Origin: a virus | DNA length: 28,203 nt | Strand: one strand, 5' to 3' | Virus record (IMG/VR): IMGVR_UViG_3300017987_000287 | Location: 1 to 28,203 of that record | In this document: piece by piece, positions 1-28,203 of the stretch | Layout: every line of letters begins with the position of its first letter | Numbering within the stretch: the stretch's first letter is position 1 | Position numbers and translations under genes: made by a program | Notes under the pieces: model-generated | Databases searched by the model: none | The model's input: only the letters and a program-made list of their open reading frames with translations | What the model was told of the DNA's origin: nothing

Positions 1-27
1 CCCGAGCAGTTGGTCGATCGTTGCCAT
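1..27 (-). CDS. Start of a downstream tail gene, cut by the window edge
   Basis: Only the first nine codons (MATIDQLLG) lie in the window. They start at an ATG (27-25) preceded by a strong SD (GGAGGAGGTGAGAG, directly upstream). The gene follows the sheath and a small structural gene on the same strand, so a tail tube, assembly chaperone or tape-measure gene would be expected by synteny. The sequence itself shows no function. Confidence 0.6.
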
Positions 28-42
28 CTCTCACCTCCTCCG

Positions 43-60
43 GCCCGGGGCACCCCGGGC
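43..60 (-). other. GC-rich hairpin before the left-edge gene
   Basis: A perfect inverted repeat, GCCCGGG-GTGC-CCCGGGC on the minus strand (7 bp stem, 4-nt loop), lies in the 62-nt gap between two tail genes and just upstream of the next gene's SD. There is no T-run after it, so it does not look like an intrinsic terminator. An mRNA processing or stabilising hairpin is an inference. Confidence 0.4.
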
Positions 61-89
61 GGATAGTTGTCGTCGGATCTACCCCCGGA

Positions 90-398
90 TCACTCCTCCG
101 CGAAGTAGCGGTAGGTGTCGCCCGAGTTGTTGATCGCCGCGTCGGCCCCCACCGAGAACCCGGTGTCCAGCAGGGTGATCCCCTGCGAGGTCACGAGGGT
201 CCGGGTCCCGGCCGCGGCGGTCTTCAGGAAGGAGGCGTCCGCCATCCCCTCCACGTGTTCGGCCTTGTCGATCGCGGTATCCATCCTGAAGATGGTCACT
301 CGCTTGGGCTTGAAGCCCACCTTGTCGAGGTAGATGCTCTGAGCCGCGCCGGTCCCTTCGTAGGACCCGGCGACCGTTCTTGCAACTCCGCTGCCCAT
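90..398 (-). CDS. Small structural (virion-associated) protein, 102 aa
   Basis: The ATG start at 398 has an AGGAGG SD seven bases upstream. The product is a 102-residue, probably all-beta protein with no cysteine and no membrane segment. Its second half (DTGFSVGADAAINNSGDTYRYFAEE-like, positions about 78-102) has the GF-x-(I/V)-G-x-D-x-x-x-N-x-x-G-x-x-Y pattern that I recall from small phage structural proteins of decoration type. It lies directly downstream of the sheath gene, where a tail tube often sits, but it is shorter than usual tube proteins. A tube or decoration role is therefore an inference. A 75-nt hairpin-rich gap separates it from the sheath gene. Confidence 0.7.
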   Translation of the reverse strand: MGSGVARTVAGSYEGTGAAQSIYLDKVGFKPKRVTIFRMDTAIDKAEHVEGMADASFLKTAAAGTRTLVTSQGITLLDTGFSVGADAAINNSGDTYRYFAEE

Positions 399-430
399 TT
401 GATTCCTCCTGGTCAGTGCGCCTTAGCGCC

Positions 431-453
431 GCGCTCGTTGGAGCGCCGTTTTT
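431..453 (+). terminator. Possible plus-strand intrinsic terminator between sheath and next gene
   Basis: Reading the plus strand, a GCGCTC-GTTG-GAGCGC stem-loop (431-446) is followed by CG and TTTTT (449-453). This has the form of a rho-independent terminator, yet the flanking genes are transcribed on the minus strand. On the minus strand the same region gives two tandem hairpins (GCGCT..AGCGC and GCGC-TAAG-GCGC) after the sheath stop codon, without a T-run. It could stop antisense transcription or act as a processing site in the minus transcript. Confidence 0.4.
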
Positions 454-473
454 GAAACGACGTCGCCGGGTCG

Positions 474-2828
474 CTACTCGACGGCGTCGAAGATACCTTG
501 CTTCCCGATCACGATCTTGAACCGCTCGATCGTGTCGGCCAGGCGGAGCGAGATCTCCGCGTTCATGTCGCCCTGACTCCGGGTCAAGTCGGTGTTGTTC
601 TCGTCGTCGATCTTCAGCTTGAAGGCGTCGGTGAACTTGTCCCCCCGGATCGCCTTCTTGGGGTTCCACTCCGGGTAGAAGAACGCCCGGAGAGTGGTCG
701 CCGCCTCCTCCTGCTTGTCGACGTCGTTGATCGCGAACACGATCCAGTCGAAGTTCTCCCGGAGGAGGTTCTCGTAGTGGCTCATCTGCGACCGTTGGTG
801 GAGCCACTGCCACTCGGAGGTGGGGGAGATCGTGCGGTCCCCCCAGACGATCACCGTCCCCTGGCGGAACTTGATCACGTTGATCCCCTTGGGGTTCAGC
901 ATCTCCTCGTTCAGAGCGTCCGCCGTCTCCGGGTCCCCGGTCGGGAGCTCGAGCACGTCGGGAAGGGTCACCGTGATATCCGCCGGCGCCTTGTGATAGC
1001 CCTCGTACTGCTTCGCCACCAGGGCGTGACGCCCGAGGATCATCCCGGCGAGGGAGACCTGAACCAGCGGGACGTCCTGCGTCCCCGGGGTGGCGTCCGG
1101 GTCGAGGATCGACCCCCAGCTCGGGAGGTAGCAGAACCCGTAGTCCGACCGCCCGATCGTCGTGTTGATGTGGTCGATCGCCTCCGACTCCCCGACGATC
1201 GACACGGGGAACTCGACCAGGTACTGGTAGTTCCGCGCCGCGGCGTACTCGAGCCCAGCCTTCGTCACCACCGTCGAGGTCACCCCCGGGGTGGAGATCT
1301 TCACGAGCCCCTTGTTCTTGCCGAAGATCCGGTTGAGCTTGGAGAGCACCGCGTCGAACGCGTCCAGGTAGTCCGCGTCCGTGACCGGTGAGCCGTCGTG
1401 CCCGGCGCCGAACTCCTGCTCGTACTGAAGCATGAACTCCTCGCCGGCCGCGATCGAGCCGCCGTCCGTGAGGTCCAGACCCGTCCGCACCGAGACGGTG
1501 GTCCGGGTGTTGGAGTCGATGATGAAGCTCAGGTTCGGCTCGTTGACCTTGTCCGGCCAGATCGTCCCACCCTTGGCCTCGTCCACCTCGAGCGCGAGGA
1601 CCTCGATCACGATCGTGTCCCCGTCCGCGAGGACGGTCGCCCCGTTGGTCACGGTCACGTCCAGGAGCTCCTCGCCGAGATCCTCCGCCACCCCGTCGAA
1701 CCCGACCGCGACCACCTCGAGCGGTCCGATCGTGGTGGTCCACCGGATGTCCGCTCCGGAGTTCTCCACCGTCCCGGTGATCACCTGGGACTTCACGAGC
1801 GCCCCGAGGGAGTTGATCACGATCGTCGGGTCGGCGCTCCCGGGGGAGTTGACCGTCACGTCGGGGTCGGGGAGGGTGAGCGTCAGAGCGGTCAGCGCCT
1901 TCGAGACGCCGTAGAAGTTCGCCGGGCGAACCGAGGCGACCGTCTTGTCACCGGTGTAAAGGTCGGCGGCGACCACCCAGTGGTTGCCCTTGTCGTTGTT
2001 GATGACGTTCACCCAGTAGTTGGACTTCGTGGGGTCGGTGTTGAGGTTCGTCCACTTCTTGACCAGGGCGCCGTCCTCGTAGACGTAGATCCCGAACTCG
2101 GTGGTCGGGTTCTCCTCCCCGTCCTTCACCACCACCGCGAGGTGTTGGTCGTCGTTCAGGTGGTCGACGTTGTCCCGGGAGAGGACGTACCGGTTCGCGG
2201 GGGTCCCGGCGCCGGCGGTCCAGTCGGTCAGGAGGGTCTGATCCCCCTCGACCGAGACCACACCCGCCGCCGTGTTCCCGGTGATCTTGTACGTCTTCGA
2301 GGTCACCTTCTTGAGCTGGAGGATCCCGCCGGCCCACTCGTTCTCGATCATCGTGTCGCCGGTGTCGAGGGTGGTCTCGGTCAAGTCGCCTGCCCCGGTG
2401 TGCTCGTCGACGTGAACGTCCCGCTGTCCACCCCAGACCCCGCCGGTCTTCGCCTTCAGGCTCCCGAGAGTCGCTCGACCGGAGCTCGGAGCCGCCCCGT
2501 CGCCCTGTCGAGTGTACAGATACAGAAGCGCCTGCTCCTCGTCCCCTCCGGTGATCCGGTGGGGGATCAACTCGCCGGCGCCCTGTCCGAGGTCGTAGAA
2601 GTCCTGAGCGCACCCGGGGGCCTCCGAGGTCGGAAGTCTCCGCTTCCCGTATCGGTTGAAGTAGTCCTTCTTCCCGCCGGGGAAACCCGGCTCGCCGACC
2701 TGTCCCTTCGGAAACTCACCGACCATCACGGTCACACCGTAGGGAGCCGGTTGGATCTGCTTCTCGCCCTCCTGCTCCTCGACTGGCACACCCGCTCCGA
2801 GGACGGGCCCGTATCGTCTGACCGTCAT
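474..2828 (-). CDS. Contractile tail sheath protein
   Basis: This 784-residue protein forms the outer contractile tube of a myovirus tail. The C-terminal part (about residues 637-784) has the family hallmarks: a GxNVIKFRQGTVIVWGDRT block (about 650-666), then EWQWLHQRSQ, then a long helix-rich segment (about 685-730) and a final strand near ERFKIVIGK. The start ATG has an AGGAGG SD with about 7 nt spacing. The protein is clearly longer than the roughly 400-500 residues of simple sheaths. The excess lies in the first 500 residues and is rich in Thr, Val, Gly and Asp in beta-domain style, so it probably forms extra surface domains. It follows the 453-aa gene by 14 nt. Confidence 0.88.
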   Translation of the reverse strand: MTVRRYGPVLGAGVPVEEQEGEKQIQPAPYGVTVMVGEFPKGQVGEPGFPGGKKDYFNRYGKRRLPTSEAPGCAQDFYDLGQGAGELIPHRITGGDEEQALLYLYTRQGDGAAPSSGRATLGSLKAKTGGVWGGQRDVHVDEHTGAGDLTETTLDTGDTMIENEWAGGILQLKKVTSKTYKITGNTAAGVVSVEGDQTLLTDWTAGAGTPANRYVLSRDNVDHLNDDQHLAVVVKDGEENPTTEFGIYVYEDGALVKKWTNLNTDPTKSNYWVNVINNDKGNHWVVAADLYTGDKTVASVRPANFYGVSKALTALTLTLPDPDVTVNSPGSADPTIVINSLGALVKSQVITGTVENSGADIRWTTTIGPLEVVAVGFDGVAEDLGEELLDVTVTNGATVLADGDTIVIEVLALEVDEAKGGTIWPDKVNEPNLSFIIDSNTRTTVSVRTGLDLTDGGSIAAGEEFMLQYEQEFGAGHDGSPVTDADYLDAFDAVLSKLNRIFGKNKGLVKISTPGVTSTVVTKAGLEYAAARNYQYLVEFPVSIVGESEAIDHINTTIGRSDYGFCYLPSWGSILDPDATPGTQDVPLVQVSLAGMILGRHALVAKQYEGYHKAPADITVTLPDVLELPTGDPETADALNEEMLNPKGINVIKFRQGTVIVWGDRTISPTSEWQWLHQRSQMSHYENLLRENFDWIVFAINDVDKQEEAATTLRAFFYPEWNPKKAIRGDKFTDAFKLKIDDENNTDLTRSQGDMNAEISLRLADTIERFKIVIGKQGIFDAVE

Positions 2829-2842
2829 TTTTCAGCCTCCTG

Positions 2843-4204
2843 TCAACTCACTTCGAATGTTTCGGTCGACGTCCGCGGAACCGGCGTTCCGTCGCGGATC
2901 GCCTCCTGCTCCGCCTCGCTCGACGTCGCGTTGAACCCCATGTTGAAAGACTTCACCGCGAACGCGTCGACCGCCGGCCGGAGGTTCAACGCCACGTCCT
3001 GGATCCGGAACACCGCCTGGTGACTCCGAACGTCGGACAAGTTCAGCTCGGGCGTCACCGCCCGGAACTCCTCGATGAGCCAGAGTCGATAACGTCGATC
3101 GGTCGCCCGACTCCGGAGAAAGGGACCGATCTCGCCCGTCGGCCCGCTCGTCAGGAGTCGGAGGAGCGAGTCCTGGACCCGCTGTTGACCTCTCGACCTG
3201 TCGGTTCTGACTTCCATCGTCACTTGGTACGTCATCCTATAGGGCGCGGGGACCACGACCGCCGATCCCGTGTCTTTTCGGACGATACCCGAATCGTGGG
3301 AGAAGGGATAAGGAGATGAGGAGACCGCGTCGGTGTCCCGGAGAACCACCTGGGGCAAATCCCCGACCTCCTCGAAGTCCTGCTGAGTGTTCCACGCCAC
3401 GTGAGCGAGCACCCTCAACCGAAGGTAGGGAACGTTCCCCGCCGGGATCGCCGCGGTCAAGGTGATCACCCGGGTCCCCGAGTCGTAGCTCGAGAGAAGG
3501 TCCGTCCGGTGGTTCGGGTCCGCCGAGTGGTCGTAGACCGCGTCCACGTCCGAAACGGTCAGGTTCGACTCGTCCACGTAGTCGTCGAGGTCGATCGAGC
3601 TCGAGGCCGCCGGGATTGGTGGGAGGGAGACATCATCGACGTAGACCGCCTCCTCCTGGACCGTCTGAGTCAAAGAGTCGAGAATCACGTCCTGACTCCA
3701 GTCGATCTCCCCCTCCCAGAGGACCAGGGCGCTCTCGATCACCGGAGTCACCGTGTCGTCCGTCGTCACGAGGTTGAAGACGAGAGCGAACGCCCGGTTC
3801 GAGACGTCGAGCGTCGAGACGTTCTGGTTTATCTCGTCCTCCGTGTTCCACTCGCCGGCGCCGGCGACCACCCAGGCCCCGCCGTTCCACCACATCTGAT
3901 CGGTCCCGTCGAAGATCCGGATCCCGATCGAGCCGAGATCGTTCCCGTCCTCGTCCACCGGGATCGTCGCGTTGACCTGGATCATCAGGATTCGGTGAAT
4001 CGCCTCCGGTCGGTAGGTTCGACTCTGCACGTACAGATCCGCGTCCGTGGGGTACCTCCAGTTCGACTGGAGCTTGAGCTTCAACTGGAAGTCCTCGGGG
4101 TCAAGGCGGATCTTCGTCGAATCGGAGAGGACCGTCGAGCCGCGGACGTCGAAGCCTTGACTCGGCTCCCACCACACCTCGGTTATAAACTTGGAGAGAC
4201 TCAT
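2843..4204 (-). CDS. Virion structural protein upstream of the sheath, 453 aa
   Basis: The ATG overlaps the previous stop codon (ATGA) and has an AAGTAAGGA SD, so translation is probably coupled. The protein is acidic and mixed alpha/beta, with many Thr/Val/Asp beta-type stretches, and has no signal peptide or membrane segment. A C-terminal stretch (about 325-400) reads like a phage tail-completion or baseplate-type domain (YQVTMEVRTDRSRGQQRVQD, then LRSRATDRRYRLW), but I cannot assign a family with certainty. Its place between the Mu gpG-like gene and the sheath suggests a tail terminator or neck protein. That role is inferred from position only. Confidence 0.8.
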   Translation of the reverse strand: MSLSKFITEVWWEPSQGFDVRGSTVLSDSTKIRLDPEDFQLKLKLQSNWRYPTDADLYVQSRTYRPEAIHRILMIQVNATIPVDEDGNDLGSIGIRIFDGTDQMWWNGGAWVVAGAGEWNTEDEINQNVSTLDVSNRAFALVFNLVTTDDTVTPVIESALVLWEGEIDWSQDVILDSLTQTVQEEAVYVDDVSLPPIPAASSSIDLDDYVDESNLTVSDVDAVYDHSADPNHRTDLLSSYDSGTRVITLTAAIPAGNVPYLRLRVLAHVAWNTQQDFEEVGDLPQVVLRDTDAVSSSPYPFSHDSGIVRKDTGSAVVVPAPYRMTYQVTMEVRTDRSRGQQRVQDSLLRLLTSGPTGEIGPFLRSRATDRRYRLWLIEEFRAVTPELNLSDVRSHQAVFRIQDVALNLRPAVDAFAVKSFNMGFNATSSEAEQEAIRDGTPVPRTSTETFEVS

Positions 4205-4785
4205 TCCTTACTTAAACTCAACTGCACCCCGTCCCCGAGCGCCACCTTTATGCGGGTCTCGGCCGCCTTGAAGGGATCCTCCACGAAGGGTCGACCCCGG
4301 ACTTTCCAGTTCTTGGAACCAGCCGCTCCGGGGTCGGTCGGAACGAACTTGGTCTTCTTCCCTCGTCTTTTCCTCATCTCGGCGAAAACCGCGGCCCGAA
4401 CCTTCGGAGTCACCTTGATCACGAAGCCCTCGTGAAGCGCGATCGCGAGGTTCCACAGAACCTTCCCGTCCTTGCTGCGCTTCGTTCGGAGGACCCCCAC
4501 GCCCCCGTGGACTTTCTCCCGGGTGATCTCCGTCCGCAAGTTGATCGACTGGCGCAGATCACCTCGATCGACGAGGGGCTTCGAGCTCCCCTTGATCAGG
4601 ATCGTCAGAGGGGAGTTGGGAATCCCGTGCTTCTCGCTGTCGATGTACCCGACGATATCCCGCCGGAGGAGAATCAACTGCTGTTGAATCTTTTTCCGGA
4701 GCTCCCTCCGGAACTCGTCCTCCCGCCGACGCCGACTGAAGAACCGCTTGAAGCGCCGCCACCCGTCGTTGAAGCGGATCCCCAT
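4201..4785 (-). CDS. Mu gpG / HK97 gp10-like virion morphogenesis (tail completion) protein
   Basis: The protein has 194 residues from the ATG at 4785, which overlaps the preceding stop (TGATG). It has a strongly basic N-terminus (RRFKRFFSRRRRE). The family pattern follows: 'LVDRGDLRQSI' (about residues 70-80), a central strand with VLWNLAIALHEGFVIKVTPKVR (the A-x-x-HEG motif), and a terminal 'RGRPFVEDPFKAA' matching the PaRpF-L-P signature. Proteins of this type complete the neck or head-proximal tail so that heads and tails can join. An in-frame extension upstream (to about 4827) is possible but would overlap the previous gene, so the coupled start was chosen. Confidence 0.75.
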   Translation of the reverse strand: MGIRFNDGWRRFKRFFSRRRREDEFRRELRKKIQQQLILLRRDIVGYIDSEKHGIPNSPLTILIKGSSKPLVDRGDLRQSINLRTEITREKVHGGVGVLRTKRSKDGKVLWNLAIALHEGFVIKVTPKVRAAVFAEMRKRRGKKTKFVPTDPGAAGSKNWKVRGRPFVEDPFKAAETRIKVALGDGVQLSLSKE

Positions 4786-5231
4786 CAGGGCTCCCGGTCG
4801 GCGAAGTCCACCTCGAGCATCGTGCAACCGGCCTGGTCGGTGTACCCGGCGACGTCCCGGAAGAAGACGACGTAGAGCTCCGTCACCCGCCGACCGATCC
4901 GAACGAGCCGATCCCCGCGGGAGATCGCGAGGGTCAAGGTCCCGTCCGCCTCCTCGGTCGCGACGCCGGCGTTCACCAGGTCGAAGACCCGGAAGAGGAG
5001 GTATCCGTCCGACTTGAGCTCCGGACCACCCGGTCGGTTGTCCGGCTTCCCGATCTTCCCGTCGTTCCAGTTCACCTGCGCCTCGAGCTCCGTGACGCTT
5101 CCGAGGCCCGGGCCCTGTCCCTCCTTCCAGAGCTGGCGGACCGGCTCCCGGGCGACCGGGTCGAATACGGTCAGGCTCGGCTTGACCCGCTGGATCTGGA
5201 CCGGGATCGGATGGATCAAATTGGGGATCAC
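4785..5231 (-). CDS. Small neck/connector-region protein, 148 aa
   Basis: The GTG start at 5231 overlaps the TGA of the connector gene (5230-5228) and follows a GGAAGGTG SD. This gives a 148-residue protein. It is beta-rich, with segments such as DGYLLFRVFDL and LVRIGRRVTELYVVFF, and has no membrane segment. It is sandwiched between a gp6-like connector and a Mu gpG-like completion protein, so a head closure or stopper function is plausible. The sequence does not show a motif that proves this. The long upstream extension of the same frame overlaps the connector gene and is Arg/Gly-rich shadow sequence. Confidence 0.75.
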   Translation of the reverse strand: MIPNLIHPIPVQIQRVKPSLTVFDPVAREPVRQLWKEGQGPGLGSVTELEAQVNWNDGKIGKPDNRPGGPELKSDGYLLFRVFDLVNAGVATEEADGTLTLAISRGDRLVRIGRRVTELYVVFFRDVAGYTDQAGCTMLEVDFADREP

Positions 5232-6223
5232 GTGAGCACCTTCCCCCCGGTCATCCTGCGGTGCAGGGTCCGCGGTGCCCCCATCGCGAGCGGCGACTTG
5301 TAGGTCGCAAGGATCTGATCGACCTCCAGGTCCCCCGTCGTGGAGAACGCCTTCGACCCGACGAACGGATCCTCCCACTTCCTCCGGTGGCGGTCGGTCT
5401 CCTCCTCGATCATCGGCCCGGCCGGAGATCCCCAGACCGAGCCCGCCATCGGCTTGGCGCTCCGGACGATCAGCTTCTTCAGGGCGTAGATAATCGGCTT
5501 CGGGATCGACCCGTCCGCCTCCACGTACCCGAAGACCCCCTCGACCTCGACGTTCCGCTCCCCGACGTAGAAGACCGTGGTCCGCTTCCTGACCTGCCCC
5601 ACCCCGGTGAAGATCGACGTGTCCCCGGTGACCAGCTTTATCCGCGGGTTCTTCCGGTCGTCCCGCTCGCTCTCCCCCCGCCCGTTGTAGACCTCGTAAG
5701 CGTCCGTCTCGATCTCCTCGTCGTCGATCGTGAGGGTCGAGACCGAGATAATCGGGACCGGGAGCTGGAGGAGCGTGGTCCCGTTCCCGTCGAACTTCAG
5801 CGTCATCTCGCGCGGAACGAACCACTGGCGCGTCGTCCGCTCGATGAAGCGTTGCCAGACCTCGATCAGCTCAAGCACCTTGTCGTCGTCCGCGTTCGCC
5901 ACCGTCACCCCCTCCGCGCGGATCGCGTCGATGTCCACGTACAGCGAATCCGCGTCCCCCTCGATCGGATCTGAGAGCGAGCTCTCGAGAGTCGTCGTCT
6001 CGTGGTAGAACGAGGTCTTGTAGTAGTAGGTCGGGTCCCCCGCCGTGTCGTCGTAGGTGTAGACCGACTGCCCGGCGACCAAAGTGATCCGGGTTCCCGG
6101 CCCCGTGATCTCCGAGTAAGTCCCAGCGATCCCGGTCGTCGACCGGTACACCTTGATCACGTCGAAGAGGGTCATCACGTTCGAGAGCTTCTCGACCGTG
6201 ATCGTCAACTTGATCGTCGCCAT
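5228..6223 (-). CDS. Head-tail connector (adaptor) protein with N-terminal Ig/FN3-like domain
   Basis: The protein has 331 residues, with ATG at 6223 and an AAGGAGGT SD. The N-terminal 90 residues look like a beta-sandwich (VYRSTTGIAGTYSEIT, then YTYDDTAGDPTYYYKTSFY), as in FN3 domains. The rest resembles the alpha-helical connector that sits below the portal: a helix with 'DDDKVLELIEVWQRFIERTTRQWF' (about 110-135), then a beta insertion with LPVPIISVSTLTIDDE, then C-terminal helices from about 245 (IPKPIIYALKKLIV). The fusion of a beta-domain to the connector is notable. Function: docking of the neck to the portal, inferred from family and synteny. Confidence 0.7.
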   Translation of the reverse strand: MATIKLTITVEKLSNVMTLFDVIKVYRSTTGIAGTYSEITGPGTRITLVAGQSVYTYDDTAGDPTYYYKTSFYHETTTLESSLSDPIEGDADSLYVDIDAIRAEGVTVANADDDKVLELIEVWQRFIERTTRQWFVPREMTLKFDGNGTTLLQLPVPIISVSTLTIDDEEIETDAYEVYNGRGESERDDRKNPRIKLVTGDTSIFTGVGQVRKRTTVFYVGERNVEVEGVFGYVEADGSIPKPIIYALKKLIVRSAKPMAGSVWGSPAGPMIEEETDRHRRKWEDPFVGSKAFSTTGDLEVDQILATYKSPLAMGAPRTLHRRMTGGKVLT

Positions 6224-6700
6224 TTAAACCTCCTTCGCTCCGCTCATCTTAGGTCGAAGCTCGTCCGCCTCCACCACCTCGGGTCGGACCTCACTCGCGG
6301 AGAGGACCGGACTCTCGATCGACCCCTCCAGGTCGACGCTCCCCGCGATCCGCGGCGCGAGCTCGAGCCCCCCGCCCAGCTCCGGCCGGAGGTGCGTCGC
6401 CGCTATCATCTGAGGGACCCCGCCGTCCGCGCCGCCGATCGAGACGTTGTCCGTCTGCCAGAAGGCGTAGATCAGGTCCCCCGGGTCGTCCGCCCCGAAC
6501 TGCGGCCCGACCGGGGCGATCTTCATCCGGAACTCACCGGCCGCCGGGTCCGTCTCCTCCCACCCGTTGTCGAGCTCCCGCTTCAATTGGCGCCCGTTCA
6601 GAAAGACGACCAGCGTCCCCGGAGCGTAGGCGGACGCCGTCGCGAAGTCCAGGTTGACCCCGTCCACCGTCCCGATCGCCTGGTCCAGTCGTCCCGCCAT
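6224..6700 (-). CDS. LNGR-domain structural protein (paralogue of the preceding gene), 158 aa
   Basis: The ATG at 6700 overlaps the preceding TGA (TGATG) and has a GAGGAGGTGTG SD. The first about 85 residues align with the neighbouring 74-aa protein: G-x-V/I-DG-x-N-x-DFAT, then LNGR, then DNG(W/Y), then FRMKIAP and D-x-(I/L)-x-AF. This is the small beta-domain with a 'V-F-LNG' core seen in many phage structural proteins. Residues about 90-158 form an extra tail with repeated '(V/L)RPE' elements (HLRPELGG, EVRPEVVE, ELRPKMSG). An exposed virion or fibre-associated role is inferred. It ends immediately before the connector gene. Confidence 0.75.
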   Translation of the reverse strand: MAGRLDQAIGTVDGVNLDFATASAYAPGTLVVFLNGRQLKRELDNGWEETDPAAGEFRMKIAPVGPQFGADDPGDLIYAFWQTDNVSIGGADGGVPQMIAATHLRPELGGGLELAPRIAGSVDLEGSIESPVLSASEVRPEVVEADELRPKMSGAKEV

Positions 6701-6924
6701 CACACCTCCTCGTAGAACGCGAAGAGCGTGTCCCCGACGATCGGGGCGATCTTCATCCGGAAAGCTCCCACCGCCGGAACCTGCTCGTCGTACCCGTCGT
6801 CGTGGTCTCTAGCCACGATCCGACCGTTCAGGAGCACCCGCAGAGAGAGCGCGACGTACCCCGTCGGCGTCGCGAAGTCGCGGTTCGCCCCGTCGATCAC
6901 CCCCGTCACCTCGCGCAGGTTCAC
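6700..6924 (-). CDS. LNGR-domain structural protein, short paralogue, 74 aa
   Basis: The GTG start at 6924 follows a GAGGAGGTGAGGC SD. The 74-residue product consists almost only of the LNGR beta-domain shared with the next gene. The two copies keep a 21-bp identical stretch (6742-6762 and 6512-6532), so they probably arose by tandem duplication. The same LNGR element occurs near the C-terminus of the 573-aa protein at 12,012-13,733. Probable structural component; no enzymatic motif is seen. Confidence 0.75.
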   Translation of the reverse strand: MNLREVTGVIDGANRDFATPTGYVALSLRVLLNGRIVARDHDDGYDEQVPAVGAFRMKIAPIVGDTLFAFYEEV

Positions 6925-6928
6925 CGCC

Positions 6929-7525
6929 TCACCTCCTCACCGGAGTCGCGTCGGCGTCGTAGATCAGAAGCCAGTCGTCGCTCGCCTGGAGCGCCTCCAA
7001 GAGCTCCTGGGTGTCGTTCTCGTGGGACTTGAGCTTCGCGACGCACTCGCACCCGGCGTGCTGAAGGAGCTCGATGTACGCCGAGCAACACACCTCCTTG
7101 TCGTCCCCGAAGCACTTGAGCGAGAGCCAGGAGAGGAAGCCGTGAAGCTTCCCCCGGATCCAGAGCCCGATCCGACCGAGCTTCTCGAGCACCGAGAAGA
7201 CGAAGAGCACCCCGATCACCGAGAACGCGTACTCCTTGTTCGCGTTCTCCGCGGCGAACCACGAGAGCTCCCGCTCGAGGTCCTCGGGGTCGGCGAGCCG
7301 CCCGCGGATCGGCTTGAAGACCAGCTTCAGATCGTTCGTCCGCTCGAACTTCCGGAGCGGCCTCCAGTCCAACCCATGCGACTCCATCCCGACCACGAGC
7401 CGCACGCCCTCGAGCACCTTCCACGATCCGTAGACGTGACTGATCTTCGAGTTCATCAACCACCGCAACCCGCGGGAGGTCAAACCGCTCGACGTCGAGA
7501 AACCCACCGTGAAGTCTCGATCCAT
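6929..7525 (-). CDS. Permuted papain-fold (YiiX/NlpC-P60-like) cysteine peptidase or amidase candidate
   Basis: The protein has 198 residues from the ATG at 7525 (SD AGGAGGTGGGGG). Visible elements match the permuted papain fold of the YaeF/YiiX type. An early Gly/Ser-rich turn (GFSTSSGLTSRGLRW) is followed by His30 in 'SKISHVYG', an acidic residue in 'GMESHG' (Glu48), a hydrophobic helix at about 98-118 (EYAFSVIGVLFVFS), and a late Cys in 'VCCSAYIELL' (Cys147), giving a His-Glu-Cys order. These enzymes cleave amide or ester bonds, often in cell walls or lipids. Its place among structural genes suggests a virion-associated cell-wall hydrolase or maturation protease; both are inferences. Confidence 0.6.
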   Translation of the reverse strand: MDRDFTVGFSTSSGLTSRGLRWLMNSKISHVYGSWKVLEGVRLVVGMESHGLDWRPLRKFERTNDLKLVFKPIRGRLADPEDLERELSWFAAENANKEYAFSVIGVLFVFSVLEKLGRIGLWIRGKLHGFLSWLSLKCFGDDKEVCCSAYIELLQHAGCECVAKLKSHENDTQELLEALQASDDWLLIYDADATPVRR

Positions 7526-7535
7526 CCCCCACCTC

Positions 7536-8276
7536 CTAGACCGCATTCGGCCGGAAGAGCATCACGAAGCCCCCGATCCGTCCCGCCCCGGCGGACACCC
7601 GCGTGCAGGAGAAGATCAGCTTCCACTTCGAGCTGATCCACTCGGCCTTGTAGGCGTCGAGATCCCAGACCCCGCGTGGATCCCCGCAGTTGAGATTTCG
7701 GATCAAGTACATCTCGATCGGGAAGTCGTACAGGTTCCAGCTCTCGTTGACCGGCGCGCTCTGGGGACTCATCTCCTCCGTGAAGCGATCGAGAAGCGCC
7801 CAATACCCCGGCTCGTTCACCCCGCAGGGGACCGGCACCTTGCCCCCCACGAAGTCGTGCGTCCCGTCCCCGTCCGCGTGGACGATCACGTGCATCGTCC
7901 CCCCGGTGCCCGGGATCTCGATCAGGTTGCACGCCCCCTCGTTCGTCGCGTTCGGCGTCACCTCGGTCGCCGGGATCCGGACGCCGACGTTCCACTCGTC
8001 GTCGAAGTCCCAGTCCGCCGGGTTCCAGTTCACGTGACCGTCGTGGAGTTCCACCGGCTCGGACCACTGGATCTCCACCTCCTTGTAGCCCGGCTCGGTG
8101 AACTCGAGTAACATCTTCGACCCCTTCCCCCGACCGGTGTCCGGAGGCGTCGGGTTCAGATCGTCGCCCCTCGCGGTCAACCACGTGTACAGACCCTCGG
8201 TCGAGGGGCTCATCACGTAGACCGGCTTCCCGTCGTCCTCGGTCGGCGGGAGGATCTGTCCGAGTTGCTCGCTCAC
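7536..8276 (-). CDS. Unknown structural protein, 246 aa
   Basis: The GTG start at 8276 overlaps the preceding TGA and follows a GGAGGAG SD. The protein is Trp- and Asp-rich (WNPADWDFDDEWNVGVRIPA at about 83-102), with several Cys and no signal peptide or membrane segment. This composition fits a soluble beta-rich virion protein. No family recognised. It lies in the run of accessory structural genes between the capsid and connector genes and is translationally coupled to its upstream neighbour. Confidence 0.75.
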   Translation of the reverse strand: MSEQLGQILPPTEDDGKPVYVMSPSTEGLYTWLTARGDDLNPTPPDTGRGKGSKMLLEFTEPGYKEVEIQWSEPVELHDGHVNWNPADWDFDDEWNVGVRIPATEVTPNATNEGACNLIEIPGTGGTMHVIVHADGDGTHDFVGGKVPVPCGVNEPGYWALLDRFTEEMSPQSAPVNESWNLYDFPIEMYLIRNLNCGDPRGVWDLDAYKAEWISSKWKLIFSCTRVSAGAGRIGGFVMLFRPNAV

Positions 8277-8770
8277 AGCGACTCCTCCTTCTTCATCACC
8301 AGCTCGGCGGTCGTCGGGTTGCGGTAGTACTTCCAGACGATCGGGTCACCCCGCGGGGTCCCGTCCGCCCAGTAGAGCTGAATCGTTTTGTGGGACAAGT
8401 AGTTTAAAACGTAAGTGTAAGTCGTCTTCTCGACGATCCCAGAGTACTCCCCGGCCCCGAGGTCCGTCTCATACCAGGTCTCCGTCTCCAACCGTCGACG
8501 AGCGTCGTAGGTCGCGACCAGGAAGTTCCGCTCCCGCACGTCCCCGAGCGAGACCTCCACCCCTTCCTCGGCCTCGACCGCATCCACCGCGATCTCGAGC
8601 ACCTCGCTCAGCATCTTGGTCCCGTCGAACTCGGCGAAGTCCATCTCCAACAAGTTCTCGCGAATCTTGCCGTCCTCCAACACCTCGTAGGAGACGCCGA
8701 AGTGCGTCGGAGCGAGGGGGTTCCCCTCGCACGTGATCAGGTGGGTGAATCGGGTGATCTCCTTGCTCAT
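8273..8770 (-). CDS. Unknown structural protein, 165 aa
   Basis: The ATG at 8770 overlaps the stop of the spike gene (TGATG) and has a GGAGG SD 6 nt upstream. A longer in-frame start would run into the spike gene and lacks an SD. The product begins MSKEITRFTHLIT, is acidic, and has a predicted helix at about 65-85 (SEVLEIAVDAVEAEEGVE) and a beta-rich second half. I do not recognise a family. It is flanked by coupled genes on both sides and probably belongs to the same virion module. Confidence 0.75.
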   Translation of the reverse strand: MSKEITRFTHLITCEGNPLAPTHFGVSYEVLEDGKIRENLLEMDFAEFDGTKMLSEVLEIAVDAVEAEEGVEVSLGDVRERNFLVATYDARRRLETETWYETDLGAGEYSGIVEKTTYTYVLNYLSHKTIQLYWADGTPRGDPIVWKYYRNPTTAELVMKKEESL

Positions 8771-10932
8771 CAGGCCCTCCAACGAAGCGTGATCCAGCAC
8801 TGCACGTCGGACGTGGTGTTGCCCCCCGTCTTGTTCCGCAGGGAGATCACACCTCCCGCGGAGAAGTCCCCGTCCAAGGTGACGTCCGTCCCCACCGCAG
8901 CGGAGCTCGCGAGTTCCGCGATCGCCGACCCGTCCTCGACCACCTCGAAGGTCGCCGCGTCCGTGTCGCTCCGCGTGTACCCGAGCGCGACGATCGTCCC
9001 GTCCCAGAGCGCGGGGTAACCACTCGTGGCCGAGAGGAGCAACCCGTTCACCCCTCGGTAGTACTCACCTGCGACCACGTCCCCGTTCCGACCGAACTGA
9101 ATCACCACCGAGTCCTCGGACAACCACTTCGAGCGCCCGTCGTCGTAGGTCATCCACTTCCCGATCGCCGTGTTGAAGTACCGGTCTCCGGCGAGCTCCC
9201 GCCCGTCGCTCGGGTCCGTCGCCGAGGGTGGGTACTTCCCGCCGGCGTAGCTCACGTCCGCGGTCCCGGCGTTCGTCTCCGTCCCCGAGATGTCGTTGAC
9301 GCTCATCTTCAACGTCCCGGTCGAGAGCACCTGGTAAGCGACGTTCGAGCACTCCAACTTCTGGACGTTGATCGAAGCCACCACGCCGGCGCCCACGTAG
9401 ACGCCGATCCCCGACCCGGTGTGTTGGTGAATATGATTCACCCGGAAGTTGAGGCTCGCCCCGGAGCCGCCGGCCGCCCCGATCGCGATCCCGTCGCCGG
9501 TCAGTTCGATGTGGTGGATCGAACCCACGACCGACCCCGTCGTCGAGGAGTCCCCCAGGGCGTACCCGTCCTCCACCTCCGCGAACCCACCCTCGATCAG
9601 AACGCTTCCGGCGTAGCACGCGATCCCACTTCCACCGGAAACCAAGAGAAGTTGACCGAATTTGATCCACGTCTTCCCGGTTCCCGTGCTCTTCGTGATC
9701 GCAACGCCCGAGCTCGTGTAGAAGATCCCGATCTCCAGAGCGCAGTTGTCGACGACCGTTTGAGTCCCGATCAAAATGATCGCCGGCGCGTGAACGTAGG
9801 TCCACACGGGCCAGGTCAAATTTTCGGTGTACTGCCCCCCGTCCGCGCACTTGATGCAGAATGTGTTGCTCGAGCTCGGGGTCTGCGCGTTGACCGCCGA
9901 GATCGCCGCCCCGAAGGTGAGGAACGCGGTCTCGTTCGAGAGACCGTCGTTCGAGTCGCTCCCGTGCTTCCCGACGTAGTAGACCTTCGACCCCTGCCAC
10001 CGCTTCGCGAAGGTGAACGAGGAGCTCCCGGCTCGACCTCTAAAAACGTCGTCGTCCGAGTCGTACCACACCGCCTGATCCACCACCCCGGACGGATCCC
10101 CGGCCGACGCCGGGAGCACCACCGCGTCACCGTCTGGATCCAACTTCAGCAAACCGGCTCCGGTGGAGATCACCCCGTCGCTCCCGTCGTGGAAAAGGTC
10201 GGTGTAATTCGATCCACCCCCCGTTCCGTGGTAAGTCCGCACCGTGGCGTCGAGGTTCGAGAGTCCGGCGACGAACTTTATGATGCAGTCGCTGAAGGTC
10301 TGCCCGACCTTGAGGGTGAGCCCGAACCCGCCGTTGATCAGGAGCGACGTGTTGTTGCTCCTCAGTTCCCCGTTGAGCAACCGTGTGTAATCGATCGAAC
10401 CGCTGTTCAACTCCACGTAACTGTCGAAGTACCCGCGATCCCACCTCAAAGCCCCGGTTCCGAGGTAACGAGTCCCGGCCGCGTCCGGGACCACGTTCCC
10501 CCCGTGCGTCACGAGCCCGAAGAACTGCGCGGTCAGGTCGGCGAAGACCTTGAAAGCGTCCCCGGAGTCGCTGATGATCCGAAACATCTCGGCCGCGGAG
10601 GTCCCGGTCAACCGCGCCTCGAGGATCTTCTGGGTGAGCTGGAGGATCTCGTCCCCGCCGTAGACCCGGAGGTAACCGTTCGTCGCGTCCCGCCCCACGT
10701 CCAGGTGCTCCGAGGAAACGTCCGCGTTCTGGTAGACGTGCTTCCCGTAGGATTTCGTCGTTCGGTCGCCGTAGATCGTGTGACAGGGCGAGTCGCCCCC
10801 GTTGGAGACGTGCGCGTAGACGGAGTCGTCGACGTCCCCGAGCTGCGTCACCTCCCGCATACAGTTCTTGTAGAACGCCTGCGCGTCGGTCCCCCCGACC
10901 GTGATCGCGAAGTTCCCCCCATCCCGGATCAT
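8770..10932 (-). CDS. Beta-helix spike/fibre-like protein, main (3') part of a split gene
   Basis: The open frame runs from the stop at 8770 up past 10,968; its first ATG is at 10,932 (720 aa). The middle contains the pectate-lyase-type beta-helix entry motif 'VGKHGSDSNDGLSNETAF' followed by 'FGAAISAV', then about 200 residues of Gly/Val/Ser-rich short strands (GSIHHIELTGDGIAIGAAGG). The C-terminal about 110 residues form a separate beta-domain (FGRNGDVVAGEYYRG, then WDGTIVALGYTRSD). Coding-quality sequence (GIKLYDGDG) continues upstream of the ATG in this frame, and the 83-aa ORF at 10,935-11,186 looks like the missing N-terminus. The gene therefore appears split by a -1 frameshift near 10,970-10,990. 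Likely surface spike or head fibre. Confidence 0.7.
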   Translation of the reverse strand: MIRDGGNFAITVGGTDAQAFYKNCMREVTQLGDVDDSVYAHVSNGGDSPCHTIYGDRTTKSYGKHVYQNADVSSEHLDVGRDATNGYLRVYGGDEILQLTQKILEARLTGTSAAEMFRIISDSGDAFKVFADLTAQFFGLVTHGGNVVPDAAGTRYLGTGALRWDRGYFDSYVELNSGSIDYTRLLNGELRSNNTSLLINGGFGLTLKVGQTFSDCIIKFVAGLSNLDATVRTYHGTGGGSNYTDLFHDGSDGVISTGAGLLKLDPDGDAVVLPASAGDPSGVVDQAVWYDSDDDVFRGRAGSSSFTFAKRWQGSKVYYVGKHGSDSNDGLSNETAFLTFGAAISAVNAQTPSSSNTFCIKCADGGQYTENLTWPVWTYVHAPAIILIGTQTVVDNCALEIGIFYTSSGVAITKSTGTGKTWIKFGQLLLVSGGSGIACYAGSVLIEGGFAEVEDGYALGDSSTTGSVVGSIHHIELTGDGIAIGAAGGSGASLNFRVNHIHQHTGSGIGVYVGAGVVASINVQKLECSNVAYQVLSTGTLKMSVNDISGTETNAGTADVSYAGGKYPPSATDPSDGRELAGDRYFNTAIGKWMTYDDGRSKWLSEDSVVIQFGRNGDVVAGEYYRGVNGLLLSATSGYPALWDGTIVALGYTRSDTDAATFEVVEDGSAIAELASSAAVGTDVTLDGDFSAGGVISLRNKTGGNTTSDVQCWITLRWRA

Positions 10933-10934
10933 CG

Positions 10935-11186
10935 TCACCCAGTCGACCCCGTCCCCGTCGTACAGTTTGATCCCAGTCCGTTGGTCTGCGGTTGCAGGTT
11001 CCCGGTCACGAGTTGCCAGAGGGTGTCGAGAATCGAGATCACCCCCGTCGACTGGCGGAGACGCAAGTCGTCCCCGACTCGACGGATCGCCCCCTCGATC
11101 GTCGGGTCTCCGTCCGCCGTCCGGTCCTCGAGCTGGAGCTCCTCCTCCTGGCTCGGTCCCGGCGCTCTGTCCGGGGTGGTCGCCAC
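10935..11186 (-). CDS. N-terminal part of the split spike/fibre gene (or small upstream gene), 83 aa
   Basis: The GTG start at 11,186 directly follows the stop of the 39-aa gene. The product starts MATTPDRAPGPSQEEEL and has a helix-like VISILDTLWQLVTG near residue 50-63. After 'QPQTN' (about residue 69) the frame turns into a low-complexity Gly/Thr/Ser tail (GLGSNCTTGTG) and ends with TGA at 10,937-10,935. Two bases later comes the ATG of the large ORF (TGA-CG-ATG). The natural continuation of the protein (GIKLYDGDGVDW) lies in the -1 frame. This could be a real frameshift mutation, a sequence error, programmed slippage, or two coupled genes with reinitiation. Confidence 0.6.
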   Translation of the reverse strand: MATTPDRAPGPSQEEELQLEDRTADGDPTIEGAIRRVGDDLRLRQSTGVISILDTLWQLVTGNLQPQTNGLGSNCTTGTGSTG

Positions 11187-11306
11187 TTAGGAAGCCTTGC
11201 GCGCGACGATCTCCGACTTCGTGGCGTGCCAGCCCCCGGCCGAGTAAACCCACCTCGTGTAGGGGACCTTCTTCTTCAAGTTCATCTTAACTTGAGGTGC
11301 CTTCAT
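11187..11306 (-). CDS. Small basic protein, 39 aa
   Basis: A short ORF fits exactly between the 211-aa gene and the GTG of the next gene. ATG at 11,306 has an AGGAGGG SD seven bases upstream and the stop TAA is at 11,189-11,187. The product begins MKAPQVKMNLKKK and ends EIVARKAS; it has a central aromatic patch (YTRWVYSAGGWH) and many Lys/Arg. A second in-frame ATG (11,285) is possible but lacks an SD. Tight packing and the SD support a real gene. Function unknown; short proteins of this type occur often in phage structural operons. Confidence 0.6.
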   Translation of the reverse strand: MKAPQVKMNLKKKVPYTRWVYSAGGWHATKSEIVARKAS

Positions 11307-11307
11307 A

Positions 11308-11943
11308 TCAACCCTCCTGCCCCGGCGCGCTCGCACCGTTGGACTTCTTCGGCTTCCTCACCGCCGGCTTGCGCTTGGCGGTCCCGTTCGACTTCGCTCG
11401 AGCTGACCTCTTGACCCCGCCGCCCGGCTTCTTGACCTCCCGCTGGCCGTTCGCCGTCCCGCGGCCGCTCCAGTCCTCCTCGTCCTCCTCGATCGACTTG
11501 GAGTGCGCGAGTTGCCCGAGCGTCACGTCGATCGCGTCGAGCGCCTCGAGCGCCGCGGCGTAGTAACCGTCCAGCTTCCCGGCCAGGCGGGTGAGCTCCT
11601 CCTTGCGCTGCTCAGCGTCCACCATCAGGGTCACGTCGAGCGCGGCGAGCTCCTTGAGCGTCGGCTTGCCCACCTCGGGGGCGATCTTCTCGTCCTCGAT
11701 CAGCTTCTTCACCCGGTCCTTGTGCACCTGGACCAGGGTAGGAGCTCGCCGGAGGCCGGCCAAGATCCCCTTGGTCTCGTACAGGCGCGGGGCCTCCGCG
11801 AAGACCTTGTCGCGGAGGGTCTTGAACAGGCGAAAGGACGTCTCCGCCCGCTCGAGGTAGGCGGGAACGTCCTTCAAGGTGTCTCGGAAGTGAACGACTC
11901 GCGCGGCGCGCTCGTCCAGGTGCTTCAACAGTTCGTGGGGCAT
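11308..11943 (-). CDS. Unknown helical protein with basic C-terminal tail, 211 aa
   Basis: The ATG at 11,943 has an SD within GAAGGAGGAG. Residues 1-150 look almost all alpha-helical with heptad-like spacing (LLKHLDERAARVVHFRDTL, EQRKEELTRLAGKLDGYY), suggesting a coiled coil. Residues about 165-211 form a disordered Lys/Arg/Gly/Ser tail (VKKPGGGVKRSARAKSNG). The basic tail could bind DNA or an acidic partner. A stable hairpin in the leader (11,950-11,978) can pair with the SD, so translation may be regulated. No family recognised. Confidence 0.75.
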   Translation of the reverse strand: MPHELLKHLDERAARVVHFRDTLKDVPAYLERAETSFRLFKTLRDKVFAEAPRLYETKGILAGLRRAPTLVQVHKDRVKKLIEDEKIAPEVGKPTLKELAALDVTLMVDAEQRKEELTRLAGKLDGYYAAALEALDAIDVTLGQLAHSKSIEEDEEDWSGRGTANGQREVKKPGGGVKRSARAKSNGTAKRKPAVRKPKKSNGASAPGQEG

Positions 11944-11949
11944 CGGTCT

Positions 11950-11978
11950 CCTCCTTCGCCCGGGTCGCGGGCGGGAGG
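11950..11978 (-). promoter_or_regulatory. Hairpin that can sequester the SD of the 211-aa gene
   Basis: On the minus strand the leader reads CCTCC-CGCCCG, loop CGACC, CGGGCG, bulge AA, GGAGG. The 6-bp GC stem extends into 5 more pairs in which CCTCC pairs with GGAGG, the SD located 6 nt before the ATG at 11,943. This could hold the ribosome site closed until bound or melted. The pairing is visible in the sequence; regulation is inferred. Confidence 0.45.
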
Positions 11979-12011
11979 TTGCCTAACCCTGCCCGCGTGG
12001 ATTGTCTCGGT

Positions 12012-13733
12012 TTACTGCGCGAGAGCGATCGTCAGGAAGACGTCGTTCGTCTTGACCCCCTTCGGGAAGTCGACCTTCACGTCCCCGCTCGCCGGGGTGT
12101 CCCCCGGGTACCAGTCCCCGGTTCCGGTCGCCGCCGCCCCGCGGATCAACCGACCGTTGAGGAACAGGAAGAGGTCGGGGGTTCCCGGAGAACCCGGCGT
12201 CCCCATGTCCCCGTCGAACGTGGAGAGATCGAGGGTCACCGCCGGGATGTTCGCCCCCATCGCGTAGTTGCTCCCCGCGACGAAGATGTCGAAGGTCAGG
12301 TCCACGCCCCCGTGCTCGAGCGCGTACTTGATCGCGGCCGAGATCGAGGCGTGCGGTCCACCGGTGAGCGCGGAGATCGCGCCGGCCGTCGCGTCGTCCA
12401 GCGGGAGCGGGGTGGTCTCCCTCACCGTCTGGAACTTCAGGTCCCCGTCCTCCGAGGTGAGCTGGAGGACCGAAGCCCCGGCGCCGTCGTTCGCGGCGAG
12501 GACTCGGAGAGTCTTCTCCGCGGCGTCGCTCGCCCTCATATCCAGGTGCGAGTTGTCCGAGAAGTCCGCGTCCAGGAGCGTCCCGTCCGCGGTCAGCGGT
12601 CCGCCAGCGCCCGCCAAGGCGTCCAGGGTCACCCCCACGCCCTCGACCTCCGCGAGCCCGGTCGTCGCCGCCAGCTTGATCGCCGTGGCGTCGATCTGCC
12701 CCGCGGTCACGCCGAGGTTGATCGAGGTCCCACCCGAGTCGACGGTCACCCCGTTGTCGATATCGACCGTTCCCGCCGCCCCGACGTTCACGTCCAGAGT
12801 ATCCGCGTTCACCTCCACCTCGTCCCCGGCCGCCGCCGGCGAAACGCGCAGGAGATCCCGCGCACCGGTCGAGTCCTGGAAGGCCCACGAGGAGTCGTCG
12901 TCGATCCGGACGTCGATGTCCGTGGTCTGCGTCGCCGGCGTGGTCCCCTGGTTGTCGATCGCGTTGTCCAGGGTCACCTGACCCGACCCACTCGGGACGT
13001 CCGCGAGAGAGCTCAGACGCAAGAAGTCCTGAGCGACCCACGCGTCGAGATCCTCGCGCTCGACGTACTCGAGGTTGACCTTCTTCCCCTGGATGTCGGC
13101 GGCCAGACATGCGATCAAGTCGTCGTTGGTCGAGTTGATCACGACGAAGGACACCTGAGCCCGCTCCGGGGTCGTGTCCGTGAACACCGCCCCGTCGGTC
13201 GCCCCGCTCTCGTGCTGAAGCAGACCCCAGATCTGTTTGTTGTTGGAGTCCAGGAGCGGGTCACCCGTGTCCCCGTCGCACACCGCGAGAAGGTTCTGAG
13301 GGGAGATCGCGTTCAGACCGGTGACCTCCGCCAGATCGTGGCTCGAACCGAAGGTCCCCCCGTGCTGCGCGGTCACCAGCCCGCGTTGAGTCAGGGCGAT
13401 CGCCTTGACCACCGAGTTCGAGATCTCGCTCCCGGCCACCGAGAGGAGCTTGTAGTTCTGCGCCGCCGGGACCGTGATGTCGGTCAGAAGCCAGCGCCCG
13501 CGGAGGGCGAGCTTCTCGTCGAGGAAGGTCTTCGCCCAGATCGTGGCGATCGACGCGTCCGGCGCGTCGTGCCAGTTGGTTTGACCGATAATGTCGTTCA
13601 ACTGACTGGCGTAGTAGTCCAGGGTGTCCTGGAGATCCACCGCGTTCGCGTCGTGGTTGCTCGGGAGGAGGGTGTCGTCAATCCCCGACCCGAGGGTGTG
13701 AACGTTGTCTTGCCTCATTCTGGAAACGGTCAT
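12012..13733 (-). CDS. Fibre-like structural protein with repetitive beta region and C-terminal LNGR domain, 573 aa
   Basis: The ATG at 13,733 has a GGAGGAG SD. An N-terminal helix (VDLQDTLDYYASQLNDIIG, about residues 32-50) with 'HDAN' and 'NWHDAPD' matches a pattern I know from phage fibre or baseplate-associated proteins. The middle (about 285-420) has short alternating strands rich in D/G/V/T (VDIDNGVTVDSGGTSINLG), typical of beta-solenoid fibres. The C-terminus contains a short collagen-like GTPGSPGTP stretch followed by LFLFLNGRLI, the domain found in the paralogues at 6.2-6.9 kb, and ends in KTNDVFLTIALAQ. Likely an exposed fibre or decoration trimer. It lies between the post-capsid genes and the spike genes. 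Confidence 0.8.
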   Translation of the reverse strand: MTVSRMRQDNVHTLGSGIDDTLLPSNHDANAVDLQDTLDYYASQLNDIIGQTNWHDAPDASIATIWAKTFLDEKLALRGRWLLTDITVPAAQNYKLLSVAGSEISNSVVKAIALTQRGLVTAQHGGTFGSSHDLAEVTGLNAISPQNLLAVCDGDTGDPLLDSNNKQIWGLLQHESGATDGAVFTDTTPERAQVSFVVINSTNDDLIACLAADIQGKKVNLEYVEREDLDAWVAQDFLRLSSLADVPSGSGQVTLDNAIDNQGTTPATQTTDIDVRIDDDSSWAFQDSTGARDLLRVSPAAAGDEVEVNADTLDVNVGAAGTVDIDNGVTVDSGGTSINLGVTAGQIDATAIKLAATTGLAEVEGVGVTLDALAGAGGPLTADGTLLDADFSDNSHLDMRASDAAEKTLRVLAANDGAGASVLQLTSEDGDLKFQTVRETTPLPLDDATAGAISALTGGPHASISAAIKYALEHGGVDLTFDIFVAGSNYAMGANIPAVTLDLSTFDGDMGTPGSPGTPDLFLFLNGRLIRGAAATGTGDWYPGDTPASGDVKVDFPKGVKTNDVFLTIALAQ

Positions 13734-13807
13734 GAAAACTCCTCCGAGTTGAGGTTCTCTCCACGTTTACTCTGTACTTCGAGGATAGAACGGCCGGGGG
13801 GATCTGT

Positions 13808-14161
13808 TCAGCGTAATGACTCCGGTCGGAACCTCGGACGCCCCCGCTTGTCGAGGTCGACCCGGAAGCGCCCGGAGCGTCCGTTCAAATGGAGCGTCAA
13901 GGAGAGGACCACCCCGTCGGCGTGCACCGAGACGCGCTCGGCAACCTCGCGGTCGTCGCGGTCGCGGATCACCTCCGCCGAGAACGAGAGCTCCCGAAAC
14001 CTCCTGGGGAGGGGGAGGTCCGCCCGGTGGTCCCCCAGAGCGAGGGAGACGCCCCGGACGGTCATCGAGAACCCCGGATCGAGGGATCGCTCCCTCCAGA
14101 GCCGGAGCCCGTCGACCGTCCGGAGGTCGATGGACAGGACGGAACCGTCGTCTAAGTTCAC
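13808..14161 (-). CDS. Unknown protein, 117 aa; in frame with the gene upstream
   Basis: The most upstream standard start is GTG at 14,161, with only a weak SD. The reading frame is the same as that of the upstream 151-aa gene. Only one TAA (14,173-14,171) and the codons CTG-CTC-TAC separate them, so translation may begin at CTG, at the GTG, or by stop readthrough. The product is beta-rich with charged strands (MTVRGVSLALGD, RFRELSFSAEVIRD) and a repeated Arg/Asp pattern. No family recognised. A 74-nt non-coding gap follows before the 573-aa gene. Confidence 0.65.
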   Translation of the reverse strand: MNLDDGSVLSIDLRTVDGLRLWRERSLDPGFSMTVRGVSLALGDHRADLPLPRRFRELSFSAEVIRDRDDREVAERVSVHADGVVLSLTLHLNGRSGRFRVDLDKRGRPRFRPESLR

Positions 14162-14170
14162 GTAGAGCAG

Positions 14171-14626
14171 TTAGCCGCCGTTTCCGTTGCGTGGTTTGCG
14201 CTTCGCAGGCGTGAGCGCCGCGCCCTTCTTACCCTCCAGGCGAGGAGCGTTCTCCCGCTTCTTCGGACGCGTCACCTTGCCGCGCTCCTGGAGCTTCTCC
14301 AGTTGCACCTTCGGCTTGAGGTGATCGAGCCCCTCGGCCTTCGCCAGCTTCTCGGCGTCGGCCTCGGAGATCCCCCGCTTGTCGACTCTCTTCGACTCGA
14401 CGTAGGGCTTCACGTCCAACCGAGCGAACAGGTCCGCCCGGGTCTTCTTGATGTGCTCGAGCTCGTCCTTCGTGATCGCCTTCGGGATCCCGGGGAAGAG
14501 TCGGATCGCCCCGAAGCAGGATCTCTCCAGCTTCGTGACCTCCTTCTCTTTCTTGTACTTCACCTGAGTCGGGACCTCGATCGATTCCGACGGCGCGGAG
14601 CGGAGCGTGACCGTCACTTTGTTCAT
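14171..14626 (-). CDS. Small post-capsid protein, 151 aa, Lys-rich
   Basis: The ATG at 14,626 overlaps the previous stop (ATGA) and follows a GGAGGTGA SD, showing tight coupling to the upstream 112-aa gene. Residues about 10-80 contain a compact mixed region (CFGAIRLFPGIPKAITKDEL) and the C-terminal half is a long Lys/Arg/Glu-rich helix ending in a basic tail (PAKRKPRNGNGG). No signal peptide or membrane segment. Location directly after the capsid gene suggests a minor capsid or head-tail joining accessory protein, but no family signature is seen. Confidence 0.75.
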   Translation of the reverse strand: MNKVTVTLRSAPSESIEVPTQVKYKKEKEVTKLERSCFGAIRLFPGIPKAITKDELEHIKKTRADLFARLDVKPYVESKRVDKRGISEADAEKLAKAEGLDHLKPKVQLEKLQERGKVTRPKKRENAPRLEGKKGAALTPAKRKPRNGNGG

Positions 14627-14961
14627 TTGTCACCTCCAGCCACGCCAATCAACTTGAACCGCGAGTTGACCTCGAGCTCCTTCAGGATCCTTTCGTCGGT
14701 CACCACCACGGGACGATCCTTGAAGAAGGTCTTCCCCCGAACCGTGTACTTGCTCCCCAGGAGGAGCTCGACTCGGAAGATCCGAACCTTGGGCTCGTTC
14801 TCAGCCTTCGGCGCGGGTTCCTTCTTCTTGGGTTCCTCCGCGACCTTCTTGACGCGGGGGCCCCCGTTATTCGTCTCCGCGGCGGACGTGGCCGACTTCG
14901 GCTGATCCTGAGCGGAGATCGAAGTCTCCCTCGCGGCTCGGCGCGTAGTCTTGTTTGCCAT
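14623..14961 (-). CDS. Small post-capsid protein with disordered N-terminus, 112 aa
   Basis: The start chosen is the ATG at 14,961, which has an AGGAGG SD 5 nt upstream; an in-frame extension of 11 residues lacks one. Residues 1-60 are low-complexity (Lys, Glu, Pro, Ala), for example KKKEPAPKAENEPK. Residues 60-112 form a compact beta-type domain (VRIFRVELLLGSKYTVRGK, VVVTDERILKELE). The fold is reminiscent of small beta-domains placed after phage capsid genes, but I cannot name a family. It overlaps the next gene by 4 nt. Confidence 0.75.
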   Translation of the reverse strand: MANKTTRRAARETSISAQDQPKSATSAAETNNGGPRVKKVAEEPKKKEPAPKAENEPKVRIFRVELLLGSKYTVRGKTFFKDRPVVVTDERILKELEVNSRFKLIGVAGGDK

Positions 14962-14974
14962 TTCGTCCTCCTGA

Positions 14975-15012
14975 GACCGCTCGGTCCTACTCACCGACGG
15001 TCAGTTGCCGTC
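14975..15012 (-). other. Hairpins directly downstream of the capsid gene
   Basis: Two nt after the capsid stop codon the minus strand can form GACGG-CAACTGA-CCGTC (15,012-14,996). A second short hairpin, GACC-GAGC-GGTC, follows at 14,986-14,975 before the SD of the next gene. There is no T-run, so partial termination or 3'-end protection of the capsid transcript are the plausible roles. Confidence 0.35.
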
Positions 15013-15014
15013 GA

Positions 15015-16205
15015 TCAGTCGAGCCCGATGTTGATCCCCTTCACCGTCGCCGTGACCTCCTCGATCTCGGCGTCCACCTTGGTGGTGATCGCGAACTGGT
15101 TGACGCCCTTGAAGATGTCGCGGTCGGTCTCGATCCGGATGTCCCGACCGATCGCGAGGATCAAGTTCTGGTAGTCCGCGAGCGCGATCTGAGCGCGGGA
15201 GTGGTAGGTCACCTTGAAGGTGCCGCTGACCACCGCGCCGGCCGCGGTCGTGGAGATCGTCCCGTTGGTCCGGTCGACCACGTAGTCGGTGGTCTCGACG
15301 TAGGGGACGGTCGGGGAAGCGCCGAGGGTGGAGTCCGTAATATAGACGTCCGTCCCGATCGGCTTGTAGCGCAGGGTCTGCGTGTCGGGGTGCGCGCCGA
15401 AAGTGACGTGCTCCACGACCCGAGGCTCGGGATCGAGCAGGGGCACCGGCACCATCGGGATCCCGTAGACCGGGATCTGATCGGCGCTGGTCAACGCGCG
15501 GTCGCCGGCGGCGGTCCCGCGGGAGCTGACCTTCTCTCGCCAGTTCTGCTCGAGGTCGAGGGCCAGCAACCACCGCAGGTTGCGGCGGGTCCGGCGAAAC
15601 TTCACCGGGAGCTCCTTGATCATCTTGGAGAAGACCTTCGAGCTCAGGTTCGCGCCCTCGGCGTCGTAGACGTTCCCGCTGTCCAGGAGCCGAAGCCACC
15701 CGTCGATCAGCGCGATGAAGGAGTCCTTGATCACGTTGGTCGTCGAGCCGCCGTCGAACAGGTCGTTCTCGATCCGCGCGGGACCGAGCTCGTCGCCGTT
15801 GATCAGGAGCTCCTCGATGTCGTTCGCGGTCTGCGTCGCCATCAGACGCATCACCGTGTCCTCCACCGACTCGCCCTCGATGTTGTGCTCCGCGAAGTTG
15901 TCGCTGATCTCGAAGGGGGTCATGATCTCCTGCGGGGTCAGCTTCACCTTCGAGGTCGAGACGCCGCGCCGCACGCCCGGGTCCTTCGCCTCCTCCTTGG
16001 GCACCGACACGCGCTGCCCCACGCCGATCTTGTCGATCTGCATGTTCTCGTTCCGGAACCGCACGGTCCGCACCGACCCGCGGAGCTCCGTCACGTCGAT
16101 CACGAAGTCGATGAACATGTCGCTCTGGACGTCGTTCAGCTTCCCCGCCGTGGCCAGCTCAGCGGTCGTGATGATCGCTTTCTGGATGAGTTCTTCGTTC
16201 GTCAT
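15015..16205 (-). CDS. Major capsid protein (HK97 fold)
   Basis: The protein has 396 residues, with ATG at 16,205 and an AGGAGG SD. An N-terminal helix (LIQKAIITTAELATAGKLND) and a beta strand (VRTVRFRNENMQIDKIGVG) precede the central A-domain region. The C-terminal segment 'ADYQNLILAIGRDIRIETDRDIFKGVNQFAITTKVD' (about 342-377) is a clear signature of this capsid group. A beta insert at about 285-330 (VPYVETTDYVVDRTNGTI) looks like a surface domain. The gene follows the protease/scaffold gene directly, as in XkdF-XkdG type modules. It forms the icosahedral shell around the scaffold. Confidence 0.85.
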   Translation of the reverse strand: MTNEELIQKAIITTAELATAGKLNDVQSDMFIDFVIDVTELRGSVRTVRFRNENMQIDKIGVGQRVSVPKEEAKDPGVRRGVSTSKVKLTPQEIMTPFEISDNFAEHNIEGESVEDTVMRLMATQTANDIEELLINGDELGPARIENDLFDGGSTTNVIKDSFIALIDGWLRLLDSGNVYDAEGANLSSKVFSKMIKELPVKFRRTRRNLRWLLALDLEQNWREKVSSRGTAAGDRALTSADQIPVYGIPMVPVPLLDPEPRVVEHVTFGAHPDTQTLRYKPIGTDVYITDSTLGASPTVPYVETTDYVVDRTNGTISTTAAGAVVSGTFKVTYHSRAQIALADYQNLILAIGRDIRIETDRDIFKGVNQFAITTKVDAEIEEVTATVKGINIGLD

Positions 16206-16229
16206 TTGAATTTCCTCCTGATTCTCTGT

Positions 16230-16269
16230 CCGGCCTCCACGCCGGTGGATTCGATCACCCGCTAGCGGG
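16230..16269 (-). promoter_or_regulatory. Two hairpins in the capsid gene leader
   Basis: Between the protease stop codon and the capsid SD the minus strand contains a perfect 12-bp palindrome CCCGCTAGCGGG (16,269-16,258). It is followed by CCGGC-GTGGAG-GCCGG (16,245-16,230). Neither is followed by a T-run. They may mark an mRNA processing or stability element that raises capsid expression relative to the upstream gene. Confidence 0.4.
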
Positions 16270-16274
16270 CTGTG

Positions 16275-16754
16275 TTATCTCCTCTTACCGAAGACGGAGT
16301 GAACCGCGGTCCCCGCCCACTTGCTGTCGGGCTTGCTCTCCTCGGGGTCCTGCGTCTTCGTCGTCCCGTCGGGCACGGACTGACCCTTCGCGGCCGCCTT
16401 GACGTTCGCCGCGTCCTTCAGCGCCTGGTCCTGCTCGTCGAGCCGCTTGTCGATCCCGTCGAGCCGGCTGTTCAGTGACTCGAACCCCTTGGTCACCGGG
16501 TCGTCGGCCGGAGGATCCGCCGGCGCGCTCTTCCGCGCCTTGGTCTCCGTCCCCTGGATCTCGGTGATCGCCGCCTTCACGCCCTCCTTCACGCCCTCGG
16601 CCACCTGCTGGGCGATCGTGGGCTCGTTGGTGGGCTCGTTGGTGGTCTTCGGGTCGCCGGTCGGCGTGGGATCCGCGTTCGTGGTGGGCGGATCCCCGGC
16701 GGTCGGGTTGTCCTTGGTGACCGCCGCCTCTTTCGGCTTCTGCTCTCCTGCCAT
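16275..16754 (-). CDS. Probable independently translated capsid scaffold protein, nested in frame in the protease gene
   Basis: An in-frame internal ATG (16,754-16,752) is preceded by AAAAGGAGG and a 6-nt spacer, one of the strongest ribosome sites in the window although it lies inside another gene. The product would be 159 residues: MAGEQKPKEAA, a Pro/Thr-rich linker, an amphipathic region (VAEGVKEGVKAAITEIQG), a coiled coil (LNSRLDGIDKRLDEQDQALKD) and a basic C-terminus (AVHSVFGKRR). This is the same architecture as the nested lambda C/Nu3 pair. Extra scaffold would be made without extra protease. The site is seen in the sequence; use of the start is inferred. Confidence 0.65.
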   Translation of the reverse strand: MAGEQKPKEAAVTKDNPTAGDPPTTNADPTPTGDPKTTNEPTNEPTIAQQVAEGVKEGVKAAITEIQGTETKARKSAPADPPADDPVTKGFESLNSRLDGIDKRLDEQDQALKDAANVKAAAKGQSVPDGTTKTQDPEESKPDSKWAGTAVHSVFGKRR

Positions 16755-18083
16755 TTCTTTCCTCCTTTTGATCAAGAAAAAGTCCTCCTCGTTGGCGGCG
16801 GCGTCGACCAAGGACACCTCCTCGACTCGGAGGTCGGTGAATCGAGCGAGAGCAGGATCGCCCTCACCCTTATTTACGTTCTCGTTTCGCTTCGTCACGA
16901 TCGCCTCCAGAGCGCGCTTCTGTTGATCCGCGAACGGAAGGTCCGGCAGAAGCCGAACCGACCCGTCCACCATCTCCGTGATCGGCTCGCGCTTCGCCTT
17001 CCCGCCGATCGAGAGCCCGTTCAACGTCCCCTCCCGAACCCGCTTCACGAGCTCAGGGTCGTCCGTGTAGAGCTCCTGGTACCACGTCCCCTCCGCGATC
17101 TTCTTCGCCCCGCCGTCCGGCGTCGGGAAATCGAAGGTGATCGGCGCGAGGACGTTCTGGAGCATCTTCACCCGGTCGGAGACGTCCTTCTTGTGCATGA
17201 ACCCGAGGGTCTGGTGCTCGGTCATGAAGGTGAAGTTCCCGCGCTCGATCTCCTCCTTCGACGTCACGTCCCCCTCGGAATCCGGGACCTCGGGCTTCAT
17301 CACGATCCCGAACATCCGAACGCTGTCCTCCGGGTCCCCCTCCTCCGACTTCCGGATCAGGAGGTCCCCCCGCTTCGCGAACTCCACCTCGATCGTCGCC
17401 CGCTTCACCGCCAGGCGCTTCGAGAGCCGGTCCTTCAGGTCCTGGGGGAGGAGCTGGTCCAACGGGTCGTCCTCGTCGAAGCTCGGCTCGATCCCGTGCT
17501 TCAGCTCCGCCCGCACGATCCGCTCGTGGACCACCTTCTTCGACTTCTCCTCCTCGTAGGTGTCCGCGAATTGCTTGAAGCGGACCCGCGCGTTCGCCGC
17601 CCGCTCCTTCGGCTCCGTTGGGAACTTCAGGTTCACCGGGTCGCCGTAGTCGTTCTCGTCCGTCGGGAAGTCGCTAGGGAACGAGAGGTTCTCCCCCTTC
17701 CCCTCGAGCGCCTCGATCCCCCACTTCTCCGAGCGATCGCTCTGCGCCTTCCGCTTCTCCTCGTTGCTGGCGTCCGCGTCCGGGACCGCCTTCCGAAGGT
17801 TCCAGAGCTTCGGGACGCCGACTAGCGCGGTCACTCCGCGGGTGATCGTCTGGCGCTGAATCGTCCCCTCCTCGAACTCATCGTCCGCTTTCACCCGAAC
17901 GACGACGGAGTCCCGGTGTTGCTTCACCACCGACGGATCGAACCCGTGGTTCTTGCTCCAGGACTTCGCGGCCGCCGCGTTCTTGAACTTGTCGATCGAG
18001 AACTTCAGCTCCACCACTTGGTCGAGCTCGAGATTCAACGCCAGAAGGAGATCCTCCCCTCTCTTCTGAGCTTCGCTTTTCAT
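16275..18083 (-). CDS. XkdF-like prohead protease with C-terminal scaffold region
   Basis: The protein has 602 residues; ATG at 18,083 with an AAGGAGG SD. Residues about 30-65 contain the 'F-x(4)-A-x-x-W-x-x-x-HGF' motif found at the N-terminus of such proteases. The protease core lies at about 255-440: 'FGIVMKPEVPDSEGDVTSKEE', then 'HQTLGFMHKK' with His290 and His297 as His candidates, then 'GTLNGLSIGGKAKRE' with Ser358 as likely nucleophile, and 'RVEEVSLVDAAANEEDFFLIKRR'. Residues about 445-602 are Pro/Thr/Lys/Glu-rich and then coiled-coil-like (SLNSRLDGIDKRLDEQDQAL), typical of a scaffold. The enzyme matures the prohead by cleaving scaffold and itself. It contains an internal start at 16,754. 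Confidence 0.85.
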   Translation of the reverse strand: MKSEAQKRGEDLLLALNLELDQVVELKFSIDKFKNAAAAKSWSKNHGFDPSVVKQHRDSVVVRVKADDEFEEGTIQRQTITRGVTALVGVPKLWNLRKAVPDADASNEEKRKAQSDRSEKWGIEALEGKGENLSFPSDFPTDENDYGDPVNLKFPTEPKERAANARVRFKQFADTYEEEKSKKVVHERIVRAELKHGIEPSFDEDDPLDQLLPQDLKDRLSKRLAVKRATIEVEFAKRGDLLIRKSEEGDPEDSVRMFGIVMKPEVPDSEGDVTSKEEIERGNFTFMTEHQTLGFMHKKDVSDRVKMLQNVLAPITFDFPTPDGGAKKIAEGTWYQELYTDDPELVKRVREGTLNGLSIGGKAKREPITEMVDGSVRLLPDLPFADQQKRALEAIVTKRNENVNKGEGDPALARFTDLRVEEVSLVDAAANEEDFFLIKRRKEMAGEQKPKEAAVTKDNPTAGDPPTTNADPTPTGDPKTTNEPTNEPTIAQQVAEGVKEGVKAAITEIQGTETKARKSAPADPPADDPVTKGFESLNSRLDGIDKRLDEQDQALKDAANVKAAAKGQSVPDGTTKTQDPEESKPDSKWAGTAVHSVFGKRR

Positions 18084-18095
18084 CTTCTCCTCCTT

Positions 18096-19112
18096 CTAAT
18101 CCGCCGTGATCACGGTTCTGCATCGTCCGTGGTAAGGGGGGAGCGCCATCCCGGCCGCGGCGAGCGCCCGCCGCTGCGAGTCCTCGTCCCCACTCCCCGT
18201 GAGTTGGTCGATCTCCTCCGGCTGCTTCCAACCCGCCACCGCCTTGAACTCGTCTGGGTCCCGCGCCGCGAGCGCCCGATTCACGTGCGCGATCCCGTCC
18301 GAGACCTTAAACCGACGACCATGCATCCGCCGACACTGCTCGGAGGTCCGCTCGTCGAGAACCGCCTGAATCACGTACCACGTGAAGTCGGCGTCCCGCA
18401 TCGAAGTCAACGCCCCGAACGCACTCGCCCGGGCGCGCACCGTCCCGGCGAGCATCTCGTGGTACTGCGCCGTCGACCCCCGCCAGGTGCCCGGGACCTT
18501 GACGCCGGCGACCGACCCCTCCACCACTCCGCGGAGGATCTTCCCCACCTGCTCCCGACCGAGCCCGACCGCCAGCGCCTCCCGCTGGACCGTCGCCGTG
18601 ATCACCCGGGAGAGGTGGTCGTTCCAGAGCTCCCCGATCCACCAGAGTTGTTGCTTCGAAAGCTCCTCGATCGCCGCCAGGTCGGGTTGAGCGAAGCTCG
18701 CCGAGATCACGATCGACGGGTCGATCGTTCGGAGGTGCGTCCGCTCCACCCGCCGCGCGATCGTCCCGAGCGCCGTCACGCCGGCGAGCAGGATCTTCAC
18801 CGCGATCGACGTGTCCCGCTTCCCCATCTCCCGGCCGATACCGTCCATCGCCGCGTTGACCTCGCTCATCTCGACGTCATCCACCGGGAGCGCGGCGAGC
18901 TCCTGATCCGCGATCGGGTACAAGTCCCCGACGTAGTCCTCGTCCAGGTCCCCCGCCATCCGCCCCTCGATCGCCCGCTCGCGGTCCGAATCCTTCACGA
19001 TCTCCACCCCGACGGCCTCGGTCACCGAGTCCGCCAGGACGATCAGCTCCTCGTCCGACAGTCCCCGAAGGATCTCCGGGGTCAGGTGCGCCGCGGCGAG
19101 TCGAAGGTCCAC
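18096..19112 (-). CDS. Mu gpF / SPP1 gp7-like minor head protein
   Basis: The protein has 338 residues. The GTG start at 19,112 immediately follows the portal stop codon, with GAGGAGG as SD. The C-terminal domain has the family motif 'DERTSEQCRRMHGRRF' (about 253-268) and 'LPPYHGRCRTVI' (about 324-335), in which Cys260, His264, His328 and Cys331 could bind metal. Long helices fill the N-terminal 200 residues. Such proteins bind the portal, are packaged in a few copies and are ejected or help DNA ejection and head assembly. The order portal, minor head, protease, capsid is the usual one. Confidence 0.85.
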   Translation of the reverse strand: MDLRLAAAHLTPEILRGLSDEELIVLADSVTEAVGVEIVKDSDRERAIEGRMAGDLDEDYVGDLYPIADQELAALPVDDVEMSEVNAAMDGIGREMGKRDTSIAVKILLAGVTALGTIARRVERTHLRTIDPSIVISASFAQPDLAAIEELSKQQLWWIGELWNDHLSRVITATVQREALAVGLGREQVGKILRGVVEGSVAGVKVPGTWRGSTAQYHEMLAGTVRARASAFGALTSMRDADFTWYVIQAVLDERTSEQCRRMHGRRFKVSDGIAHVNRALAARDPDEFKAVAGWKQPEEIDQLTGSGDEDSQRRALAAAGMALPPYHGRCRTVITAD

Positions 19113-21203
19113 CTAATCCTCCTCGAAGGGCTCGTCGACGAACGCCGGCGGAAGGAACCCACCGAACCGCGTCCGGACCTCGTTTCGGATCATCTCGGCG
19201 AGCCGCTCGACCTCGTCCTCCTCCAGGTCCGGCGCCGAGGCGTCCGCCTCCCGATCCCGCCCGGGCCCGGCCACCTGCACGCCGGCGCGCCCCTGCGAGG
19301 TCGGTTCCCCGCCGCCCGTCGCCGAGCTCGCGGAGTCCGTCTTCATCAACTGGGCCAGCGTGAGGGAGAACGGTTGATCCGGGTTGAAGAGCTCCGGGTT
19401 GACGCTCCCCAGGTCCCGGTTGACCACCGACCCGATGATCTCCCGGGAGATCCGCGGCGTGAGCCCGCCCGTCTTCTCGCCCTGGGCCAGCATCCGAACG
19501 AGATCCGCGTTCTCGGTCACGTTCGGGGAGAGCGACTTGAAGACGCTCCAAACGATCTTCAGGTACCGGATCAGAACGTCCTTGGTGAAGAAGACGTCCT
19601 CCTTCGCCCGCTCCGGCCCGAAGACCTGCTCGTCGGCGAGCCGCCGGCTCGCGTCGATCGTCTTCCCAGTGAAGTCCTCGCTCTTCCCCACGAAGATCGG
19701 CGGGAACCGCCAGGCCCGACGCGTCCGGTCGTCGTTGTGCTCCTGGTACTGCACGAAGAGCGCGTCCGTGTGCTGGTCCTTCGTCAAGGGCGTGATCTCG
19801 ATCTTCATCGCCCCCGGGTCGCGCATCCCCTCCATCACCGGCTCGGCCTCCAGGAGGAGAAACTTCGAGTAGTTGTCGTCCGACTGGATCGTCGCCTCGA
19901 CGAACTCCTCGATCCGCTCCAGGGACTCGTCATCGAGCTTCCCGTTCGCGACCGAGATCGCCATCGACGGGACGTTGTTGTTCTTGAACGTCGTGAAGTT
20001 GATCTCCTCCGCCGCCCTCGACCCGAAGATGCAGAACAGGTGCCCCGTGTAGCGAGGGAGCCCGTAGGGGGAGCGCGTCGAGTAGATCCTCTTGTGCCTC
20101 ACCGGGTTCGCCGCCCCGCTCACCGGGAACCCCACTCGACCCGTCCGAAGCACGATCCGGTCCCCCTCCAGGGTGAACCGCGGGAGCTCCTTGGCGTCCC
20201 GGTCCTCCTTCAGGAGCTCCTCCCGCCCCACGACGTGCCCGTCCTTCGCGGCGATCAATCGCGGATCCCCGAGTTCCTTGAACCACGTGGTGCACTTCTC
20301 GTTGATCTGGACGTACCGGCGGAACTTCTTGAAGCGGACCACCTCCTCCGACTCGTAGAGCACCTGCTCCTCGAAACGCCGCTTCACCACCACGTCGCTC
20401 GAGAGGTCCTTCGCCTCCTCGAGCGACCCTCGATCCGCCGACGAGGGCGGCTCACCCTCGCCCGGAGTCGGGAGGTCCGGGGTCTCGTCCAGCCCGGGAC
20501 GCGTCGGCTCCTCCACCTCGACGAGTCGGACCCGCTTCTTCACCTGCGTCTCGAGGTAGGGCGTCGACTCCTCGTCCATCCGCGAGATCCGCATCGTCCA
20601 GCTCGGAAGGTGGTTCAGCCCGTCGAGACGCCCGACCCCCGGCGCCTCGACGAACTCGACGTAACAGTTCCCCGTCGCCTCCAGGTCCTTTCGGAGTCGC
20701 TCCCGGAGGTCGGTCAAAGACTCCCCGTCGGTGCAGCAGTTCTCGAAGAAGTTCTCCGCCTCGACCCGCTCCTCCGCCAAGGTCTGAAGCACCTCGATCG
20801 GGGTCTGCTCGTCCACCGGAATCCGGGGGTCAAGCTTCCACCCGAAGGAGTCGACGTTCACAGCCATCGCGTCGATCGCCGGCCCGAGCTCCGTGTTGTT
20901 CTCCGGCATCACCGCCAGGGTTAACATGTCGAACGGCGGGGGGACGATCCGCCCCTCCCGCTCGAGACGCGTCCAAGGATCGACGTCGACTTGCTTCTTC
21001 TCCCCGGCCGAGGTCCCCGCCCCGACCGGGTCCTTCTTCGACTTCCTTGTGGATCGACGGCGAGAGAGATCCGACTTCCGGACCCGATCGAGCCCGAAGA
21101 CCGTCGCCTTGATCGCCCGCACGTTCCGCGCCTTGATCTCCTGCACGGTCGGGTTGTCCGGGTACTCCCGACGGATCTCGACCTCCGCCATCGACTTGCT
21201 CAC
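19113..21203 (-). CDS. Portal protein (PBSX-type)
   Basis: The protein has 696 residues, longer than the usual 450-550. The GTG start at 21,203 follows AAGGGGG and comes just after the preceding stop. Residues 1-85 are basic and probably disordered. The core has 'TGNCYVEFVEAPGVGRLDGLN' (about 177-197) and 'RHKRIYSTRSPYGLPRYTG' (about 369-387), the latter diagnostic for PBSX-family portals. An acidic/Pro linker at about 230-270 (EPTRPGLDETPDLPTPGEGE) is an insertion. The C-terminus ends in an acidic tail. The dodecameric portal forms the DNA entry vertex and binds the terminase. It is adjacent to the minor head protein. Confidence 0.85.
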   Translation of the reverse strand: MSKSMAEVEIRREYPDNPTVQEIKARNVRAIKATVFGLDRVRKSDLSRRRSTRKSKKDPVGAGTSAGEKKQVDVDPWTRLEREGRIVPPPFDMLTLAVMPENNTELGPAIDAMAVNVDSFGWKLDPRIPVDEQTPIEVLQTLAEERVEAENFFENCCTDGESLTDLRERLRKDLEATGNCYVEFVEAPGVGRLDGLNHLPSWTMRISRMDEESTPYLETQVKKRVRLVEVEEPTRPGLDETPDLPTPGEGEPPSSADRGSLEEAKDLSSDVVVKRRFEEQVLYESEEVVRFKKFRRYVQINEKCTTWFKELGDPRLIAAKDGHVVGREELLKEDRDAKELPRFTLEGDRIVLRTGRVGFPVSGAANPVRHKRIYSTRSPYGLPRYTGHLFCIFGSRAAEEINFTTFKNNNVPSMAISVANGKLDDESLERIEEFVEATIQSDDNYSKFLLLEAEPVMEGMRDPGAMKIEITPLTKDQHTDALFVQYQEHNDDRTRRAWRFPPIFVGKSEDFTGKTIDASRRLADEQVFGPERAKEDVFFTKDVLIRYLKIVWSVFKSLSPNVTENADLVRMLAQGEKTGGLTPRISREIIGSVVNRDLGSVNPELFNPDQPFSLTLAQLMKTDSASSATGGGEPTSQGRAGVQVAGPGRDREADASAPDLEEDEVERLAEMIRNEVRTRFGGFLPPAFVDEPFEED

Positions 21204-21204
21204 G

Positions 21205-21612
21205 TCACACCCCCTTCTGACCGTAGACCGGCACCCCGGCGACCTCGATCCGAACCCGCTTCCCCGACCCGCCGGTGATCCCGGTGACCCCGAAGAAGAT
21301 CGATCCGTGGTGGTGCGCGAAAACCCGCTTGATCACCCCACTCGTGTTGACGACGATCGTCTGAGGGGTGGCCTCGTTCACAAACCCACCGTTCGGCGAC
21401 CCGTTCTTCGCGTCGCTCCAGAAGTGGAGCTCCACGGTCGCCGCGGTCGCGCTGTTCAGGAGGGTGCACATCACGACCAGCTCGTCGAAGTCCGCGCAGT
21501 TCACCCCGGACGCTTTGTCGGTCGGGAGAACCGAGTCGTTCGCGTCGACCTCCCGGATCACGTTGAACTCGGGCGCGGACGCGATCCGCGCCTTCACGTT
21601 GACGGCGGCCAT
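21205..21612 (-). CDS. Small beta-rich structural protein, 135 aa
   Basis: The ATG at 21,612 has a GGGAGGTGATAG SD. The product has about nine short strands with Thr/Val/Ala pattern (ELVVMCTLLNSATAATVELHFWSD, VFAHHHGSIFFGVTGITGG) and no Cys-based or enzymatic motif. It resembles a jelly-roll-like decoration domain, but no family was recognised. It sits between the terminase and portal genes. A head decoration or portal accessory role is possible; the sequence alone does not decide. Confidence 0.75.
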   Translation of the reverse strand: MAAVNVKARIASAPEFNVIREVDANDSVLPTDKASGVNCADFDELVVMCTLLNSATAATVELHFWSDAKNGSPNGGFVNEATPQTIVVNTSGVIKRVFAHHHGSIFFGVTGITGGSGKRVRIEVAGVPVYGQKGV

Positions 21613-21615
21613 CTA

Positions 21616-22128
21616 TCACCTCCCCCGCAAAGAGGACGGGAGGAACGACCACCGGCTCCCGGCGGTCTTCTCGAGCTGGAGGATCTGCTCCACCTCGGGG
21701 GCCCGCTTGGCGATCGCCTTCTCGGTCTCGTCGCCGGCGCCCTCCCCGACGGGCACCCACAGCATCCGCACCTCGACCGGCTCCTCGAAGACGATCTCCC
21801 CGGACGCGTCGCGCGAGAAGTTCGCCTTGAAGAACTTCCCCGTGTTCCCGTCCATCACGATCACGTGGTCCTCAAAGATCCCCTGGAGCCAGGCGTCGAG
21901 CGACCCGTCCGCGAGGATAATCCGGTTCGTCTGGACCGCGTCCACCATCGTCCACACGAAATCCATCAACTCCTCGCCCTCCCGGAGCGCCAGCTTCCCG
22001 ACCCTCACGTGACTGATCTTCTCGCTCGCCTCGCGCCGGAGCTTCGCCAGCTCGACGACTTGAGCGTCGCTCAACCGATCGCCCCTCTCCAAAGTCTTCC
22101 GCAGTTCGACCAGGTCCTTACCGTTCAT
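21616..22128 (-). CDS. Unknown phage head-module protein, 170 aa
   Basis: The start chosen is ATG 22,128, with AGGAGAG five bases upstream; the longer in-frame ORF runs into the terminase gene. An N-terminal helix (MNGKDLVELRKTLERGDRLSD-like) is followed by a small beta-domain, 'WLQGIFEDHVIVMDGNTGKFF' to 'FEEPVEVRMLWVPVG' (about 80-127). It looks like the 'W-V-x-D-V-x-DDHV-V' strand motif seen in several phage head-maturation and prohead proteins. The C-terminus is helical (EVEQILQLEKTAG). Function unknown; probably involved in head assembly. Confidence 0.7.
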   Translation of the reverse strand: MNGKDLVELRKTLERGDRLSDAQVVELAKLRREASEKISHVRVGKLALREGEELMDFVWTMVDAVQTNRIILADGSLDAWLQGIFEDHVIVMDGNTGKFFKANFSRDASGEIVFEEPVEVRMLWVPVGEGAGDETEKAIAKRAPEVEQILQLEKTAGSRWSFLPSSLRGR

Positions 22129-22141
22129 CGTTACTCTCCTG

Positions 22142-23683
22142 TCAAGTGATCGAAATTCCGGTCCGCCTCCGACGCGGGAGTCGTCCCCTCCCGCCGAAGA
22201 GCCCGACCTTCTTCTTCCGCTTCTTATTCGCTCGGACCACACACCCGAGCGTCACCGCGATGTCGAGCGCGTCGAACTGATCGTCCCGCTTGAGCTTCGG
22301 GAACCCGACCAGTTGCCCCTCGAGATCGTCGGTCATCTTGTCGTTCTTCCGGTGCCAGACCCGCCCCGCCTCGTACCGCGCGGAGAGCTTCCACGCCCTG
22401 GTCACCTTGTCGGTGAGCGTGATCACCGGGATGCACCGGTCCCCTATATCCCCGCCGAGCTCCCGGTACACCGAGAAAAGCCTCGACTTCTGAAACGCGT
22501 TCGCCTCGATCCCGAACCTCAGCGGGTCCCACTTCTCGAAGATGTAGCTCGCCCGTCCGATCTGCATCGTGTAGGGGATCTGCCCGTGGTACGTCTCGAG
22601 CACGTAGACGTAGAGCGTCGACGGGTCGCGGTCGTCGACCCCGATCACGCAATCGGAGTACTCGTCGTTGTTCTTGATCTGCTCCTCGGTCACCGCCAGG
22701 TCGCACGCCGCCCACACCTTCAACTCGAGCGCCTTGATCAGGTCAAAGGGTTTGTCCTCGAAGTGCTGGAAGAACTCGTTCTTGAAGATGTCCCCCTTCA
22801 TCCGCTTCGTGCTCTGCTGGTACTGAGAGTCGAAGTTCGCCGAGCCCATCGAGATCCGGAGGTCCTTCAGGTCGTCGGTCGGGAGGATCTCCGGTACGAT
22901 CGAGATTCCGTTCGCGTCGGCCTCCCCAGTCTTCGGGTCGACCAGCGCCGGGATCTCGCAGATGTTGCGCCTAACCTTCGCGTCGTCCTCCAGGCGGGCG
23001 TAGATGTCCTCCGGGTGGTACCGCGTCCCGCAGACGTCGATCTCCCCGGCCGACCCGTCCCCCCGGACGAGCATCAGCGTCGGGACCAAAGTCTTGTAGA
23101 AGAACGTGTAGATCCTCTCCCGCTCGCCCTCCGTCCTCGCGTTCTTCTCGTCGACCAGGTCGTCGGCTTTGATGAAGTCGAAGTGCTTCGAGGTCACCGG
23201 CCCGTCGGCCCCCGCGGCGAGCCAAGTCGGCTCCTTCCGCTTACGCCGGCGCGTCCTAACCGTCGCCTCGCCCGTTCCCCACTTCTCCCCGCGGAGGTCG
23301 CCGAAGAGCTCGCAGAACCGCTCCGACTCGTAGCACCCCTGGATCTCCGCCAGGAGGTCCTTGCTCTGATCCTTGACCCTCGACGCGATCAGAATCCGCA
23401 CGTCCGGGTCCCAGAGCGGGAGCCCGACCGAGTCCACGATCGTGATGATCGTGGACTTCCCCGAGCCGCGGGGGGCGAGGTACATCCGCCAGGGACCGGG
23501 GAGCCGTCGCTTCGACTGGATCAGGAGCCAGTGAAAAGGGAGGATCTCGTACCCGCAGATCGCCGCGAGCACGTCGATCCGTCGGTCCTCCAGGACCAGC
23601 TTCCGCTGAGTCGCCGCCTTCATCTGAAGGATCCGCGCGAGGTCCCGCTCAAGGTCCTCGGGGCTCGGGGTCTCTTGGTCCAT
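22142..23683 (-). CDS. terL: Terminase large subunit
   Basis: The 513-residue packaging motor has an N-terminal ATPase and a C-terminal nuclease. Walker A is 'APRGSGKST' (70-78) and the Walker B region is 'FDFIKADDLVDE' (about 168-179). The nuclease part has 'WAACDLAVTEE' (Asp328), 'RFGIEANAFQKS' (Glu393) and 'KLKRDDQFDALDIAV' (Asp468 and Asp471), the usual three acidic clusters of the RNase H-type fold. The C-terminus is very basic (KKRKKK, RLPRRRRTG). The ATG at 23,683 has only a weak SD, and an in-frame stop lies three codons upstream. An internal ATG at codon 21 is an alternative start. It translocates DNA through the portal and cuts the concatemer. Confidence 0.92.
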   Translation of the reverse strand: MDQETPSPEDLERDLARILQMKAATQRKLVLEDRRIDVLAAICGYEILPFHWLLIQSKRRLPGPWRMYLAPRGSGKSTIITIVDSVGLPLWDPDVRILIASRVKDQSKDLLAEIQGCYESERFCELFGDLRGEKWGTGEATVRTRRRKRKEPTWLAAGADGPVTSKHFDFIKADDLVDEKNARTEGERERIYTFFYKTLVPTLMLVRGDGSAGEIDVCGTRYHPEDIYARLEDDAKVRRNICEIPALVDPKTGEADANGISIVPEILPTDDLKDLRISMGSANFDSQYQQSTKRMKGDIFKNEFFQHFEDKPFDLIKALELKVWAACDLAVTEEQIKNNDEYSDCVIGVDDRDPSTLYVYVLETYHGQIPYTMQIGRASYIFEKWDPLRFGIEANAFQKSRLFSVYRELGGDIGDRCIPVITLTDKVTRAWKLSARYEAGRVWHRKNDKMTDDLEGQLVGFPKLKRDDQFDALDIAVTLGCVVRANKKRKKKVGLFGGRGRLPRRRRTGISIT

Positions 23684-23792
23684 TTGGCGAATTTACGCGA
23701 GTGATCCCGCCGGCCCCACTTTGATGTGTGCATCGGGTTCCGGTCCCCGACCTTACTTCGGGTTACAGTGGAGAAGTCAGGAGGAGATCGAG
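23684..23792. promoter_or_regulatory. Divergent control region between small and large terminase genes
   Basis: This 109-bp region separates the minus-strand terL from the plus-strand gene. It holds an inverted repeat GATG-TGTG-CATC (23,723-23,734) and a second, CCGA-N7-TCGG (23,747-23,761), then the SD (AGGAGGAG) of the plus-strand gene. A TTACAGT stretch at about 23,763-23,769 could be part of a plus-strand -10 box, but no good -35 box was found. Promoters in both directions are expected from the gene layout; their exact sites are not clear. Confidence 0.4.
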
Positions 23793-24560
23793 ATGGCCAC
23801 GCCCGCGAAGAACATCAACCCCCCGAACCACGACGAGGACTGCGTCTCGCTCGAACAGATCGAGCGGAAGGTCGCCGGCGCCAGGGCCCGCGCCCTGCGC
23901 ATCGCCCGCGAGGGGTTGCCCCCGTTGCCCGAGAACGCCGAGATCCGCGAGCGTAAGAAGGAGATCGCGCAGTACCGCGCCGGGGTCTCCCTGCTCTGGG
24001 ACCGCGAGCGGATCCTCCAGGAGACCGGCTGGAGTCTACAGAAGTTCATGGCCGTCGAGCGGTCCGTCGCGGACGAGGACCGCCGACTGACCGAGGAGGT
24101 CGACCCCCGGCTGGTCTTCTCGGAGTACAAGCTCCGCCAGCTCCAGGCCGCCCAGGAGCTCGAGGACCTCGCCCAGGTGTTCCGTCACTCCAGGCAGTTC
24201 TCCGCCCTGGTCTCCGCCGTGAAGACGCGGGCGGAGATTCTGGACAAGATCATCAAGTTCGGTCAGGACCTGGGGGTGATCAAGCGCGCCGCCCGGGAGG
24301 TCAACGTCAACGCGCAGGTGGACTTCCGCTCGATGAGCGTGACCGAGCTCCGCGTCCACCTCCGCCAAGAGGTGGCGGAGCTCGAGACCCTCCTGGGGGC
24401 GCCCGCGCGGGCGAACCCGACCGCGAACGCCGTGCTCTCGCGCGTGCTGAAGGGCGGGCGAGAGGAGCCCCCCGCCCTCCCACCGGCGACTGAGAAGAAG
24501 AAAGCGCCGCGGGTCAAGAAGCTCGCCTCACCAGTTCTGAAGAGCTCGAGCGACGATTGA
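23793..24560 (+). CDS. Probable terminase small subunit, divergently transcribed
   Basis: This is the only plus-strand gene: 255 residues with ATG at 23,793 and an AGGAGGAG SD; the upstream in-frame extension lacks one. Residues about 25-90 have an HTH-like segment ('ILQETGWSLQKFMAVERSV', about 75-93). Residues about 110-180 are helical with 'AVKTRAEILDKIIKFGQDLGVIKR' (about 156-179), similar to the oligomerisation helices of small terminase proteins. A basic tail with EKKKAPRVKK ends the protein. It would bind the packaging site and stimulate the large subunit. The opposite orientation to terL is unusual. A DNA-binding regulator is the main alternative. Confidence 0.6.
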   Translation: MATPAKNINPPNHDEDCVSLEQIERKVAGARARALRIAREGLPPLPENAEIRERKKEIAQYRAGVSLLWDRERILQETGWSLQKFMAVERSVADEDRRLTEEVDPRLVFSEYKLRQLQAAQELEDLAQVFRHSRQFSALVSAVKTRAEILDKIIKFGQDLGVIKRAAREVNVNAQVDFRSMSVTELRVHLRQEVAELETLLGAPARANPTANAVLSRVLKGGREEPPALPPATEKKKAPRVKKLASPVLKSSSDD

Positions 24561-24803
24561 CCGGAGTCGCTTCCGGTCCTTCTCCTCTAGCTCGTTGAAC
24601 TCCCGATTCGTCACGAGGTCGGCGAGCGGAACCGTGATCCGCTTCGTCCACCGCTTGGACTTGGAGAGGAATTTCTCGACCCGCGCGTACCCCTCCTTCC
24701 GCGAGCTCCCGGACGGTCGCACCACCGCCCACCCCCAATTTCCCCACCGAATCGCGTAGACCTCGCACCCTCGACTCGCCGCCAGGTTGATCGGAACGCT
24801 CAT
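24528..24803 (-). CDS. Unknown small protein, 91 aa
   Basis: The ATG at 24,803 overlaps the TGA of the HTH gene (TGATG). The product has a beta-rich front (GCEVYAIRWGNWGWAVVRP) and a basic helical back (KEGYARVEKFLSKSKRWTKR, then DRKRLRSIVARAL). There are no membrane or catalytic motifs. The 3' end overlaps the end of the plus-strand gene by 33 bp, so the two transcripts converge. No family recognised; it may be a small nucleic-acid-binding accessory protein. Confidence 0.65.
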   Translation of the reverse strand: MSVPINLAASRGCEVYAIRWGNWGWAVVRPSGSSRKEGYARVEKFLSKSKRWTKRITVPLADLVTNREFNELEEKDRKRLRSIVARALQNW

Positions 24804-25018
24804 CAGACACCTCCCTTCGGCCGGCGCACCCGCCGCCGCAGCTTCCGCCGCTTGTTCTTGTTCGGCGTGTATCCCTCCAGATCGCTCTCCCGGATCACCC
24901 ACGCCCGCCCGACCCGGGTCGCCGGAATTCGTCCCTCCTTCACCGCCAGAGCGATCGCCGTCCGGCTCACGCCCTTGACCTCCGCCGCCTCCGGGATCGA
25001 GTAGAGTCGCTCGCTCAC
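24803..25018 (-). CDS. Excisionase/MerR-type helix-turn-helix DNA-binding protein, 71 aa
   Basis: The ATG at 25,018 overlaps the preceding stop. Residues about 5-50 match the excisionase-family winged HTH: 'LYSIPEAAEVKGVSRTAIALAVKEGRIPATRVGRAWVI' with the turn at 'GVSRTAI' and the wing 'RVGRAWVIRESDLE'. A very basic tail follows (KNKRRKLRRRVRRPKGG). It probably binds a specific DNA site as a transcription regulator or recombination directionality factor. No integrase is visible in the window, so regulation is the simpler guess. Confidence 0.8.
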   Translation of the reverse strand: MSERLYSIPEAAEVKGVSRTAIALAVKEGRIPATRVGRAWVIRESDLEGYTPNKNKRRKLRRRVRRPKGGV

Positions 25019-25266
25019 TCCCCACCCCCGATCTTCAGCTCGATCCCGAGCGTCTCCGCCACCTGGACCAGTCGAGCCGCCGCCACCTCCGCCGACTGCG
25101 CCGCCTCCAGCGCGAAGTCCGCCGCCTTCGTGAGCTCCCCCCGTCCGAATCCACGCCCCTCGAACTTCTGCGCGATCGCCACCGCCAGGTAGGACGCCTC
25201 CACGTGCGCCTTCTTCACCCCCGCGTGCACGATCTCCAACCGCTCCTCGATCTCGTTCTTCGTCAT
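25015..25266 (-). CDS. Unknown helical protein, 83 aa
   Basis: The ATG at 25,266 overlaps the preceding TGA (ATGA) and follows a GGGAGG SD. The protein is alanine- and glutamate-rich and predicted to be fully helical (EIEERLEIVHAGVKKAHVEA, then ALEAAQSAEVAAARLVQVAE), perhaps a coiled coil. No motif or family recognised. It is coupled to the XF1762-like gene upstream and to the HTH gene downstream, so they probably form one transcriptional unit. Confidence 0.7.
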   Translation of the reverse strand: MTKNEIEERLEIVHAGVKKAHVEASYLAVAIAQKFEGRGFGRGELTKAADFALEAAQSAEVAAARLVQVAETLGIELKIGGGE

Positions 25267-25985
25267 CTCGACCTCCCGATCGTCCGCTCCCAGCGGACCT
25301 TGTTCGTGGTCGGCGCCTTGTCCGTCCGGCGACGCCCGGGGCGATCCCACGACCGCCCCTTGACCTCCGCCACCGGCTCGAAACCCGCCGCGCGGAGACT
25401 GGCGCCGTCCTCCTCCGCGAGCGTGTACGTGATCAACTTGTCGCAACCGAGCTTCCTCGCGCGCCGCGCCGCGAGTCCGAGGAGCTTCGTCGCCGCGTTC
25501 CTCCGGAGCGAGCTCTCCCCCCAGGTGCACAAGCGCGTGATCTCCAGCGTCCGCGGCTCCTTCCCCTGGAGCACCCTCGACACCGGCCGCCCGACCACCG
25601 CGACCCCGACCCGCGTCCGTCCGTTGTGAACCGCGACGCCGAACTTCCAGCTCACCGGGGGTCCGTGGTGCCTGTGATACCGCTCCACGTCCTCGAAGAC
25701 CTCCGTTCTCCACCCCGAGACCCCGAGCCCCGGGTCGATCCCCGCGAGCCGACAGCGAGCCACCGAGTCGCCTCGATCGCCCTCCAAAACGACCTCCCGA
25801 ACCTCCAACCCGGTGATCTCCGAGACCACGTCCTCCAGCTTCCGCCCGAACGCCGCCTCGAACCCGAACCGCTCGACGTATTCTCGCATTGCGAGACAAC
25901 AGGAGGTCCAATCGACCAGATACCCGCCGAGGACGTCCACGCCGGCGAGCTCGTCCTCGAACCCGCAAAATTCACACCTCAACAC
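25263..25985 (-). CDS. XF1762/GNAT-like protein with an N-terminal Cys-rich domain, 240 aa
   Basis: The start chosen is GTG 25,985, overlapping the previous stop by 7 nt with GGGGGTGGG as SD; the longer in-frame start runs across another gene. Residues 1-30 contain 'RCEFCG' and a later Cys-Cys pair (about 29-30), possibly metal-binding. Residues about 105-235 carry the XF1762 pattern: 'HHGPPVSWKFGVAV', 'GVAVVGRPVSRVL', 'LEITRLCTWG', 'RKLGCDKLITYTLAEEDGAS', 'LRAAGFEPVAEVKGRSW' and 'TTNKVRWER'. This fold is GNAT acetyltransferase-like. The substrate is unknown; modification of a nucleic acid or protein is possible but not shown. Confidence 0.75.
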   Translation of the reverse strand: MLRCEFCGFEDELAGVDVLGGYLVDWTSCCLAMREYVERFGFEAAFGRKLEDVVSEITGLEVREVVLEGDRGDSVARCRLAGIDPGLGVSGWRTEVFEDVERYHRHHGPPVSWKFGVAVHNGRTRVGVAVVGRPVSRVLQGKEPRTLEITRLCTWGESSLRRNAATKLLGLAARRARKLGCDKLITYTLAEEDGASLRAAGFEPVAEVKGRSWDRPGRRRTDKAPTTNKVRWERTIGRSR

Positions 25986-26206
25986 CCCACCCCCGTGATC
26001 GACTTCACCGTCGCGGTCAACCTTCTGACCAAGTCCAGAATCAACTCCCGATCCAACCCGTCCTCGCTGGAGACCTCCATCAACAGGGGACACAACGCGT
26101 TGTTCAGCAGGTGGGCCAGACACCCGCGAGCCGCGGGGGTCAGCTCCCCCTCGAGCTCGCGGAGCGCCTCCAAATTCATCTCGTTCGTCTCGATCGCCGC
26201 GTTCAT
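25979..26206 (-). CDS. Unknown small helical protein, 75 aa
   Basis: The ATG at 26,206 follows GGAAGGAG with good spacing. The product is a compact, leucine-rich, mainly helical protein (LEALRELEGELTPAARGCLA, then LDRELILDLVRRLTATVKSI) with Cys residues and no membrane segment. It overlaps the XF1762-like gene by 7 nt. No family recognised; position suggests an accessory gene of the same unit. Confidence 0.65.
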   Translation of the reverse strand: MNAAIETNEMNLEALRELEGELTPAARGCLAHLLNNALCPLLMEVSSEDGLDRELILDLVRRLTATVKSITGVGC

Positions 26207-26219
26207 CGCTCGCTCCTTC

Positions 26220-26693
26220 CTAGAGTCCGACCTTGTCCCGACACTCCGGACCGAATCCCGTCCGGACGCTCTCGGGGACCGTGAGCTTCCGACCGCACCG
26301 ACCGCACCGCCCCTCGTGGTAGACGTGGAGCTCCTCGGGGAGGACCCGGCCGGAGCTCAGGCGACCCCAGAACCACGCCCACGCCCGCGCGCTCGGGGCC
26401 TCCGCCGAGATCCTGGACTTCCGCCCCGCCCGGTACTCCCGCCCCTTCTTCAGGAAGATCGTCCCGAGGAAGGTGAAGTCCCCCTCGTTGTCCGCCCCGG
26501 TCAGCACCTTGACGAACCGAACCGGCGCGTCGAGGTCCCGCACCACCCCACCCCGCTCCGTGTCCTTCGACGGCGCGCTCACCCGAAAGGTGAACCGCCC
26601 GCCAGTCCGCTCGTTCTCCAGGGTGACGTCCGCCCGACCGGCCACCACGTAGGCGAGGAGCTCGCCGTTCTTCTCGAGCTCGCCGCGCGTCAT
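26220..26693 (-). CDS. Protein with a C-terminal zinc-ribbon-like DUF6011-type motif, 157 aa
   Basis: The ATG at 26,693 overlaps the preceding TGA (ATGA). The longer upstream frame to 26,933 is a shadow of the previous gene and leader. The C-terminal segment 'HEGRCGRCGRKLTVPESVRTG' leading to 'FGPECRD' (Cys130, Cys133, Cys151) matches the DUF6011 pattern. The N-terminal part has strands such as ELLAYVVAGRADVTLENERT and FTFLGTIFLKKGREY, and could be a separate domain. The role is unknown; such motifs occur in phage and plasmid accessory proteins. Confidence 0.7.
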   Translation of the reverse strand: MTRGELEKNGELLAYVVAGRADVTLENERTGGRFTFRVSAPSKDTERGGVVRDLDAPVRFVKVLTGADNEGDFTFLGTIFLKKGREYRAGRKSRISAEAPSARAWAWFWGRLSSGRVLPEELHVYHEGRCGRCGRKLTVPESVRTGFGPECRDKVGL

Positions 26694-26878
26694 CGGACCA
26701 CCTCCCCCCGAACCGCCCACCGGCCGCGACGATCGTAGTAGAGCTCGATCCGGTCGCCCCTCGGGGAGACCCACCGCTCCGACCCGCTCACGTAGTCCAT
26801 CAAAAAAGCGCAACCGTTCCCGCTCAGGTGGTCCCGCGCCGCGTCCTTGCTGTCGAACTTTCTGATCGTCTTCGTCAT
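26690..26878 (-). CDS. Small protein directly downstream of leader copy A, 62 aa
   Basis: The start chosen is ATG 26,878, with GGAGGGAACGAG as SD; an in-frame ATG 7 codons earlier lies inside the repeated leader and has no SD. The product is charged, with 'GNGCAFLMDYVSG' and 'RIELYYDRRGRWAVRG' strands, likely a small beta-sheet protein. No family recognised. It is the first gene after leader copy A and is coupled to the zinc-motif gene. Confidence 0.65.
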   Translation of the reverse strand: MTKTIRKFDSKDAARDHLSGNGCAFLMDYVSGSERWVSPRGDRIELYYDRRGRWAVRGEVVR

Positions 26879-26977
26879 CTCGTTCCCTCCGTCGTTCATA
26901 ATATAATCTTGACACGTGGTAAGATTTAGTCAAGAGGGAAAGTGTATTTTTTTTCAGAAAAGTGTATCTACTTTAAA
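26879..26977 (-). promoter_or_regulatory. AT-rich leader/promoter module, copy A
   Basis: This module upstream of the 62-aa gene is nearly identical to 27,929-28,027. On the minus strand it holds two ATACACTTT direct repeats 20 bp apart (complement at 26,959-26,967 and 26,939-26,947) separated by an A-tract. TTGACT follows, then an inverted repeat TTGAC-N15-GTCAA (26,909-26,933) with CACGTG inside, then an AAGATTATATTAT box and the SD. A sigma70-like promoter with TTGACT as -35 and AAGATT or GATTAT as -10 (17-19 bp spacing) is plausible; the repeats may be operator or activator sites. Much more AT-rich than the flanking DNA. Confidence 0.6.
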
Positions 26978-26982
26978 TCGTG

Positions 26983-27492
26983 CTACTTCACCGGAGTCCA
27001 CCCCGCCCGCTCCCACGCCTCGAAGCCCGTCCACTTCACCGCGGGAAATCCGGGATCCGCCGAAACCGCGAGACAGGAGGTCGGGAGGGCGAAAAAACGC
27101 GCCCCGTCGGTCAGGACGGTCACGGGCCCCACGTCGAGCCCCGGGTTCCGCCGCCGGCAGTCCCGCGCCGCCTGACGCCGGTCCTCGACCGCGAACTTCG
27201 CCCGCCGCTCGATCTCCTTCAGGACCGCCCGCTCGCCGGCGACCCGCTGGAAGAACTCCAGCTCCAGCTTCTTGGTGGTGAACTTGTCCACCGGCCGCTT
27301 CCACCCGAGGGCGAGGTGAGCGCACTCCCGCCCGACCTCGTCCACCGCCCCCGACTCCCGCCGGACCGTGTAGACGTGGACCAGCTTCCGCCCGCAGATC
27401 TGGCACTCCCGCGCCCGCTCCCAGTCGCTGACCCGCTTGTCCCGCTCGTCCACGTAGGAGATCCACTCGTACCCGATCAACTCCGCGCTCAT
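26983..27492 (-). CDS. Zinc-ribbon-like protein with CxxC and CxH motifs, 169 aa
   Basis: The ATG at 27,492 overlaps the preceding TGA (ATGA), with a GGAGGTG SD. Residues 28-60 have 'RECQICGRKLVHVYTV' and 'DEVGRECAHLAL' (Cys30, Cys33, Cys57, His59), a likely metal-binding ribbon. A helical basic region follows (LEFFQRVAGERAVLKEIERR), and the C-terminus reads 'VTVLTDGARFFALPTSCLAV' and 'WERAGWTPVK'. The motif resembles the one in the 157-aa gene nearby. Function unknown; nucleic acid binding is the simplest guess. Confidence 0.7.
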   Translation of the reverse strand: MSAELIGYEWISYVDERDKRVSDWERARECQICGRKLVHVYTVRRESGAVDEVGRECAHLALGWKRPVDKFTTKKLELEFFQRVAGERAVLKEIERRAKFAVEDRRQAARDCRRRNPGLDVGPVTVLTDGARFFALPTSCLAVSADPGFPAVKWTGFEAWERAGWTPVK

Positions 27493-27773
27493 CTCGACAC
27501 CTCCTTCACGATTATCACGGCGTACCGCTCGAGGTCCCCCCAGCTCCGGTTGAGGTTCGCCGGCGCCTCGACCCGACCCTCGAAGACCTTGACCTCCCCC
27601 GCCGCCTTGCTCCCGATCACCCGGCCGCAGTTGCGGATCACCCGGTCCACGGTCACCCGCCAGTGACTCCCGTACCAGGTCGGCTCCGGCACGAAGAAAC
27701 CGAGCTTCCGGTACTTCGCCGCGGTCCGGAGCGCCAGCGCGTGGATCGCGCTCTTCTTGTCCTCGCTCATCAT
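27489..27773 (-). CDS. Unknown small protein, 94 aa
   Basis: The ATG at 27,773 overlaps the preceding TGA by one base, with GAGGTG upstream; a second ATG follows directly. The product has a helix (IHALALRTAAKYRKLGFFVP) and then beta strands with 'WYGSHWRVTVDRVIRNCG' and 'YAVIIVKEVSR'. No family recognised. It is the second gene after leader copy B and is coupled on both sides. Confidence 0.65.
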   Translation of the reverse strand: MMSEDKKSAIHALALRTAAKYRKLGFFVPEPTWYGSHWRVTVDRVIRNCGRVIGSKAAGEVKVFEGRVEAPANLNRSWGDLERYAVIIVKEVSR

Positions 27774-27928
27774 CAGAGCACCTCCCCGGCGAGCTCCGCC
27801 TTGACCGCGGCCCGCACCGCCTTGTGGTAAGCCTTCTTGACGCCCTTCCGGGACTTCTTGGTCGCGCCGTACTTCTTCTCGACCTTGGAGTGCTTCACCT
27901 CGGAGACCTTGTTCGCGACCTTGTTCAT
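27773..27928 (-). CDS. Small basic protein directly downstream of leader copy B, 51 aa
   Basis: The start chosen is ATG 27,928 with GGAGGGACGAG as SD; the earlier in-frame TTG start lies in the repeated leader and is a shadow. The product is Lys-rich (KKYGATKKSRKGVKKAYHKA) and ends in an acidic/neutral tail, predicted helical. It may bind nucleic acid, but no family is recognised. It is the first gene after leader copy B. Confidence 0.6.
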   Translation of the reverse strand: MNKVANKVSEVKHSKVEKKYGATKKSRKGVKKAYHKAVRAAVKAELAGEVL

Positions 27929-28027
27929 CTCGTCCCTCCGTCGTTGATAATATAATCTTGACACGTGATAAGATTTAATCAAGAGGTAAAGTGTATTTTT
28001 TTTTCAGAAAAGTGTATCTAGCTTTAA
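27929..28027 (-). promoter_or_regulatory. AT-rich leader/promoter module, copy B
   Basis: This is the second copy of the module described for copy A, differing by a few substitutions and small indels. The direct repeats are 21 bp apart (28,009-28,017 and 27,988-27,996). The TTGAC arm is conserved (27,958-27,962), while the opposite arm is ATCAA instead of GTCAA. CACGTG, the AAGATTATATTAT box and the SD are kept. It begins at the stop codon of the right-edge gene and precedes the 51-aa gene. Confidence 0.6.
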
Positions 28028-28203
28028 TCAATAAAGTCTTACCGGAACGTACCCCCGACGGTACCAGACCTCCCCGAACGGTTCAGTCGCGACGTAGATC
28101 GCGATCCCCGCGCCGTGCTCCCGACAGGCGAGGAAAGCCCCCGACGCCCGAAGAACGTCCTCGACCTCGTCGGGTCGAACGCCCCGCCACGTCCGCCCGC
28201 TCG
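28028..28203 (-). CDS. C-terminal end of a gene cut by the right window edge
   Basis: An open frame from the right edge ends with TGA at 28,030-28,028, giving 57 residues. They include 'RPDEVEDVLRASGAFLACREHG', split here for reading as RPDEVEDVLRAS then GAFLACREHG, followed by 'AIYVATEPFGEVWYRRGY' and the C-terminus VPVRLY. Composition and codon use match the other minus-strand genes, and the stop lies just before leader copy B. Alternating helix and strand suggest a small alpha/beta domain. The start and function cannot be seen. Confidence 0.6.
   Translation of the reverse strand, partial: SGRTWRGVRPDEVEDVLRASGAFLACREHGAGIAIYVATEPFGEVWYRRGYVPVRLY

Follow-up and report, generated by a model that had tools for sequence, protein, structure and literature searches.

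Probable repeated phage promoters with, in most copies, a start codon at the predicted transcription start and a second start led by a Shine-Dalgarno sequence

The question raised by this locus is what function is carried by two near-identical, AT-rich modules of about 100 bp, located at 26879-26980 (module B) and 27929-28030 (module A) of the window, which is the whole stretch of DNA analysed: an IMG/VR virus record of 28,203 nt, representing a fragment rather than a whole genome. The window codes for the packaging, portal, capsid and further structural proteins of a tailed phage, and takes in the border of a region with small non-structural genes. The two modules, which had been noticed in a previous sequence-only reading, exhibit 93% identity over 98 nt, are separated by 1,049 bp from start to start, and constitute the strongest direct repeat within the window. 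As the nearby genes, all but one, are on the minus strand, the modules were read on this strand. In agreement with the first description, each module is located 3' of the stop codon of the upstream minus-strand gene (26983 and 28028) and is followed by a small minus-strand gene. The order of the elements on this strand is ATACACTTT, A-tract, ATACACTTT, TTGAYT, spacer, CAAGAT, TATATT, AT(G/C), GGAGGG and ATG. The features of the two copies, with the hexamers assigned by alignment with relatives and the repeat units by repeat comparison, are as follows.

Module B
26879..26980, minus strand: whole repeat unit
26939..26967, minus strand: paired ATACACTTT boxes, 20 bp apart, with an A-tract between them
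26928..26933, minus strand: -35 hexamer TTGACT
26906..26911, minus strand: -10 hexamer CAAGAT, with extended -10 TG (TGTCAAGAT)
26905..26926, no strand: CACGTG-centred dyad in the spacer and -10, not kept across the clade
26897..26899, minus strand: ATG at the predicted +1 (putative leaderless start), opening a 69-aa frame
26885..26890, minus strand: Shine-Dalgarno (SD) sequence GGAGGG, within the extension codons NDGGNE
26690..26878, minus strand: gene under module B from the second, SD-led, in-frame start; 62 aa (69 aa from 26899)

Module A
27929..28030, minus strand: whole repeat unit
27988..28017, minus strand: paired ATACACTTT boxes, 21 bp apart, with an A-tract between them
27977..27982, minus strand: -35 hexamer TTGATT
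27955..27960, minus strand: -10 hexamer CAAGAT
27954..27975, no strand: CACGTG-centred dyad, not kept across the clade
27946..27948, minus strand: ATC in place of ATG/GTG (putative leaderless start lost); the frame ends after 7 codons
27934..27939, minus strand: SD sequence GGAGGG, the sole evident start signal of this copy
27773..27928, minus strand: 51-aa lysine-rich gene with an SD-led ATG
27489..27773, minus strand: second gene of the module A transcription unit, 94 aa, no assigned function
26983..27492, minus strand: third gene under module A, 169 aa, no assigned function, ending just before module B

The paired AAAGTGTAT boxes are exact in both modules, 20 or 21 bp apart, and the dyad AATCTT-N2-CACGTG-N2-AAGATT is also present in both; neither was found in shuffled windows. 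The TTGAC...GTCAA/ATCAA arms are likewise present in both copies, as originally described. With regard to RNA or attenuator structures 5' of the window promoters, no fold surpasses those of shuffled sequences, and a search for relatives of the 169-aa gene returned none.

Relatives of the window were sought through its terminase. This search yielded 13 viral loci, including seven at 62-79% TerL identity and two in contigs of ~105 kb, and an alignment search added one 102-kb contig; the records of the relatives were read entirely or for the most part. When these were scanned for AT-rich islands, promoter-like blocks appeared just before small genes in G001, G005 and G007, which could be aligned with the window modules, and a motif scan extended the set to G002, G004 and, later, G014. 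With a weight matrix spanning the -35 to the -10, 29 distinct modules were obtained in six phages, window included: two in the window, three in G001/G002 (counted together, being the same phage or near twins), three in G004, ten in G005, five in G007 and six in G014. These counts are not independent, because the copies of any one phage arose by recent duplication. In Markov-shuffled sequences (a single shuffle of each record), no match reached the score cut-off. When two IUPAC versions of the core were compared with 2.9 million viral contigs, almost only clade records were retrieved, the extras being one new short clade contig with two modules (L059) and four chance matches in AT-rich contigs. 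Across all viral contigs, the dyad pattern matched only one chance palindrome, in an AT-rich contig; the exact paired-box pattern matched nothing outside the window. The sequence-only reading had proposed that the two copies could form one regulon; recurrence as a multi-copy set is supported, with up to 10 copies in one related phage, and an operator is not, the dyad and the arms not being kept in most relatives. As regards arrangement, eight promoter-gene cassettes stand in tandem over 6 kb at 55726-61440 of G005, just before the terminase region, and in L005 (G002) two back-to-back modules about 93 bp apart, at 984 (minus strand) and 1077 (plus strand), drive divergent genes.

The clade alignment shows a conserved promoter core, which supports the earlier view that the module is a regulatory element and not a protein repeat. 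This core comprises a T(T/G)GACA-like -35, a 16-bp spacer containing TTCTT(A/T)C, and an extended -10, TGN-TAAGAT. The 29 modules align without gaps from -35 to -10, except for one with a 17-bp spacer. When positions are weighted by genome, the near-invariant ones are T..AC(A/T) of the -35, the TTCTT(A/T)C-like spacer motif, the TG of the extended -10, and AAGAT. A T-rich CA(C/T)TTTT box is located 5-12 nt 5' of the -35, and some 20 bp beyond it comes an A/T-rich tract. Both the window sequences (TTGACT/TTGATT-16-CAAGAT) and those of the relatives (T(T/G)GACA-16-TAAGAT) correspond to sigma70-type elements, their 16-bp spacing falling within the 15-19 bp of such promoters. The CAAGAT of the window is a weaker -10 than the TAAGAT of the clade, and the TATATT further on could be an alternative -10. 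At 29454 of G004 and 19294 of G005, terminator and promoter overlap: the gene upstream is closed by a strong hairpin terminator whose end lies in the CATTTT box of the promoter that follows. The upstream element was also considered as a terminator and rejected, hairpins ending in the CATTTT box being present in a few relatives and not in the window.

This alignment changes the meaning of the inverted repeat. What had been presented as an operator-type element corresponds to a promoter, with its TTGAC arm serving as the -35 hexamer and its second arm falling within the extended -10 region; the TTGAC...GTCAA inverted repeat is absent in relatives with TGGACA or TTTACA and TAAGAT. A set of operators in which the CACGTG dyad, the paired AAAGTGTAT boxes or both bind a phage or host regulator, e.g., the HTH_17 protein encoded at 24803-25018, is in our judgement an unlikely explanation of the modules. 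An almost perfect dyad is indeed present in the window and in part of the G007 modules, CACTTTT boxes are paired about 21 bp apart in one G002 module and less regularly in G007, and HTH_17 paralogues are found near modules in G004 and G005. Nevertheless, the dyad arms beyond TCTT/AAGA are not kept in G004, G005, G014 and some G007 modules, and the distal box is missing from G004, G005 and G014. The conservation of TCTT/AAGA is itself explained by the fact that they belong to the spacer motif and the -10. As the paired boxes, the inverted repeat and the dyad are not clade-wide, they are local elaborations and not the conserved unit. A conserved operator was thus ruled out on the alignment, the CACGTG centre and the outer arms occurring only in the window and some G007 modules, and the suggested phage-regulator operator finds no comparative support, its TTGAC...GTCAA arms and CACGTG dyad not being kept in most relatives. 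The HTH_17 protein is tied to the modules by position only. Binding of a regulator can coexist with promoter function, and no mutual exclusion is needed.

Downstream of the core, 25 of the 29 modules have an ATG or GTG that starts at a distance of exactly 6 nt from the -10 hexamer. One more has it at 5 nt, and the remaining three read ATC (window copy A), ATA and TAG. Other offsets up to 20 never have a start codon in more than 6/29 modules, and those six, at offset 4, belong to ATGTG strings; there the earlier ATG meets a stop codon at once (ATG-TGA), which leaves the GTG at offset 6 as the sole usable start. ATG and GTG swap between phages at offset 6, with the TG remaining fixed. L059, which was retrieved by the core pattern without the start codon, offers an independent test: of its two modules, one has GTG and the other ATG at offset 6; none of the four chance core matches in AT-rich contigs has a start codon there. 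Since the ATG/GTG coincides with the transcription start predicted 6 nt after the -10, the mRNAs are predicted to be leaderless; the -10 places +1 on the start codon in window copy B and not in copy A. Other genes of these phages are organized differently: among 243 genes of at least 120 aa in three of them, an SD-like 4-mer is located near an early start in 195, and TANNNT occurs 6-7 nt before the first start in only three.

In most modules, including copy B, a second start preceded by an SD sequence lies on the same predicted transcript, 18, 21, 24, 33, 36, 39, 42, 45, 48 or 51 nt after the first. All ten spacings are multiples of three, and the two starts are in frame wherever the first is kept. 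The GC content by codon position between the starts is 0.41/0.48/0.78 (positions 1/2/3; Fisher p = 4e-14, an optimistic value because the copies are related), and as a high third-position GC is a coding signature in these GC-rich genomes, the stretch between the starts is coding-like. A gene for a UvrD-type helicase is found behind the module in G004, G005, G014 and L059, with in-frame N-terminal extensions that vary in length, from about 11-12 residues in three phages to about 38 in one. The multiple-of-three spacings, the third-position GC excess and the in-frame UvrD extensions together indicate that the frame opened at the predicted +1 is coding. L075 carries a more distant relative of the UvrD gene, and there the homologous CCAGAAAGGAG serves as an ordinary SD sequence with no such promoter before it. 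This suggests that the SD-led start may be the older one, and that a promoter bringing its own start codon may have been added later, upstream and in the same frame.

The two window copies differ in this respect, and the full dual-start design is present in only one of them. Copy B reads CAAGAT TATATT ATG AAC GAC GGA GGG AAC GAG ATG ACG..., with both starts in frame (69/62 aa) and a product beginning M-NDGGNE-M.... Identity between the copies had been thought to stop at the start codon; this has to be corrected for copy B, where 26878 is probably the second of two in-frame starts. Module B reaches into the reading frame, because its first ATG (26899-26897) lies inside the conserved module. Copy A reads CAAGAT TATATT ATC AAC GAC GGA GGG ACG AGA TGA..., in which the ATG is changed to ATC and 1 nt is deleted, leaving the SD-led ATG at 27928 as the only start for the 51-aa gene. 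Copy A is the exception, having lost both start codon and frame and apparently working as an ordinary SD-led promoter. Modules that retain the +1 start also retain the frame, and in copy A both are missing, which fits the use of the +1 start. The one-base indel had been taken as an argument against a leader peptide; it is valid for copy A only, as the clade generally exhibits an in-frame, coding-like N-terminal extension beginning with ATG/GTG.

These data also bear on another explanation, in which the modules would be ordinary repeated sigma70 promoters with a short leader, the ribosomes using only the SD-led start and the ATG at +1 being incidental. In its favour, most modules, both window copies among them, have a good SD sequence ahead of the second start; for copy A and one G014 module this is the only mode available; and at the homologous CCAGAAAGGAG of L075 a plain SD sequence is located in an untranslated stretch. 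On the other hand, this explanation leaves unaccounted for the fixed position of the ATG/GTG (25/29), the maintenance of the frame at ten different spacings, the coding periodicity of the extension, and the several modules that lack any SD-led start. We assign it a low probability.

The reading that we consider probable is that the modules are sigma70-type phage promoters read by the host RNA polymerase, with a transcript starting at the start codon and undergoing leaderless translation. The host RNA polymerase with its housekeeping (sigma70-type) factor would read the module as a strong promoter, in which the -35 (TTGAC/TT), the 16-bp spacer and the extended -10 (TGNYAAGAT) would set initiation about 6 nt past the -10. 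The CA(C/T)TTTT box and the A-tract, two helical turns apart, probably form a UP-type element. In the clade and in copy B, the initiation nucleotide would be the first base of the ATG/GTG, yielding a leaderless mRNA on which the 70S ribosome could begin at the 5' end with no need for an SD sequence, as on the leaderless mRNAs of lambda cI, Actinobacteria and Deinococcus. The SD-led in-frame start 18-51 nt further on would then give a shorter form of the same protein. Each promoter would serve a short transcription unit of non-structural genes, which are probably early.

A promoter dedicated to a phage-encoded or phage-modified polymerase, instead of the host holoenzyme, could explain why the core is unusually rigid and almost confined to the clade among 2.9 million viral contigs. 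We regard this as very improbable, since the -35 and extended -10 look like sigma70 elements. In five relatives, no match to sigma region 2 or 4 was found, and no T7-type single-subunit polymerase either, the latter being weak evidence because the search model matched no control genome.

In some bacteria leaderless translation is common; for phages, the usual examples are single genes, lambda cI being one. In lambda cI and the leaderless genes of Actinobacteria and Deinococcus-Thermus, a -10 element is located 6-7 nt before the start, with an ATG/GTG at the 5' end and no SD sequence upstream (PMC3160421, PMC12340547, PMC4633059). In Deinococcus, a TANNNT motif 6-7 bp before open reading frames drives leaderless expression (PMC12340547); in mycobacteria, an ATG or GTG at the 5' end is both required and enough (PMC4633059). 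The modules resemble these genes in the spacing from -10 to start, in the ATG/GTG at the predicted 5' end and in having no SD sequence before it. They differ in being a phage-borne repeated cassette, with a rigid -35 and spacer and a second, in-frame SD-led start.

In Escherichia coli, both starts function on mRNAs in which a 5'-terminal AUG is followed by an SD-led start, and replacement of the 5'-uAUG by AUC altered downstream expression in some of them (PMC4965119). The modules are similar in combining a leaderless and an SD-led start on one, here predicted, mRNA, and copy A naturally carries the very AUG to AUC change that was used as a test mutation in that work. In contrast to the 5'-uORFs of E. 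coli, which were studied gene by gene and are separate upstream frames of varying length, the phage modules have both starts in frame in every module possessing both, across several phages.

Multi-copy elements at start codons have been reported in cluster K mycobacteriophages, in which SAS/ESAS elements are accompanied by inverted repeats (PMC12699233); in three of the seven ESAS of Yasnaya_Polyana, the last base of the repeat is also the first of the start codon (PMC12699233). The modules are likewise multi-copy phage elements adjoining start codons, whereas their conserved unit is a -35/-10 promoter and not a pair of 17-nt inverted repeats. Scanning the window for the SAS consensus GGGATAGGAGCCC before start codons, with at most 2 mismatches, gave one chance-level match, away from the modules. 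In lytic phages, early promoters are also repeated: small genes are arranged in tandem units, and a strong host-type promoter stands before each unit. The modules are similar to these and differ by the fusion of the start codon to the predicted transcription start. They combine known kinds of elements, namely multi-copy phage promoters with leaderless and 5'-AUG/SD mRNAs. In the literature searched, mostly outside subscription journals, no description of a repeated phage promoter fused to a start codon was found.

As for the advantage of such a design, we put forward tentatively, as a possibility that we consider less likely than not, that an early promoter fused to a start codon would allow 70S translation without SD selection during takeover, that the in-frame SD-led start would provide a second isoform, and that the whole would be a portable dual-start cassette, copies like A reverting to SD-only initiation. 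If the proposed promoter reading is true, the modules offer a natural promoter series, including spontaneous ATG to ATC/ATA variants, with which the reasons for leaderless initiation in phages could be tested. This reading also suggests that, where the small genes are annotated from the SD-led ATG, their starts are misplaced by 6-17 residues.

Searches of genome contigs with TerL and its alignment found no prophage or host, and tBLASTn against phages found no close cultured relative and no host. Elsewhere in the window, a 256-aa ORF at 23790-24560 (plus strand) is 46-69% identical in five relatives and is on the strand opposite to all other genes. It has no Pfam or PHROG match and sits between the terminase and the HTH gene, a position that suggests a packaging-related role. 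A Mom-like DNA modification protein (phrog_1384) is encoded at 25263-25991 (minus strand) and is also present in G007. Finally, the DUF6011 protein encoded at 26220-26693 (minus strand) shares up to 55% identity with proteins of very large Brevundimonas, Caulobacter and Rhizobium phages.
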